Shown piece by piece: positions 1 through 64,000 of a stretch of 64,000 nt of DNA. Source of the DNA: Diaphorobacter caeni. Lineage in GTDB: Bacteria; Pseudomonadota; Gammaproteobacteria; Burkholderiales; Burkholderiaceae_C. Position 1 is the first letter of the stretch; every line of letters starts with the position of its first letter. Made by a program: the position numbers and the translations under genes. The notes under the pieces were generated by a model. That model was given only the letters and a program-made list of their open reading frames with translations, ran no database searches and had not been told where the DNA came from. The stretch spans positions 124,001-188,000 of the forward strand of contig NZ_JADKYZ010000006.1 of NCBI RefSeq assembly GCF_015354245.1, written 5' to 3'.

Positions 1-1
1 C

Positions 2-937
2 GCAGGATGCTCCGTGATTGCGAAGGCGGCGGAGGAGACACCCGCAGCGCCGGCGGCACTGGTGGCAGCGCTGGCCGATGCGGGTTTGCCCAAAGGCGTG
101 CTGGGGCTGGTCTATGGTGATCCCGCCGAGATTTCCAGCCATCTCATCGCGCATCCCGTGATCCGCAAGGTCACGTTCACCGGGTCGACGGCCGTCGGCA
201 AGCAACTGGCGGCCCTGGCCGGTGCGCACATGAAGCGCGTGACCATGGAGCTGGGCGGGCATGCGCCGGTGATCGTGTGCGAGGACGCGAACCTTGAGCT
301 GGCCGTGAAGTCGTGCGGATCGGCCAAGTTCCGCAACGCGGGACAGGTCTGCATTTCGCCGACGCGATTCCTCGTCCACGAGAGCCTTGTGCGACCCTTC
401 TCGGAAGCCCTTGCGCGCCAAGCGCAGGCGGTGCAAGTCGGCAACGGGCTCGATCCAGGCACGGAAATGGGGCCTCTCGCCAACCCGCGTCGCGTCAGCG
501 CGATGGAAGACCTCGTGGAGGACGCCCAGCGGGCGGGCGCCCAGCTGCTCGCGGGCGGAAAGCGCATCGGCGACGCAGGCAATTTCTGGTCACCCACCGT
601 GCTGGCGGACGTACCTCTTCATGCGAGGGTCTTCAATGAAGAGCCCTTCGGACCGATCGCCGCCATCCGCAGCTTCAACCATCTGGATGACGCCATCGCG
701 GAAGCCAACCGCCTGCCTTACGGGCTTGCGGGATACGGCTTCACCGAATCGCTGAAGAATGCCGATCTGTTGGGGCGCAAGGTCGAGGTGGGAATGCTGT
801 GGCTGAACATGCCCGCCTCCACCAGCCCGGAGCTGCCCTTCGGCGGCATGAAGGATTCGGGATACGGCTCCGAAGGTGGGCCCGAAGCGCTCGAGGCCTA
901 TCTGAGCGTCCGCTCCGTGGTGGTGCGCAATGCCTGA
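2..937 (+). CDS. NAD(P)-dependent aldehyde dehydrogenase, succinate-semialdehyde type (5' end outside window)
   Basis: The reading frame is open to the left edge of the window, so only about the last 311 residues are present. The visible part carries the aldehyde dehydrogenase signature [11 protein letters not shown] and the catalytic cysteine in [12 protein letters not shown] (Cys codon 350-352), followed by the EEPFGP motif and the C-terminal [11 protein letters not shown] block. This family oxidises aldehydes to acids with NAD(P)+; the sequence style is closest to succinate-semialdehyde dehydrogenases (GabD-like), but the substrate cannot be fixed from sequence. It ends just before an M20 amidohydrolase and two Bug receptors, suggesting a catabolic operon. 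Confidence 0.85.
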
Positions 938-947
938 GGACGCTGTC

Positions 948-2177
948 ATGACCCAGACTCCCGCTCTTGTGCCCGAGTCCGAAGCGGGCCCGCTTTCCGC
1001 CTACCTTGGAGCGTTGGTGGCGTTGCGGCGCGACCTGCATGCGCATCCCGAACTGAAGTTCGAGGAGCATCGCACGGCGGACAGGATCGCGGCCTACCTG
1101 TCGGCGCTCGGTGTGCCGATGCACAGGGGGCTTGGCCGCACGGGCATCGTCGCCACCATCGTCGGAAAAGGTGGGGCGCAGGGCGCCAGCGCGCGGGCGA
1201 TCGGGATTCGCGCCGACATGGATGCGTTGCCGATCCAGGAGCTCAACGCTTTCGATCATCGCAGCCAAAGCGACGGCCGGATGCATGCCTGTGGCCACGA
1301 CGGCCACACGGCCATGCTGCTCGGTGCCGCCACGTTGCTAGCCGAGCGGCCGGATTTCGATGGCACGGTGCACCTGATCTTCCAGCCTGGCGAGGAGGGC
1401 GGTGCAGGCGCACGGCTGATGATGGAGGAGGGGCTGTTCACCATGTTCCCCTGCGATGCGGTGTTCGCCCTGCACAACTGGCCTTCCTTGCCAGCAGGAG
1501 AAATGGGAGTCCGCGTCGGGCCGATCATGGCCTCCGCCAACCGCTTCGAAATCCGTGTGCAGGGACGTGGAGGCCACGCGGCGTTGCCCCATACCACGGT
1601 CGATCCCATCCCCGTGGCCTGTGCCATCGTGGGTCAGCTGCAGACCTTGGTCTCGCGGGCCATCGACCCGCTGGACAGCGCGGTGCTCACGGTCGGAAAG
1701 ATCGAGGCCGGAACGATCGAGAACATCATTCCCGACGAGGCGGCCATCTATGGCACCTGCCGCACGCTCTCGCCGCTGACCCTCAAGCGCATGCTCGAGG
1801 GGATCGAGCGGATCGCAAGCCATGTGGCAGCCGCACATGACGCCAAGGCCACCGTGGTCTGGAAGCCCGGCTATCCAAGCACCTGCAATACACGCGACGA
1901 AGCCCTCTTCATGGGCGATGTCATGCGGGAGATGGTGGGCGAGCAGCGTGCCCATCCGGATGTGATGCCCGCCATGACGGCCGAGGATTTCGGCTTCATG
2001 CTCGAACAGATTCCGGGTGCCTACGGTTTCATCGGCAACGGTGCCAACGGCCAGCCGGGCGTCACCCTGCACAGCCCTCACTACGACTTCAACGACGACA
2101 ACATCGCATTGGGCGCTCGCTTCTGGGAGCGTCTGGTGCGCCGCTGGTTTGCCAACTCAAACAAGGAGACACCATGA
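948..2177 (+). CDS. M20 family amidohydrolase (hippurate hydrolase / N-acyl amino acid hydrolase type)
   Basis: About 409 residues. Metal-site motifs of peptidase family M20D are intact: RADMDALPI, the HACGHDGHTAM block, and FQPGEEGG with the catalytic glutamate, plus a C-terminal histidine in LHSPHYDFND. Members cleave N-acyl or amide bonds, releasing an amino acid and a carboxylate. I chose the ATG at 948 because GAGGA lies seven bases upstream; an in-frame ATG at 930 would overlap the aldehyde dehydrogenase stop but has no such site. The next gene starts inside its stop codon (ATGA overlap), so the two are translationally coupled. The natural substrate is not evident. Confidence 0.88.
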   Translation: MTQTPALVPESEAGPLSAYLGALVALRRDLHAHPELKFEEHRTADRIAAYLSALGVPMHRGLGRTGIVATIVGKGGAQGASARAIGIRADMDALPIQELNAFDHRSQSDGRMHACGHDGHTAMLLGAATLLAERPDFDGTVHLIFQPGEEGGAGARLMMEEGLFTMFPCDAVFALHNWPSLPAGEMGVRVGPIMASANRFEIRVQGRGGHAALPHTTVDPIPVACAIVGQLQTLVSRAIDPLDSAVLTVGKIEAGTIENIIPDEAAIYGTCRTLSPLTLKRMLEGIERIASHVAAAHDAKATVVWKPGYPSTCNTRDEALFMGDVMREMVGEQRAHPDVMPAMTAEDFGFMLEQIPGAYGFIGNGANGQPGVTLHSPHYDFNDDNIALGARFWERLVRRWFANSNKETP

Positions 2178-3166
2178 AAAACCGTTTCAGCCAAGGGCGA
2201 CGCAAGGCATTGAGCCGGTTGGCCGCAGCAGGAGCCCTCTGGGCTGCCGGTGGCGGCGCACTTGCCTCCGCGAACTGGCCTCAGAAGACCCTGCGCCTCA
2301 TCGTTCCCTATCCGGCAGGCGGCGTCTCGGACATCATCGCCCGATTGATGGCGCAGCGACTGGCCGTGGCGCTCGGACAGTCCATCGTGGTGGACAACCG
2401 GCCTGGCGCGGGCGGCACGATGGGCATCGACGCGATGGTCAAGACGGGCGGCGATGGCAACACGTTCGCCTTCACGCCCATCAGTCCGATCACGCTCAGC
2501 CCGCATCTCGTGAAAGTCGGATTCAACCCGATGAAGGACATCGCTGCCGTGGCGCCGGTGATGTACTCGCCGGTATACGTCTGCGCCACCGAAGCGTTCA
2601 AGGGCAAGACGCTGGCGGACGCCATCACTCAGGCGAAGTCCGGCAGCGTGACCATGGCCTGCCTCGGCTTCGGATCGGTCGGTCACATCATGATCGAGCA
2701 GCTTCGCCGTCAGACGGCAAGCGATCTGGTGCCGGTGCCGTACAAGGGCGATTCCCAACTGCTGCCCGATGCGGTGGGAGCGCAGTTCGACATCCTGCTG
2801 ATCAATCCATCGGAGCCGGTGAACGCCTTGATTCAGCGAGGAAAGCTGCGCGTCATTGCGGTGGGCTCACCTGAGCGTCTGCCGGCATGGCCGGACGCTC
2901 CGACGCTGGGAGAGCTGGGATACGCGGACGCCAACATGACCTCGCTCTTTGGATTTGTCGCACCCGCCTCCATCTCGCCCGAGGCGGTGCAGCGCCTGAA
3001 CGCGGAAGTCAACGTGTTGCTGCAGCAACCTGAGCTGCGCGATCGGGTCCAGAAACTGGACAACGTGGCGCTTTCTCAAACCGCATCGCAATTCGGCGCC
3101 TCGCTTCGCTCCGCTTTCGAGCAAAACGGAAAGATCGTCAAGCAAGCCAACATCAAGGCCGAGTGA
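2174..3166 (+). CDS. Bug/TctC family periplasmic solute receptor
   Basis: 330 residues with an N-terminal signal peptide ending near ALASA and the family hallmark LRLIVPYPAGGVSDIIAR, followed by VDNRPGAGGT. Bug proteins bind small carboxylates in the periplasm for tripartite tricarboxylate transporters, although many in Burkholderiales are orphans without TctA/TctB nearby, as here. The start overlaps the amidohydrolase stop as ATGA, with AAGGAGA upstream. Its neighbours suggest a ligand related to an acylated or amidated carboxylate, but no ligand can be named. Confidence 0.9.
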   Translation: MKNRFSQGRRKALSRLAAAGALWAAGGGALASANWPQKTLRLIVPYPAGGVSDIIARLMAQRLAVALGQSIVVDNRPGAGGTMGIDAMVKTGGDGNTFAFTPISPITLSPHLVKVGFNPMKDIAAVAPVMYSPVYVCATEAFKGKTLADAITQAKSGSVTMACLGFGSVGHIMIEQLRRQTASDLVPVPYKGDSQLLPDAVGAQFDILLINPSEPVNALIQRGKLRVIAVGSPERLPAWPDAPTLGELGYADANMTSLFGFVAPASISPEAVQRLNAEVNVLLQQPELRDRVQKLDNVALSQTASQFGASLRSAFEQNGKIVKQANIKAE

Positions 3167-3292
3167 ACGAGGCTCTCGCGTCGCCCGGAACATGGCAAGA
3201 AGGAGGAGCATCGCAGCCATCCCTTGGTTTTCGTGAAACCCCACCCACCACATACATTCGCGCCCAAGAACGCGAGCACAAGGAGACAGACA

Positions 3293-4255
3293 ATGAACAA
3301 ACGCAATTTCCGACTGGCCCTCTCTCTGGCCGCCATCATGGCCGCATTGCCCATGACATCCAAGGCCCAGGAAACGGCATTGAGAGTGATCGTTCCCTAT
3401 TCCGCAGGCGGCAGCGCTGACGTCATCGCCCGCATGCTGACGGACGGGCTCAAGGAACATATGGGACGCATGGCCATCGTCGAGAATCGGCCCGGAGCCG
3501 GTGGCCGGATCGCGTTGTCGTCGCTGAAGGCGGCGCCCGGTGACGGAGCGGCCGTGGTGCTGGCCTTCACCGGCGTGCTTGTGAATTCCATCGTCTTCCA
3601 GAATGCCAAGGACTTCAGCTTCAAGGACGATTTCGTGGGGCTGGCGCAGGTGGGCACCATGCCTGCGGGATTGGCCGTGCCCTGGCAGCACAAGGCCAAC
3701 AACCTCAAGGAATTCATCGACCTGCGCAAGCAGGAGGGAGACTTTGTCTACGGCAACATGGGGCCCGGCTCGCTCACCCATCTGGCAGGACTGCGCTTTG
3801 CGGCGGCCACGCATCTCAAGGCCAACCCGATCGCCTATCAGGGCGGAGCACCCATGGCGAATGATCTGATGGGCGGACAGATTGATTCGGGGCTGGACAC
3901 CGTGGGTGATTTCGTGGAGCGCCACAAGGGCAAAAAGCTGAAGGTGCTGGGCGTCATGGGCAGCAAGCGATTCTCGCTGCTCCCCGATGTGCCCACGATG
4001 GCTGAACAGGGCGTTGCAAATGTGGAGGCCGAAATGTGGCTGGGCTTTCTGGGCTCCAGCAAGAACAGCCCGGCTTTCAATGCACGCTTTCAGGAGGCAG
4101 TGAAGAAGACCATGGAGTCACCTGCGCTCAGAGAAAAAATGGGCAAGCTCATCGATATCGAATACAAGGCCAGCGCTGACTTCCGCAAGGTGATGGAGGC
4201 GGACTTCGCGACCTGGACGCCGCTCATCGTGAGTTCGGGACTGGTGCAGAACTGA
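3293..4255 (+). CDS. Bug/TctC family periplasmic solute receptor
   Basis: 320 residues. The start is placed at the ATG at 3293, preceded by AAGGAGACAGACA and followed by a typical signal peptide (MNKRNFRLAL to TSKAQ); a longer frame upstream has no ribosome site. The binding-protein hallmark LRVIVPYSAGGSADVIAR and ENRPGAGGR are present. It is the second receptor in tandem after the one ending at 3166, and is followed by a strong terminator hairpin at 4289-4322. Two consecutive, clearly diverged Bug receptors suggest two ligands or a duplication followed by divergence. Confidence 0.9.
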   Translation: MNKRNFRLALSLAAIMAALPMTSKAQETALRVIVPYSAGGSADVIARMLTDGLKEHMGRMAIVENRPGAGGRIALSSLKAAPGDGAAVVLAFTGVLVNSIVFQNAKDFSFKDDFVGLAQVGTMPAGLAVPWQHKANNLKEFIDLRKQEGDFVYGNMGPGSLTHLAGLRFAAATHLKANPIAYQGGAPMANDLMGGQIDSGLDTVGDFVERHKGKKLKVLGVMGSKRFSLLPDVPTMAEQGVANVEAEMWLGFLGSSKNSPAFNARFQEAVKKTMESPALREKMGKLIDIEYKASADFRKVMEADFATWTPLIVSSGLVQN

Positions 4256-4288
4256 GATCGCAAAAACGCATCTGAGATGCAAGGAAAA

Positions 4289-4322
4289 AGAGGTTTGAAG
4301 CGTCGCGCTTCAAACCTCTCTT
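4289..4322. terminator. Bidirectional intrinsic terminator between convergent Bug genes
   Basis: A perfect 14-bp stem (4289-4302 with 4306-4319) closes a three-base loop. On the minus strand the stem is followed by CTTTTTCC, a good U-tract; on the plus strand the tail is only TCTT. It sits between the 3' ends of the convergent genes ending at 4255 (+) and 4387 (-). Confidence 0.85.
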
Positions 4323-4386
4323 GGACCTTATGGGGATCGCCAACACGCGCTTGCAAGCGTCGATGCCCGTATTGAAAGATGCCGAT

Positions 4387-5355
4387 TCAGCCCACGCTGA
4401 TGCCTGCACTCTTGGCCACGGCAGCCCAGCGGGACACTTCCGATGTGGTCAGCTGCGCCAGCGTTTCCGGCGTTCCGCCGCCGGTATCTGCGCCGAGGCT
4501 CGTCCAGCGGTCTACGAAGGATGCCTTCTGGAATGCCGAGTTGACGGCGGCGTTGATGGTCTGGACGACGGGCGCGGGCGTGTTCTGCGGAAGGTAGATG
4601 CCATACCAACTGGTCGCATCGTAGTTGGGCGCGCCGCTTTCGGACACCGTGGGAATCTGCGCCAGATAAGGTGCGCGCTTGGAGGAGGTGACGGCCAGCG
4701 CTCGGACGCTGCCAGCCTTGATGTGCTGCAGCGCGGAGGGCATGGTCTCGAACATCACATGCACGTTGCCCGCGATCAGATCGACGATGGCGGGGCCGGA
4801 GCCTCGGTAGGGTACGTGCAGCATCTCGGTGCCGGTGACGCTCTTGAAGTACTCGGTCATCATGTGCTGCATGGTGCCGGCGCCGGGAGTCGCGTAGCTG
4901 TACTTGTCCGGATGTGCCTTGAGCAAGGCGATCAGCTCGGCGATGTTCTTGACCGGCAAGGCGTTGTTGATGATCACGGCATGGTTCACGCGGCCGAGAA
5001 ACGCCGCCGGGGTCATCTGCCGAATGTCGTAGCCCAGCTTGGGATAGACGGATTGGGCGATGGCATGGTGGACCGCGCCGAACAATGCCGTGTAGCCGTC
5101 GGCCGGAGCCTTGGCGACAATGTCCGCCCCGATGGTTCCGCCCGCTCCACCGCGGTTGTCCACGATGGTGGAGCGACCCAGCTCCTGCGTCAGTTGATCG
5201 GCCATCGCGCGCGAGAGGATGTCCACCGTGCCACCCGGGGGGAAGGGCGCGACGAGTTTGATGGGCTGCGCGGGATAGCGCTGCTGGGCCATGACCAGGC
5301 TCGTCGGAGCCACTGAGGCACACGCGGCCATTGCCAGAAGTTGTCTGCGATCCAT
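4387..5355 (-). CDS. Bug/TctC family periplasmic solute receptor
   Basis: 322 residues starting MDRRQLLAMAA, with signal peptide to about residue 24, then the family motif IKLVAPFPPGGTVDILSR and VDNRGGAGGT. AAGGAGACAC precedes the start. It is transcribed away from the CoA-transferase-like operon beginning at 5631, and the shared 275-bp intergenic region contains the palindrome/T-tract motif at 5517-5537. It probably binds a carboxylate; the divergent arrangement suggests that this carboxylate is the substrate of the CoA-transferase operon. Confidence 0.9.
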   Translation of the reverse strand: MDRRQLLAMAACASVAPTSLVMAQQRYPAQPIKLVAPFPPGGTVDILSRAMADQLTQELGRSTIVDNRGGAGGTIGADIVAKAPADGYTALFGAVHHAIAQSVYPKLGYDIRQMTPAAFLGRVNHAVIINNALPVKNIAELIALLKAHPDKYSYATPGAGTMQHMMTEYFKSVTGTEMLHVPYRGSGPAIVDLIAGNVHVMFETMPSALQHIKAGSVRALAVTSSKRAPYLAQIPTVSESGAPNYDATSWYGIYLPQNTPAPVVQTINAAVNSAFQKASFVDRWTSLGADTGGGTPETLAQLTTSEVSRWAAVAKSAGISVG

Positions 5356-5516
5356 GTTTTTGTGTCTCCTTGCGTTGCTCGTTGATATCGACCGCGCAGG
5401 AGACGGTGGCAGTTTCCGGACTTGGCGTCTCGTTTCCTTGGCGATCGGCAGTCGAGCCCTGCGGGTTGAGCGGGGTCGGACATGCTCGAGTCATTCTGGA
5501 ATGTCGGTAATTCATC

Positions 5517-5537
5517 CTCAATTGAGTTTTTTTTCAA
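5517..5537. promoter_or_regulatory. Palindrome plus T-tract motif, copy 1 (candidate operator)
   Basis: A 10-bp palindrome CTCAATTGAG (5517-5526) is followed directly by eight T and CAA. An identical 21-base string occurs at 16945-16965, also in a divergent intergenic region upstream of a CoA-transferase gene. The inner part also reads TTGA-N8-TCAA. It may be a shared binding site for a regulator; which one is unknown. Confidence 0.45.
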
Positions 5538-5630
5538 CGCTTGCTTGGTAACGTATCGATCTGGATGCGGGCGTTCGGCATCGTTGCCATCGAAACTCGG
5601 ATCATTTGAAGCAAAGGTAAAGGAGACAAC

Positions 5631-6443
5631 ATGCCACAGACAATGGCACCGATGAGCGTGGATGACATCGCTGCGCAGATCAGCGATGGCTGCCGGCTTG
5701 CCATGCCCGTCGACTACGCCGGTGTGCCCATGGCCATCGTTCCCGCGCTGCTGCGCCGCGCGCCGCGCGATCTGGATCTGGTGGGCGTGCCGACGGCCGG
5801 GCTGTCGTTCGACATACTGATCGGATCGGGGCTGGTGCGCAGCCTGGAGACCAGTGCGGTCAGTCTGGGCGAGGCGGGTGGCGCGCCGTGCTTCATGCGC
5901 GCGATTGCCAACCGGTCGATCCAGATGAAGGACAGCACCTGCCCGGCGATCCACGCAGGTTTGATGGCGGCGCAGAAGGGGTCGCCCTTCACCACCTTGC
6001 GTGGACTGATCGGCACGGACGTGCTGCGGCATCGCCAGGATTGGCATGTCATGCAGAACCCGTTCGCGGCGCAGTCCGATCCCGTGGTCGCGATTCCGGC
6101 GCTGCATCCCGATGTGTCGGTGTTCCACGCGCCGATGGCCGATCGGGAGGGCAATGTCTGGATTGGCCGCAGGCGTGAACTGGCGGCCATGGCCTATGCC
6201 AGCCGCAGGAATTTCGTGACAGTGGAGCGCATCGTGGAGCATCGCCTGCTGGATGACGAGACCACGGCGGCCGGTGTGCTGCCCGCCATTTACGTGGATG
6301 GCATCGCCGTGGCGGAGAAGGGCGCGTGGCCCTACGGCCTGTGGGGCGAGTACGCACCGGACACGGCGCAGCTGCAGCGCTACGCCCAGATGGCCAGAAC
6401 GCAGGAAGGCTTTGAGCAATGGATTGCAGAGGTGTATGCATGA
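5631..6443 (+). CDS. CoA-transferase family I-like subunit A (GctA/IpdA superfamily)
   Basis: 270 residues, preceded by AAAGGAGACAAC. The protein has the alpha-subunit fold signature of glutaconate-type CoA-transferases: an N-terminal I-x-D-G-x-R-like segment (ISDGCRLAM), a central GSPFTTLRGLIGTD segment and the C-terminal EHRLLDD/GVLPAIYVDGIAV region. It would pair with the product of the overlapping downstream gene. Family members move CoA between acids or, in the IpdAB branch, hydrolyse cyclic acyl-CoAs in steroid breakdown. The acidic residue expected around the KDSTCPA segment is not obvious, so transferase activity should not be assumed. Confidence 0.8.
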   Translation: MPQTMAPMSVDDIAAQISDGCRLAMPVDYAGVPMAIVPALLRRAPRDLDLVGVPTAGLSFDILIGSGLVRSLETSAVSLGEAGGAPCFMRAIANRSIQMKDSTCPAIHAGLMAAQKGSPFTTLRGLIGTDVLRHRQDWHVMQNPFAAQSDPVVAIPALHPDVSVFHAPMADREGNVWIGRRRELAAMAYASRRNFVTVERIVEHRLLDDETTAAGVLPAIYVDGIAVAEKGAWPYGLWGEYAPDTAQLQRYAQMARTQEGFEQWIAEVYA

Positions 6444-7198
6444 ACGAAGTGACTTTGCGTGAGCGTCTGATCGTCACGATCGCCTCGCTGCTCGATGGTG
6501 CGCGCCATGTGGCAGTGGGTGCATCGTCCCCGATTCCCGCCGCCGCGGCCATGCTGCTGCGTGCGCAAAAGGAGGCCGCTAACGAGCCGGCGGTGCGGCT
6601 GTCCATTCTGGGATCGGTCAAGCACAACCTGTTCACCAACGGCTCGGCAGAGCTGTTCGATTGCGCCGGACAGGGCCGCATCGACGCCTTTTTTCTGGGG
6701 GGCGGGCAGATCGATGGACAGGGCAACATCAACCTGGTCGGCATTGGCGACTATCCGCAGACCAAGGTGCGCTGGCCGGGTTCCTTCGGCTCTGCCTATC
6801 TCTACTTCACCGTTCCCAAGGTGATCCTGTTTCGCGAAGAGCATTCACCGCGCGTATTTGTCGACAAGGTGGATTTCATCAGCGCGCCGGGCGTGAGCGA
6901 GCCGGACGTGTATCGCAAAGGGGGGCCCTATGCCCTGCTGACGGGCATGGCGCTGTTCATGTTCGATCCGTCCAAGGCGCGCTTTCGCCTGTTGCACATG
7001 CATCCGGGACACACGCTGGACGAGATCCAGTCCGCGACGGGCTTCGCGTTCGATGTGGACCCGCAACTGAGCGTGACCCCATCGCCCGACGCCGCAACGC
7101 TGGCGCTGCTGCGTGGCCGTGTGCTCGATGAGCTTCGCGAAACCTATCCCGACTTCGCACAACAACTGACCAAGGAGATAGCTGCACATGCAGAATGA
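6440..7198 (+). CDS. CoA-transferase family I-like subunit B (GctB/IpdB superfamily)
   Basis: 252 residues. The ATG at 6440 overlaps the stop of subunit A (ATGA) with GAGG just upstream, so I prefer it to an upstream in-frame start at 6419. The protein shows the superfamily's LGGGQIDGQGNINLVGIG motif and a KVRWPGSFGSAYL segment. The catalytic glutamate motif of classical transferase beta subunits (E-x-G, where the acyl-glutamate forms) is not visible; the equivalent stretch reads LGSVKHNLFTNGSAEL. This resembles the IpdAB-type hydrolase branch, but the substrate is unknown. Confidence 0.78.
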   Translation: MNEVTLRERLIVTIASLLDGARHVAVGASSPIPAAAAMLLRAQKEAANEPAVRLSILGSVKHNLFTNGSAELFDCAGQGRIDAFFLGGGQIDGQGNINLVGIGDYPQTKVRWPGSFGSAYLYFTVPKVILFREEHSPRVFVDKVDFISAPGVSEPDVYRKGGPYALLTGMALFMFDPSKARFRLLHMHPGHTLDEIQSATGFAFDVDPQLSVTPSPDAATLALLRGRVLDELRETYPDFAQQLTKEIAAHAE

Positions 7199-8378
7199 AA
7201 AGATGAAAGCCGGCGCGTTGGCGGGCATCCGCGTGATCGACGCCAGCCGTGTGCTGGGCGGGCCGTTCTGCGGCCAGATTCTGGGGGACCACGGCGCGGA
7301 CGTGATCAAGGTGGAACCCCCGATGGGGGACGAGACCCGCGCATGGGGCCCGCCGTTCGTGGGTGATGCCGCGAGCTACTTCATCGGCGTGAACCGCAAC
7401 AAGCGCGATGTGCCCATCGACGTGACGCAGCCGCTTGGGCAGGAACTGCTGCTGCGTCTGCTGGAAGATGCGGACGTGTTCATCGAGAACTTCAAGATCG
7501 GCACGCTCGAGAAGTGGGGCCTTGGCGGTGATGAGCTGCGCAAGCGCTTTCCGCGACTGGTGCATTGCCGCATCTCCGGCTTCGGAGCCGATGGCCCCTA
7601 CGGTGGACAGCCCGGTTATGACGCCGCCGTGCAGGCGATGACGGGCCTGATGAGCGTGAACGGAGAGCCGCAGGGCGAGCCTCTGCGCATGGGGGTTCCG
7701 ATCATCGACATGGTCACCGGCATGAATGGCGTGATCGGCATTCTGCTGGCGCTGCAGGAGCGCAACCGCAGCGGCGAAGGCCAGTTCGTCGAGGCAACGC
7801 TCTACGACTCCGGCGTGTCGATGCTGCATCCGCATCTGCCCAACTATTATCTGAACGCCAAGGTGCCGCAGCGCTCGGGCAACCGCCATCCGAACATCTG
7901 CCCTTATGACGCGTTCGAGACCCGCACCGTTCCGCTGTTCCTGGCCGTGGGCAACAACCGCCAGTTCGTGACGCTGTGCAAGGTGCTCGGAAAGCCCGAG
8001 CTGGGCACGGATGAGCGTTTCCTGACCAACGCCTCGCGCAACATGAACCGCGATGCGCTGCGCGATGAATTGGTGTCACTGCTGTCCCAGCGCGATGGCC
8101 AGCAGGTGTCTCAGGAGCTCGTCGCCGCCGGCGTGCCCTGCGGGCCCGTGCGCACCATCGATCAGGTGGTGGCCGATCCGCACACGCACCATCGCGGCAT
8201 GATCGTCGACATCGATGACTACCGCGGTACGGGCTCGCCCGTGAAGCTCTCGCGCACGCCCGCTACCTACCGCATCCGCCCGCCCGCGTTCGCGCAGCAC
8301 ACCGACGAGGTGCTCAGCGAACAGGGCATTGATCCGGCGGCCTACGCCAGCGTGTTGCCGCGCAAGCCTGCCGTCTGA
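7188..8378 (+). CDS. CaiB/BaiF (family III) CoA-transferase
   Basis: 396 residues, overlapping the upstream gene by 11 bases, with AAGGAGATAGCTGCAC before the ATG. Family III features are clear: GIRVIDASRVLGGPFCGQ, GADVIKVEPP, the NRNKRDVPID block, and the catalytic aspartate D174 in VPIIDMVTGM that forms the acyl anhydride. These enzymes transfer CoA between a donor thioester and a carboxylic acid. Two unrelated CoA-transferase types in one operon suggest that an imported carboxylate is activated and its thioester processed further. Confidence 0.9.
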   Translation: MQNEKMKAGALAGIRVIDASRVLGGPFCGQILGDHGADVIKVEPPMGDETRAWGPPFVGDAASYFIGVNRNKRDVPIDVTQPLGQELLLRLLEDADVFIENFKIGTLEKWGLGGDELRKRFPRLVHCRISGFGADGPYGGQPGYDAAVQAMTGLMSVNGEPQGEPLRMGVPIIDMVTGMNGVIGILLALQERNRSGEGQFVEATLYDSGVSMLHPHLPNYYLNAKVPQRSGNRHPNICPYDAFETRTVPLFLAVGNNRQFVTLCKVLGKPELGTDERFLTNASRNMNRDALRDELVSLLSQRDGQQVSQELVAAGVPCGPVRTIDQVVADPHTHHRGMIVDIDDYRGTGSPVKLSRTPATYRIRPPAFAQHTDEVLSEQGIDPAAYASVLPRKPAV

Positions 8379-8397
8379 TTTTCTGCACGGTGTGATG

Positions 8398-8430
8398 TCC
8401 CCGGGCCGTACGGCGTCCGGGGATCGACCC
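8398..8430 (+). terminator. Hairpin between CaiB and LysR genes (weak terminator)
   Basis: TCCCCGG (8398-8404) pairs with CCGGGGA (8417-8423) around an inner palindrome GCCGTACGGC. The following tail TCGACCCTTTTCC is only partly T-rich, so read-through into the LysR gene is likely. Confidence 0.4.
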
Positions 8431-8447
8431 TTTTCCGGAGCTCCTTC

Positions 8448-9323
8448 ATGCTGATCAGATCGCTGCGCTCGTTCTTGGCGCTGCATCGAAATGGAACCAT
8501 CGTCGCCGCCGCTGAGAAAGTGCATCTTTCCCAGGCCGCCGTCAGCGTTCAGCTCAAGAACATGGAGGATGAGCTGGGCATCGCCTTGTTCGTGCGCACC
8601 AAGCGCTCGCTGGAGTTCACATCGGCCGGGCGGCAAATGGTGCCGCTGGCCGAGAAGATGGTCTCGATCTACGAGGAAATGAAGGCGATCAAGGGCGGTG
8701 GCCCCATTGGGGGCTTTCTGTCGCTGGGCGTGATCAACAGTGCGCTGGGCGGCGTGCTGCCGCAGTTGCTCAAGGAGATGACGCTGAAGAACCCGGGGCT
8801 CGAGGTGAAGATCATGGCCGGCATTTCGGGCGAACTGGTGACGCAGGTGAACCGCGGGACGCTCGACATGGCCATCGTGACTGAGCCGCCGCAGCGCTTT
8901 CCCACCAACCTCAGCGTCCACTATCTCTACAGCGAACCCTTCGCGCTGCTCACCCCCGCCGAGGTTCCTTATCAGGATCTGGTGCAGGCCTTCAAGTCGT
9001 CCACGCCTTACATCGCGTTCGAGCGCAGCACCTGGGCGGGGCAGCTGATCGACGAGTTTCTGATGAAGCGCGGCGTGATGACCAAGCCGTCGATGGAGCT
9101 CAACGCGCTGGACGCGATTGCGGCACTGGTCAGTCAGGGGCTGGGCATTTCCATCGTGCCGCTGATTCGCGGCGCCGCCTGGCACGCCAGTCCCAATCTG
9201 CATGTGGTGCGCCTACCCAATTTCGAGCGGCCCGTATCGTTGATCACGCGGGCATCCCATGAGCAGGATGCGCTCACCGCGCTGCTGCTGTCCTCGTTCA
9301 GCACGGTGGACTGGAACAGCTGA
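8448..9323 (+). CDS. LysR family transcriptional regulator
   Basis: 291 residues: N-terminal winged helix-turn-helix (GTIVAAAEKVHLSQAAVSVQLKNMEDELG) followed by a two-lobed effector domain (GGFLSLGVINSALGGVLPQLL onward; GLGISIVPL near the C-terminus). CCGGAGCTCCTTC precedes the ATG. It lies downstream and in the same direction as the CoA-transferase operon, so it probably controls that operon and the divergent Bug gene. The motif at 5517-5537 is one candidate target. Confidence 0.92.
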   Translation: MLIRSLRSFLALHRNGTIVAAAEKVHLSQAAVSVQLKNMEDELGIALFVRTKRSLEFTSAGRQMVPLAEKMVSIYEEMKAIKGGGPIGGFLSLGVINSALGGVLPQLLKEMTLKNPGLEVKIMAGISGELVTQVNRGTLDMAIVTEPPQRFPTNLSVHYLYSEPFALLTPAEVPYQDLVQAFKSSTPYIAFERSTWAGQLIDEFLMKRGVMTKPSMELNALDAIAALVSQGLGISIVPLIRGAAWHASPNLHVVRLPNFERPVSLITRASHEQDALTALLLSSFSTVDWNS

Positions 9324-9334
9324 GGAGGGCGCAT

Positions 9335-9367
9335 GTGACGCGGGAAGGTTGCACTCCCCGGCGTCAC
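9335..9367. terminator. Stem-loop between convergent LysR and gor genes
   Basis: GTGACGC (9335-9341) pairs with GCGTCAC (9361-9367), extended inside by GGG/CCC. No strong T-tract follows on either strand, but it sits exactly between two convergent 3' ends, so a termination role is plausible. Confidence 0.4.
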
Positions 9368-9396
9368 GGCATTTCCTGATCGCGTCAACGTCAACG

Positions 9397-10758
9397 TCAA
9401 CCGTGGCGACGTGCCGGCTCGCGCATCAGCACGAACTCTTCCGCCGACGTGGGATGCATCGCCATGGTGTTGTCGAAATCGCGCTTGGTGGCACCCGCGC
9501 TGATGGCGATGGCCAGACCCTGGATGATTTCCGGTGCATCGGCTCCGAGCATGTGAATGCCGCTCACGCGATCGGTCGTGCGATCGACGATGAGCTTCAT
9601 GTACGTCCGCTCCTGGCTGCCGACGAAGGCCTTCTTCATGGGGCGGAACTGGCTCACGTAGACGTCGGTCGGCCCGCGTTCCATGGCTTGCGCTTCCGTG
9701 AGCCCGATGGTCGCGATGGGCGGGGAGCAGAAGACGGCACTGGCCACGTTGGCGTGATTGGCCTGGATGTGCCGGCCGCCGAATTCGGTGTCCGCAAAGG
9801 CCCGGCCTTCTGCAATCGCCACCGGGGTGAGGTTCACGCGATTGGTGACGTCTCCGATGGCCCAGATGCCGGGCGCCGTGGTGCGGCTGTCGGCGTCCAC
9901 GGGAATGGCTCCCGACGCATCGGTCGCTATGCCCACGCTCTCGAGACCCAGACCCCGGATGTTCGGCTTGCGACCCGTGGCGTTGAGCACGGCGTCGGCC
10001 TGCAGTTCCGTGCCATCTTCGAGGCGGAGTGCGAACCCGCCGGCATGCTTCGACAAGGCCTGGGAGCGCGCGCTGGCATGCAGCGTCACGCCCAAGGATT
10101 CGAGTGCCTGCGCCGCCTGCGCGCGCAGATCCTCATCGAAGCCGCGCAGTGGCAGATCGGCGCGATAGGCCATCGACACATGCACGCCCAGACGGGCGAG
10201 AATCGATGCGAACTCGACGGCAATGTATCCTGCGCCGATCACCAACAGCGACTTCGGCAGCGCACTCAACTGCAGGACGTCGTCGGACGTCCAGGCCTGC
10301 TCCAGCCCTGGAATGCCATCGATGGAGGGCGCACCGCCGGTGGCGATCAGAATGCGCTCGGCGCGATAGGTCTCGCCGTTCGCCTCCACCGTGCGCTCTC
10401 CGGTGATGCGCGCATGGCCGAGCAGCGTCTGCACACCGGAGTTCGCGAGCATCTGGCGATACACGCCCTCGAGCCGGTTCAGTTCGTTGTCCTTGGCCTG
10501 CGTCCAGCGGGCGACGTCGAATTGCGATGTCACCTCGCTCCAGCCGAAGGCGCTGGCCTCGCTGAAGGCGCTGCTCATCTCCGAGGCGTACATCATGAGC
10601 TTCTTGGGAATGCAGCCACGCAGCACGCAGGTGCCGCCCACGCGGGTGCCTTCGATCAGCAGCACCTTGGCTCCGTGGCTGGCCGCGCGTCGGGATGCCG
10701 CGATGCCGCCGGAGCCTGCGCCGATGACGATGAGATCGAATGTGTTGGCTGCTGTCAT
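9397..10758 (-). CDS. gor: Glutathione-disulfide reductase
   Basis: 453 residues of the FAD-dependent pyridine nucleotide-disulfide oxidoreductase family. The FAD-binding GAGSGGIAASRRAA is at residues 13-26; the redox cysteines C44 and C49 lie in GGTCVLRGCIPKKLM; the NADP-site GAGYIAVEFASILARLG is central; and the C-terminal catalytic MHPTSAEEFV matches glutathione reductases. It reduces GSSG with NADPH in the cytoplasm. The start overlaps the stop of the upstream YfcG-like glutathione transferase gene (ATGA), so the two are co-translated. That pairing fits glutathione-driven disulfide cleavage serving the pathway encoded upstream. Confidence 0.9.
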   Translation of the reverse strand: MTAANTFDLIVIGAGSGGIAASRRAASHGAKVLLIEGTRVGGTCVLRGCIPKKLMMYASEMSSAFSEASAFGWSEVTSQFDVARWTQAKDNELNRLEGVYRQMLANSGVQTLLGHARITGERTVEANGETYRAERILIATGGAPSIDGIPGLEQAWTSDDVLQLSALPKSLLVIGAGYIAVEFASILARLGVHVSMAYRADLPLRGFDEDLRAQAAQALESLGVTLHASARSQALSKHAGGFALRLEDGTELQADAVLNATGRKPNIRGLGLESVGIATDASGAIPVDADSRTTAPGIWAIGDVTNRVNLTPVAIAEGRAFADTEFGGRHIQANHANVASAVFCSPPIATIGLTEAQAMERGPTDVYVSQFRPMKKAFVGSQERTYMKLIVDRTTDRVSGIHMLGADAPEIIQGLAIAISAGATKRDFDNTMAMHPTSAEEFVLMREPARRHG

Positions 10759-11414
10759 GTCTTGATCGCCTCAGTGAGTTCGGGAAGGGCCAGTGCGCGT
10801 TGCACGGCAGGGCGCAGGGCAATGCGCTCGCGCCACTCCTTCAGATGAGGGTAGGCGGCGACATCAATGCCCAGCTTTTCCGACAATCGTAGCCAAGGAA
10901 AGATCGCCATGTCCGCGATGGAGTATTGCGGGCCTGCGAAGTAGGCGTTGCTTTGCAGATGCCGCTCCATCACGGAATGGATGCGTCGCACTTCAAGTTC
11001 GAAGCGTTCGAGCGCGTACGCATCCGGGCTCTCGCCCGCGGGTGCCGAACGGGCGCGTCCCCGAAAGTGGCTGAGCTGTCCCATCATGGGGCCGACGGCA
11101 CTCATCTGGAACATTAGCCACTGCATGGCGGCCGAGCGCTCGGGAGCGTCCTGCGACAGAAAGCGGCGGTATTTCTCCGCCAGATGAATGAGGATGGCAC
11201 CGGACTCGAAGATCGTGACCGGATCGGCATCCGGTGCACCACTGTCGATCAGCAGCGGGATCTTGCGGTTGACGCCAAGCGGCGCCATGATGGCGGCGAA
11301 GGCTTCTTTGTCGTTGATGTCGGCAGGATGGAGGCGACAGATCGCATCGCATTCCTCCAGCATGATGTGCACCTTGTGCCCGTTGGGTGTGCCCCAGGTA
11401 TATAAATCCAGCAT
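10755..11414 (-). CDS. Nu-class glutathione transferase, YfcG-like disulfide reductase
   Basis: 219 residues: thioredoxin-fold N-terminal domain followed by an all-helical C-terminal domain. The first residues (MLDLYTWGTPNGHKV) match the YfcG/Ure2p-type active site, with T9 and N11 in the positions used by E. coli YfcG to hold two glutathiones; the KIPLLID and FESGAILIHLAEKY glutathione-binding segments follow. Proteins of this class have little classical transferase activity but reduce disulfides using glutathione. The gene directly precedes and overlaps gor, which would regenerate the glutathione. Confidence 0.85.
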   Translation of the reverse strand: MLDLYTWGTPNGHKVHIMLEECDAICRLHPADINDKEAFAAIMAPLGVNRKIPLLIDSGAPDADPVTIFESGAILIHLAEKYRRFLSQDAPERSAAMQWLMFQMSAVGPMMGQLSHFRGRARSAPAGESPDAYALERFELEVRRIHSVMERHLQSNAYFAGPQYSIADMAIFPWLRLSEKLGIDVAAYPHLKEWRERIALRPAVQRALALPELTEAIKT

Positions 11415-11480
11415 CTGAAATCGGTGAAGAGAGGGAAGGCGGGTGACGAAGAAAGGGGTGCGCTCGGCACCCCGTCATCG

Positions 11481-12458
11481 TCAGCTGCCGAAGTCCAGCT
11501 TGGCGGTCTTCAGCGCCGAGATGTAGGACTGCAGATCGCTGGTCACGCGCGCGGTCATCTGCTCGGGCGTGGAAGGCATGACTTCGATGTCGAAGCTCTC
11601 GATCTTGGCCTTCACATCAGGCATGGCGAGAATCTTGTTCAAGGCCTGGTTGGTCTTCTTGACGATGTCCGCCGGTGTGCCTGCGGGGAAGGCGAAGCCG
11701 TACCAGACACCCACTTCGAAGTCGCCTGGCACGCCGGCCTCGGTCATGTTCGGCACATTGGGGAAGGACGGGGAGCGCTTGCGGCCCGTCACCATGAGCG
11801 GGCGCAGCTTGCCGGAGTTGACGAAGGGCTTGGTCGCCGTCGTGGTGTCGATGATGTATTCCACTTCCTTGGACAGGATCGCGTTGAGCGCGGGCGAGCT
11901 GCCCTTGTAGGGCACATGCACGCCATCGAGCTTGGTCGCGTTCTTGATCATCTCGGCCGCAAAGTAGGTGCCGAAGCAGCAGGACGCGTAGCTGAAGTTG
12001 CTGCTCTTCACGCGTGATGCGGCTTCCAGTTCCTTGAAGCTCGTGACCTTCGAGTCCGAGCCGACGGCGAGCAGATAAGGGGACTGGCCGATGGTGCCGA
12101 TGAATGAGAAATCCGCGATGGGATCCACCGGGAAGTCCTTCTTGACCACCTTGTTGAGCGCGAAGCTGCTGGTGGTGAGACCAATGGTGTAGCCATCTTT
12201 TTCCGAACGCGCGACCGACTGCAACGCGATCACCATGTCGCCACCGGGCTTGTTCTGCACGATGACGGGTGTTTCCCATTGCTCGTTGAGCTTTTGCCCG
12301 ATCAGACGCGCGAGGATGTCCGAAGCGCCTCCTGGCGCGAATGGAACGATCAGGTTGATGGCCTTGCCCTTCTTGGGGAAGTCCTGTGCGGCGACCTGTG
12401 TGCCGATGGTGAGAATGCTGGCCGCAATGAGGGCCGCTGACAGAAAAGTGCGCTTCAC
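11481..12458 (-). CDS. Bug/TctC family periplasmic solute receptor
   Basis: 325 residues if started at the GTG at 12458, which has AAGGAG spaced well upstream and leads straight into a signal peptide (KRTFLSAALIAASIL to QVAAQ). In-frame ATGs at 12485 and 12545 lack such a site. The binding hallmark INLIVPFAPGGASDILAR is present. Unusually it has an adjacent cysteine pair (ASCCFGTYFAAEM) in the mature domain. Located inside the run of minus-strand genes for thiol/disulfide catabolism, it is the obvious candidate uptake receptor for that substrate. Confidence 0.9.
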   Translation of the reverse strand: MKRTFLSAALIAASILTIGTQVAAQDFPKKGKAINLIVPFAPGGASDILARLIGQKLNEQWETPVIVQNKPGGDMVIALQSVARSEKDGYTIGLTTSSFALNKVVKKDFPVDPIADFSFIGTIGQSPYLLAVGSDSKVTSFKELEAASRVKSSNFSYASCCFGTYFAAEMIKNATKLDGVHVPYKGSSPALNAILSKEVEYIIDTTTATKPFVNSGKLRPLMVTGRKRSPSFPNVPNMTEAGVPGDFEVGVWYGFAFPAGTPADIVKKTNQALNKILAMPDVKAKIESFDIEVMPSTPEQMTARVTSDLQSYISALKTAKLDFGS

Positions 12459-12711
12459 CAATGTCTCCTTAGATTCTGAACGCATGTTGAACCCGGTGCT
12501 TCGCGTTCTTGCCCGATGAGGTGCGCGAAGTCGTTCCGTGATCACAATGTATTGAATGCAGCGAGACCGTTGGCTAGCTTTTCTTGAGGCTGAAACTGGA
12601 TATTTTTAAAGGATGCAAACGCGTCGCGGATGGCGCGCAATCAGGCGTCAGTTTTCATGTCGCAGGAGGTCTTCTCGTGACTCACCGAATGGCGCGTTGA
12701 GCGCCGCTCGG

Positions 12712-13602
12712 TCAACCGATGCGCGCGGCCTCGTTCCAGAACGCGCGGGCCACTGGCGAGAGTCGGTTGGAGTTCTGGCAGGCCAGCGCGATGTAGCGTT
12801 GCGTGGTGGGCGTGAGCGGCTTGTAGACGATGCCGGGTATGGCGTCGGGCAACGCGAGCCGGGCCAGTATCGACACGCCGTGACCGTCCGCGACATACTG
12901 CAGTATCGAGGTGATCTGGTGCAGTTCGTGCGCGATGCGCGGCTTGAGATCGTGCTTGAGCAGCAGCCGGTAGATCAGTGGTTTGGATCCTGCGCGGGTG
13001 AGCAAAAATGGGTACTCCATCAGCGCGCTCAGCTGCACCACGTCCTCCCGTGCGAGCGGGTGGCCATCGGGCAGAACGGCGACGAGCTCGTCCATGGCGA
13101 GTGTCTGTGTCTCCAGTTCGAGTTTGGGCAGCGGGACAACCGCCAGTTCGATGCGGTGCTCCATCAGATCGAGACTGGTCTGTTCCTCTGGCTTTTCGAT
13201 GATGTGCACATCGACACCGGGATGCTTCAGGCGAAAGGATTTGAGGATCGGAGGAAGCGCCCTGAGCGTGCCGCTGGCACCGAAAGAGCCTATGTAGAGC
13301 TGCCCTGTCTTGAGGTCCGCGTCCGAGCGCGCGATGGACTTCATCAGCTGCATCGAGGCGAAGACTTCCTTGGCCAGCGGAAGAATGCGTTCGCCGGCGT
13401 AGGTCAGCGGTGCTCCGGGGGCACTGCGGTCGATGAGCTGGGCACCGAGTGCGGATTCCAGGGCACGCAGGGCGTGGCTGGTGGCCGATGGCGACAGGCC
13501 CAGCTTGGCGCCTGCGCTGGAGATGCCATCCGACTGCACCAGAGCGAGCAGCAGCTCGAGTTGCTTGAGCGTCGGATAGTCCTGCTTGCCACCCAGATTC
13601 AC
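12712..13602 (-). CDS. LysR family transcriptional regulator
   Basis: 296 residues with N-terminal helix-turn-helix (SDGISSAGAKLGLSPSATSHALRALE) and a periplasmic-binding-like effector domain (GQLYIGSFGASGTLRALPPIL). It is on the same strand as, and downstream of, the dioxygenase gene (162-base gap containing a 13-bp inverted repeat at 13660-13690) and upstream of the Bug receptor. It is the likely regulator of the 9.4-16.8 kb gene run, with a thiol or its CoA derivative as possible inducer (inference). Confidence 0.92.
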   Translation of the reverse strand: MNLGGKQDYPTLKQLELLLALVQSDGISSAGAKLGLSPSATSHALRALESALGAQLIDRSAPGAPLTYAGERILPLAKEVFASMQLMKSIARSDADLKTGQLYIGSFGASGTLRALPPILKSFRLKHPGVDVHIIEKPEEQTSLDLMEHRIELAVVPLPKLELETQTLAMDELVAVLPDGHPLAREDVVQLSALMEYPFLLTRAGSKPLIYRLLLKHDLKPRIAHELHQITSILQYVADGHGVSILARLALPDAIPGIVYKPLTPTTQRYIALACQNSNRLSPVARAFWNEAARIG

Positions 13603-13659
13603 AGTGTCTGTCTCCCTTTGCGTTCACCGATGCAGCACTGCGTGCGTCGCGTTGGTCAT

Positions 13660-13690
13660 CAAGCGCTTCCATGCCATATGGAAGCGCTTG
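13660..13690. repeat. Perfect 13-bp inverted repeat between dioxygenase and LysR genes
   Basis: CAAGCGCTTCCAT (13660-13672) and its exact complement ATGGAAGCGCTTG (13678-13690) are separated by five bases. Neither strand has a following T-tract, so an operator for the adjacent LysR gene is at least as likely as a terminator for the dioxygenase gene. Confidence 0.55.
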
Positions 13691-13764
13691 GATGGTACAC
13701 GATCAACGTCGGACAAAGGCGATGCGCGGCAGGGCGCGCACGATTTCCGGGAGCGCTGTTGGCT

Positions 13765-14346
13765 TCAGGCGGCCTTCAATTCCGCTTCGTTGGAGTAGCC
13801 GGAGATGAAGGGCTTGCGCTCACCGGTTTCCACGACGAACACGTGCCGCGAGATGCGACCGATGTTGCCGCCGTAGACGTGGATGCTGATGGACACGCGG
13901 TCCTCGTAGAGATTGGAGACGCGGTGAATGTCGCCAATGGTGGGCGATACGCAGTCCACATCGCCCGGGTTGAGCTGCTCCGAACCCAGCGAGCGCATGC
14001 TGTTGCCGTCTTCCGCGTACTCGAACAATTCGCCGACTTCGCATCCGCGCATCATGCCGATCAGAGCCCAGACTGTGTGGTTGTGCACTGGCGTCTTCTG
14101 GCCCGGGCCCCAGACGAAGCTCACCACCGAGAAGCGGTCCTGCGGATCCGCATGCAGCAGGTACTGCTGGTAGTACTGGGGATCGGGCTTGGCATAGCGC
14201 TCTGGAAGCCAGTCGTCGGTCTCGATCAGCTGCTTGAGCACCGCTCCGCCTTTCTCCAGGATGGTGGGTTCGTCTCCGTGGTGCTGGTCGATCACTTTGG
14301 TGAAGTCGGTGATGAATTGCTGGAACTTGGCTGGCATGTCAATCAT
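13765..14346 (-). CDS. mdo: 3-mercaptopropionate-type thiol dioxygenase (cysteine dioxygenase family)
   Basis: 193 residues, single cupin. Iron ligands appear as H88 and H90 (TPVHNHTVW) and H141 (GDIHRVSN). The Ser-His-Tyr second-sphere triad of thiol dioxygenases is S154, H156, Y158 (SISIHVYGG), with R167 after it. A glutamine in YQQYLL, where mammalian cysteine dioxygenase has arginine, marks the Gln-type enzymes that prefer 3-mercaptopropionate. The product would be 3-sulfinopropionate. The ATG at 14346 has GGAG upstream; a longer frame from 14424 would overlap the upstream gene and lacks support. The gene follows the desulfinase-like gene by 49 bases. Confidence 0.82.
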   Translation of the reverse strand: MIDMPAKFQQFITDFTKVIDQHHGDEPTILEKGGAVLKQLIETDDWLPERYAKPDPQYYQQYLLHADPQDRFSVVSFVWGPGQKTPVHNHTVWALIGMMRGCEVGELFEYAEDGNSMRSLGSEQLNPGDVDCVSPTIGDIHRVSNLYEDRVSISIHVYGGNIGRISRHVFVVETGERKPFISGYSNEAELKAA

Positions 14347-14395
14347 GGGTGGGTCTCCGTGTTGTTCGAGTGTGAAATGCGCGAGGTCTGTCTGT

Positions 14396-15592
14396 TCAGG
14401 ACTTGGCCTGAGCGGCGTATCCATCGCGGGTCTGCGGCAGCTTCATGTTCAGCAGCTTGGAGGCGACCTGCGTGCGCAGGATCTGCGCGGTGCCGCCAGC
14501 GATGGTGAACATGCGGGCATCGCGCACATGGCGCTCCATGGGATTGTGGCGTCCGTAGCCCGAAGAACCGTAGAACTGCAGCGCATCGTTGGTGACCTTG
14601 TTGGCGGTTTCGGCGGCCATGATCTTGGCGCGTGCGGCCTTGTCGAGGTCCGGGAAATGCTCGCCGCTGGCTGCTGCGTGGCGAAGCATCAGACGCGCCG
14701 CCTCCAGTTGGGTGGACATGTCGGCCAGCATCCACTGCAATCCTTGGAATTCGGCGATGGGACGACCGAACTGTTCACGTGTCTTCAGATAGGCCATGCC
14801 TTCCTCGAAGGCACCCTGCGCAATGCCCAGAGCCACGGTGCCGGCGCCGACGCGCTGCGCATTGTAGGCGTTCATCAGCGAAGCGAAGCCGCGCTTGAGC
14901 CCGCCTGGCGGAACCACCAGCATGGACTTGTGCACACGCAGATTGCGGAACTCCAGATGCGTCTCGGGAATGCCGCGAACGCCCATGGCGTAGAGGCGGC
15001 GTCCAATGACCAGCTGGTCGGCCGGAGTGCGGTCACGCACGCAGATGAACGCGCCCACACCCTGGTCCACGCCGTCGTCGAAGACGCGTGCGAAGATGAG
15101 ATGCAGATTGGACACGCCGCCGCCGGTGATCCAGTATTTTTCGCCGTTGAGGATGTATTCATCGCCCTTGCGATCGGCGCGTGTGGCCATCTCGCTCGCT
15201 GCGCTTCCGGCATTGGGCTCGGAGATGCAGATGGCGGGCTTGTCGCCACCCAGCACCAGCTCGGCCGCCATGTTCAGTTGCTCGGGCGTGCCGTAAGTGG
15301 CGATCGCACCGATGGCCCCCATGTTGGCTTCCACGGTGATGCGGCCCATGGTCGCGCAGGCCTTGGCCATTTCCTCGACGACGATGACCGCGTCCAGATA
15401 GCTGAGGCCCTGGCCGCCCGCGCGCTTGGGAAGCGTCATTCCCATGAAGCCTGCATCGCGCAGCTTGGAAATGTTGTCCCAGGGATATTGCTCGGTGCGG
15501 TCCGTCTCGGCGGCCGTCGGCGCAAAGGCCGTCTGTGCAAGCTCACGTGCGCGTGCCTGAAGGTCGAATTGTTCTTTGGTAAGTTCGTACAT
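14396..15592 (-). CDS. acdA: 3-sulfinopropionyl-CoA desulfinase-like protein (acyl-CoA dehydrogenase fold)
   Basis: 398 residues with full acyl-CoA dehydrogenase architecture and FAD/CoA motifs (CISEPNAGSAAS, YWITGGGVSN, REQFGRPIAEFQGLQ). It lacks both usual catalytic glutamates: the isovaleryl-CoA-dehydrogenase position is Q246 (NAQRVGAG), and the short-/medium-chain position reads TIAGGTAQI with Ala instead of Glu. Arginine is at residue 84. As I recall, Arg84 and Gln246 are also the key positions of the Advenella mimigardefordensis desulfinase, which releases sulfite from 3-sulfinopropionyl-CoA to give propionyl-CoA. The flanking thiol dioxygenase and CoA-transferase genes supply exactly that substrate. 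Confidence 0.85.
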   Translation of the reverse strand: MYELTKEQFDLQARARELAQTAFAPTAAETDRTEQYPWDNISKLRDAGFMGMTLPKRAGGQGLSYLDAVIVVEEMAKACATMGRITVEANMGAIGAIATYGTPEQLNMAAELVLGGDKPAICISEPNAGSAASEMATRADRKGDEYILNGEKYWITGGGVSNLHLIFARVFDDGVDQGVGAFICVRDRTPADQLVIGRRLYAMGVRGIPETHLEFRNLRVHKSMLVVPPGGLKRGFASLMNAYNAQRVGAGTVALGIAQGAFEEGMAYLKTREQFGRPIAEFQGLQWMLADMSTQLEAARLMLRHAAASGEHFPDLDKAARAKIMAAETANKVTNDALQFYGSSGYGRHNPMERHVRDARMFTIAGGTAQILRTQVASKLLNMKLPQTRDGYAAQAKS

Positions 15593-15649
15593 GAGGAGTC
15601 TCCGGAAGAAAGATGAATGGAGTTCTATGAATGGAGTTCTTTGAAAAAT

Positions 15650-16843
15650 TCAGGGCTCGCCGAGCCAATCGCACAGCACGCTTTGCTCGTGTTCGTTCAG
15701 GCGCGGGGGAGGGCGTCGGTAGCTCGGCGGCGTGACGGACATCTTCAGCGGATTCGCCAGCAGGCTGATCTCTCCGCCCTCCGCCCAGGCGCAGGGCATG
15801 CGCAGTTCGGCGCCGCGTGCAATGACGTGGGGATCGCTGAAGACATCGTCCAGATCGTTCACCGGCCCGCAGGGCACACCCGCCGCTTCGAGCTCCTGCA
15901 GCCAATGGCTGCGTGGATGCTTCTTCAGCAGCTCGGCGACCTGATCGACCAGTGCCTCGCGATGGGCGATGCGCTGCACATTGGTGGCGTAACGCGGATC
16001 GTCGGCGAGCGCATCGGCCTGCGCCACCTGGCAGAAGCGACGAAACTGCGCGTCGTTGCCGACCGCGAGAATCATCGGCGAGTCTGCGGTGGGGAACACC
16101 TGATAGGGCACGATGTTGGGATGTCCGTTGCCCAGCCGGGTCGGCAGTTTGCGCTCGGCCAGATAATTGGTGCCCGCATTGACCAGCCAGGCGATCTGCG
16201 TATCCAGCAGCGAGATGTCGATGTGCTGCCCCTGGCCTGTTCTGTCGCGATGCTGCAGCGCCGCCAGCATGCCGACCGTCGCGTACATGCCGGTCATCAC
16301 ATCGGCGATGCCCACGCCCACCTTCATGGGCTCTCCGTTCGGCACGCCGGTCAGGCTCATGATGCCCCCCATGCCCTGGATGAGAAAATCGTAGCCCGGC
16401 CTGCTGGCGTAGGGGCCGGTGTGACCGAAGCCCGTGATGGAGCAGTAGATCAGTCGCGGATAGCGTTCGCGCAGCTGTTCGTAGGACAGACCGTATTTGG
16501 CCAGGCCGCCAGCCTTGTAGTTCTCGACCAGCACGTCGGCCTTGGCCAGCAGCCGGTGAATGAGTTCCCGGCCTTCTTCGCTCGCGATGTCGATGGCGAT
16601 GGAGCGCTTGTTGCGGTTTGCCGCGAGATAGTAGGCGCTTTCGTTCGTGGGGCTGCCATCACGATCGGCAATGTAGGGCGGCCCCCACTTGCGGGTATCG
16701 TCGCCCTCATCGGGGCGCTCGACCTTGATCACGTCTGCACCCAGATCCCCCAGCAATTGCGTTGCACTGGGACCTGCGAGGATACGAGAGAGATCCAGTA
16801 TCCGGATTCCGCTCAACGCTCCCTCGTTCGCTTGTTCTGGCAT
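15650..16843 (-). CDS. act: CaiB/BaiF CoA-transferase, probable succinyl-CoA:3-sulfinopropionate CoA-transferase
   Basis: 397 residues from the ATG at 16843, which has GGAAGGA nine bases upstream; a longer frame to 16912 is unsupported. Family III motifs: GIRILDLSRILAGPSATQLLG, GADVIKVERP, NRNKRSIAID and catalytic D181 (VGIADVMTGM). The family activates organic acids with CoA from a donor thioester. Position as first gene before the desulfinase-like and thiol dioxygenase genes suggests that it activates 3-sulfinopropionate, the role of Act enzymes in 3,3'-dithiodipropionate degraders. Substrate assignment rests on context. Confidence 0.85.
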   Translation of the reverse strand: MPEQANEGALSGIRILDLSRILAGPSATQLLGDLGADVIKVERPDEGDDTRKWGPPYIADRDGSPTNESAYYLAANRNKRSIAIDIASEEGRELIHRLLAKADVLVENYKAGGLAKYGLSYEQLRERYPRLIYCSITGFGHTGPYASRPGYDFLIQGMGGIMSLTGVPNGEPMKVGVGIADVMTGMYATVGMLAALQHRDRTGQGQHIDISLLDTQIAWLVNAGTNYLAERKLPTRLGNGHPNIVPYQVFPTADSPMILAVGNDAQFRRFCQVAQADALADDPRYATNVQRIAHREALVDQVAELLKKHPRSHWLQELEAAGVPCGPVNDLDDVFSDPHVIARGAELRMPCAWAEGGEISLLANPLKMSVTPPSYRRPPPRLNEHEQSVLCDWLGEP

Positions 16844-16944
16844 CGTTTGCCGTCCTTCCAACTTCAAGAATGGGCTGTCTGGCAGGCATTCGTCCACGCA
16901 TCCGCCAGCCATCTTGCTGAAGTATGTTTCCGGCCATCTTCATG

Positions 16945-16965
16945 CTCAATTGAGTTTTTTTTCAA
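16945..16965. promoter_or_regulatory. Palindrome plus T-tract motif, copy 2 (candidate operator)
   Basis: The same palindrome CTCAATTGAG, eight T and CAA as at 5517-5537, identical over 21 bases, between the divergent act (16843, -) and thioesterase (17036, +) genes. Sequence on both sides differs from the first copy, so selection for a site is more likely than recent duplication. Confidence 0.45.
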
Positions 16966-17035
16966 ATCCCCGGTTCTATGCTCTGCTTGGGCCTCCTGTG
17001 ACGGCCCGCAGCTCAACAAGTGACAGGAGGATGGA

Positions 17036-17497
17036 ATGAAGGCGATTCAGGATTGCTACCCGCCCAAGTACGCACACTGCTACGGTTGTGGACACGGGAA
17101 TCCGGCGGGGTATCAACTCAAGAGCTACCTGCGCGAAGGAATCTCGCAAGCGCGCTTCACGCCTGGAATGCAATACAGCGGAGGCGTGCCTGGCCACGTG
17201 TATGGCGGCATGATCGCGTCGCTGCTGGATTGCCACGGAACCGCCTCCGCTGCGGCATTTGCAGTGCGTGAACGTGGTGCAGCGATCGAGGAGCAAAGCG
17301 AACCACCGCGTTTCGTGACGGCATCGCTGAAGGTGGATTTCAAGAACCCGACTCCGCAAGGCGTCGAATTGCTGGTGCGTGGTGAACTGCAGAGCGTGGA
17401 AGGGCGCAAGGTGCGCGTGGCGCTCAGCCTGCACGCGGGGGACGTGCTGTGTGCGACCGGTGAAATGCTGGCAATCGAGCTGCGCGCGGAAGCGTGA
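17036..17497 (+). CDS. PaaI/hotdog family thioesterase
   Basis: 153 residues, preceded by CAGGAGGATGGA. It has the hotdog-fold segment GHVYGGMIASLLDCHGTAS with the family's HGG-like region, and later VKFKNPTP-like DFKNPTPQGVELLVRGEL. An N-terminal CYGCGHGNP motif is typical of a subset of these proteins. The family hydrolyses acyl-CoA thioesters in the cytoplasm. It is divergent from act and shares the regulatory region at 16844-17035, so it may relieve CoA trapping during sulfinopropionate metabolism (inference). Confidence 0.85.
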   Translation: MKAIQDCYPPKYAHCYGCGHGNPAGYQLKSYLREGISQARFTPGMQYSGGVPGHVYGGMIASLLDCHGTASAAAFAVRERGAAIEEQSEPPRFVTASLKVDFKNPTPQGVELLVRGELQSVEGRKVRVALSLHAGDVLCATGEMLAIELRAEA

Positions 17498-17670
17498 ATG
17501 ACGGAAAAGCGCGCGATGTCCTGCGCTGCCTCGCAGCTTTCCCCATCCTTGTGATGATGACCGAAACGTCGCCTACAAGAACTATTGCAGGAGTTTACCG
17601 AGCAGATACCCAATTGGGCCGCCCTTGGCGCTAGCATTGAATCATCCATTCGAAGTGAGGAAAAAACACA

Positions 17671-18129
17671 ATGCAAGCATCGAAGATCGGTACCTTTCTG
17701 GCGACATCGGCTTTCGCGTTCGGGCTGTGCGCGCCCATGGCGAACGCGCAACCGCAGCGCGGTCAGGGGCCGCAGCATGAGCAGCAGCAACAACGATCGG
17801 CTCCGCAATCGCGGGATGCCGGCCGCCAGCAATCGCATCAGGCTCCCGTGCGCGCGGCGCCGAAGCCCGCTCCCGCACAGGCTCACAAGGGGCCGCAGCA
17901 ACATTCGCCGGAGCAGCAGCATGCGCGCGGTGCGGGACCGGATCAGCAGTGGCGTCAGGGTGGGCGTGTGCCGCAGCAGTACCGTGGACACCAATATGTC
18001 GTCAATGACTGGCAGCACCATGGACTCAAGAAACCGGGGCGCGGCCAGCAGTGGGTGCAGTATGGTGGCGACTACATGCTCGTGACCATCGCGTCCGGCG
18101 TGATCGCGCAGTTGATTCTGGGGCGCTGA
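17671..18129 (+). CDS. RcnB family periplasmic protein
   Basis: 152 residues: signal peptide (MQASKIGTFLATSAFAFGL to ANA), a long Gln/Pro/His-rich linker with many histidines, then the compact C-terminal RcnB domain (YRGHQYVVNDWQHHGLKKPGRGQQWVQYGGDYML) ending in a hydrophobic segment. E. coli RcnB is a periplasmic protein affecting nickel/cobalt homeostasis; most family members are uncharacterised. It is a single gene followed by a strong terminator. Confidence 0.8.
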   Translation: MQASKIGTFLATSAFAFGLCAPMANAQPQRGQGPQHEQQQQRSAPQSRDAGRQQSHQAPVRAAPKPAPAQAHKGPQQHSPEQQHARGAGPDQQWRQGGRVPQQYRGHQYVVNDWQHHGLKKPGRGQQWVQYGGDYMLVTIASGVIAQLILGR

Positions 18130-18165
18130 AGAGACGAACGAGGCCGCGCTTGCGCGGCAGGAACC

Positions 18166-18197
18166 AAGGCGGAGCATGCTCCGCCTTTTTTGTTTTT
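18166..18197 (+). terminator. Intrinsic terminator after the RcnB-like gene
   Basis: AAGGCGGAGC (18166-18175) pairs perfectly with GCTCCGCCTT (18178-18187) around a two-base centre, followed by TTTTTTGTTTTTT. Confidence 0.9.
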
Positions 18198-18275
18198 TCC
18201 GGCGCGCTCCCTGACTGATTTCAGGGGCGCGTCCCTTCACTGCATCATCGCATCACTGCATGCCGCATCCGGGCT

Positions 18276-19187
18276 TCACAGCAGCACGAAATCCTTGACC
18301 TCGGGTTTCGCCGTTCTGGGCTTTTCGTTCACCATTTCGAGCAGTGAAGTCTCGATCATGTGCGCCATCGCATTGAGTGCGAGGTCGTTGGGCGCGGTGC
18401 CGAACGGGTCTTCGATTTCCGCGCCCAGCGCCTCGAGCGCGAAGAAGGTGTAGGCGATGAAGCACACGATCACCGGCGTCATGGTGCCGATGGCGTCCAG
18501 CAGGCCGAACGGCAACCAGAAGCAGTAGAGATAGATGCTGCGGTGAACGATGACCGAGTAGGTGAACGGAATGGGCGTGCTCGCAATGCGCTCGCAGCCG
18601 CCGATGGCCGCGGTCAACACTTCAAGTGGCCGCTCGAACGATGTCTCCATCACCGGCTGGATGTTGCCATCGCGCAGACGTTCTCCGAGCCATTCGCCGA
18701 CCAGAAGCAGCGTCATGTTGGCGGGAAAGGCGGAGTTCGCCACGCGTTCGCATTCAGCCGGAGGCAGGAATTTCTCCAGATCGGCACGCGCATCGGTGCG
18801 ACGCAGCTGGTGCTTCATGGCATGCGGGAAGGCGCACAGCCGGTTGATCAGCGTGGCGGTGTGCTGTTGATCTTTGGTGAGCGTGAGCGCTTGCCGGATC
18901 AGCGTGCGCGAGCCATTGAGCACCGTGCCCCAGAGCGTTCGGGCCTCCCAGTAGCGTGCGTAGGAGGTGCTGTTGCGAAACCCCAGAAAGATCGCCAGCG
19001 TCAAGCCGATCAACGAGAAAGGGACAAAGTTCAGCGACACCTTCCAGCTCAGAATGGAACCATGCAACCAGGTGACGAGAATGGCGAAAGCAGTTGCGGC
19101 GATCAGCTGAGGAGCGATCTTGGGGAGCACCGAGCCGCGCAATACGAACAGCATGCGCAGCCAATGCAAATTGGGACGAACGATCAT
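18276..19187 (-). CDS. Bestrophin family ion channel protein
   Basis: 303 residues. N-terminal MIVRPNLHWLRMLFVLRGSVLPKI is followed by hydrophobic segments around residues 28-65, the GFRNSTSYARYWEARTLWG motif typical of bacterial bestrophins (UPF0187/YneE), and a further membrane region near residues 215-260 (YLYCFWLPFGLLDAIGTMTPVIV). Bacterial homologues form pentameric inner-membrane channels, at least one selective for cations. It is a stand-alone gene, convergent with the RcnB-like gene. Confidence 0.9.
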   Translation of the reverse strand: MIVRPNLHWLRMLFVLRGSVLPKIAPQLIAATAFAILVTWLHGSILSWKVSLNFVPFSLIGLTLAIFLGFRNSTSYARYWEARTLWGTVLNGSRTLIRQALTLTKDQQHTATLINRLCAFPHAMKHQLRRTDARADLEKFLPPAECERVANSAFPANMTLLLVGEWLGERLRDGNIQPVMETSFERPLEVLTAAIGGCERIASTPIPFTYSVIVHRSIYLYCFWLPFGLLDAIGTMTPVIVCFIAYTFFALEALGAEIEDPFGTAPNDLALNAMAHMIETSLLEMVNEKPRTAKPEVKDFVLL

Positions 19188-19249
19188 GGTGGCCGAGATT
19201 GTCTTTCAATCTGCGGTCGAAAAGCCTGACATCACGTCATTTCTGATTA

Positions 19250-19273
19250 CGTAAGTGTGAATAGTCACTTACG
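19250..19273. repeat. 8-bp inverted repeat upstream of bestrophin gene
   Basis: CGTAAGTG (19250-19257) and CACTTACG (19266-19273) flank an 8-base spacer in the 239-base gap between the bestrophin start and the LysR stop. It could be an operator; nothing else recognisable is seen in this gap. Confidence 0.35.
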
Positions 19274-19426
19274 CATGGGTCGTGCGTTGGGTGAGAAGGT
19301 ACTTCGGATGGCGCTTGAAATGGAGCTTCATATCGGTGGAGCGTTCGTGGCATAAGGGGTTCGGCATCAAATGCCGCAGTCGTCATCGGCAGTGGCGCCC
19401 GCGGTGAACCCCGCATGCGATGGTCT

Positions 19427-20407
19427 TCAAGATGAAAGCGTCTGCACATCCAAGCGTTCCAGCAGATCATCGCGGTCTGCGGTGAACTGCTCGCCTGCGC
19501 TGTGCAGCCAATCTCGCAGATGCGCGTTCGTTCCCGTGGGCTCATTCCTGAAGATGAAGTGGTAGTGCGCCTTTGATGGCACGGCGAAGGCCAAGGGAAA
19601 GGGCACCACCAGCCGCCCGCTGACCAGTTCGTCGTAGACCAGCGCGAGTCGTCCCATGGCGATGCCCTGACCGCTGAGGGCTGCAACGATGGCGAGCTGC
19701 GACAGGTTGAAGTGCACGCCGCTGTGCTTGGGCGGTGTCTCTCCCATGCCTTCAAGCCAGGTGTCCCATTCGACCGTGGCCGGTGCGTTGTGCCACGCGC
19801 TTGCGTCGTGCAGCATCGCGTCGGTGGGGATGTCCTGCACGCTTTGGATTTCTGGGTGGCGTCTCAGAAAGTCCGGTGATGCCACGGGCACCAGCAGTTC
19901 GTCGAGAAAGCGGTCCGCATGCAGGTCGAAATAGTGGCCGGGGTCGAAGCGTATGCCGACCTGAATGCCGCTCACGCTCATGCCGAAGCGGTCGAGGCTG
20001 TGAAACTCGCCGTAGATCCGCACCGACATGCCCGATTGCTCGCGCAGCAGATCGCCCACGCGCGGCGTGAGCCACAGCATGGCGAAGGACGGAGAGCAAC
20101 TCAGATTCAGCGGCACGTCCTTGCGCGAATGGGTTTGGCGCAGCTTGTCCACGGCCTGGTTGAGTGATTGAAACGCCTGCCCCGAGACCAGCGAGAGGCG
20201 AGCTCCCTCGCGCGTGAGTGAAAGCGTCTTCCCCCCGCGATGCAGCAGGGTGATGCCAAGGTACTCCTCGAGCTTCTTGACCTGCTGGCTGATGGAGCCC
20301 TGAGTGACATGCAGCTCTCGCGCCGCGATGGTGAAGCTGCCATTTCGGGCCACTGCATCAAAGCATCGGAGCCAGGTGAGGAGTGAGGGAGAAAGTGTGT
20401 TTTTCAT
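19427..20407 (-). CDS. LysR family transcriptional regulator (GcvA/DsdC-like)
   Basis: 326 residues from the ATG at 20407; earlier in-frame ATGs at 20437 and 20494 exist and no start has a clear ribosome site. The helix-turn-helix (NGSFTIAARELHVTQGSISQQVKKLEEYLG) is of the GcvA/DsdC subgroup. It is divergent from the D-serine ammonia-lyase operon, as dsdC is from dsdXA in E. coli, so control by D-serine or a related amino acid is likely. A T-N11-A dyad at 20406-20420 overlaps its start. Confidence 0.9.
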   Translation of the reverse strand: MKNTLSPSLLTWLRCFDAVARNGSFTIAARELHVTQGSISQQVKKLEEYLGITLLHRGGKTLSLTREGARLSLVSGQAFQSLNQAVDKLRQTHSRKDVPLNLSCSPSFAMLWLTPRVGDLLREQSGMSVRIYGEFHSLDRFGMSVSGIQVGIRFDPGHYFDLHADRFLDELLVPVASPDFLRRHPEIQSVQDIPTDAMLHDASAWHNAPATVEWDTWLEGMGETPPKHSGVHFNLSQLAIVAALSGQGIAMGRLALVYDELVSGRLVVPFPLAFAVPSKAHYHFIFRNEPTGTNAHLRDWLHSAGEQFTADRDDLLERLDVQTLSS

Positions 20408-20420
20408 TAGTTTTACTAAT
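20406..20420. promoter_or_regulatory. LysR-type T-N11-A dyad upstream of dsdA operon
   Basis: ATTAGTTTTACTAAT is a perfect 6-bp dyad around TTT and contains the LysR-type T-N11-A pattern. It lies just upstream of the candidate -35 at 20428 and overlaps the regulator's own start codon, a geometry suited to activating dsdA and repressing the regulator. Confidence 0.5.
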
Positions 20421-20427
20421 GCATGGA

Positions 20428-20456
20428 TTGACAGCATTGACTTGCCATCGATAGAG
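20428..20456 (+). promoter_or_regulatory. Candidate sigma-70 promoter of the dsdA operon
   Basis: TTGACA (20428-20433) is followed after 17 bases by ATAGAG (20451-20456): a perfect -35 and a weak -10, consistent with an activator-dependent promoter about 80 bases before the dsdA start. Confidence 0.45.
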
Positions 20457-20534
20457 GCAGTCCACAGAATGAACCTACTCGCAACATCTGGCAAAGCAGC
20501 ACAAGGTGCCTTGTTTTTATAGGGGAAATCACTG

Positions 20535-21866
20535 ATGCAGGGTCATTCGAATATCGGCTTGAGTCAAGCGCCTGCGCTTTGGATCAATCCGGAATATGGC
20601 GGTCAAGCACAGGAGGTTGAAGTTGGAAATATTACTATCAATGATGTGCTTGCGGCGGAGCAGCGCCTGGCCCGATTTGCGCCGCTGCTGAAAAAGCTGT
20701 TCCCTGAACTCGACAAGAGCGCAGGCATCGTCGAATCCCCATTGCTGTCACTCTCCGCTGACGTCATCGCGCCGGGCGCGGATGAGTACGGTACGTTCTG
20801 GGTGAAGGCGGACCATCAGCTCGCCGTCGCCGGATCGGTGAAGGCGCGGGGTGGTTTCCATGAGGTGCTTGAGTTCACCGAGAAGATTGCGCGGGAGCGT
20901 GGGCTGCTCAAGGATGACGATGGATATGAGCAGCTGGCGTCGGCGACGGCGCGTGAATGCTTTGCCCAATATGAGGTTGCCGTGGGTTCGACTGGCAACC
21001 TCGGCATGAGCATCGGCATCATGTCCGCCGCTTTGGGCTTCAGGGCCAGCGTCCACATGTCCGCTGAAGCCAAGGAGTGGAAGAAGCGCCTGCTGCGAAG
21101 CCATGGCGTGACCGTGCATGAGTATCCCGGCGACTACGCGCAAGCAGTGGCCACCGGACGTGATCTGGCGCGTGAGAATCCGTTTTCGCATTTTGTGGAT
21201 GACGAGAAGTCGCCATCGCTGTTCTGCGGTTATGCGGTCGCAGCGCTGCGGCTTCAGCGGCAACTGCTGGACCTGAACGTGCGCGTGGATCGCGAGCATC
21301 CGCTGTTTGTCTACATTCCCTGCGGTGTCGGCGGTGCGCCGGGTGGGGTCTGCTATGGCCTGAAGCACGTGTTCGGAGAACATGTGCATTGCTTCTTCGT
21401 CGAGCCCGAGGATTCCTCGTGCTTTCTGGTGCGCATGCAGAACCCGGACGTGGAGGGCATCAGCATCTACGACGCAGGCCAGCACAACCGCACGATTGCC
21501 GATGGCCTCGCCGTGCCGCAGGCTTCGGAGCTGGTCTATTCGATGATGCGCACGCGTCTGGCAGGCATGGTTGTTGCATCCGATGAGCGCATGGTGATGG
21601 ATCTGTGGCGCTTGAAGAGCATGGCCGATCTGAAGGTCGAGCCTTCCGCCGCAGCCGCCGTGAGCGGTCCTCGCGCGCTGCTGGGCTCCAAGGAGGGACA
21701 GCAGTATCTGCGCTCCACCGGACTCGATGCGTTCATGCCAACGGCCAACCATATCGTATGGACCACCGGCGGAGCCCTGATGCCAGCCGACGAATTCGAC
21801 CGTCTGTTCGTTCAAGGACAGGCGCTTTCCAGCGCGCTCGATGCCGGACGGATCTCTGCGGCATGA
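20535..21866 (+). CDS. dsdA: D-serine ammonia-lyase
   Basis: 443 residues, matching the usual length of DsdA. PLP-binding lysine K103 sits in AVAGSVKARGGFHEV, and the phosphate-binding glycine loop is GSTGNLGMSIGIMSA; the C-terminal half has CGVGGAPGGVCYGLK. The enzyme converts D-serine (and slowly D-threonine) to pyruvate (or 2-oxobutyrate) and ammonia in the cytoplasm. GGGGAAATCACTG lies before the ATG. It heads a co-directional run with a dipeptide-type ABC transporter and an M81 peptidase, with gaps of 11 to about 60 bases, which suggests D-serine is released from an imported compound. Confidence 0.93.
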   Translation: MQGHSNIGLSQAPALWINPEYGGQAQEVEVGNITINDVLAAEQRLARFAPLLKKLFPELDKSAGIVESPLLSLSADVIAPGADEYGTFWVKADHQLAVAGSVKARGGFHEVLEFTEKIARERGLLKDDDGYEQLASATARECFAQYEVAVGSTGNLGMSIGIMSAALGFRASVHMSAEAKEWKKRLLRSHGVTVHEYPGDYAQAVATGRDLARENPFSHFVDDEKSPSLFCGYAVAALRLQRQLLDLNVRVDREHPLFVYIPCGVGGAPGGVCYGLKHVFGEHVHCFFVEPEDSSCFLVRMQNPDVEGISIYDAGQHNRTIADGLAVPQASELVYSMMRTRLAGMVVASDERMVMDLWRLKSMADLKVEPSAAAAVSGPRALLGSKEGQQYLRSTGLDAFMPTANHIVWTTGGALMPADEFDRLFVQGQALSSALDAGRISAA

Positions 21867-21918
21867 CGGCCGATGCGACCGCGAACCACGCCATTTTTTC
21901 AACCAGGAGGATGAGACC

Positions 21919-23502
21919 ATGACCCGAGCTTTCCATCACTTGAGCAAGGCCGCCATCGCGGTGTCCTTGGTGACCTGCGGACTGATGTCCGTGGCGCAGA
22001 CCAAGACCACGATCAACGCCGTGATGCACTCGCCCCTGCGCGTGCTGGATCCGATCATCACCACGGCGCACATCACGCGCAACCATGGCTACATGATCTA
22101 CGACACCTTGCTCGCGACCGACAAGGACAGCAAGATCCGCCCCCAGATGGTGCAGGAGTGGAAGGCCTCGGATGATGGACGCACTTACACCTTCAAGCTG
22201 CGTGACGGCCTGAAGTGGCATGACGGTGGCGCGGTGACGGCGGAGGATTGCGTCGCTTCCATCAAGCGCTGGGCAACGCAGGACAAGATGGGCCAGCTGC
22301 TGACCAGCGAGATGGCGGGCATGAAGGTGGTTGACGCTTCGACCTTCCAGATTTCCATGAAGGAGCCGAGCGATCTGGCCGTGCGTGCGTTGGCCAAGCC
22401 CAGCGGCGTGGTGCCGTTCATGATGCCCAAGCGCATCGCCGACACGCCGCCCACGCAGGCGATCACGCAGTACATCGGCTCCGGCCCGTTCAAGATGGTC
22501 ACGGCGGAATTCAAGCCCGGCGTGCAGGTGGTCTACGAGAAGAACGCCGATTACGTTCCGCGTGCGGAGCCCGCAAGCGGCCTCGCCGGTGGCAAGAAGG
22601 TGCTGGTGGACCGCGTGAAGTGGATCGCCACCCCCGACTCGATGACCTCGGTGAACGCCTTGGCCAACGGAGAGATCGATTACCTCGAGCAGCTGCCGTT
22701 CGATCTGGAGCCCATCGTTAACGCCAACAAGGACATCGCCATCAAGGTGCTGGACCCGCAGGGCTACCAGACCGTCATGCGCATGAACCATCTGCATGCG
22801 CCGTTCAACAACAAGAAGATCCGGCAGGCGGCCATGTACGCCGTGGGCCAGGAGCCCGTGCTGCATGCCGTGATCGGCAACCCCAAGTACTACAAGACCT
22901 GCGCGGCGCTGTTCGGCTGCGAGGGGCCTTATGCAAGTCAGGAAGGGGCGGACGTCACCCTCAAGGCCAACGTGAAGAAGGCGCAGGAGCTGCTGAAGGA
23001 GGCTGGTTATGACGGTACGCCCGTCGTGATTCTGCAGCCCACCGACACGCCCTCGGTGAACTCGCAGCCGGTGGTGATTGGCCAGGCGCTGCGCGCTGCA
23101 GGCTTCAAGGTCGACATGCAGGCGATGGACTGGCAGACGGTGGTGACCCGCCGCGCCGTGCAGTCCGCGCCGAAGGAAGGCGGCTGGAACATCTTCGCCA
23201 CCAACAACGTGATGGCCGAGGCATCCGATCCGCTGCGCGCGTTCGGCGTGGCCGCCAACGGCAAGGGTGCATGGTTCGGCTGGCCCGATGTGCCCGAGAT
23301 CGAACGCCTGCGCGTCGCGTTCTCGCGCACTCCGGACGAAGCCAAGCGCAAGGAACTGACAGGCCAGATCCAGAAGCTGGTGATCGACGAAGGCGTGCTG
23401 CTGCCCATGGGCCAGTACTACGTGCCGGCGGCTTATCGCAAGAACCTGAGCGGCATGCTCGAGTCTCCGGTGCCGGTGTTCTGGAACGTCCAGAAGAAGT
23501 AA
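21919..23502 (+). CDS. ABC transporter substrate-binding protein, family 5 (peptide/dipeptide type)
   Basis: 527 residues from the ATG at 21919, chosen for AGGAGGATGAGACC upstream and the signal peptide right after it (MTRAFHHLSKAAIAVSL to SVAQ). Family 5 features include VLDPIITTAHITRNHGYMIYDTL, the LRDGLKWHDGGAVTAEDCV motif and an extended C-terminal lobe. Such proteins bind di/oligopeptides, glutathione, nickel complexes or similar in the periplasm. It belongs with the permeases and ATPase downstream. Confidence 0.9.
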   Translation: MTRAFHHLSKAAIAVSLVTCGLMSVAQTKTTINAVMHSPLRVLDPIITTAHITRNHGYMIYDTLLATDKDSKIRPQMVQEWKASDDGRTYTFKLRDGLKWHDGGAVTAEDCVASIKRWATQDKMGQLLTSEMAGMKVVDASTFQISMKEPSDLAVRALAKPSGVVPFMMPKRIADTPPTQAITQYIGSGPFKMVTAEFKPGVQVVYEKNADYVPRAEPASGLAGGKKVLVDRVKWIATPDSMTSVNALANGEIDYLEQLPFDLEPIVNANKDIAIKVLDPQGYQTVMRMNHLHAPFNNKKIRQAAMYAVGQEPVLHAVIGNPKYYKTCAALFGCEGPYASQEGADVTLKANVKKAQELLKEAGYDGTPVVILQPTDTPSVNSQPVVIGQALRAAGFKVDMQAMDWQTVVTRRAVQSAPKEGGWNIFATNNVMAEASDPLRAFGVAANGKGAWFGWPDVPEIERLRVAFSRTPDEAKRKELTGQIQKLVIDEGVLLPMGQYYVPAAYRKNLSGMLESPVPVFWNVQKK

Positions 23503-23536
23503 GCCCAGTCTTCAGCATCAGAGAGAGTCAACCGTC

Positions 23537-24478
23537 ATGTTCGCGTTCATACTGAAACGTATGGCAGCCGCGCTGCCAGTGATGGCTGTGGTGGCAGCCG
23601 TCGTCTTCGCCATCCTCCGGCTCACGCCGGGGGATCCTGCCGCGATTCTGGCGGGTGACTCCGCGACGCCCGAGCAGCTCGACGCCATCCGCAAGAACCT
23701 GGGGCTCGACGAGCCCATCTACATGCAGTTCCTGCACTGGATCGGTCAGCTGCTGCAGGGCGACTTCGGCACCTCGCTGCTGTCGGGGACGCCCGTGGCC
23801 GAGATGATCGGGCAGCGCATGGGGCCGTCGATTGCGTTGTGCATCAGCACCATCATCGTCGCCATCGTGGTGGCCATTCCTCTGGGCGTGCTCGCGGCGT
23901 GGCGTCAGGGCAAACTGCTTGATCGCATGGTGATGGCCGCGTCGGTGCTGGGTTTTTCGATACCGGTGTTCGTCACGGGCTATGTGCTGATCCTCACGTT
24001 CTCTCTGGGGCTTGGCTGGTTTCCGGTCCAGGGCTACAAGCCGCTGGAAGAGGGCCTGTGGCCGTTCCTGCGCTCCATCACCTTGCCGACGCTTGCGCTG
24101 AGCACGGTCTACATCGCGCTCATCGCTCGCATCACGCGCACCAGCGTGATCGAGGTGATGAACGAGGACTTCATCCGCACCGCGCGTGCCAAGGGCCTCG
24201 GTGAACGCGCCGTGCTGCTGGGGCATGCGCTGCGCAATGCGGCGGTTCCCATCGTCACCATCATCGGCGTGGGCATCGCCATGCTGATCGGCGGGGTGGT
24301 GGTCACCGAATCGGTGTTCAACCTTCCGGGGCTGGGCCGTCTGGTGGTGGAGGCCGTTCTTGCTCGTGACTACCCCGTCATTCAGGGGCTGATCCTGCTG
24401 TTCGCACTGGTCTATGTGCTGATCAATCTGGTGGTGGACGTGTCCTACACCGTGTTCGATCCACGGATTCGTTACTGA
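23537..24478 (+). CDS. ABC transporter permease (DppB type)
   Basis: 313 residues with six predicted membrane segments and the DppB-type N-terminus FILKRMAAALPVMAVVAAVVFAIL followed by LTPGDPAAILAG. The cytoplasmic EAA loop (FIRTARAKGLGERAVLLGHALRNAAVP) contacts the ATPase. It forms the inner-membrane channel with the DppC-type permease encoded 11 bases downstream. Confidence 0.93.
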   Translation: MFAFILKRMAAALPVMAVVAAVVFAILRLTPGDPAAILAGDSATPEQLDAIRKNLGLDEPIYMQFLHWIGQLLQGDFGTSLLSGTPVAEMIGQRMGPSIALCISTIIVAIVVAIPLGVLAAWRQGKLLDRMVMAASVLGFSIPVFVTGYVLILTFSLGLGWFPVQGYKPLEEGLWPFLRSITLPTLALSTVYIALIARITRTSVIEVMNEDFIRTARAKGLGERAVLLGHALRNAAVPIVTIIGVGIAMLIGGVVVTESVFNLPGLGRLVVEAVLARDYPVIQGLILLFALVYVLINLVVDVSYTVFDPRIRY

Positions 24479-24489
24479 GGTTCTTCAGC

Positions 24490-25389
24490 ATGTCCCAACT
24501 ATCCATGTCCCCCGCTGCAACACCGGAAACGCCGGCCGAAGCCACGGTTTCACCCACGCGCGCGCACCTCGTCGCCACGCTCAAGAGCTGGCCGGTGATG
24601 CTGTCCCTGCTGGTGCTGACGGCGCTGGTTCTCATCGCCATCTGCGCGCCGCTGCTCACGTCCTCCGACCCCACGGCCATCAACCCGGCTCAGCGTCTCA
24701 AGCCCATCACGGCGGAGCACTGGCTTGGGACGGATGCCTATGGGCGCGATGTCTACACCCGCATTCTGTATGGCGCGCGCGTCTCGCTGCTGGTGGGGCT
24801 GGGCGTGGCGGCGTTCAGTCTCGTCATCGGTTTGTTCGTGGGCGTGCTGGCGGGATACTTCCGCTGGGTCGATGCCATCGTCATGCGCGTCATGGACGGG
24901 CTGATGGCGATCCCCGGCATTCTGCTGGCGATTGCGCTGGTGTCGCTGTCGGGTTCGAGCCTGCTCACGGTGCTCATCGCGATCACGGTGCCCGAAGTGC
25001 CGCGCGTGGTGCGTCTGGTGCGCGGCGTGATTCTGAGCGTGCGCAACGAGTCCTATGTGGAGGCCGCGCAGACGCTCGGCACGCCGCTGCCGACGCTGAT
25101 GATGCGCCATCTCGTGCCCAACACCATCGCACCGCTGATCGTGCAGTGCACCTACATCTTCGCATCCGCCATCCTGACCGAGGCGATCCTGAGTTTCCTG
25201 GGTGCGGGCGTGCCTCCGGAGACATCGTCCTGGGGCAACATCATGGCCGAAGGGCGAGCCTACTTTCAGCTCATTCCCGGGTTGGTGCTGTACCCCGGCG
25301 TGCTGCTTTCTCTCACCGTGCTGAGCGTGAATCTGCTGGGCGATGCCCTGCGTGATTCGCTTGACCCGCGCATGGCCAAGCGCATGTGA
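24490..25389 (+). CDS. ABC transporter permease (DppC type)
   Basis: 299 residues. The Pro/Thr-rich N-terminus is followed by the first membrane segment (VMLSLLVLTALVLIAICAPLL), the periplasmic HWLGTDAYGRDVYTRILYGARVSL signature of the DppC family, and the EAA loop (SYVEAAQTLGTPLPTLMMRHLVPN). It pairs with the upstream permease. GAGGTTCTTCAGC precedes the start. Confidence 0.93.
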   Translation: MSQLSMSPAATPETPAEATVSPTRAHLVATLKSWPVMLSLLVLTALVLIAICAPLLTSSDPTAINPAQRLKPITAEHWLGTDAYGRDVYTRILYGARVSLLVGLGVAAFSLVIGLFVGVLAGYFRWVDAIVMRVMDGLMAIPGILLAIALVSLSGSSLLTVLIAITVPEVPRVVRLVRGVILSVRNESYVEAAQTLGTPLPTLMMRHLVPNTIAPLIVQCTYIFASAILTEAILSFLGAGVPPETSSWGNIMAEGRAYFQLIPGLVLYPGVLLSLTVLSVNLLGDALRDSLDPRMAKRM

Positions 25390-25424
25390 ATGCGTTCAGT
25401 TCAAGGGATATCAAGGGTATGGCA

Positions 25425-27125
25425 ATGAATACGCAAGAACAAAAAAGCAGCGAAGCAAGCAGCGAAGTGGTTCTCTCCGTCAAGGATCTGAACATCCGGC
25501 TCAAGGGCGGCGACGATGCGGCAGGACAGCCCAGGCTGTTGGTGCGCGATCTCGGCTTGCAGGTGCGCGCCGGAGAGACGCTGTGCATCGTCGGTGAATC
25601 CGGCTCGGGAAAGTCGCTGACCTCGCTGGCCATCATGGGGCTGCTTCCTGCCGAGAGCCTGCAGGTGTCCTCGGGCGAGATCGATCTCGAAGGCCGCAAG
25701 CTTCTGCAGCTCAATGCCGGGCAGATGCGCGCTCTGCGTGCATCGCAGCTGGCGATGGTGTTCCAGGAGCCGATGACCGCGTTGAATCCGGTGCATCGCG
25801 TGGGCAAGCAGATCGAGGAAGTGCTCAAACTGCACACCAGCATGAACGGCGCGCAGCGTCGCGCGCGGGTGCTCGAGATGCTGGAGGCCGTGCACCTGCC
25901 GGACATCCGGCGCATCTACGACTCGTTCCCGCATCAGTTGTCGGGTGGCCAGCGCCAGCGCATCGTGATCGCGATGGCACTCATCCTGAAGCCGCGTCTG
26001 TTGATCGCCGATGAGCCGACGACGGCGCTGGACGTCACCACACAAAAGCAGATTCTGGCGCTCATCAGGGAACTGCAGCAAAAGCACGGTACGGCCGTGG
26101 TCTTCATCACGCATGACTTCGGCGTGGTCGCGGAAATCGCCGACCGCATTCTGGTCATGAACCAAGGCAAGGTGGTCGAGACCGGCACGCGCGAGCAGAT
26201 TCTCGCGGCTCCGAAGGAGGAATACACGCGCATGCTGGTGTCCTCCGTGCCCAGCCTCGTGCCCCATTCGCGCGCACAGCCCGAGGCCGAGGCCGTGCTT
26301 GAGGTCAACGCGCTGGAGAAGATCTACCCCAAGGCCAGAGGTTTTTTGCGCAAGCCCGAGCAGGTGCATGCGGCCAGCGATGTGGCGCTGACTCTGAAAC
26401 GCGGCGAGATTCTCGGCATCGTGGGTGAATCGGGTTCCGGAAAGTCGACGGTCGCGCGCTGCATCGTGCGGCTCATCGATCCCAGTTCCGGCGAGATCCG
26501 GCTCAAGGGCGACGACATCACGACGCTTGGCCGCCGTGCCCTGCTGCCGCTGCGCAAGCGCATCCAGATCGTTTTTCAGGACCCGTACCGCAGCCTGAAC
26601 CCGCGTCGCCGCATCGGCGATTCGGTGATCGAAGGCCTTGTCAACTACGGCATGCCGCGCGAGCAGGCGCTCGAAAAAGCCCGTCAGGCCATGGACATGG
26701 TGGGGCTTCCGAGGCAATCGCTGGAGCGTTATCCGCATCAGTTTTCCGGCGGTCAGCGGCAACGCATCTGCATCGCGCGCGCGCTGGTCATGGAGCCGGA
26801 TGTGCTGGTGGCCGACGAGGCGGTGTCGGCGCTCGACGTGTCGGTGCAGGCGCAGGTGCTCGGGTTGCTCGAAGAGGTGCGATCGCGCGTTGGCGTGGGC
26901 GTGCTGTTCATCACCCATGACCTGCGCGTGGCGGCGCAGATCTGCGACTCCATCATCGTGATGAAGAGCGGGCGCATCGTCGAGTCCGGCAGCGTGCAGC
27001 AGGTGCTCGGCAAGCCCGAGCATGCCTACACGCAGGCCCTGATCGACGCGGCGCCGGGCAGGCACTGGGACTTTCAGAACTTCCGCTCGTTCGAGCCCGC
27101 AGCGCAAGCGGCGCTGGCTCATTGA
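25425..27125 (+). CDS. Dual-domain ABC transporter ATP-binding protein (DppD-DppF fusion)
   Basis: About 566 residues carrying two complete ATPase domains in one chain. Domain 1 has Walker A GESGSGKS, signature LSGGQRQRI and Walker [13 protein letters not shown]; domain 2 has [24 protein letters not shown] and [12 protein letters not shown] (Glu-Ala instead of Glu-Pro). It powers peptide-type import, replacing separate DppD and DppF subunits. I place the start at the ATG at 25425 with AAGGG seven bases upstream; in-frame alternatives are the GTG at 25386, overlapping the permease stop, and the ATG at 25419. Confidence 0.9.
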
Positions 27126-27184
27126 TTGATCGTTTCCGTAGATGTCGCAAGGCTCGCGACGCTTCATTTTTCCAAGAGGACACC

Positions 27185-28687
27185 ATGGCGAAAATTGTTT
27201 ACGGCGGTTTCCAGCATGAGACCAACACCTTTGCTCCCGATCTGGCGGACTGGGCTGCGTTCCAGGCCGGCGGCGGCTGGCCGGGAATGGTTTCGGGCGA
27301 CAAGCTCTGGGGCTCCATTCAGGGCTCCAACATTCCTGCGGCAGGCTTTGTGGAAAAGGCACTGGCAGCCGGCGATGAAGTCGTTCCCACCACCTGGTGT
27401 GCGGCGAGCCCTTCGGCTCATGTGGAGCGTGAAACCTACGAGCGCATCGCGCAGATGATCGTCGACGGCATTGCCGCGGCGCTTCCGGTGGATGCGGTCT
27501 ACCTCGACCTGCACGGCGCGATGGTGGCCCAGCATTTCGATGATGGCGAGGGCGAGTTGCTGCGCCGCGTGCGCGCGCTGGTGGGCGAGAAGGTGGCGAT
27601 CGTCGCCAGCCTCGATCTGCATGCCAACGTCACGATGCAGATGCTGCAGAGCGCGGATGTGCTGGTGGCCTACCGCACCTATCCCCACGTCGACATGTAC
27701 GACACCGGAGTGCGTGCCTACGAGTTGCTGACCCGACGCCTGAAGACGGGCAAACGGCCTGCGCTGGCGGTCAAGCGGCTGCCGTATCTGGTGCCCATTT
27801 GCTGGCAGTGCACCGACATTGAGCCGGCTCGCAGCCTGTATCGCCAGATGGAGCAGACCGAAACGGCGAACACGCATCTGTCGTTCGCCACAGGGTTCCC
27901 GGCGGCCGATTTTCCCGAGTGCTCGCCCGTGCTTTGGGCCTATGCCGACACAGAGGCAGAGGCCGAGGCGCTGCTCACGCCGGTCGCACAGGCAGCGCTC
28001 GATGCCGAGTCTCGCTTCGCGGGCAAGCTGTTTGCGCCCGAAGAAGCCGTTCGCTACGCACAGTCCCACGCGGGCAGCGGCAAGCCAACGATCATTGCCG
28101 ACGCCCAGGACAACCCCGGCGCGGGCAGCAATTCGGACTCCACCGGCATGCTGCGTGCGCTGGTCGCCTGCAAGGCCGTCAATGCCGCGATTGGCCTGAT
28201 CGTCGATGCGGAATCTGCAGCCAAGGCCCATCAGGCGGGCGAGGGCAACCGCGTGCGATTGGCGCTTGGCGGGAAATCCGGCATTGCGGACGATGCGCCC
28301 TTCGAGGCTGAGTTCGTGGTGGAGAAAATCTCGGATGGCAAGGTCAACGCGACGGGGCCGTACTACCGTGGCTTCCGGCTCGATCTCGGCCCGTCCGCCT
28401 GCTTGCGCATCGACGGAGTACGCATCGTCGTGGCGTCGCAGAAGGTGCAGATGGCCGATCAGGCGATGTTCCGCTTCGTGGGGATCGAGCCTACGGCGCA
28501 GGACATTCTGGTGGTGAAGAGCGCGGTGCACTTCCGTGCGGACTACACCCCCATCGGCCGCGAGATCATCGTCGCCGCGGCGCCTGGATCCATGCCGATG
28601 GTGCTGGAGAACCTTCCATGGACCAAGCTTGCTCCGGGTATTCGCATCGATCCCTGCGGCAAGGTGTTCGAACCCGTGGCCGCCTGA
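27185..28687 (+). CDS. M81 family metallopeptidase (MlrC/microcystinase C-like)
   Basis: 500 residues from the ATG at 27185 (AAGAGGACACC upstream). The family's N-terminal domain (formerly DUF1485) shows GGFQHETNTF, DLHGAMVAQHFDDGEGE and ASLDLHANVT, which carry zinc-binding and acidic residues; the C-terminal domain (DUF1485 C) has the DNPGAGSNSDSTGML stretch. MlrC hydrolyses linear peptides containing D-amino acids left from microcystin breakdown. As last gene of the dsdA-dpp operon it probably cleaves the imported compound, possibly freeing D-serine. It ends directly against the convergent LysR gene with no gap. Confidence 0.88.
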   Translation: MAKIVYGGFQHETNTFAPDLADWAAFQAGGGWPGMVSGDKLWGSIQGSNIPAAGFVEKALAAGDEVVPTTWCAASPSAHVERETYERIAQMIVDGIAAALPVDAVYLDLHGAMVAQHFDDGEGELLRRVRALVGEKVAIVASLDLHANVTMQMLQSADVLVAYRTYPHVDMYDTGVRAYELLTRRLKTGKRPALAVKRLPYLVPICWQCTDIEPARSLYRQMEQTETANTHLSFATGFPAADFPECSPVLWAYADTEAEAEALLTPVAQAALDAESRFAGKLFAPEEAVRYAQSHAGSGKPTIIADAQDNPGAGSNSDSTGMLRALVACKAVNAAIGLIVDAESAAKAHQAGEGNRVRLALGGKSGIADDAPFEAEFVVEKISDGKVNATGPYYRGFRLDLGPSACLRIDGVRIVVASQKVQMADQAMFRFVGIEPTAQDILVVKSAVHFRADYTPIGREIIVAAAPGSMPMVLENLPWTKLAPGIRIDPCGKVFEPVAA

Positions 28688-29635
28688 TCATTCCAGTATC
28701 AAATCCTGCCCGACCATCCCGCGCGCTATCAGTTGCTCGTCCCACGCGGGCGTGCGCTTGTAGGGCGCGGCGATGTGCTCGATGAAAAGGCGCAGCTTGA
28801 AGGCGTTGCGTGAGGTGTGGGGAAACACGGCGCTGAACCAGAAGGACGAGAGCTGGTAGTCGCTCAGCACCGGGGTGAGTTCACCGCTCAGCAGCGCCGG
28901 AGTGGCCACGAAGGTGGGCACGCAGACGATGCCCGAGCTTTCCAGCGCGAAGTCGCGCAGCAGGTGGACGCTGTTGGTGAGCAGCGAGGCGTCGAGATAG
29001 AGCGTGATCTGTTCGCCCGCGCGGTGGAAGGCCCAGCGGTCGCGCGAAGGGTAGCGTGAGTAGAGGCCGAGGCGGTGCTTGTGCAGGTCGCGCGGGTCGG
29101 TGGGCGTGCCGTTTTCCTTGAGGTATTTTTCGGTGGCGCAGAACAATCGGCGCACCGGAAACAGTTGCTTGGAGACCAGCTCCATCGACGCCGGCGGAAA
29201 GATCTGCAGCGCGCAATCGACGCCTGCCGCGACGGGATCGACCACCTCGTCGCTCACGCTCATCTCGAGGCGGATGTCGGGATAGGCGTCCTGAAAACTC
29301 TTGAGAACCGTGGCGAAGCGCCCGAGCACGAAACCGGTGAGCGCATGCACCCGCAGCACGCCGGACGGCGTGGCGCCGACGTCGCGCATCTGGTCGAAAA
29401 GATTCTGCGAGCGGTTGACGAGCTCGGTCGATTCGCGCACGAAAGCCTGTCCGATTTCGGTGAGCCGCACCAGCCGCGTGCTGCGGTGGAACAGCGGCGT
29501 TCCCACATGTTCCTCGAGCTGCTTGATGCGCGTGGTGACCACCGAGGGCGCGACCCGCAGCTGTCTGGCGGCCTCCGAGAAATTCTGGGTTTGCGCGACG
29601 CGGACAAAGGCTTCGATGTTCAGGAGCAGATCCAT
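28688..29635 (-). CDS. LysR family transcriptional regulator (probable regulator of hydroquinone genes)
   Basis: 315 residues with the CrgA/AaeR-style N-terminus (MDLLLNIEAFVRVAQTQNFSEAARQLRVAPSVVTTRIKQLEEHVG) and an effector domain that includes GIVCVPTFVATPALLSGEL. It is divergent from the hydroquinone dioxygenase genes, with a 271-base intergenic region containing a T-N11-A dyad at 29785-29807 and a second dyad at 29757-29771. Control of the catabolic cluster by an aromatic inducer is the simplest reading. Confidence 0.9.
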   Translation of the reverse strand: MDLLLNIEAFVRVAQTQNFSEAARQLRVAPSVVTTRIKQLEEHVGTPLFHRSTRLVRLTEIGQAFVRESTELVNRSQNLFDQMRDVGATPSGVLRVHALTGFVLGRFATVLKSFQDAYPDIRLEMSVSDEVVDPVAAGVDCALQIFPPASMELVSKQLFPVRRLFCATEKYLKENGTPTDPRDLHKHRLGLYSRYPSRDRWAFHRAGEQITLYLDASLLTNSVHLLRDFALESSGIVCVPTFVATPALLSGELTPVLSDYQLSSFWFSAVFPHTSRNAFKLRLFIEHIAAPYKRTPAWDEQLIARGMVGQDLILE

Positions 29636-29756
29636 TGGCGGGTGTTCCGTGGCCGGGTTTCAGGGTGCGGTGCAACATGAGTCGTGATGCGCACCCGAAT
29701 GTGCGTCAACGTGTTTCTTGAACCGCCCAACAGGCCAGAGGATTGCCTGTATCTCT

Positions 29757-29771
29757 CCTAGAACGACTAGG
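29757..29771. promoter_or_regulatory. CCTAG-N5-CTAGG dyad upstream of hapC
   Basis: Perfect 5-bp inverted repeat with a five-base spacer, 14 bases upstream of the second dyad, in the divergent region between the LysR gene and hapC. Possibly the second half of a LysR tetramer site. Confidence 0.4.
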
Positions 29772-29784
29772 GATAGTACCTACC

Positions 29785-29807
29785 ATTGTTCGGAAACACA
29801 GAACAAT
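29785..29807. promoter_or_regulatory. LysR-type operator (ATTGTTC-N9-GAACAAT) upstream of hapC
   Basis: Perfect 7-bp inverted repeat with a nine-base spacer containing the LysR T-N11-A pattern (TTC-N9-GAA core). It lies 100 bases before the hapC start and faces the divergent LysR gene. Confidence 0.6.
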
Positions 29808-29906
29808 GCAGTGCCGTTTTGGTGTATTCACCGCATGTTCGATCCTCCCTACATTGCAGTCAAGCGCAACGCTTCTTTGATACCAGCAACGCAAGGAGAC
29901 ATCGAA

Positions 29907-30416
29907 ATGAGCAGCAGCCAGTACACCACCAAGTTCGGTTCCCTGAACTCCTACGAGAAGGGCCGTGTCGAGAACATCACCGACGACGTCCGCAACTACG
30001 CCTTCTCGAACTGCTTCGAGATCGCGGGCCAGTCCAAGCCCTGGGAAAAGGTGGTCTTCGGCCAGAACCAGATCTACGTGCTGGAGACCATCCGCGCCGA
30101 AGGCAACTCGCCCTGGTACACCTGCGCTCATGACGAGTTCGTGCTGTCGATGGATGGCGACATGGAGATCCATCTGGTGCAGCTCCAAGGTGAACAGATC
30201 GTCGCAGATGTCGAGAAGAACGGCACCGTTCTCGTGAAGGGCGAGCCGCAGGGCAAGAAGATGGGCTGGATGAAGCTGGGGCGTGGCCACCAGGCGCTGC
30301 TGCCCAAGAACACGGCCTACCAGATCCGCACGACCAAGCCCGGCGTCGCGATCCTGCAGACCTGCAAGGGCGAGCTCTCTATCGAGCGCTGGCACGACAT
30401 CTGCCAGCTCACCTGA
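29907..30416 (+). CDS. hapC: Hydroquinone 1,2-dioxygenase, small subunit
   Basis: 169 residues from the ATG at 29907 (GCAAGGAGACATCGAA upstream); open frame before it has no support. The size and the fixed pairing with the gene at 30471 match the small subunit of the HapCD/PnpCD-type Fe(II) hydroquinone dioxygenases (about 18 kDa). The protein is a cupin-like barrel (WYTCAHDEFVLSMDGDMEIHLVQL, LGRGHQALLPKNTAYQIR) probably without a complete metal site, since the iron is held by the large subunit. The enzyme opens the hydroquinone ring to 4-hydroxymuconic semialdehyde. Confidence 0.85.
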   Translation: MSSSQYTTKFGSLNSYEKGRVENITDDVRNYAFSNCFEIAGQSKPWEKVVFGQNQIYVLETIRAEGNSPWYTCAHDEFVLSMDGDMEIHLVQLQGEQIVADVEKNGTVLVKGEPQGKKMGWMKLGRGHQALLPKNTAYQIRTTKPGVAILQTCKGELSIERWHDICQLT

Positions 30417-30470
30417 TCGACGTCCTTCATCCGCATCCGCATCACATTCATCGCCTCAAGGAGACACACC

Positions 30471-31478
30471 ATGAACACCGTAGCGCAAGCCCGCAAGACA
30501 TCGGCGGCAGACCCTTCGCAAGACCTCGGCTACTGCACCTTCCAGCTGGGCTCGTTCGGCTTTCGCCGCGATGAGTATTTCGTTCACATCACCTGGACCA
30601 CGCGGGACGGCCGTCCGCTCTCGCACACCATGGATATCGGCAACTTTCTGCGTGCGCTGATGCGTGACGTGGCCTGGGGCTTCTTCTACGGCGGCGTGAA
30701 TTTTGACGACGTGATCGGCACGGTGAACCACTACAAGTCGGTGGACATGCAGGCCGGCGCGTTCAACGAGACCATGAAGGAATCGGGTGTCGATCTGCTG
30801 GAGAACTTCCCGGTGGACCAGATCCGCGACGTGTTCGAGAAGATGCTCGACGACTGGACCAACGAAGGCTTCGATCCGTTCGCCGCGCCGCTGGAAACCG
30901 GCTCGCCCTACGGCCGCAAGCATGGCAACAACACGGCGGCGGTGACGCGTGCCCGCGAACTCGCCAAGCGCTGCGTGGGTCTCAAGGACGACCTCAAGCT
31001 GCGCTCGGACGAACGCGGCGCGCCGGTCAACCGCAGCTTCGCCGACGTGCCCCAGAACGAGCCCGAGCTGCATCCCGAGCCCGGCTTCGAGAACGAGGTC
31101 CACGCGTTCAACCTGTTCGCCTTCCTGAGCCGCTCGCAGGTCACGTGGAACCCCTCGTTCACCAGCGTCGTCAAGCACAGCTACATGTGCCCGACGACCG
31201 AAGAGCACATCCTGCCGATCCTGCATTCCAATGACCGCGTGGAGTGGTTCTTCCAGATGAGCGACGAGATCCAGTGGAACTGCTCGGACAAGAACACCGG
31301 CAAGCCGCTGGCCCGCGTGATCATGAAGGCAGGCGACATCGCCGCCATGCCCGCCTACTGCCGCCACCAGGGCTTCAGCCCCAAGCGCTCGATGCTGCTG
31401 GTGTGGGAGAACGGCTCGCCGAATCTGGTCTACGAAATCCAGAAGGGCGACGCGCCGGAGATCCCGGTGCAGTTCTGA
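30471..31478 (+). CDS. hapD: Hydroquinone 1,2-dioxygenase, large (catalytic) subunit
   Basis: 335 residues, matching the roughly 38 kDa large subunit of HapCD/PnpCD. The iron site described for Pseudomonas PnpCD (His, Asn, Glu, His, which I recall as 256/258/262/303) is reproduced with constant offset as H252, N254 and E258 (LHSNDRVEWF) and H299 (YCRHQGF). The enzyme is a heterotetramer using O2 to cleave unsubstituted or substituted hydroquinone next to a hydroxyl. AAGGAGACACACC precedes the ATG, 54 bases after the small subunit gene. This is a strong match for a small family. Confidence 0.88.
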   Translation: MNTVAQARKTSAADPSQDLGYCTFQLGSFGFRRDEYFVHITWTTRDGRPLSHTMDIGNFLRALMRDVAWGFFYGGVNFDDVIGTVNHYKSVDMQAGAFNETMKESGVDLLENFPVDQIRDVFEKMLDDWTNEGFDPFAAPLETGSPYGRKHGNNTAAVTRARELAKRCVGLKDDLKLRSDERGAPVNRSFADVPQNEPELHPEPGFENEVHAFNLFAFLSRSQVTWNPSFTSVVKHSYMCPTTEEHILPILHSNDRVEWFFQMSDEIQWNCSDKNTGKPLARVIMKAGDIAAMPAYCRHQGFSPKRSMLLVWENGSPNLVYEIQKGDAPEIPVQF

Positions 31479-31572
31479 GCGGCGCAGGCTCAGCTCGTTC
31501 TTTTCTCATCCTTTTTCTTTGAAATCTTTCGGGTCGGCGCGCCGCGCGCTCGACTCTGGCCGGAGGCTTGTC

Positions 31573-33084
31573 ATGAATACCGCTACCCACGCTGAAACCG
31601 CAGCATTCGATCAGAAGTCCATTCGCCACCAACTGTTCATCAACGGCCAGTTCGTGGATGCGGAATCGGGCGAGACGCTGCCCACGCTCAACCCGCACGA
31701 CAACACGCCCATCGCCAACGTGGCCATGGCCGGCAAGGCCGATGTGGACAAGGCGGTGCAGGCCGCGCAGGCGGCGTTCCCTGCATGGAGCCATATGGCC
31801 GCGTCCGACCGTGGCCGCGTGTTGCTGCGTCTGGCCGATCTCGTTGAAAAGCATTCGGAAGAACTGGCCTGGCTGGAGACGCTCGACACCGGCCATCCCA
31901 TCCGCGACTCGCGTGGCCTCGACGTGCCGCGCACCGCCGCCAACTTCCGCTATTTCGGCGGCATGGCCGACAAGCTGCAGGGCGACCAGATTCCGGTCGA
32001 GGCGGGCTTTCTGAACTACACGCTGCGCGAGCCCATCGGCGTGGTGGGGCAGGTCGTTCCGTGGAACTTCCCGCTGATGTTCACCAGCTGGAAGCTGGGC
32101 CCTGCGCTGGCCGCGGGCAACTGCGTGGTGCTCAAGCCCGCCGAGATCACGCCGCTGACTTCGCTGCGCATCGCCGAGCTGCTGTCCGAAGCAGGTCTGC
32201 CCGACGGCGTGGTCAACGTGCTGCCGGGCCTGGGCAGCGTGGCGGGTCAGTACATCGCCGAGCATCAGGACATCGGCAAGATCGCCTTCACCGGCAGCAC
32301 CGCCACCGGCCAGCGCATCGTGCAGGCCAGCGCGGGCAATCTCAAGAAGATCCAGCTCGAGCTCGGCGGCAAGGGCGCGAACATCGTGTTCGAGGACGCC
32401 AACCTGAACGCGGCGGTCAACGGCGCGGCCTGGGCGATCTTCCACAACCAGGGCCAGGCCTGCATCGCCGGTTCGCGACTGGTGCTGCACGAGCGCATCG
32501 CGGACGAGTTTCTCGAGCGCTTCGTGGCGCTGGCCAAGAGCGTGCGTCTGGGCAATCCGCTTGACGCGAACACCGAGATGGGACCGCTCACCAGCGCGCT
32601 GCACCGCGACCGCGTGCTCGGCTATGTGGACGTGGCGCGCGAGCAGGGTGGCGAGATCCTGAGCGGCGGAAAGGCCCCGGGCGGCGCGCTCGCGTCGGGC
32701 TGCTACGTGGAGCCGACCGTGGTGCGCGTGAAGAGCTGGCGCGACCGCATCGCGCAGGAAGAAGTCTTTGGCCCGTTCGTCACGGTGATCACCTTCAAGG
32801 ACGACGAGGAAGCCCTGCAGATCGCCAACGGCACGGAATACGGCCTCGGCGCGGGTCTGTGGACCAACAACCTGCAGCGCGCCCACAAGTTCGCCCGCGA
32901 AATGCACGCCGGCATGGTGTGGATCAACAGCTACAAGCGCGTCAATCCCGCATCGCCGTTCGGCGGCGTCGGCAAGTCGGGCTACGGCCGCGAAATGGGC
33001 TTCGAGGCAATGCGTGAGTACACCCAGGTCAAGAGCGTCTGGGTGAATGTGGATGCGGTCATTCCTCCGCATTTCAAGCGCTGA
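31573..33084 (+). CDS. hapE: Aldehyde dehydrogenase, probable 4-hydroxymuconic semialdehyde dehydrogenase
   Basis: 503 residues from the ATG at 31573 (CGGAGGCTTGTC upstream). Canonical motifs: VPWNFPLM, LELGGKGANIVFEDA with the general base glutamate, catalytic C297 in FHNQGQACIAGSR, and EEVFGPFVTVI. Position directly after the hydroquinone dioxygenase subunits and before maleylacetate reductase fits oxidation of 4-hydroxymuconic semialdehyde to maleylacetate with NAD(P)+. The step is inferred from order; the sequence alone says only aldehyde dehydrogenase. Confidence 0.87.
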   Translation: MNTATHAETAAFDQKSIRHQLFINGQFVDAESGETLPTLNPHDNTPIANVAMAGKADVDKAVQAAQAAFPAWSHMAASDRGRVLLRLADLVEKHSEELAWLETLDTGHPIRDSRGLDVPRTAANFRYFGGMADKLQGDQIPVEAGFLNYTLREPIGVVGQVVPWNFPLMFTSWKLGPALAAGNCVVLKPAEITPLTSLRIAELLSEAGLPDGVVNVLPGLGSVAGQYIAEHQDIGKIAFTGSTATGQRIVQASAGNLKKIQLELGGKGANIVFEDANLNAAVNGAAWAIFHNQGQACIAGSRLVLHERIADEFLERFVALAKSVRLGNPLDANTEMGPLTSALHRDRVLGYVDVAREQGGEILSGGKAPGGALASGCYVEPTVVRVKSWRDRIAQEEVFGPFVTVITFKDDEEALQIANGTEYGLGAGLWTNNLQRAHKFAREMHAGMVWINSYKRVNPASPFGGVGKSGYGREMGFEAMREYTQVKSVWVNVDAVIPPHFKR

Positions 33085-33145
33085 ACGGCGGCGTTCGCCA
33101 CAACGCGAAGGCCATGAACCCAACGGGGATGCAAGGAGACACAAC

Positions 33146-34144
33146 ATGAAGACGACGAGCACACAGACAATCCACCGCGGCCACGCTGCCCTCAAGTGGA
33201 GCATCGCCAGCGCCGCCATGCTCTGCGCCTCGGCCGCGATGGCGCAGAACTGGCCCGACAAGCCGGTCCACCTGATCGTCGCATTCCCGCCCGGCGGAAT
33301 CGTGGACACCGTCGCCCGTCAGCTGCAGCCCAAGCTGCAGAGCGCACTCGGCCAGCCGGTGATCGTGGAAAACCGTGCCGGTGCGGGCGGCACGGTGGGC
33401 GCGGCGGAGGTGGCTCGCGCCACGCCCGACGGCTACAAGCTGCTCATGGTGTTCGACAGCTACGCCACCTATTCGCTGACCTATCCCAAGCTCACCTTCA
33501 ACCCCGCGAAGGACCTCACGCCGGTCACGCAGATCGCACGCAATCCGCTGATCCTCGTGGTCAATCCACAGGTCAAGGCCCAGAGCGTCAAGGACCTCGT
33601 CGCGCTCTCCAAGGCCGATCCCAAGGCGCTGAACTACGCGAGCGTCGGCGCGGGCTCGAGCAATCACCTGACGGCCGAGCTGTTCAAGTCGGTCTCGGGC
33701 ATGCAGGCCATGCACGTGCCCTACAAGGGCGGCGGCCCGGCCATGCAGGATCTGCTTGGCGGTCAAGTGCAGATGATGTTTCTCTCCGCCGTGCTCGCAC
33801 AGCCGCATGTGCAGGGCGGCAAGCTGCGCGCGGTGGCGCAGACCGGCTCGCAGCGCGTGGCCGCGTTCGCTTCGGTGCCCACGGTGGCCGAGAGCGGCTA
33901 TCCGGGCTTCGACGTGAACTCCTGGGTTGGTCTGCTCGCACCCGCCGCCACGCCCAAGCCGGTGGTCGAGCGCCTGAACAAGGAAATCCGCGCCATCGTG
34001 CAGGACCCGGCTTTCTCCGCGCGTCTGCAGGAGCAGGGCCTGAGCGGCATCGGCAACACGCCCGAGCAGTTCGCCAAGGCGCTGGAAGCGGAGAACAAGC
34101 AGTGGACCCAGCTGGTGCGCGAGCGTCAGTTGAGCATGGACTGA
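33146..34144 (+). CDS. Bug/TctC family periplasmic solute receptor
   Basis: 332 residues from the ATG at 33146 (GCAAGGAGACACAAC upstream), with signal peptide to about AAMAQ and the hallmark VHLIVAFPPGGIVDTVAR and ENRAGAGGT. It lies between the semialdehyde dehydrogenase and maleylacetate reductase genes, so its ligand is probably a precursor entering the hydroquinone route. No TctA/TctB membrane genes are nearby. Confidence 0.9.
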   Translation: MKTTSTQTIHRGHAALKWSIASAAMLCASAAMAQNWPDKPVHLIVAFPPGGIVDTVARQLQPKLQSALGQPVIVENRAGAGGTVGAAEVARATPDGYKLLMVFDSYATYSLTYPKLTFNPAKDLTPVTQIARNPLILVVNPQVKAQSVKDLVALSKADPKALNYASVGAGSSNHLTAELFKSVSGMQAMHVPYKGGGPAMQDLLGGQVQMMFLSAVLAQPHVQGGKLRAVAQTGSQRVAAFASVPTVAESGYPGFDVNSWVGLLAPAATPKPVVERLNKEIRAIVQDPAFSARLQEQGLSGIGNTPEQFAKALEAENKQWTQLVRERQLSMD

Positions 34145-34180
34145 GCCTTCTCTTCAAAAAATCACATCAAGGAGCCAGCC

Positions 34181-35269
34181 ATGTCGGATCGCGATTTTGT
34201 TTTCAACGGCGTTGCCCAGCGCGTGCGTTTTGCGGCGGGCAGCATCGATTCCTTGAGAGCCGAGGTGCAGCAGCTCGGTGCCAAACGCGCCATGGTGCTG
34301 TGCACGCCCGAGCAGCGGGCGCTCGCCGAGGACGTGGCCACGCGGCTGGGCGAGCTGGCGGTGACGGTGTACGACAAGGCCGTCATGCATGTGCCGATGG
34401 AGACCGCCCGCGCCGCGCAGGAGTTGGCACGCCAACTCGGTGCCGATTGCGCGGTGGCCGTGGGCGGCGGCTCGACGATCGGTCTGGGCAAGGCCATCGC
34501 GCTCGATTCCGGCCTGCCGATCATCGCGATTCCCACGACCTATGCCGGTTCTGAAATGACGCCGATCTTCGGATTGACCGAAGGCGGCGTCAAACGCACC
34601 GGCAAGGACGTGCGCGTGCTGCCCAAAACAGTGATCTACGATCCGCTGCTCACATTGAGACTGCCGGTGGGCATGTCGGTCACGAGCGCCATCAACGCGC
34701 TCGCCCATGCTGCCGAGAGTCTGTATGCGGCGGATGGCAATCCGGTCATGGACCTGATGGCCGAGGAGGGCATCCGCTCCATCGCCCGCGCCGTGCCGGT
34801 GATCACCCAGGACGCCGCCAACCTGAGCGCACGCGAAGACGCGCTCAAGGGCGCGTGGCTGTGCGGCGCGGTGCTCGGCAATGTGGGCATGGGTCTGCAC
34901 CACAAGCTCTGCCACACGCTGGGCGGCACCTTCAACCTGCCGCATGCCCCCGTGCACACCGTGGTGCTGGCGCATGCGCTGGCCTACAACAGCGCGGCCG
35001 CGCCGGACGCCATGCGGCGCATTGCCCGCGCCATGGGCGTGAGCGAGGCGGAGGCGAACCGTCCGCTCGCCGCCGCGCAGGCCGTGTTCGATCTGGCCGC
35101 CGCCAACGGCGCACCGACCGCGCTCAAGGACATCGGCATGCAGCGCGCCGACCTGGGCCGTGCCCGCGATCTCGCCCTGCAGAGCCAGTACCCGAATCCT
35201 CGCCCGCTCGAAGCGAACGCCATCGACGCGCTGCTGGAGAACGCGTTTGAAGGCCGCCGGCCAGGTTGA
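34181..35269 (+). CDS. hapF: Maleylacetate reductase
   Basis: 362 residues of the iron-containing alcohol dehydrogenase superfamily: nucleotide loop AVAVGGGSTIGLGKAIA (GGGST at 95-99), IPTTYAGSEMTPIFGLTE, and the C-terminal HHKLCHTLGGTFNLPHAPVHTVVLAH block typical of maleylacetate reductases, which keep the histidines but have an altered metal site. It reduces maleylacetate to 3-oxoadipate with NAD(P)H, the common exit from both the hydroquinone and hydroxyquinol branches encoded here. AAGGAGCCAGCC precedes the ATG. Confidence 0.9.
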   Translation: MSDRDFVFNGVAQRVRFAAGSIDSLRAEVQQLGAKRAMVLCTPEQRALAEDVATRLGELAVTVYDKAVMHVPMETARAAQELARQLGADCAVAVGGGSTIGLGKAIALDSGLPIIAIPTTYAGSEMTPIFGLTEGGVKRTGKDVRVLPKTVIYDPLLTLRLPVGMSVTSAINALAHAAESLYAADGNPVMDLMAEEGIRSIARAVPVITQDAANLSAREDALKGAWLCGAVLGNVGMGLHHKLCHTLGGTFNLPHAPVHTVVLAHALAYNSAAAPDAMRRIARAMGVSEAEANRPLAAAQAVFDLAAANGAPTALKDIGMQRADLGRARDLALQSQYPNPRPLEANAIDALLENAFEGRRPG

Positions 35270-35313
35270 TCCATCTCTCATCGACAGCGTTCAAAAACCA
35301 TCAGGAGACCCAC

Positions 35314-36576
35314 ATGAGCACGAACCTCCAACGTCGGCATTTTTCGCAAGGTCTGGTGGCGCTCGCCGCCGCATCGGCCACGCCGCTTCTGCGTGCGGCG
35401 CAGACCCTCAAGATCGGCTACGTGTCGCCGCAGACCGGCCCGCTCGCACCCTTTGGCGAGGCGGACAAATGGGTGATCGAGCAGATGAAGGCAGCGTTCA
35501 AGGACGGCATCACCGTCAACGGCGCCAAGCACGCGGTGGAGATCGTGCTCAAGGACAGCCAGTCCAACCCCAACCGCGCGGGCGAAGTGGCCAACGACCT
35601 GATCCTCAAGGACAAGGTGGCGCTGGTGCTCACCGCCGGTACGCCCGAGACGGCCAATCCGGTCAGCGATGCCTGCGAGCTCAACGAGGTGCCGTGCATT
35701 TCGAGCGTCGTGCCGTGGCAGCCGTGGTTCTTCGGGCGCAACGGCGATCCCAAGAAGGGCTTTGACTGGACCTACCACCTGTTCTGGGGCCTCGAGGACG
35801 TGATCGGCGCCTACACCAATGGCTGGAAGGGACTCGCCACCAACAAGAAGGTCGGCGGCCTGTTTCCGAATGACGGTGACGGCAACGCCTGGGGCGACAA
35901 GAATCTGGGCTTTCCCAAACCGCTGCAGACCATGGGTTTCCCGCTCACCGATCCGGGCCGGTTCCAGAGCGGCACGCAGGATTTCTCGGCGCAGATTTCC
36001 GCGTTCAAGCGCGACGGTGTCGAGATCGTCACCGGCGTGGTGATTCCGCCCGATGCCAAGACCTTTCTCACGCAGGCACGCCAGCAGGGCTTCAAGCCCA
36101 AGGTCATCACGCTGGGCAAGGCGCTGCTGTTTCCAAGCGCCATCGAAGCGCTCGGTGATCTGGGCATTGGCCTGACCACCGAGGTCTGGTGGTCGCCATC
36201 GCATCCGTTCACCTCGTCGCTGACCAAGCAATCGGCCAAGGCGCTGGCGGACAGCTACGAAGCCGGAACCAAAAAGCAGTGGACCCAGCCCATCGGCTTT
36301 GCGCATGCGCTGTTCGAGGTGGCGTCGAACGCACTCTCTCGCAGCAAGTCGCTCAAGCCCGCCGATGTGCGCGATGCCGTCGCGGCCACGTCGATCAACT
36401 CGGTCGTCGGCCCGGTGAAGTGGGGCGGTCAGGGTCCGATGAAGAACGTGAGCAAGACGCCGCTGGTGTTCGGCCAGTGGGTCAAGGGCCAGCAGCGCAA
36501 GGTCGATCTGGTGATCGTCAACAACGGCTCGGCCACGAACATTCCCACGGGTGGCGCCATGTCGCTGCTGCAGTGA
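35314..36576 (+). CDS. ABC transporter substrate-binding protein, branched-chain amino acid/amide type
   Basis: 420 residues from the ATG at 35314 (CAGGAGACCCAC upstream). The N-terminus NLQRRHFSQGLVALAAASA carries a twin-arginine motif, suggesting Tat export of a folded receptor. The mature protein begins TLKIGYVSPQTGPLAPFGEADKW, the type I periplasmic-binding (LivK/HBP) signature. With the ATPases and permeases at 37593-43633 it makes a complete LIV-type importer, here dedicated by location to an aromatic or sulfated aromatic compound rather than an amino acid (inference). Confidence 0.88.
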   Translation: MSTNLQRRHFSQGLVALAAASATPLLRAAQTLKIGYVSPQTGPLAPFGEADKWVIEQMKAAFKDGITVNGAKHAVEIVLKDSQSNPNRAGEVANDLILKDKVALVLTAGTPETANPVSDACELNEVPCISSVVPWQPWFFGRNGDPKKGFDWTYHLFWGLEDVIGAYTNGWKGLATNKKVGGLFPNDGDGNAWGDKNLGFPKPLQTMGFPLTDPGRFQSGTQDFSAQISAFKRDGVEIVTGVVIPPDAKTFLTQARQQGFKPKVITLGKALLFPSAIEALGDLGIGLTTEVWWSPSHPFTSSLTKQSAKALADSYEAGTKKQWTQPIGFAHALFEVASNALSRSKSLKPADVRDAVAATSINSVVGPVKWGGQGPMKNVSKTPLVFGQWVKGQQRKVDLVIVNNGSATNIPTGGAMSLLQ

Positions 36577-36626
36577 TCCACCCCCGTCACGCGCATCAAC
36601 ACAGAGAGACACCCAAGGAGACCTTC

Positions 36627-37544
36627 ATGACAACACTCACATCGGCAGCGAGACCAGTGGCCCTGTCCGCCGTGGCGGCAGCCTGCGCGCTGCTGGTCTG
36701 CGGCGCGGCGCAGGCCACCGAGGGCGGCGGCAGCATCTACCCCGTCGGCGTCGAGAACTACGCCTGCTGCGCACTGCCGCCGCCGGGCCTCTACGGCATG
36801 GCGTTCGGGCAGGTCTACAGCGCCGATCGCGTGCGTGACAACAACGGCAACACGGTCACGCCCGACGGCTTCAAGGTGCGCGCCAACGTGATCGCGCCGC
36901 GCGTCGTGTGGGTGACGAAGGAGACGGTGGCGGGCGCATCGCTCGCGTTCCACGCCATCGTGCCGCTGGTCGACCTGAAGGTGACGCCCGCGCCCGGCAT
37001 CTCGCAGCACAAGACCGGTATCGGCGACATCACCTTCGGCCCGGCGCTGGGCTGGCACCTGAGCGACAAGATGCATACGCTGCTGGCGCTCGACATCTAT
37101 GCGCCCACCGGCGACTACGACAAGAAGAACATCGCCAACATCGGCCGCAACTACTGGGCCGTGCAGCCGGTGGCCGGGTTCAGCTACATGGACAGAAGCG
37201 GCCTGAACGCCGACCTGAAGGGCATGTACACCTTCAATTTCAAGAACTCCGACACCGACTACCGCTCGGGCCAGGAGTTCATCGCCGACTACTCGGTGGG
37301 CTGGGGTTTCGGCAACGGCTTCGTGGCGGGCATGGGCGGCTATCTCTACCAGCAGGTCAGCAACGACAAGCTGCACGGCAGCACCGTGGCCAACAACAAG
37401 GGCAGGGCGTTCGCCATCGGACCGAACATCAAGTACGACAGCGGCAAGGGCTGGTTCGTCACCGCCAAATACCAGATGGAAACCAGCGTGCGCAACCGCG
37501 CCGACGGCAAGGCGTTCTGGGTGAAGGCCGTCGTTCCGTTCTGA
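36627..37544 (+). CDS. SphA/MetA-deg family outer membrane transport protein
   Basis: 305 residues from the ATG at 36627 (CCAAGGAGACCTTC upstream). Signal peptide through AAQA, then a mature part starting EGGGSIYPVGVENY and alternating aromatic beta-strands ending in VKAVVPF with a terminal phenylalanine, as usual for outer-membrane barrels. The family (phenol meta-degradation type) recurs in aromatic and polyether catabolic clusters and is thought to let hydrophobic substrates cross the outer membrane. It sits between the ABC receptor and ATPase genes. Confidence 0.8.
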   Translation: MTTLTSAARPVALSAVAAACALLVCGAAQATEGGGSIYPVGVENYACCALPPPGLYGMAFGQVYSADRVRDNNGNTVTPDGFKVRANVIAPRVVWVTKETVAGASLAFHAIVPLVDLKVTPAPGISQHKTGIGDITFGPALGWHLSDKMHTLLALDIYAPTGDYDKKNIANIGRNYWAVQPVAGFSYMDRSGLNADLKGMYTFNFKNSDTDYRSGQEFIADYSVGWGFGNGFVAGMGGYLYQQVSNDKLHGSTVANNKGRAFAIGPNIKYDSGKGWFVTAKYQMETSVRNRADGKAFWVKAVVPF

Positions 37545-37592
37545 ACGATCACCTCCAACCGCACCAAACCGCACACCGCACAGGGGCCACAC

Positions 37593-38312
37593 ATGAGCTT
37601 GCTTGCACTGGAATCGGTCAGCAAATCCTACGGCGCGCTGAAGGTCACCGACGACATCAGCGTCAGCGTGAAAAAGGGCGAGCTGCTCGGCATTCTCGGC
37701 CCCAACGGCGCAGGAAAGACCACGCTGTTCAACCTCATCTCGGGCGACGTTCTGCCCGATGCGGGGCGCATTCTGTACGAGGGCAAGGAGATCACCCGCG
37801 TGCCCGCGTTCCGCCGCTGCCATCTCGGCATCGGCCGCAGCTACCAGGTGCCGCAGCCCTTCGGCAACATGAGCGTGTTCGAAAACCTGGTGACCGCCGC
37901 CGCGTTCGGTGGCGAGCAGAAGGAGCAGGACGCGTGGGACACCGCGGTCGCCGTGCTCGAGCAGACCGGTCTGCTCAAGTACGCGAACAGCCCTGCCGGA
38001 TCGCTCACGCTGCTCAACCGCAAGCGGCTGGAGCTGGCCCGCGCGCTCGCCACGCGGCCCGACCTGCTGCTGCTCGACGAGATCGCGGGTGGACTGACGG
38101 AGCACGAGGCCGCGCAGCTCGTCGATGAGCTCAAGCGCATCAAGGCCAGCGGCGTGACGATGATCTGGATCGAGCATGTGGTGCACGCGCTGCTGGCCGT
38201 GGCCGACCGGCTTTTCGTGATCAATTTCGGCAAGCAACTTGCGGAGGGCGAGCCGCATGCGGTGATGAACGACCCCGACGTCAAGCGCGTCTACATGGGC
38301 ATGGAGGCCTGA
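37593..38312 (+). CDS. Branched-chain-type ABC transporter ATP-binding protein (LivG type)
   Basis: 239 residues. Walker A is GPNGAGKTT, the LivG-specific FRRCHLGIGRSYQVPQPFGNMSV segment follows, and Walker B reads LLLLDEIAGGLTEHE, with Ile where Pro is usual. The ABC signature is atypical: LTLLNRKRLELARAL instead of an LSYGQ-like sequence, though the flanking R-x-LE-ARAL is kept. It would form the ATPase dimer with the downstream LivF-type subunit, which has a canonical signature. Confidence 0.9.
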   Translation: MSLLALESVSKSYGALKVTDDISVSVKKGELLGILGPNGAGKTTLFNLISGDVLPDAGRILYEGKEITRVPAFRRCHLGIGRSYQVPQPFGNMSVFENLVTAAAFGGEQKEQDAWDTAVAVLEQTGLLKYANSPAGSLTLLNRKRLELARALATRPDLLLLDEIAGGLTEHEAAQLVDELKRIKASGVTMIWIEHVVHALLAVADRLFVINFGKQLAEGEPHAVMNDPDVKRVYMGMEA

Positions 38313-38317
38313 CGATC

Positions 38318-39046
38318 ATGCAGTCCACATCATCCCGGTCATCGGCATCCTCCACGCTGTCCACCCACGCGCTCAAGGCCTTCTACGGCGACGCGCAGGC
38401 GCTGTTCGGCGTCGACATCGAACTGCGTCCCTCCGAACTGGTCGCCGTGATCGGCGCCAACGGCGCGGGCAAGTCCACGCTGCTCAAGTGCCTCACGGGC
38501 CTTGTCGCCGCCACGCCCGACAGTGTCCGCTGGAAGGGCCAGTCCATCGGCGGCGCGCATCCCTCGCGCATCGTCAAGGACGGCATCGCGATGGTGCCCG
38601 AAGGCCGTCGCCTGTTCCCCTCGCTCACCATCGAGGAGAACCTGCTCATGGGCGCGCAGGCCAAGCGCCAGGGCCCGTGGAACCTGCAGCGCGTCTACGG
38701 GCTGTTTCCCGTCCTCAAGGAAAAGCGCAGCATTTCGCCCGCGTCGCTGTCGGGTGGCCAGCAGCAGATGGTGGCGATCGGCCGCGCGCTGATGAGCAAC
38801 CCCGATCTGCTGCTGTGCGACGAGATCTCGCTGGGCCTTGCGCCCGTGGTCATCCGCGAGATCTACGACGCCATGCCCGCGATCACCGCCGAAGGCATGT
38901 CGGTGGTGATCGTCGAGCAGGACATCTCGATGGCGCAGAAGGTCTCGCAGCGCCTGTACTGCCTGCAGGAAGGGCGCGTGTCGCTCTCGGGCGCATCGTC
39001 CGAACTCTCCCGCGAGGCCATCGGCCAGGCGTATTTCGGAGTCTGA
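38318..39046 (+). CDS. Branched-chain-type ABC transporter ATP-binding protein (LivF type)
   Basis: 242 residues, starting 6 bases after the LivG-type gene. After a Ser-rich N-terminus come Walker A GANGAGKST, the MVPEGRRLFPSLTIEENLLMGA segment, signature LSGGQQQMVAIGRAL and Walker B LLLCDEISLGLAP. It is the second ATPase of the importer encoded in this cluster. Confidence 0.92.
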   Translation: MQSTSSRSSASSTLSTHALKAFYGDAQALFGVDIELRPSELVAVIGANGAGKSTLLKCLTGLVAATPDSVRWKGQSIGGAHPSRIVKDGIAMVPEGRRLFPSLTIEENLLMGAQAKRQGPWNLQRVYGLFPVLKEKRSISPASLSGGQQQMVAIGRALMSNPDLLLCDEISLGLAPVVIREIYDAMPAITAEGMSVVIVEQDISMAQKVSQRLYCLQEGRVSLSGASSELSREAIGQAYFGV

Positions 39047-39092
39047 ACATGCGAGCCCCTTCCTCGTTCACATCTTTCACGGAGTTGCCATC

Positions 39093-39944
39093 ATGGACAT
39101 GATCATCAGCGGCGTGCTGCTCGGCGGTCTCTACGGCCTGTTCGCATTGGGGCTGTCGCTGATGTTCGGCGTCATGCGGCTCACCAACACCGCGCACGGC
39201 GACTTCATGGTGCTCGCGGCCTATGCCGTGCTGTCGTTCGCAAGCCTCGGCCTGCCGGCGTGGCTGGCGCTCGTGGCCACGTTGCCGCTGGCCTGGCTGC
39301 TCGGTTACGCGCTCCAGCGGAACGTGCTCAACGGCGTGCTCGGCAAGGACCCGCTGCCCTCGCTCGTGGTCACCTTCGGCATGTCGGTGTTCATCCAGAA
39401 CCTGCTGCTGCAGGTGTTCTCTGCCGATCCGCGCTCGGTGGACACCGGCGCGTTCGCCACCGAATCGTTCACGCTCGGTGCGGACATGAGCATAGGCGTG
39501 CTGCCCCTTTTGATCCTCGCGCTTGCCGTGGGTTGCACGGCGGGGCTGCAATGGATGTTCCGCGCCACCGATCTCGGTCGCTCGTTCCGCGCCGTCTCGG
39601 ACGACCGCGAGATCGCCGAGCTCATGGGCCTGAACGCGCGCACCGTCTACTCGCTTGCCACCGCGCTGGCCTTCGTGCTCGTCGCGCTGGCCGGTGGCCT
39701 GCAGAGCATGCGCACCACGGTCGCTCCCACCGACGGACCACTGCTGCTGCTCTTCGCGTTCGAGGCCGTGATCATCGGCGGCATGGGCAGCTTCTGGGGC
39801 ACGCTCGCCGGAGCGATGCTTCTGGGCATCGTGCAGCAGATCGGCTTTCGCATCGACCCGGGCTGGGGCATCTGGGCAGGGCATCTGATGTTCCTGCTGG
39901 TGCTCGCCGTTCGGCCGCAGGGGCTGTTCCCCAAGACACGATGA
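39093..39944 (+). CDS. Branched-chain-type ABC transporter permease (LivH type)
   Basis: 283 residues, highly hydrophobic with about eight membrane segments. It starts MDMIISGVLLGGLYGLFALGLSLMFGVMRLTNTAHGDFMVLAAY, the LivH signature, and contains the cytoplasmic GRSFRAVSDDREIAELMGLN coupling loop. CACGGAGTTGCCATC precedes the ATG. Its partner LivM gene is separated from it by a sulfatase-like and a Bug gene. Confidence 0.93.
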   Translation: MDMIISGVLLGGLYGLFALGLSLMFGVMRLTNTAHGDFMVLAAYAVLSFASLGLPAWLALVATLPLAWLLGYALQRNVLNGVLGKDPLPSLVVTFGMSVFIQNLLLQVFSADPRSVDTGAFATESFTLGADMSIGVLPLLILALAVGCTAGLQWMFRATDLGRSFRAVSDDREIAELMGLNARTVYSLATALAFVLVALAGGLQSMRTTVAPTDGPLLLLFAFEAVIIGGMGSFWGTLAGAMLLGIVQQIGFRIDPGWGIWAGHLMFLLVLAVRPQGLFPKTR

Positions 39945-39974
39945 ACCAGGACAGGATAAATCAGGAGGCTCACC

Positions 39975-41573
39975 ATGAAACAGATACCACGCGACGCGCA
40001 GCCCCTGCGCAACGTGCTCTTCATCATGTGCGATCAGCTGCGTGCCGACTATCTGTCGTGCTACGGCCATCCGAAGCTGCACACGCCGCACATCGATGGG
40101 CTGGCCAAACGGGGCGTGCGCTTTGACCGGGCTTACGTGCAAGGCGCGGTGTGCGGCGCGTCGCGCATGTCCACCTACACCGGGCGCTATGTCAGCAGCC
40201 ACGGCGCGATGTGGAACTTCGTGCCGCTGTCCGTGGGGCAAATGACATTGGGCGACCACGTGCGTTCGCAGGGCGTGCGCTGCGCGCTGGTGGGCAAGAC
40301 CCATGTCGAGGCCGATACCGAGGGTGCGCGCAGGCTGGGGATGGATGTCACTCAGGGTGCCGGAATGCTGGCGATGCAGGGCGGCTTCGAGCCCTATGCC
40401 CGTGACGACGGCATTTGGCCGCCGGGCTTCAAGGTCAGCGGCAATGCGTATTGCGACTGGCTGCGCGAGCGCGGCTATGTCTCGGACAACCCGTGGCACG
40501 ATTTCGCGAACTCGGGTCGCGGGTCCGGAGGCGAGGTGCTGAGCGGCTGGCAGATGCGCTGGGCCGGCGCTCCGGCCGCCATCAAGGAAGCGCACAGCGA
40601 AACCCCCTACACCACGGACCGGGCGATCGACTTCATGCGCGAGGCGGGCGATCAGCCGTGGGTGCTTCATCTCTCCTACATCAAGCCGCACTGGCCTTAT
40701 GTGGCGCCAGCGCCTTATCACGCGATGTACGGTCCGCAGGACGTCATTCCCGCCGCGCGCTCGGAGGCCGAGCGCGAGCAGGCGCATCCGGTCATCGAGG
40801 GCTTTCGGCGCGACACCGCCAGCCAGAGCTTTTCCCGGGACGAGGTGCGCGACACCGTCATCCCCACCTACATGGGGCTGGTCAAGCAGGTCGACGATCA
40901 GCTGGGACGCCTTTTCGCCTTCATGGAGGAGCAGGGGCTGGACAAGGACACGCTGATCATTTTCACCAGTGACCACGGTGACTATCTGGGTGACCATTGG
41001 CTGGGCGAGAAGGAGCTTTTCCACGAACCCATCGTGCGCGTGCCGCTGATCCTCTGCGATCCGCGCGCGCAGGCCGACGCGGGGCGCGGCGGCGTCAGCG
41101 GCGAACTGGTGGAGTGCATCGATATCGTGCCGACGATCCTCGAGGCGCTGGGCATCGAGCCGCCGACGCAGTGGCTCGAAGGGCAGTCGCTGTTGCCGAT
41201 GCTGCGCGCGCCGGGCACCGCCAAAGGGAAGCAGTTCGTGGTCTGCGAGAACAGCTACGCGTTCCGCGACGCCGTTCGATTGCCGCTGGGTCAGCCCGTC
41301 GAGCGATGCCACATGACGATGCTGTGCGACAAGCGCTGGAAGTTCGTCCATGTCGAAGACCTGCCGCCGATGCTGTTCGACCTCGAGACCGATCCGCTGG
41401 AGTTGAACGATCTCGGACGCGACCCGCGATTCGCAGCCGTGCGCGAGCAGATGCTGGAGCGCATGTTTGGCTGGCTGCGGGAGCGGCGGCGCTTCCCGAC
41501 GATGGACCCGAAGGCGATTGCCGCGTGGAACCGGCGCGAGGTCGAGGCGGGGATTCTCATCGGCGCCTGGTGA
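39975..41573 (+). CDS. Sulfatase / phosphonate monoester hydrolase family enzyme
   Basis: 532 residues, no signal peptide, so probably cytoplasmic. Alkaline phosphatase-fold features: metal residues in IMCDQLRADYLSCYG (D20), the modified-nucleophile site C60 in AVCGASRMSTYTGR, and D333/H334 in FTSDHGDYLGDHW. The site reads Cys-x-Ala-x-Arg instead of Cys-x-Pro-x-Arg; the downstream Y-T-G-R and overall style resemble phosphonate monoester hydrolases and related arylsulfatases, whose cysteine becomes formylglycine. In this cluster it could free a hydroquinone from a sulfate or phosphate-type ester after import. Substrate is inferred. Confidence 0.85.
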   Translation: MKQIPRDAQPLRNVLFIMCDQLRADYLSCYGHPKLHTPHIDGLAKRGVRFDRAYVQGAVCGASRMSTYTGRYVSSHGAMWNFVPLSVGQMTLGDHVRSQGVRCALVGKTHVEADTEGARRLGMDVTQGAGMLAMQGGFEPYARDDGIWPPGFKVSGNAYCDWLRERGYVSDNPWHDFANSGRGSGGEVLSGWQMRWAGAPAAIKEAHSETPYTTDRAIDFMREAGDQPWVLHLSYIKPHWPYVAPAPYHAMYGPQDVIPAARSEAEREQAHPVIEGFRRDTASQSFSRDEVRDTVIPTYMGLVKQVDDQLGRLFAFMEEQGLDKDTLIIFTSDHGDYLGDHWLGEKELFHEPIVRVPLILCDPRAQADAGRGGVSGELVECIDIVPTILEALGIEPPTQWLEGQSLLPMLRAPGTAKGKQFVVCENSYAFRDAVRLPLGQPVERCHMTMLCDKRWKFVHVEDLPPMLFDLETDPLELNDLGRDPRFAAVREQMLERMFGWLRERRRFPTMDPKAIAAWNRREVEAGILIGAW

Positions 41574-41619
41574 CGGCAGGGGTTTGGACATTCAACACGG
41601 AAATGAAGGAGACAAACAA

Positions 41620-42588
41620 ATGAAAAGCTCGATTCGTATGTGGACGGTGGGTTGCGCGGCGGCGATGCTGGCCGCTGGTGCATGCGCGGCGGATGCGGAC
41701 TGGCCCACGAAGCCGTTGCGGCTGATCGTGGCCTTTCCTGCGGGCGCGCCCGGGGACATCATCGCCCGCGTGATCCAGCCGCAGCTGCAGCAGGCGCTCG
41801 GCAAGCCGGTGATCGTTGAAAACAAGCCCGGAGCAGGGGGCAACATCGGCATGCAGGAAGTGCTGCGTGCGGCGGATCAGCACTCGGTGCTGCTCGGGCC
41901 CGACACGATGCTGACCATCAATCCGCACCTGTACAAGAAGCTGACCTTCAAGCCGATGGAGGACTTCGTGCCGGTCACGCAGCTTGCTGCCTTCAGTCAG
42001 GAGCTGGTGTGCAATCCGTCCGTCGGCGTGCGCAAGCTGGACGATCTGCTGGCCAACGCCAAAAAGGCGCCGATGAGCTATGCATCGGGCGGCGCGGGCG
42101 TGCCCGGCCACATGGCGATGGAGATGCTGCTCGCGCGCACCGGTGTGACCATGCAGCATGTGCCTTATCGCGGCCCGAGTCCCGCGATGCAGGATGTGCT
42201 GGGCGGCGCCGTGCCCTGCGGCTTTCTGGCATCGCCCGTGGTGAGTCCGATGATCAAGGACAACAAGCTCGTGCCCATCGCGGTCTCCGGCTCGCGCCGC
42301 CTGAGCAGCCAGCCGTCGGTGCCGACCGTCGCGGAGTCGGGCGTTTCGGGCTATGCGGCCGAGTTCGCCGAGATGATGGCCATGCCGCGCGGCACGCCCG
42401 TCGCCATCGTGAATCGCCTGCAGACCGAAGTGGCCAAGGCCATGGCGTCGGCGACGGTGCGCGAGCGCATGGCGACCCTGGATCTGGAGCCGCTGGCCAA
42501 CAGTCCCGAAGAAGCGGCGCGGCGCATACGTCGAGAAAATCAGCGCTGGGGCGAGGTCGCGCAACAACTCAAGCTGCAGCTTGATTGA
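41620..42588 (+). CDS. Bug/TctC family periplasmic solute receptor
   Basis: 322 residues from the ATG at 41620 (GAAGGAGACAAACAA upstream), signal peptide through AAGACAADA, and the hallmark LRLIVAFPAGAPGDIIAR with ENKPGAGGN. It is placed between the sulfatase-like gene and the LivM-type permease gene, a second receptor class embedded inside an ABC importer operon. Confidence 0.9.
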   Translation: MKSSIRMWTVGCAAAMLAAGACAADADWPTKPLRLIVAFPAGAPGDIIARVIQPQLQQALGKPVIVENKPGAGGNIGMQEVLRAADQHSVLLGPDTMLTINPHLYKKLTFKPMEDFVPVTQLAAFSQELVCNPSVGVRKLDDLLANAKKAPMSYASGGAGVPGHMAMEMLLARTGVTMQHVPYRGPSPAMQDVLGGAVPCGFLASPVVSPMIKDNKLVPIAVSGSRRLSSQPSVPTVAESGVSGYAAEFAEMMAMPRGTPVAIVNRLQTEVAKAMASATVRERMATLDLEPLANSPEEAARRIRRENQRWGEVAQQLKLQLD

Positions 42589-42604
42589 ACGGAAGGAGTG
42601 AGCC

Positions 42605-43633
42605 ATGCATGCAAGCACTTCCGCACCTCCGGCGTTCAGCGTGCAGCGCCAGACGCGCGCGAGCCAGAGCTTCGCCGTGATCGCAGCGGCGCTGGTGATC
42701 GTCGCGGCCAGTCTGCCGTTCTGGGGCGAATCGAGCTGGATGCGCGAGTTCGTCGAGATCGCCTGCTACTTCATCTTCGCGATGATGTGGAACCTGCTGG
42801 CCGGCTACGGCGGCATGGTGTCCATCGGCCAGCAGGCGTTCTTCGGCTTCGGCGGCTACGTGATGCTCATGCTCGGCAACTTCTGGGGCGTGAATCCCTT
42901 CGTCGGCATCGTGCTCGGCGCGCTGGCATCGGCGATCATCGCGATTCCCGTCTCGCGCCTTGCGTTCCGATTGCAGGGCGGCTACTTCGCCATCGGCACC
43001 TGGGTGATCGCCGAGGTGTTCCGCCTGAGCTTTTCCAACATCTCCGCCGTCGGCGGCGGCTCGGGCACCACGCTCACGGCGCTGCGCGGCATCAGCAAGT
43101 TCACCCGTGAATCGACCACCTACTGGATGGCGCTGGCCTGCGTGGTGCTGGTGGTCGTGCTGGTCTATCTGTTTCTGCGCAGCAAGCGCGGCCTTGCGCT
43201 GCTCGCGATCCGCGACAACGAAGTGGCGGCCAAGTCGCAGGGCATCGACGTGGGGCGCATGAAGCTCGCGGTCTACATCGTCGCGGCCTTTGGCGCGGGA
43301 CTGGCAGGGGCGCTGTATTTCGTCGGCAACCTGCGCATCAGCCCGAACGCGGCGTTCAGCGTGAACTGGACGGCCTTTGCCATCTTCATGGTGATGATCG
43401 GTGGGCTCGGCCGCATCGAAGGCCCGATCATCGGCGCGCTGCTGTTCTGGGCGCTCAACAAGTGCTTTGCGGACTACGGCAGCTGGTATCTCATGGGACT
43501 CGGGTTGCTCGCCATTGCCGTGACCATCCAGTTCAAGCAAGGTCTGTGGGGCTACGCGCAGCAGCGCTGGGGCTGGTCCCTGTTCCCCACGGCGCGGCAG
43601 CTGAAGCTCGACATCGCATCCACCAGGAGATGA
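42605..43633 (+). CDS. Branched-chain-type ABC transporter permease (LivM type)
   Basis: 342 residues with about nine hydrophobic segments. It contains the LivM motif MMWNLLAGYGGMVSIGQQAFFGFGGY and the coupling loop SKRGLALLAIRDNEVAAKSQGIDVGRMK. GAAGGAGTGAGCC precedes the ATG. It completes the importer with the LivH, LivG, LivF and receptor genes upstream. Confidence 0.93.
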   Translation: MHASTSAPPAFSVQRQTRASQSFAVIAAALVIVAASLPFWGESSWMREFVEIACYFIFAMMWNLLAGYGGMVSIGQQAFFGFGGYVMLMLGNFWGVNPFVGIVLGALASAIIAIPVSRLAFRLQGGYFAIGTWVIAEVFRLSFSNISAVGGGSGTTLTALRGISKFTRESTTYWMALACVVLVVVLVYLFLRSKRGLALLAIRDNEVAAKSQGIDVGRMKLAVYIVAAFGAGLAGALYFVGNLRISPNAAFSVNWTAFAIFMVMIGGLGRIEGPIIGALLFWALNKCFADYGSWYLMGLGLLAIAVTIQFKQGLWGYAQQRWGWSLFPTARQLKLDIASTRR

Positions 43634-43637
43634 ACCC

Positions 43638-44579
43638 ATGAAGAATATCGACCACCTGAGCATCACCCCCGAGGTCATCGCGCGCTTTGCCGACTGCACC
43701 CAGCCGCGCCTGAAGTACTTGCTGACCGAACTGGTGCAGAGTCTGCACGACTACGCCCGCAAGGTCGAGCTGACCGAGTCCGAACTGATGGCGGCCATCG
43801 GCTTTCTCACCGCCACCGGCCAGAAGTGTGACGACAAGCGTCAGGAATTCATTCTGCTGAGCGACGTGCTCGGCCTCTCGATGCTCGCCGTCGCGCAGAA
43901 CAACAAGTTCCCGCCTCAAGCCACCGAGGCCACCGTGTTCGGCCCGTTCTACGTGGACGGCGCGCCAAGCTACGCGCACGGCGACGACATCGCCAACGGC
44001 GCGCAGGGCGAGCCGCTCTACGTCATCGCCACGGTGAGTGACCTGAACGGCCAGCCCATCGCCAACGCGCTGGTCCACACCTGGCAGGCCGACAGCGATG
44101 GCTTCTACGACGTGCAGCGCCCCGATCAGGAGATGCAGGCGCGCGGCAACTTCCGCACCGATGGGCAAGGGCGCATCCATTTCCGCTCCATCCTGCCCGT
44201 CGCCTACCCCGTGCCCACCGACGGCCCGGTGGGCGACATCCTGCGCGCCTCGGGCCGCCACCCCTGGCGCCCCGCGCACGTCCACTTCATGATCGAAGCG
44301 CCGGGCTACCGAACCCTCGTCACCCACATCTTTCGCGAGGGCGACCAGTATCTCGAAAGCGACGTGGTGTTCGGCGTGCGCTCCTCGCTGGTGGCGCAGA
44401 TGCCGAGGCACGGGGCGGGGACGCCCACGCCCTCCGGCGAGGCTTCGGAGCGGGCATTTCATACCCTCGATGTGCAGTTTCGACTTGTCGAGGCAGCTTG
44501 GGACTTCGATGACTCGGGTTGCTTGCTGTCTACTGCGGCTTTCGGCCAGAAGCCGTCGCTGATGGAATCAAGACGCTGA
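43638..44579 (+). CDS. chqB: Hydroxyquinol 1,2-dioxygenase (intradiol ring-cleavage dioxygenase)
   Basis: 313 residues, starting 4 bases after the LivM-type gene. N-terminal helical linker domain followed by the intradiol beta-sandwich. Fe(III) ligands are Y157 (DGFYDVQ), Y190 (LPVAYPVPTDG), H214 and H216 (RPAHVHFMIEAPGY), with the same spacing (33, 24, 2) as in hydroxyquinol 1,2-dioxygenases. It would cleave hydroxyquinol to maleylacetate, joining the hydroquinone branch at the reductase encoded at 34181. Catechol cleavage is the alternative, but the maleylacetate reductase favours hydroxyquinol. The C-terminus is longer than usual. Confidence 0.85.
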   Translation: MKNIDHLSITPEVIARFADCTQPRLKYLLTELVQSLHDYARKVELTESELMAAIGFLTATGQKCDDKRQEFILLSDVLGLSMLAVAQNNKFPPQATEATVFGPFYVDGAPSYAHGDDIANGAQGEPLYVIATVSDLNGQPIANALVHTWQADSDGFYDVQRPDQEMQARGNFRTDGQGRIHFRSILPVAYPVPTDGPVGDILRASGRHPWRPAHVHFMIEAPGYRTLVTHIFREGDQYLESDVVFGVRSSLVAQMPRHGAGTPTPSGEASERAFHTLDVQFRLVEAAWDFDDSGCLLSTAAFGQKPSLMESRR

Positions 44580-44580
44580 C

Positions 44581-44641
44581 ATTCAACGTTTGAATTCAGC
44601 GGCCGCCGAAGGCGGTCCGCGAGAATGAAAGGTTAGAGCTC
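44581..44641 (-). other. attC-like integron recombination site (downstream of cassette gene)
   Basis: Read on the minus strand it begins GAGCTCTAAC (44641-44632), which includes the cassette gene's stop codon TAA, and ends with the core GTTGAAT (44587-44581; fits GTTRRRY). Between them the strand folds into an imperfect hairpin: ATTC/GAAT and GCGG/CCGC arms with an inner GGCGG stem. This is the architecture of attC sites. Confidence 0.7.
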
Positions 44642-45091
44642 ATTCGTGACGCGCTCCTTTGCTGCTTCAATTGCTTCGGAATCGATATCATCGGCGATCC
44701 CTGCGGCGTATGAGAGCCAATCTTGAAACGCTAGCCACTGTTCGCGCGAGTATGGCTCGATCGGATCCCAGCGATGTTCCGAGTTCGTCAAAGCATAAAG
44801 AACTGCGCTCGCCGCATCACATAGCCAGGGCCCGCTGGCATCAAGACCATAAATCAGCCAAGCGGGAAAGAAATAGCGTTTGGCTTCCGCTGACAGAAGT
44901 GGCATGTCCCATACGTGCCTATGAAAGACATCGGGCGGAATGTCCATTGGTTTATACGGGAAAAAATCGTCAGCAAGCTCGTTGCACTCTTCGCAAATGT
45001 GAGGCGCGATCTGATTTCGCTCTGGGTGCCGCACGGCTTCAAACGCATCTAGGATTCTTTCGCGCAACTCAACTGGATTCATGAGCTCTAA
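44587..45091 (-). mobile_element. Single integron-type gene cassette (505 bp)
   Basis: The unit runs from TTAGAGCTC (45091 on the minus strand), just after the G of an upstream attC-like core, to the G of the downstream core at 44587. Its first bases TTAGAGCTC with the preceding G are the exact complement of GAGCTCTAAC at the start of its own 3' site, the hallmark of cassettes that circularise through G/TT recombination. It contains one gene filling almost the whole unit, with the start codon 9 bases from the boundary and the stop inside the attC. No integrase is visible in the window. Confidence 0.65.
44633..45082 (-). CDS. Cassette-borne protein of unknown function (possibly DUF6714-like)
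   Basis: 149 residues, acidic, no signal peptide or membrane segment. Notable parts are HICEECNELADDFF (Cys-x-x-Cys near residue 30), PPDVFHRHVWDMPLLSAEAKRYFFPAWLIYGL, and a C-terminal WLAFQDWLSYAAGIADDIDSE. The look recalls DUF6714 proteins but I cannot confirm it. Codon use is visibly more A/T-rich than the neighbouring catabolic genes, consistent with lateral acquisition. The start codon follows the cassette boundary at once, with no room for a promoter and no clear ribosome site. Confidence 0.75.
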   Translation of the reverse strand: MNPVELRERILDAFEAVRHPERNQIAPHICEECNELADDFFPYKPMDIPPDVFHRHVWDMPLLSAEAKRYFFPAWLIYGLDASGPWLCDAASAVLYALTNSEHRWDPIEPYSREQWLAFQDWLSYAAGIADDIDSEAIEAAKERVTNEL

Positions 45092-45142
45092 CGTTCGAAT
45101 TAACGGGCGCCGTGGGGCTTCCCGCTGAATGAGGGGTTAGGT
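45083..45142 (-). other. attC-like integron recombination site (upstream of cassette gene)
   Basis: On the minus strand it reads ACCTAAC (45142-45136; fits RYYYAAC), an imperfect stem (ATTCAGCGGG with CCCGTTAAT) and GTTAGAGCTC (45092-45083) where the next cassette begins. It presumably is the 3' site of a lost or decayed preceding cassette. Confidence 0.6.
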
Positions 45143-45373
45143 AACTGTGGGCTCATTGAATCTCCTTCGTGCGATTTGCACATAAAATTCCATGAAACCC
45201 GGTAGGCTTGCTGGCCTAGTTGTTCACGGAGTATGACAGACCGCTATGCGGTTGATGGACGAATGTCTGTTGTGGGTCGCTTCCTGCACCGGAGAATAGG
45301 CGAAAACTCATAAGTTTTCAGGTGTTTCCGACCTGATTTACCCGCCCCCGAGCTGGGGCGCTTCCTACCCGTC

Positions 45374-45823
45374 TCATGCAGTGAACATCCCCGAAAAATC
45401 GCAACACTCTTGTGCGAGCAGGCAGATATCCGACACCAACACACTCTTGAGTTGGGGCTTGAAGAGCGCGACGTAGGGCACGGCCGGGCCGGGGTCTATG
45501 GTGGCGAGCAGCTGCAGCTGTCCCGCGTCGATCAGCGGACGCAGGCAGTCCTTGGGCGTGTAGCTGATGCCCATGCCTGCTGCGGTCAGGCCGATCAGCG
45601 GCAGCAGGCTGTTGGTGATCACGGGCGGGTTGATCTGCTCGACCATGTTCTCTTCAAGCCAGCGGTCGACGATGCGACCAAGGCCCGAGTGGTCGCTTTG
45701 GGTGAGCAGCTTGTCGTAGTCCACGGTGGCCGCAAGCATGCCAAGCTCGACAAGGAGTCGGGCGCAACGGTCGAGTGATTGACTTGCGGCGTTCTGGATG
45801 CGTGATCCGGCGAGGGCGAGCAT
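45374..45823 (-). pseudogene. Truncated LysR regulator (C-terminal effector domain only)
   Basis: 149 residues matching only the second half of a LysR regulator: DHSGLGRIVDRWLEEN, TNSLLPLIGLTAAGMGISYTPKDCL and VPYVALFKPQLKS are typical of the effector domain. No helix-turn-helix is encoded upstream; the sequence runs into the carA promoter region within 60 bases. The first 45 residues do not resemble the family, suggesting a deletion or rearrangement junction. Most likely a non-functional remnant. Confidence 0.7.
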
Positions 45824-45876
45824 GCCCGAGCCGGGTTGCGCACCCGTCCTACCTATCAGGGTTAATCCCCACGCGT

Positions 45877-45882
45877 TATAAT
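45877..45882 (+). promoter_or_regulatory. carA: Candidate -10 element of carA promoter
   Basis: A perfect TATAAT in GCGTTATAATTAGCGG. No good -35 is seen (CTATCA at about 18 bases upstream is weak). It would give a leader of about 120 bases before the carA start. Confidence 0.5.
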
Positions 45883-46008
45883 TAGCGGCTTTCCAGAAAT
45901 CAGTCGCCCGGCCGCATCAAAGCAACTTATTCAACGCAGCAGTCAGCAGGACATGTCACAGGCATGCCCGCAGGCTCCCGGGCGACCCGTAACCATTCGG
46001 AGAACCCA

Positions 46009-47183
46009 GTGCTTTTGTCTCTCAAGGGAACCTTCCCATCCGCCATTCTGGCGCTCGCAGACGGCACGGTCTTTATTGGCAACTCGATCGGTGCCACCGG
46101 CACCACGGTCGGTGAAGTGGTGTTCAACACCTCGCTCACCGGCTATCAGGAAATCCTCACCGACCCCAGCTACTGCCAGCAGATCGTCACTCTGACGTAT
46201 CCGCACATCGGTAACTACGGCGTCAATTCCGAGGATGTCGAAGCCAACAAGATCCATGCTGCCGGTCTGATCATCAAGAACCTGCCGCTTTTGGCCAGCA
46301 ACTTCCGCATGGAAGAGACGCTGCCCCAATACCTTGTGCGCCAGAACACCGTTGCGATCGCCAACATCGACACCCGCAAGCTCACCCGACTGCTGCGCGA
46401 CAAGGGCGCGCAGAACGGCGCCATCGTCGGCCTGGCCGACGGTGAAGAAGTCACGCAGGCGCGCATCGATGCGGCCGTGGCTGCCGCCAAGGCCGCTCCG
46501 AGCATGAAGGGTCTGGACCTCGCACAGGTCGTCACCACCGAAAAGAATTACACGTGGGACGAGGCTGAGTGGGTGCTGGGTCAGGGCTACGGCAAGCAGA
46601 CCGCGCCGCGCTTCAATGTGGTGGCGTATGACTTCGGCGTGAAGTTCAACATCCTGCGCATGCTGGCTGAACGTGGCTGCAAGCTCACCGTCGTGCCTGC
46701 CAAGACCTCGGCAGCCGAAGTGCTGGCGATGAATCCCGATGGCGTGTTCCTCTCGAACGGCCCTGGCGATCCAGCGCCTTGCGACTACGCGATTGCCGCC
46801 GTCAAGGAAATCGTGGAATCGGGCAAGCCGACTTTCGGCATTTGCCTCGGTCACCAGATCATGGCGCTGGCCGCCGGTGCCAAGACCTTCAAGATGGACA
46901 ACAGCCACCACGGCGCGAACCATCCCGTGAAGGACCTGGACAACGGCCGCGTGAGCATCACGAGCCAGAACCACGGCTTTGCGGTGGAGCTGGACTCGCT
47001 GCCTGCGAACCTGCGCGCCACGCACATCAGCCTGTTCGACGGCACGCTGCAAGGCCTCGAGCACAAGGACAAGCCGGCGTTCTGCTTCCAGGGTCACCCT
47101 GAGGCTTCGCCCGGCCCGCACGACATCGGATACCTGTTTGACCGCTTCACGGCATTGATGGCCAAGGCCAAGGAGAACAAATA

Positions 47184-47184
<1 letters not shown>
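46009..47184 (+). CDS. carA: Carbamoyl-phosphate synthase small (glutaminase) subunit
   Basis: 391 residues from a GTG start at 46009, which has CGGAGAACCCA upstream and begins [19 protein letters not shown] as in other CarA proteins. The class I amidotransferase domain has nucleophile C279 in [15 protein letters not shown] and the His/Glu pair in [11 protein letters not shown]. It releases ammonia from glutamine and channels it to CarB for carbamoyl phosphate, feeding pyrimidine and arginine synthesis. Its last base overlaps the carB start (TAATG). Confidence 0.95.
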
Positions 47185-50429
<3,245 letters not shown>

Positions 50430-50469
50430 GTGCAACCGCTGTCCTGACCGGACGGCGGGTTTTTGGGGG

Positions 50470-50497
50470 CTGACAGCCGGGACAAAACCGGCATAAT
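50470..50497 (+). promoter_or_regulatory. greA: Candidate sigma-70 promoter of greA
   Basis: CTGACA (50470-50475), a 16-base spacer and CATAAT (50492-50497). Transcription would begin near 50504, directly before the hairpin at 50515-50540. Confidence 0.45.
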
Positions 50498-50514
50498 GTT
50501 CCCATCAATGAATG

Positions 50515-50548
50515 ACCGCCGCACGGCAACGCGCGGCGGTTTGCTTTT
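50515..50548 (+). terminator. Terminator-like hairpin in the greA leader
   Basis: ACCGCCGC (50515-50522) pairs with GCGGCGGT (50533-50540) around a 10-base loop and is followed by TTGCTTTT. It lies 86 bases after carB and about 97 bases before greA, downstream of the candidate greA promoter, so it could end carB transcripts and also attenuate greA. Confidence 0.55.
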
Positions 50549-50644
50549 GGGGCGCCGGGGGGATGCAGTTGCTGTGTTCGAAGCGCGCCAGAGTCAACCG
50601 GCGCCCAAGCTGCGTCATATGAACAGAGATACGGAGTCAGAGGA

Positions 50645-51121
50645 ATGGCCACTATTCCAATCACCAAGCGCGGTGCGGAAAAATTGAAGACGGAGCTCAA
50701 GCAGCTCAAGTCCGTCGAGCGTCCAGCCGTGGTGCAAGCCATCGCGGAGGCGCGTGCGCAGGGTGACCTGAGCGAAAACGCCGAATACGAAGCGGCCAAG
50801 GATCGTCAGGGCTTCATCGAAGGCCGCATCATCGAAGTGGAGGGCAAGCTCTCCGCCGCGCAGATCATCGATCCAACCCAGCTCGACGCTGGCGGCAAGG
50901 TGGTGTTCGGCGCCACCGTCGATCTGGAAGACGAGGACAGCGGCGATGCGGTCACCTACCAGATCGTGGGCGAGGACGAGGCCGATCTGAAGCACGGCCT
51001 GATCAACGTCTCCAGCCCGATCGCGCGTGCGCTGATCGGCAAGGAAGAGGGCGACACCGCCGTGGTGATGGCCCCGGGCGGCGAGCGTCGCTACGAAGTG
51101 GTGGCGGTCCGCTACATCTGA
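50645..51121 (+). CDS. greA: Transcription elongation factor GreA
   Basis: 158 residues, standard length. The N-terminal coiled coil ([41 protein letters not shown]) has the acidic tip residues used to stimulate RNA cleavage, and the C-terminal FKBP-like domain includes [29 protein letters not shown]. It rescues backtracked RNA polymerase. CAGAGGA precedes the start. Confidence 0.96.
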
Positions 51122-51135
51122 TCGGGCCCGCGCAG

Positions 51136-51564
51136 ATGTCGACCATTCACGAACGTCTGCCGGTCATGGCGACTGCCCTGTGGTGGGGCAGTCTTTCGAT
51201 CATCGGCTTCATGGTCGTGCCCATGCTGTTCGCCAACCTGGGCAACCCTACGGTGGCGGGCAACATGGCTGCCAAGCTGTTCGCGGCGCAGACCTGGGTT
51301 TCGGTGGGCTGCTGCCTCTCGCTGCTGATTCTCAGCAAGCGTCGGCATGCGGAACGAATCGAGGACTGGGCGCAGAGCGGGCTGATGCTGATCATCGGCG
51401 GCATGCTGCTCGCGCTGCTGGTGCAGTACGGCGTGTCGCCGCGCATCGTCGCGCGTCAGAACCTCAAGCTGTGGCACAGCGTCGGCACCGTCATGTATCT
51501 GCTGCAGTGGGTCTGCGCGACCGTGCTGCTGTGGAAGCTCGCGAGGCGCTCGACTTCGTCCTGA
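51136..51564 (+). CDS. DUF4149 family membrane protein
   Basis: 142 residues with four hydrophobic segments (around residues 12-35, 48-65, 81-102 and 115-135). It begins with short MSTIHERLPVMATALWWGSL and has the GFMVVPMLFANLGNPTVAGNMAAKLF signature of DUF4149 proteins. Function unknown; it follows greA by 14 bases, a pairing common in beta-proteobacteria. Confidence 0.8.
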   Translation: MSTIHERLPVMATALWWGSLSIIGFMVVPMLFANLGNPTVAGNMAAKLFAAQTWVSVGCCLSLLILSKRRHAERIEDWAQSGLMLIIGGMLLALLVQYGVSPRIVARQNLKLWHSVGTVMYLLQWVCATVLLWKLARRSTSS

Positions 51565-51591
51565 CGGACCGATTGTTCGCTCATTCATGAA

Positions 51592-51632
51592 AAAGGCGCT
51601 GACCTCGTTGGAGGCAGCGCCTTTGTTGTTTT
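51592..51632. terminator. Bidirectional intrinsic terminator
   Basis: AAAGGCGCTG (51592-51601) pairs with CAGCGCCTTT (51615-51624), followed by GTTGTTTTGC on the plus strand; AAAA before the stem gives a U-tract for the minus strand. It separates the convergent DUF4149 and glycosyltransferase-like genes. Confidence 0.85.
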
Positions 51633-51661
51633 GCTGTTGTCGGCGATTCGGGGCGGGTGGC

Positions 51662-52441
51662 TTACTCGACCTGTTCCCAGGCCTTGGCCACCCAGGTGGT
51701 GGGCTGGATGTGCCGCAGCGGCTTGTTGCGGCGGCCTGCGAGCGCGTCGTGCGGATTGCACTCGCCGTGGAAGATCACGATGCGTGCATCCTTGGGCGGG
51801 ACCGGCTCCTTCCAGTAGTTGGTCGGCCAGGTGGGAATGCAGGCGTACTTGAAACTCGGGCACCATGAGGCGGGCCAGTACGACAGCTTTCCCTGCTTGT
51901 TGAGAACGTGCGACAGGTACTCCTGCTCATTGCGGTACTGGGCGCGGATCGCCTGCGAGTTCTTGCGGAAGTAGGCCAGCACGTCGGCATGCGCGCCGAG
52001 CTCAAAGCGGTAGACCGACGAGTTTCCGACGATGCGCTTGGCGTTGTTGCGCCAGAAGCGTGGGTAGTCCTTGATGATCAGGAACTGGCCGGGCTGGGTG
52101 AAGAAGTCATCAAGACTGCCGACGATCACGATGTCGATGTCGAGAAACAGCGCCGTGCCGCGCAGGCCGTAGAGATCAGCCTCGAACGTGGTCAGCTTCT
52201 TCCAGGCGCGGTCGGGCTCGCCGGGCGCGAGGTTGAAGTTGATGTCAGGAATCGGGTGGGATTCCACTTCGGGACGCAGGCCCCTGGTGTCGTCGGTCAG
52301 GCAGACGAACTTGAAATCACCCGTGAGGTGACGTCGCACCATGGCGTAGAGCCGGTTGACGTACTCCGGGCCGTACTTCGTGCCCCACTTCATGCAGATG
52401 ATGTGGCGCTGCTGCGCGGCTTGCGCGGTGTGTGTGCTCAT
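51662..52441 (-). CDS. Glycosyltransferase-like protein (GT-A fold)
   Basis: 259 residues. It starts MSTHTAQAAQQRHIICMKWGTKYGPEYVNRLYAMVRRHL and contains FLDIDIVIVGSLDDFF, a D-x-D motif with a following segment typical of GT-A nucleotide-sugar transferases, plus YKYACIP-like and IFHGECNPHDAL segments near the C-terminus. Homologues are annotated as glycosyltransferases without known acceptor. It is a single gene inserted between greA-DUF4149 and yhbY. Confidence 0.7.
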   Translation of the reverse strand: MSTHTAQAAQQRHIICMKWGTKYGPEYVNRLYAMVRRHLTGDFKFVCLTDDTRGLRPEVESHPIPDINFNLAPGEPDRAWKKLTTFEADLYGLRGTALFLDIDIVIVGSLDDFFTQPGQFLIIKDYPRFWRNNAKRIVGNSSVYRFELGAHADVLAYFRKNSQAIRAQYRNEQEYLSHVLNKQGKLSYWPASWCPSFKYACIPTWPTNYWKEPVPPKDARIVIFHGECNPHDALAGRRNKPLRHIQPTTWVAKAWEQVE

Positions 52442-52496
52442 GTCGGCGATTGTCGTGCGGAAAAAAAGCGATCTGCGATCTGGTCCTTGGGGCGGA

Positions 52497-52970
52497 TCAG
52501 TCGTTGTGGCCCTTTTTCACCGACTTCATCTTCGGCTTGGCGCGCTTGATCTGGCCACCGGCCGTCAGGCGCTGGTTGCCGAGCACGCGGATCTGCTTGA
52601 CTTCGGGCTTCTGGCCTCCGCGCTTGCTGAACTTGAGCACCTTGACGTCGCGAGGACCGGGCATGCGGTCGTCGTCATGGGCCTTTTCCTTTTCGGGGAT
52701 CGGGCGCCACAGCACCAGCAGCTTGCCGATGTGCTGAATAGGCGCAGCGTTCAAGGTGTCGGCCAGTTGCTGGTACATTTCTTCACGGGCAGCGCGGTCA
52801 TCGCCGAAGACGCGGACCTTGATCAGGCCGTGCGCGTTGAGCGCTGCGTCGATCTCCTTTTGCACGCCGGGTGTCAGGCCGTCGCCACCGATCATGACCA
52901 CGGGGTCGAGGTGATGGGCATCGGCGCGGTGTTCCCGGCGCTGTGTTGGAGTGAGTTGAATTTGAGGCAT
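52497..52970 (-). CDS. yhbY: YhbY family CRM-domain RNA-binding protein
   Basis: 157 residues from the ATG at 52970; a longer frame to 53042 lacks support. The CRM domain (residues 1-95) contains LTPTQRREHRADAHHLDPVVMIGGDGLTPGVQKEIDAALNAHGLIKVRV. YhbY binds the pre-50S ribosome in E. coli. Unlike the roughly 97-residue E. coli protein, it has a basic 60-residue C-terminal tail rich in Lys/Arg (GQIKRAKPKMKSVKKGH) that may add RNA affinity. It is divergent from rlmE, sharing a 146-base intergenic region, an arrangement conserved with ribosome maturation. Confidence 0.9.
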   Translation of the reverse strand: MPQIQLTPTQRREHRADAHHLDPVVMIGGDGLTPGVQKEIDAALNAHGLIKVRVFGDDRAAREEMYQQLADTLNAAPIQHIGKLLVLWRPIPEKEKAHDDDRMPGPRDVKVLKFSKRGGQKPEVKQIRVLGNQRLTAGGQIKRAKPKMKSVKKGHND

Positions 52971-53116
52971 AACCCGTATTATCTCAATGAGAGCGCGGTT
53001 TGCCTTTTTATTGAAGGATTCTGTATGCGCGGACAGGCCCAATCGATGGGTTTTCCCGTCACCGGCGCATTGCAGCGGCTGCCGCCTGGAGCTTCCTTGA
53101 CGGGGCAGGGATAGAT

Positions 53117-53776
53117 ATGAAAGTTCAAACCAAAAGCAAGAAGGTCAACAAGGCATGGCTCAACGAGCACATCCATGACCCCTACGTCCGTCAGGCCCAG
53201 AAGGATGGCTACCGGGCCCGCGCGGCCTACAAGCTCAAGGAAATCGACGAGCAGTTCAACCTGATCCGCCCCGGCCACATCGTGGTCGACCTGGGCTGCA
53301 CGCCGGGCGCGTGGAGCCAGTACTTGCGTCGTCGCATGTCGCCCTCGGGTGCTGCGGTGGGCGAGCTCAACGGCGTGATCATCGGACTCGACCTGCTGCC
53401 GATGGAGCCCATCGAGGGTGTGCAGTACATTCAGGGCGATTTCCGCGAGGAGTCCGTGCTCGAGCAGCTTCAGGAAGCCGTGGGTGGCCGCCCCGTGGAT
53501 GTGGTGGTGTCCGACATGGCGCCCAACCTGTCGGGCATAGAGTCCACGGATGCGGCCCGCATTTCGCACCTGATCGAGCTGGCGGTGGATTTTGCAGTGC
53601 ATCATCTGAAGCCCGAGGGTGCGCTGGTGGTCAAGCTGTTCAACGGCAGTGGCTACACGCAACTGGTGCAGCTGTTCCGGGACACGTTCAAGGTGGTCAA
53701 GCCGATCAAGCCCAAGGCGTCACGCGACAAGTCGTCCGAGACCTTCCTCGTGGGCATCGGCTTGAAAAAGCCCTGA
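53117..53776 (+). CDS. rlmE: 23S rRNA (uridine(2552)-2'-O)-methyltransferase RlmE
   Basis: 219 residues with the FtsJ/RrmJ fold: the N-terminal [12 protein letters not shown]-like [21 protein letters not shown]-binding [26 protein letters not shown], and the catalytic K-D-K-E set including VVKLFNGSG. It methylates U2552 of 23S rRNA on the 50S subunit. As in E. coli it lies directly upstream of ftsH, but here a 187-base gap with a sigma-32-like promoter intervenes. Confidence 0.95.
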
Positions 53777-53867
53777 AAAAGGCGTGAAATGACTTGTCAC
53801 ACCTCTGGAATACCCCTTCATAAGGGTGACCATGGCTTTCGCTGGGGTAAATCGGAAGGGAAACGCG

Positions 53868-53895
53868 GTTGAAAAGTCTAAAATGTTCCCCAAAT
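53868..53895 (+). promoter_or_regulatory. ftsH: Sigma-32 (heat-shock) promoter of ftsH
   Basis: GTTGAAA (53868-53874), 13-base spacer, CCCCAAAT (53888-53895), close to the RpoH consensus CTTGAAA-N11-16-CCCCATNT. It lies about 70 bases before the ftsH start. ftsH is a known member of the RpoH regulon in E. coli. Confidence 0.65.
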
Positions 53896-53963
53896 GCGCT
53901 AGAGCAATCTTGTGACCGGCATAGGACACAGTTGTTCAATATTTTTAGAATCTGGAGCTCCGC

Positions 53964-55886
53964 TTGAACAATCAGTGGTTTTCAAAAGTCGCCGTATGGC
54001 TCGTGATCGCCATGGTGCTGTTTACGGTGTTCAAACAGTTTGACACCCGTGCTGGCGCTGGCGCTGGCACGGTCGGCTATTCGGACTTCCTCACGCAGGT
54101 CCGTGATGGCCGCATCAAGACAGCCACTATTCAGGAAAGCCCTGGCGGCACTGAAGTGGTGGCCGTGACCAGCGACGATCGCAAGATCCGCACGACCGCC
54201 ACCTATCTGGACCGTGGTCTGGTGGGCGACCTCATCAACAACAACGTCAAGTTCGACGTGAAGCCACGCGAAGAAGGTTCGCTGCTGATGACCCTGCTCG
54301 TGAGCTGGGGCCCGATGCTGCTGCTGATCGGCGTGTGGGTCTACTTCATGCGTCAGATGCAGGGCGGCGGCAAGGGCGGGGCGTTCAGCTTCGGCAAGTC
54401 CAAGGCCCGCATGCTCGACGAGAACAACAACACGGTCACGTTCGCGGACGTGGCCGGTTGCGACGAGGCCAAGGAAGAGGTCAAGGAAGTCGTCGACTTC
54501 CTGAAGGACCCCAACAAGTTCCAGAAGCTCGGCGGTCGCATTCCTCGCGGCCTGCTGCTGGTCGGCCCTCCTGGCACCGGCAAGACGCTGCTGGCCAAGT
54601 CGATCGCCGGCGAAGCCAAGGTGCCGTTCTTCTCGATCTCGGGTTCCGACTTCGTTGAAATGTTCGTCGGCGTGGGCGCTGCCCGCGTGCGCGACATGTT
54701 CGAGAACGCCAAGAAGAACGCGCCCTGCATCATCTTCATCGACGAAATCGATGCGGTCGGTCGTCAGCGTGGCGCAGGCCTCGGCGGCGGCAATGACGAG
54801 CGCGAACAGACGCTGAACCAGATGCTGGTCGAGATGGACGGCTTCGAGACCAACCTCGGCGTGATCGTCGTGGCTGCGACCAACCGCCCCGACATTCTGG
54901 ACGCCGCGCTGCTGCGCCCCGGTCGTTTCGACCGTCAGGTGTACGTGACGCTGCCCGATATCCGTGGCCGCGAGCAGATCCTCAACGTGCACATGCGCAA
55001 GATCCCCGTGGGTCAGGACGTGAATCCGGGCGTGATCGCCCGTGGCACGCCCGGCATGTCCGGCGCCGATCTGGCCAACCTCTGCAATGAGGCCGCCCTG
55101 ATGGCTGCGCGTCGCAATGCGCGCACCGTCGAGATGCAGGACTTCGAAAAGGCCAAGGACAAGATCATCATGGGCCCCGAGCGCAAGTCCATGGTCATGC
55201 CCGAAGAAGAGCGTCGCAACACGGCATACCACGAAGCGGGCCATGCCTTGATCGGCAAGCTGCTGCCCAAGTGCGATCCGGTGCACAAGGTCACCATCAT
55301 CCCGCGCGGTCGTGCGCTGGGCGTGACGATGAGCTTGCCCGAGCAGGACCGGTATTCCTACGACAAGGAATTCATGCTCAACCAGATCGCGATGCTGTTC
55401 GGTGGTCGTATCGCCGAAGAAGTGTTCATGAACCAGATGACCACCGGCGCGAGCAACGACTTCGAGCGTGCCACCCAGATCGCCCGCGACATGGTGATGC
55501 GTTACGGTATGACCGAAGCGCTGGGTCCGATGGTCTACGCCGAAAACGAAGGCGAAGTGTTCCTGGGCCGCTCGGTGACCAAGACCACCAGCATTTCGGA
55601 AGAGACGATGCAGAAGGTGGACACTGAAGTGCGTCGCATCATCGACGAGCAATACCATCTGGCGCGCCGCCTGATCGAGGAAAACTCGGACAAGATGCAC
55701 GCCATGGCCAAGGCCATGCTCGAATGGGAAACCATCGATGCGGAGCAGCTCAACGACATCATGGCCGGCAAGCCGCCGCGCCCACCCAAGGACTGGACGC
55801 CCCGCGTTCCTCCATCGGGTGGCGACAACAACTCGGGCGGCGGCACTCCAGCAGTGAAGTCCGATCCATCGCCCACAGCGGCTTGA
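53964..55886 (+). CDS. ftsH: ATP-dependent zinc metalloprotease FtsH
   Basis: 640 residues from a TTG start at 53964 with GGAG upstream (LeuAsn-codon start reading [13 protein letters not shown]). Two membrane segments (residues 5-22 and 100-120) flank a periplasmic domain; the AAA domain has Walker A GPPGTGKT and Walker [12 protein letters not shown], the second region of homology [20 protein letters not shown], and the zinc site HEAGH. It degrades membrane proteins and short-lived cytoplasmic regulators as a hexamer. The C-terminus is Pro/Ser-rich. A terminator follows at 55921. Confidence 0.97.
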
Positions 55887-55920
55887 AGTCGGTGACTCTC
55901 CAGCACTGACCACCACGACA

Positions 55921-55951
55921 AAGGGGCCCTTTCGGGCCCCTTTGTTGTTTC
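55921..55951 (+). terminator. Intrinsic terminator after ftsH
   Basis: AAAGGGGCCC (55921-55930) and GGGCCCCTTT (55935-55944) form a perfect 10-bp stem with a TTTC loop, followed by GTTGTTT. Confidence 0.88.
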
Positions 55952-56030
55952 TGGCGAGCCCCGAAATTCCAAGGCGGCTCGCCGGCAGCCAGGCAAGATC
56001 GCCACAGAATCTCAAGGAATTTCGCACGTT

Positions 56031-56891
56031 ATGTACTGGCAAGCTGGTCGTTTCCAGATCGATCTGAACGCGCCCAAAGTGATGGGCATCGTCAACGTCA
56101 CTCCCGATTCGTTCTCTGACGGAGGCAGTCACGACAACGTCCGCGATGCGCTCGCGCACTGCGAGGCGCTGGTGAAAGAGGGCGCGGACATTCTCGACAT
56201 CGGTGGCGAGTCCACCCGCCCGGGCAGCCCCGCCGTGCCTCTGGAGGAAGAACTCGCGCGGGTGATTCCGGTGGTGCGCGCGGCCCGCGATCTGGGCGTG
56301 CCGCTGTCCATCGACACGTACAAGCCCGAGGTCATGCGCGCGGCGCTGGGCGAGGGGGCGGACATCATCAACGACATCTGGGCCCTGCGCCAGTCCGGCG
56401 CGCGCGAGGCCGTCGCGGCGCATCCGGACTGCGGCATCTGCATCATGCACATGCACCGCGATCCGCAGACGATGCAGCAGCAGACGATGGACGGCGACGT
56501 GGTCGACGAGGTCTGGCGCTTTCTCGCGCAGGAGCTGGCCGTGCTGCGCGGCATGGACATCGCCCGGGAGCGCATCGTGCTCGACGCGGGCATCGGCTTC
56601 GGCAAGACCGTGGAGCAAAATTTTGCGCTTCTTTCCGCTCAGAATGATCTGGTTCAGCGCTCGGGAGGCTACGCTTGGCTCGCGGGCTGGTCGCGCAAAT
56701 CGTCGCTTGGCGCGGTGACGGGGCTGCCGGTCGATCAGCGCCTTGGCGCCAGCGTGGCGGCGGCGCTGCTGTCGGTGCAGCAGGGCGCGGCCGTCGTGCG
56801 GGTGCACGATGTGCGCGACACCGTGGCGGCGCTCAAGGTGTTTGCGGCGATGGAGCAGCAGCAGGAGCAGCGACGTCCGGCGAGACGCTAA
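56031..56891 (+). CDS. folP: Dihydropteroate synthase
   Basis: 286 residues. Signature motifs: VMGIVNVTPDSFSDGG (residues 17-32), ILDIGGESTRPGSPAV, IIND, and the C-terminal RVHDVRDTVAALKV. It condenses p-aminobenzoate with dihydropterin pyrophosphate in folate synthesis and is the sulfonamide target. It lies between ftsH and glmM as in many proteobacteria, 69 bases before glmM. Confidence 0.96.
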   Translation: MYWQAGRFQIDLNAPKVMGIVNVTPDSFSDGGSHDNVRDALAHCEALVKEGADILDIGGESTRPGSPAVPLEEELARVIPVVRAARDLGVPLSIDTYKPEVMRAALGEGADIINDIWALRQSGAREAVAAHPDCGICIMHMHRDPQTMQQQTMDGDVVDEVWRFLAQELAVLRGMDIARERIVLDAGIGFGKTVEQNFALLSAQNDLVQRSGGYAWLAGWSRKSSLGAVTGLPVDQRLGASVAAALLSVQQGAAVVRVHDVRDTVAALKVFAAMEQQQEQRRPARR

Positions 56892-56960
56892 GATCAGCCA
56901 CCCACGATTCAACAAGACAGATCTCGCGAAGAGACTCAACAGGCAGAGGAAAACAACAAG

Positions 56961-58295
56961 ATGTCACGTCGTTACTTTGGAACCGATGGAATCCGCGGCA
57001 CCGTGGGTGTCGCCCCGATCACCCCAGACTTTGCCCTCAAGCTGGCCCACGCGGTGGGCCGCGTGCTGCGCCGCACCGAAGAGCGCCCGACGGTGCTGAT
57101 CGGCAAGGACACGCGCATTTCCGGCTACATGCTGGAGAGCGCGTTGGAGTCGGGTTTCAACTCTGCCGGTGTGGACGTCGTGCTGCTTGGTCCGCTGCCG
57201 ACGCCCGGCGTCGCCTACCTCACGCGCGCGCAGCGCGCGAGCCTTGGCGTGGTGATCAGCGCCAGCCACAACGCGTTCCAGGACAACGGCATCAAGTTCT
57301 TCTCCGCGCACGGCACCAAGCTGCCTGACAGCTGGGAAGAGCAGGTCGAGGCCGCGCTGGACGAGCCTCCGGTCTGGGCGGATTCGCAGTCGCTCGGCAA
57401 GGCGCGCCGTCTTGAGGATGCCGCCGGTCGCTACATCGAATTCTGCAAGAGCACCTTCGCCAACGCCCTGACGCTGCGCGGCCTGCGCATCGTCGTCGAT
57501 GCGGCCAATGGCGCGGCGTATCACATCGCTCCCAAGGTGTTTCATGAACTAGGCGCGGAAGTCATCTCCATTGGCTGCTCGCCGGACGGATTCAACATCA
57601 ACCGCGACGTGGGCGCGACCCATCCGGATGCGCTGGTGCGCGCCGTGCGGGCCAACCACGCGCACTACGGCGTGGCGCTGGATGGCGACGCCGACCGTCT
57701 GCAGATGGTCGATGCCCAGGGTCGCCTCTACAACGGCGACGAGCTGCTCTATCTGATGACGCTCGACCGCCTTTCGCGCGGTGAATCCGTGCCCGGCGTC
57801 GTCGGCACGCTGATGACCAACATGGCCGTCGAGGTGGCGCTGCGCCGCAAGGGCGTCGAGTTCGTGCGCGCCAAGGTGGGCGACCGCTACGTGCTCGAAG
57901 AACTCGTCAAGAACGGCTGGCAGCTCGGCGGCGAAGGGTCGGGCCATCTGCTGGCGCTCGACAAGCACACCACCGGCGACGGGCTGGTCAGCGCGTTGCA
58001 GGTGCTGCAGACCTGCGTGCGTGCCGACAAGTCGCTGCCGCAACTGCTCACCGAGGTGAAGCTGTTCCCGCAGGTGCTGCTCAACGTGCGCCTGCAGCCC
58101 GGTCAGGACTGGAAGGCCAACACCAAACTCGCGGAGGCCACGCGCGATGCGGAGCAGACGCTCGGCGACCAGGGCCGCGTGCTGATCCGTGCCAGCGGCA
58201 CCGAGCCGCTGCTGCGCGTGATGGTCGAGGCCGAGAGCGCCGACGACGCGAATCACTATGCGCAACTGCTTGCCGACGTGGCGCGAGCAGGCTGA
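56961..58295 (+). CDS. glmM: Phosphoglucosamine mutase
   Basis: 444 residues. Active serine S102 lies in [17 protein letters not shown], the metal loop is DGDADRLQM, the sugar-binding loop GEGSGH, and the phosphate-binding [14 protein letters not shown] is C-terminal. It interconverts glucosamine-6- and -1-phosphate for UDP-GlcNAc and hence peptidoglycan and LPS. Normal family length. Confidence 0.97.
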
Positions 58296-58422
58296 CGTCA
58301 CTGAACCGTCACCCGACTGACACGCACCCGTCACCGCAGCCTTCCACAATTTCCTGCGGAGGCGGGGCGCTCCTGTCCGGGTAGCTGTCTGGCATGTCCT
58401 CCACACGATGAGGAATGCCCCC

Positions 58423-59259
58423 ATGAGTGACCTGCCCAGCCCGACGATGCCTCTCAGCCCGGCTTCTTTGCCCAGGGGGTCACTTCACCGCGCATCTGAT
58501 GCGAGCCATGTGGGGCAGGTTCAGGAAGCGCGGGGCGGCATCGAAGTCTCCTGGGCGCGCCACCTCGATGAAGTGAGAGAGGCGCAGAAGCTGCGTCACG
58601 ACGTGTTCGTCTCCGAAATGGGCGCGCAGCTGAGCACGCCCGTCGCGGGCCATGACATCGATCTCTTTGATGATTTCTGCGAACACCTGCTGGTGCGTGA
58701 TGCAGCCACCCGCCAGGTGATCGGCACCTACCGCGTGCTGACTCCGGTGCAGGCGCGCCGCGTGGGCAGCACCTACAGCGACACCGAATTCGACCTCACC
58801 CGCTTGCGCACGCTGCGCAGCCGCATGGTGGAGCTGGGCCGCAGTTGCGTGCATCCGGACCATCGCCATGGCGGCGTGGTGCTGGCACTCTGGGGGGCCT
58901 TGGCGGACTTCATGGTGCGCAATTCGCTGGACACCATGATCGGCTGCGCCAGCATTCCGATGCTGCACAACGGCGTGGTGACGGGTGACGTGGCCGCCAG
59001 CATCTACCGCAGGATCAGCGCGACGCACATGGCGCCCATCGAGTTCCACGTGCGTCCGCGCCTGCCGCTGCCGCTCGAGACTCTGGACGACAACCTGGAT
59101 GTCGACCCGCCCGCGCTGATCAAGGGCTATCTGCGCCTTGGCACCCGCATTCTCGGCGCTCCCGCATGGGATCCCGACTTCAACACGGCGGACCTGCCGA
59201 TGCTGATGCGTCTGGAAGACCTGCCGGCGAAATACCGCAAGCATTTTTTGAACCGCTGA
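58423..59259 (+). CDS. olsB: L-ornithine N(alpha)-acyltransferase (OlsB family, GNAT fold)
   Basis: 278 residues from the ATG at 58423, with GAGGA eight bases upstream; an ATG at 58408 is less well placed. After a Pro/Ser-rich N-terminus come EVREAQKLRHDVFVSEMGA, DDFCEHLLVRD, GTYRVLTPVQARR and MVELGRSCVHPDHRHGGVVLALW, the OlsB (PlsC-independent hemolysin-like) signature. OlsB transfers a 3-hydroxyacyl group from ACP to ornithine, the first step of ornithine lipid synthesis, often induced by phosphate limitation. Its location near a PHO box and polyphosphate genes fits that. Confidence 0.82.
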   Translation: MSDLPSPTMPLSPASLPRGSLHRASDASHVGQVQEARGGIEVSWARHLDEVREAQKLRHDVFVSEMGAQLSTPVAGHDIDLFDDFCEHLLVRDAATRQVIGTYRVLTPVQARRVGSTYSDTEFDLTRLRTLRSRMVELGRSCVHPDHRHGGVVLALWGALADFMVRNSLDTMIGCASIPMLHNGVVTGDVAASIYRRISATHMAPIEFHVRPRLPLPLETLDDNLDVDPPALIKGYLRLGTRILGAPAWDPDFNTADLPMLMRLEDLPAKYRKHFLNR

Positions 59260-59380
59260 GATCGCAAACACGCTCTGAGTGTCTGTTTGCCGAACATGCG
59301 GCGCTTTCTTACTTCACGTTCGTCCAAATATCTCCAGCATGCGAATGAATATGTCGTCCTGGATATGACAAAACGGTGAC

Positions 59381-59398
59381 TTGTCACGTGTTTGTCAC
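59381..59398 (+). promoter_or_regulatory. PHO box upstream of ppk1
   Basis: Two perfect direct repeats TTGTCAC (59381-59387 and 59392-59398) separated by four bases, the PhoB recognition layout (consensus CTGTCAT repeats every 11 bases). It lies about 50 bases before the ppk1 start, and predicts induction under phosphate starvation. Confidence 0.65.
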
Positions 59399-59446
59399 AG
59401 GCGCATTTGATACTGATTGTTGTCAATCCTGCACTGATTCATTCGT

Positions 59447-61579
59447 ATGCCTTTTTCCGCGTCCACGCCATCGTCCATGACAGCATCAGAGGGTAGCGCC
59501 GCCGTTTCCGCCACCCGGTCTCCCGAGGGGCCGGACGGCAAAAAAATCGCCTTGCTCGACCGGGACCACAGCATTCTGGCGTTCAATGAACGGGTCTTTG
59601 ACTGGGCGGTACGCCCTGACGTGCCGCTGCTCGAGCGTCTGCGCTATCTGTGCATCGTCTCGTCGAATCTGGACGAGTTCTTCGAAGTGCGGGCTGCGGC
59701 CCATCTGACCGCCGCGCAGCAGGGCGAGACCAAGGGCGAGTACAGCGTGGCCTCGTTCGAGGCGCTGGCGCAGAAGGCGCATCAGCTCGTGGATCGGCAA
59801 TACGCGCTCTACAACGATTCGCTGATTCCGGCCTTTGAGGCGCATGGCATCCGCATCGTCTCGCACGGCGAGCGCAGCAGCGCGCAAAAGCGCTGGGTGA
59901 AGGAGTATTTCCAGCGCGACGTGCGGCCACTGTTGATTCCGGTGGGGCTGGATCCGTCGCACCCGTTTCCGCAGGTCGCCAACAAATCGCTCAACTTCAT
60001 TGTCCGGCTCAAGGGCGGCGACGCGTTCGGCCGCTCCAACGAGATCGCCATCGTCAAGATCCCGCGCATCCTCCCGCGCGTGATCCGCCTGCCCGCCGAG
60101 GTCGCGCCCAAGGGCGTGCAGATGGTCACGCTCTCCAGCATCATCCGCTCGCATCTGGCCGATCTGTTTCCCGGGCGTGACGTGACCGAGTTTTCGCAGT
60201 TCCGCGTCACGCGCCATTCCGACCTGGCGGTGGATGAGGAAGACGTGCGCAATCTGCGCATGGCTCTGCGTCAGGGGCTGCAGCATCGCCATTTCGGTCA
60301 GGCGGTGCGGCTGGAGGTGTCGTCCGGCTGTTCGCGCTACATGTCGGACTTTCTGCTTTCGCAGTTCAATCTGCCCGCCGCCGCGCTCTATCGCGTGCAG
60401 GGGCCGGTCAATCTGGTGCGCCTGTCGCAGGTGGTGGAACTGGTCGCGGACCGCTCGCTGCTGTTCCCCGCATGGCAGCCCGCGTGGCCTGAGCAGCTGC
60501 CGCGCAGCAGCTCGATCTTTGCCGAGCTGAAGAAGCGCGACGTGCTGATCCACCAGCCGTTCGAGAGCTTCGACGGCGTGCTCGCCTTTCTGCGCGAGGC
60601 GGTGAATGATCCCAAGGTGCTGGTGATCAAGCAGACGATTTATCGCACCGGTGCCGATTCCGAAATGATGGACCTGCTGCGCGAGGCCGTGCGCCGTGGC
60701 AAGGAGGTCACTGCGGTCGTGGAGCTCAAGGCGCGCTTCGATGAAGAGGCCAACATCAACTGGGCCGAGGCGCTCGAGTCCATCGGCGCGCAGGTGGTCT
60801 ACGGCGTCGTGGGTCTCAAGACGCACGCCAAGATGCTGCTCATCACGCGCCGTGAGGGCCGCCAGCTGCGGCGCTACGGCCATCTGTCCACCGGCAACTA
60901 CAACCCGCGCACGGCCAAGCTCTACACCGACCTGAGCTGCCTCACGGCGGACGAGCGCATCACCGCCGACATGGATACGGTGTTCGACCATCTGGCCAAC
61001 CAGAACCGCGTGCCCAAATTGAATGACCTGATCCTCGCGCCGTTCGAACTGCAGCGGCGCATGATCGACATGGTCGACGCCGTCGGCCAAGCCGCCGCGC
61101 GCGGAGAGCATGCGCGCATCGTCGCCAAGATGAACGCGCTGACCGACGAGGCGCTGATCCAGGCGCTGCTGCGGGCGGGGCAGCGTGGCGCGCACATCGA
61201 TCTGATCGTGCGCGGTGCCTGCATGCTGCCCGCACAGGTTCCGGGCGTGACGGAGCGCATCCGCGTGCGCTCGGTCATCGGCCGCTTTCTGGAGCACACG
61301 CGCGTGTTCTATTTCGCTGCGGGGCAACAGGAAGACCTGTACCTCTCGAGCGCCGACTGGATGAATCGCAACATGCTGCGCCGCGTCGAACTCGCTTGGC
61401 CGGTGAAGGACAGAAAGCTGCGCCAGCGGATCATCGACGAGTGTCTGGTGTCCTACCTCCACGATGACCGAGACGCATGGACGCTGGAGGCCGACGGGCA
61501 CTACGAGCGTGCGCCGCGCGTGACGGACGGTCTCGGCGCGCAGAAGGCGCTGATGCGCCGCTATGCGCCGACGCGCTGA
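59447..61579 (+). CDS. ppk1: Polyphosphate kinase 1
   Basis: 710 residues. N-terminal domain ALLDRDHSILAFNERVFDWA and FDEFFEVR-like LDEFFEVRAA; the catalytic phosphohistidine is H460 in VGLKTHAKMLL and the second HKD-type histidine is H617 in FLEHTRVFYF; YGHLSTGNYNPRTA lies between. It reversibly polymerises ATP gamma-phosphate into polyphosphate at the inner membrane. An in-frame ATG at 59477 is an alternative start; neither has a clear ribosome site. A PHO box lies upstream. Confidence 0.95.
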   Translation: MPFSASTPSSMTASEGSAAVSATRSPEGPDGKKIALLDRDHSILAFNERVFDWAVRPDVPLLERLRYLCIVSSNLDEFFEVRAAAHLTAAQQGETKGEYSVASFEALAQKAHQLVDRQYALYNDSLIPAFEAHGIRIVSHGERSSAQKRWVKEYFQRDVRPLLIPVGLDPSHPFPQVANKSLNFIVRLKGGDAFGRSNEIAIVKIPRILPRVIRLPAEVAPKGVQMVTLSSIIRSHLADLFPGRDVTEFSQFRVTRHSDLAVDEEDVRNLRMALRQGLQHRHFGQAVRLEVSSGCSRYMSDFLLSQFNLPAAALYRVQGPVNLVRLSQVVELVADRSLLFPAWQPAWPEQLPRSSSIFAELKKRDVLIHQPFESFDGVLAFLREAVNDPKVLVIKQTIYRTGADSEMMDLLREAVRRGKEVTAVVELKARFDEEANINWAEALESIGAQVVYGVVGLKTHAKMLLITRREGRQLRRYGHLSTGNYNPRTAKLYTDLSCLTADERITADMDTVFDHLANQNRVPKLNDLILAPFELQRRMIDMVDAVGQAAARGEHARIVAKMNALTDEALIQALLRAGQRGAHIDLIVRGACMLPAQVPGVTERIRVRSVIGRFLEHTRVFYFAAGQQEDLYLSSADWMNRNMLRRVELAWPVKDRKLRQRIIDECLVSYLHDDRDAWTLEADGHYERAPRVTDGLGAQKALMRRYAPTR

Positions 61580-61629
61580 TGTCAGGACCCATCCTCGAAT
61601 CCACAATCTATCGACGAGAGAAACGCGAA

Positions 61630-62091
61630 ATGGATCTGATTCTCTGGCGGCACGCCGAGGCTGAAGAAGCGCCGGACGGCGGGGACGATCTGGAGCGCCC
61701 GCTGACATCGCGAGGTGAAAAGCAGGCCGCGCGCATGGCGTCCTGGCTTGATCGTCAACTGCCCGAGGGGCTGCGGGTGCTCGTGAGTCCGTCCGTGCGC
61801 ACCGAGCAGACTGCGAGGGCGTTGGGCCGCAAGTTCAAACCGCGTGCCGAACTGCTGCCCGGTGGCTCGGTCGACGATCTGCTTGAGCTCGCCCAGTGGC
61901 CCAAGTCACGCGGCGCCGTGCTGGTCGTGGGGCATCAGCCGATGCTTGGAGAGACGGCCGCCAGGCTGTTCGGCATGACGGCCAGCCAGTGCTCGATCCG
62001 CAAGGGTTCGGTCTGGTGGCTCAGGCACCGCAGCCGACAGGAGATCGAGGAGACGATCCTGCTGTCGGTGCAGTCACCGGATTTTCTGTGA
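61630..62091 (+). CDS. sixA: Phosphohistidine phosphatase SixA
   Basis: 153 residues from the ATG at 61630 (start reading MDLILWRHAEAEEA). The histidine-phosphatase motif RHAEAE (H8 nucleophile) and the second histidine in VLVVGHQPMLGETAARL are present. SixA removes phosphate from histidines in phosphotransfer proteins. It follows ppk1 by 50 bases in the same direction, a pairing common in Burkholderiales. Confidence 0.9.
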   Translation: MDLILWRHAEAEEAPDGGDDLERPLTSRGEKQAARMASWLDRQLPEGLRVLVSPSVRTEQTARALGRKFKPRAELLPGGSVDDLLELAQWPKSRGAVLVVGHQPMLGETAARLFGMTASQCSIRKGSVWWLRHRSRQEIEETILLSVQSPDFL

Positions 62092-62115
62092 TGACGTTCT
62101 GGTGGGAGAGGGCGC

Positions 62116-62802
62116 TCACCAGAATTTCCACCAAGGCGCGCGCTTGGGCAGCCCGGGTGCTGTGACTTCTTCTGCAATGGAGACGGTCGAAATCAGCTGA
62201 CGCATGCGATGGCGAACCTTCGAGAGCGGGTGCTCCGGAAACATGTCATCGAATCGACGGTCATCGGACGGCAATGCCTGCAGCGGACGCGCGCGCATGG
62301 TCGCAAACATGTCTTCGGTGTTGTCGAGCACGATGGGCGTGGCTTGTTCAGCGGTGCTTTCGTTGTTCTTGCCCATGGCCAGCACCACTGCCTCGCGCAG
62401 GCCCGTGTCTCCGCGCTCGGGCGACTCGACGCTGATCTCCAGCAGCCAGTCTCCGTAGGGAATCCAGAGGACATTGGAAAACATCATTCCCAGACTCTGA
62501 GGAATGGGCGAACGGTATTTGAAGAGCCCCAGCAGCGCATGGCGTCCGTGCACCACGACCTTTTCTATCTCCAGCAGAACACCACCGTTGTCAGCACATT
62601 TGCTGGAAAAATAGTTTCTTGCCGCAGAGAGATCCTGTAGGTCGAACTGCCAGTCCGCGCGGGCTTTGGGGACACGCAGAACCAGAAACACGTCGTTGGA
62701 GGTGCTCCAGCCGAGATGCTCTTCGGACTGTTCGCGCAGCGTGCAGTCAGCAACGTCGAACTGGATGGAGCGGGTGTTTGGCGGAGTCAGAGCGCTTGGC
62801 AT
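62116..62802 (-). CDS. Hypothetical protein of unknown function
   Basis: 228 residues from the ATG at 62802; an in-frame GTG at 62868 would add 22 residues, and neither start has a ribosome site. No signal peptide or membrane segment. Features include LREQSEEHLGWSTSNDVFLVLRVPK, a middle beta-rich stretch with LLEIEKVVVHGRHALLGLFKYRSPIPQSLGMMFSNVLWIPYGDWLLEISVESPERGDTG broken into strands, and a C-terminal WWKFW. It is convergent with sixA (24-base gap). I do not recognise a family. Confidence 0.7.
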   Translation of the reverse strand: MPSALTPPNTRSIQFDVADCTLREQSEEHLGWSTSNDVFLVLRVPKARADWQFDLQDLSAARNYFSSKCADNGGVLLEIEKVVVHGRHALLGLFKYRSPIPQSLGMMFSNVLWIPYGDWLLEISVESPERGDTGLREAVVLAMGKNNESTAEQATPIVLDNTEDMFATMRARPLQALPSDDRRFDDMFPEHPLSKVRHRMRQLISTVSIAEEVTAPGLPKRAPWWKFW

Positions 62803-62954
62803 GGAACTGGTGAGATGGCCCGGAAGTAGACCGTTCTCGTATTCTCGCCCATGCAAGCGCCGAGACACCGATTTGCCAATCGGTGCGAAGGACGTCGGCC
62901 TGCGCCAAGCATCAGATGCCTGGCGCGACCGACATGGAATGGACGAGTGGTTCT

Positions 62955-63494
62955 TCAGGCCTTTGGACGACCGGTCTTGATGGCCGGAACAGCCTTGAGC
63001 GCGGCCTGCAGTTGTTGGTCGTCCAGCGTGGCCAGCAGCTTGAGGCCGGCGCGCAGCAGTTCGCTCTTCTTGACCGGATGGTCGAGCTTGGCAGCGCGCA
63101 GCTTGAGCATGTCGATGACGGCATATTCATCCTTGGGGATGGTGAAGCTGTCGCGCACCAGCTTGGGCTTCTTGGGCTTGGCTTCCTTCGCGGCTTCCTT
63201 GGCTTCCTTCTGCACGTCCTTGGCGGCCACCTTGCGGGCCTTGGATGCGGCCTTGGAGGCTGTCTTGGCTTCTGCGGGCTTGCCGGCCTTCTTGGCCTTC
63301 GCGCTGGAGGCCTTGGCCGCTGGTTCAGCCGCCGCAGGCGCGCTCACGACTTTCTTGGAAGCGGCGGTGGGGGTGGGCGCTGGCGCGGCCGCAGCAGCGG
63401 TGGTTGCCGTCTGCTGCACGACCTTCTTGGCGGCGGCGGCAACGGGAGTGGGGGCTGCGGTAGGAGCGACGGAAGTCTTGGCGGTGGGGGTCAT
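62955..63494 (-). CDS. Histone H1-like Ala/Lys-rich protein with C-terminal ribbon-helix-helix-like domain
   Basis: 179 residues in two parts. Residues 1-110 are low-complexity Ala/Lys/Pro/Thr with repeated AAKK and KEAKEAAKEAKP units, like bacterial histone H1 tails. Residues 110-179 (KLVRDSFTIPKDEYAVIDMLKLRAAKL, then KKSELLRAGLKLLATL) look like a ribbon-helix-helix or related DNA-binding fold. A nucleoid-associated or regulatory role is likely. A 15-bp palindrome 20 bases upstream of the start suggests autoregulation. Confidence 0.75.
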   Translation of the reverse strand: MTPTAKTSVAPTAAPTPVAAAAKKVVQQTATTAAAAAPAPTPTAASKKVVSAPAAAEPAAKASSAKAKKAGKPAEAKTASKAASKARKVAAKDVQKEAKEAAKEAKPKKPKLVRDSFTIPKDEYAVIDMLKLRAAKLDHPVKKSELLRAGLKLLATLDDQQLQAALKAVPAIKTGRPKA

Positions 63495-63514
63495 GAGAAG
63501 GGATTGAAAAACGA

Positions 63515-63529
63515 TATAAACAGTTTATA
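63515..63529. promoter_or_regulatory. Perfect 15-bp palindrome upstream of the H1-like gene
   Basis: TATAAAC-A-GTTTATA lies 20 bases before the start codon of the minus-strand gene at 63494 and overlaps its probable -10 region. Candidate operator for the gene's own DNA-binding product. Confidence 0.5.
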
Positions 63530-63547
63530 CCGTTCTTCAAAAAAATG

Positions 63548-64000
63548 TCACCTCAGCTCCGTGACAAATTCCCAGGGCGTCTTCTGCCAGCAGTAGCGTT
63601 CTTCCTCCAGCAAGTGGGCGGACTGCGGATAGCTCTCCGACCAACCGGGGCGCGAGCGGACGACGCAGCGCTCGCCGTCGAAGCCAAGCGTGAAGCCCTC
63701 GGTGTCGGGCTCGCGGCGGGCGTGGCACAGCGCGATGGCTGTGCGCAGGCACATCAGCTGCAGCGCGAATTGCGCATCGCTGAGTTCGAGCCCGATCTTG
63801 TGGACTTTGCCGCGATGGCCGAGCACCAGCTGGCTCAGGTGATGCAGCTCGGGCAGGGCGAAGCCCGCCGCGTCGGTGTGATCGAGGATGTAGGCCCCGT
63901 GGCGCTGATAGCCGCTGTGCGAGATGCGCTGTCCGATTTCGTGCAGGCGCGCGGCCCAGTCGAGCTTGCGTGCGGCGCGCTCGCTGCCTGTGGGCGCGGC
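63548..64000 (-). CDS. ppx: Exopolyphosphatase Ppx/GppA, C-terminal part (5' end outside window)
   Basis: The frame is open to the right edge; the last 150 residues are present. They match the HD-like C-terminal domain of Ppx/GppA enzymes: WAARLHEIGQRISHSGYQRHGAYIL, LVLGHRGKVHKIG, and LRTAIALCHARR near the end. Ppx hydrolyses polyphosphate from its ends and so opposes ppk1 encoded about 2 kb away, in opposite direction. The catalytic N-terminal domains are outside the window. Confidence 0.9.
   Translation of the reverse strand, partial: AAPTGSERAARKLDWAARLHEIGQRISHSGYQRHGAYILDHTDAAGFALPELHHLSQLVLGHRGKVHKIGLELSDAQFALQLMCLRTAIALCHARREPDTEGFTLGFDGERCVVRSRPGWSESYPQSAHLLEEERYCWQKTPWEFVTELR

Follow-up and report, generated by a model that had tools for sequence, protein, structure and literature searches.

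Results

The window, the 64,000-nucleotide stretch analysed here, corresponds to G000:C31:124001-188000 of a 6.0-Mb draft genome in 34 contigs. Between a dioxygenase gene (43638-44579, plus strand) and a truncated LysR-type gene (45374-45823, minus strand), it carries a single integron cassette flanked by two attC sites, as the first-pass annotation had proposed. As the cassette gene is encoded on the minus strand, the site at 45086-45142 (attC_A) is the upstream one and the site at 44581-44638 (attC_B) the downstream one, both on the minus strand.

We scored attC sites with a covariance model (R1) of 33 aligned attC sites, out of 56 short ones listed, which were chosen by a pairing script from 20 stretches adjoining intI in 19 genomes of the family. 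The window sites were left out of this model, which is not IntegronFinder's own. Neither site is background: attC_B reached 54.8 bits (E=7.2e-13) and attC_A 35.0 bits (E=2.9e-7), and the third-best place in the 64-kb window scored 11.1 bits (E=1.8). Both keep the RYYYAAC/GTTRRRY-type ends originally described, but the imperfect hairpins described with them hold only in part. As single-stranded DNA attC_B folds well (z of -5.0 on the plus strand, which is the bottom strand of the site, and -4.2 on the other), whereas the fold of attC_A is unconvincing (z of -0.5 and -1.2) and its hairpin has thus probably decayed. The R' of attC_B (GTTGAAT) is unpaired with its R'' because this R' is part of the DNA beyond the cassette; an unpaired R' is expected at the last cassette of an array. 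Over 54 bases, attC_B is 90.7% identical to a place on plasmids annotated aacA34.

The cassette unit runs between two G/TT points (44587-45091, minus strand; about 505 bp), and its 5' GTTAGAGCTCAT and 3' ATGAGCTCTAAC are reverse complements at 12 of 12 positions. A gene of 149 aa (44633-45082, minus strand) fills the unit, with its TAA (44633-44635) inside attC_B. The unit is therefore built as integron cassettes are, its 5' end being complementary to R'' of its own attC and its stop codon lying in or near that site. The G+C content of the gene is 52.2%, compared with 63.3% for the window, and 2 of 283 tiles of 450 bp have so low a value. Complementary ends, a gene that fills its unit and an A/T-rich composition had all been noted before, and are borne out.

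The encoded protein is a distant relative of DUF6714 proteins. It had no family match in Pfam (up to E=10), NCBIfam or PADLOC, and does not itself reach the Pfam cut-off for DUF6714 (PF20461). When 399 genomes of the order were searched, six besides its own gave a match at E<=0.01. Two of these matches are convincing, one with E=6.7e-12 and 42% over 70 residues, the other with E=2.4e-8 and 31%. These two relatives (158 and 170 aa) exceed the DUF6714 cut-off and a third falls below it. Searches with the protein returned no relatives among genome contigs and no matches on plasmids.

A promoter scan of 44400-45500 gave no promoter-like site, and the two terminator-like sites in the same interval are about the number expected. 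Rfam produced a single sub-threshold match over 43600-46100, which is no attC. By eye, an AAGGAG and an ATG open a frame of 17 codons that enters attC_A (45103-45167, minus strand). This frame is probably the start of a short frame that overlaps attI in relatives.

Upstream of attC_A lie remnants of an integron integrase gene that, like the array end described below, the first-pass annotation had not noted. In G003, a genome of the family with an intact intI of 335 codons, the gene opens with AAAATTCC-ATGAAACCCGG, closes with GGAGCATGA and has a distinctive flank beyond it. Both edges recur in the window, 42 to 138 bp upstream of attC_A and in the right order and strand. All 19 bases of the intI start region (45184-45202, plus strand) agree with G003, as do 46 of 54 in the intI end with its 3' flank (45227-45280, plus strand). 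Their scores are 38 and 73, whereas 1586 tiles taken from the rest of the window reach at most 26 and 32, respectively. The reading frame is open from the intI ATG through the intI stop and encodes the stub MKPGRLAGLVVHGV, followed by the stop (45192-45236, plus strand), in which the first codons are joined in frame to the last, leaving 14 codons compared with 335 in G003. R3, a broader sequence model based on nine intI starts, also has its best place in the window at the intI start, yet at only 10.0 bits (E=0.041), the start match being short. Most of the evidential weight is on the end match, in which the flank may be a repeat. R3 matches 45183-45202 only; the attI core is not visible, and by eye no more of attI than the beginning of the overlapping frame can be recognized.

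The first-pass annotation had seen no integrase in the window, and this absence extends to the whole draft genome. A search with TIGR02249 gave five partial matches, all below cut-off and the best of them a XerD gene, although an unassembled stretch of this 34-contig draft could still hold an integron integrase. Among 200 genomes of the family, 83 have a TIGR02249 match above cut-off. Thus, the locus lacks the intact intI of a complete integron and has what defines a CALIN, at least two attC sites with no integron integrase nearby, as only the 14-codon stub adjoins the array.

Downstream, attC_B is followed by a 45-bp array end, block E (44543-44587, minus strand), which starts with the GTT that completes the R' of attC_B. 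A sequence-only model (R2) of seven copies, one each from this genome and G003, two from G187 and three from G201, which starts at the G of R' and hence excludes attC, scores 57.4 bits at 44540-44587, with 9.7 bits at its next-best place in the window. Unrestricted BLAST found block E in 3 of 200 family genomes (this genome, G187 twice and G003), with similarity stopping about 50 bp out. With a limit of E<=0.01, R2 has matches in 84 of the 399 genomes, and many of them are weak or partial. At E<=1e-4 there are 33 copies, of which 20 begin in the R' of an R1 attC (13.1 to 60.6 bits, three of them weak at 13.1 to 16.3 bits) and a 21st, in G604, adjoins a 12.1-bit attC. Beside the remaining 12, no attC reached the thresholds applied, and a few of these look attC-like by eye. 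When the seven training copies are set aside, 13 of 26 copies directly follow an attC. Several copies come from one genus (g85) and are therefore not independent. Nine copies from nine genomes agree at 73-100% per 5-nt step to nucleotide 45, at 49% in the next step and at 20-35% thereafter. This sharp edge is partly built in, since the copies were selected with a 48-position model; the BLAST end points agree with it.

Block E occurs at three places in G201, a genome of the same genus, and arrays with an intact intI that end in block E are present in G003 and on contig C2 of G201. A search of plasmids with block E gave no matches, and among the titles listed from an open-licence literature library none seemed to describe terminal repeats or an array end for chromosomal integrons of this type. 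A reading of block E as a scattered landing site (attG) was rejected, as block E terminates arrays that have an intact intI in both G003 and G201 and none of the 26 copies listed is clearly empty with its upstream half conserved. At our site the dioxygenase frame extends into block E (44485-44579) and encodes 313 aa, compared with 287 aa in G201; the extension apparently followed a deletion of about 66 bp in comparison with G201.

The opposite end shows a related, less clear pattern. Outward from the intI stop, G003, G689 and the window agree at 73-100% per step over 45 bp and then at 40%, 73%, 47% and 7-27%, a less clean drop, and across eight genomes likeness is limited to the first 15 bases outward of the stop. 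In 6 of the 30 top relatives found with the G201 integrase, that of G201 included, a motif resembling bases 1-16 of block E overlaps the intI stop and scores above 8 exactly there. In a wider, overlapping set of 51 intI loci, 3 of the 32 usable stops exceed this score, and 1 of 32 does so when the motif faces inward. For either set, 1.9% of random tiles score as high. Most intI genes are without the motif at the stop codon, including the 96%-identical one of G010.

We compared the locus with five congeners (G201, G018, G147, G202 and G200), using 2463 bases around the site. The dioxygenase was matched over most of its length in G201 alone (91%), which also matches the LysR side (45302-45717). 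Between the two genes, G201 holds a different cassette gene (274 aa, DUF2971) with its own attC of 40.5 bits. The same interval also contains an intI start that carries mutations, a stretch resembling attI and a gene for a 777-aa AAA ATPase. Since the window strain and G201 differ here both in their cassette and in the way the intI start has decayed, their common ancestor probably had an integron at this place, its cassettes having since changed and its intI decayed differently in each line. Matches in G018, G147 and G200 are confined to the start of the next gene along, which we take to be carA, and in G202 the LysR gene is present and the dioxygenase is not beside it. Among the relatives searched, none shows an empty site in which the dioxygenase directly adjoins the LysR gene, and neither a fuller intI at this place nor the cassette gene there without attC sites was found.

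The LysR side has also changed in the window strain. In the window (45374-45823 and 45717-45738) the LysR-type gene is cut to 149 aa, compared with 300 aa in G201, and about 2.3 kb that in G201 separates the LysR gene from the next gene, with frames of 212 and 334 aa, is absent from the window.

Discussion

With both attC sites, the cassette boundary and sequence matching both edges of intI in place, and with no intI above cut-off in the genome, the region is very probably a degraded chromosomal integron, a CALIN that arose through the loss of intI. We infer the order of the deletions, the present function of the locus and any use of its attC sites in trans. The ancestral integron would have comprised an array of cassettes together with attI and intI. 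Of some 335 intI codons, about 320 would have been removed by an internal deletion that joined the first and last codons in frame, and the greater part of attI and the body of one or more cassettes would have been lost as well. These losses would have brought the apparent start of the attI-overlapping frame against the decayed attC_A, leaving one cassette with a well-formed attC_B and then the conserved array end.

As the genome has no integrase, the cassette unit would now be fixed in cis. An integron integrase arriving on another element might use attC_B, and excision of the cassette would also require the decayed attC_A. Expression of the cassette gene, if any, would depend on transcription from outside. 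If the gene is translated, the AAGGAG...ATG just upstream, a probable remnant of the attI-overlapping frame, would read 17 codons into attC_A.

It is possible that the integron decayed in just this way and that selection keeps the cassette gene, expressed via the leftover start upstream of attC_A. The 149-aa frame is intact, and the AAGGAG-ATG frame, as recognized by eye, lies directly upstream of attC_A. However, 44400-45500 contains no promoter-like site and no close relative was found on which selection could be gauged, so we regard selection on this gene as unlikely.

A different origin, which the first-pass annotation had also allowed, is that one or more cassettes from a mobile integron were inserted at a non-integron site (attG), with an integrase present only temporarily. 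Loot et al. reportedly described cassette insertion at attG sites in 2024. Insertion of this kind is also a published alternative origin (PMC12901181), and a genome without an integrase above cut-off and a lone cassette of lower G+C would agree with it. However, a cassette at an attG lies in DNA without an integron platform, whereas here remnants of the intI start and end adjoin attC_A. Additionally, block E is an array end common to integrons with an intact intI, none of the 26 copies listed is clearly an empty site whose upstream half is conserved, and the congener G201 carries a relic at the same place. Insertion at an attG is thus disfavoured and appears highly improbable. That both hairpins arose by chance beside an ordinary orphan gene, to which the poor fold of attC_A might point, can be dismissed. 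The sites score 54.8 and 35.0 bits, whereas nothing else in the 64 kb exceeds 11.1 bits; attC_B has 90.7% identity to the site of a known cassette on plasmids; and the cassette ends are complementary at all 12 positions.

A degraded chromosomal integron is a known kind of relic; what is less expected is a 45-bp end in common with other arrays of the family. Like a CALIN, as described in the IntegronFinder 2.0 report (PMC9024848), the window has two attC sites and no integrase, but here the lost integrase is visible as a stub, so that the origin of this one could be traced. Decay of intI in chromosomal integrons is also the subject of a 2008 survey of intI pseudogenes and pseudo-integrons (PMC2426708). 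There, pseudogenes made up nearly a third of the intI genes, and a fifth of the hosts carried more than one intI, the presence of more than one integron in a genome being common. Compared with those pseudogenes, the intI of the window is almost wholly gone, in frame, with 14 codons left. The complete integron on contig C2 of G201 (L168) has a related intI start, attC sites and block E as its array end, but differs in its intact 330-aa intI, its recognizable attI and its genomic place.

The locus thus offers a traced example of an integrase-less cassette cluster produced by near-complete deletion of intI and not by off-site insertion, two origins that counts of attC sites cannot separate. Block E could serve as a simple marker of which scattered clusters are decayed integrons, and of whether whole chromosomal integrons move as units. 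With block E at the array end and the motif at the intI stop, the ends of the integrons in G003 and G201 face outward as loose inverted copies, and this arrangement suggests that whole integrons may have moved as bounded units. More broadly, the integrons of this integrase subfamily might be bounded units that moved whole, and many scattered integrase-less arrays, the window included, might be the remains of such moves and not isolated insertions, as genomes like G201 hold intact and eroded units together. We put this forward tentatively and think it somewhat doubtful; it draws on block E forming the R' of the last attC and ending the array, on the outward motif at the intI stop and on sequences beyond that are unrelated between genomes.

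Other arrays in the genome and its relatives

Genome-wide, R1 at E<=10 marked six places: the two window sites, two on contig C17 (65.9 and 32.4 bits) and two on contig C32 (22.0 and 15.9 bits). When C17 was searched alone, a third attC appeared there (34.3 bits). This contig (L062; G000:C17, 1-7097) carries a second integrase-less array, with three cassette genes, one of them an intact aac(6')-Ib, and three attC sites. The whole contig looks like one Tn3-family transposon, with a transposase at 4091-7057 (853 bits) and inverted ends of about 46 bp by eye, and the left edge of its first cassette resembles the class 1 attI (attI1). The 22.0-bit place on C32 (L063, 6960-7013; G000:C32:46959-47012, plus strand; E=0.144 in the genome) is a single weak attC-like site whose R'' contains the stop codon of the preceding gene.

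In the congeners, attC sites at E<=0.01 numbered eight in G201, four in G018, one each in G147 and G202, and none in G200. On contig C1 of G201, an integrase-less array (L092, 4200-7700) contains two copies of block E and an intI broken after about 25 codons, and its neighbours resemble, by eye, genes of integrative conjugative elements. The left ends of some arrays were considered as integrase-less attI units and rejected as such, since several adjoin a broken intI and that of L168 an intact one. The same shortened intI start recurs in arrays of different genomes (L158, 2681-2865; L163, 2539-2723; L091, 7001-7185; all minus strand), where it reads GAAACCCGGCACGC, 11 to 13 other bases and then AACTATAGCTTGC, and is divergent thereafter.
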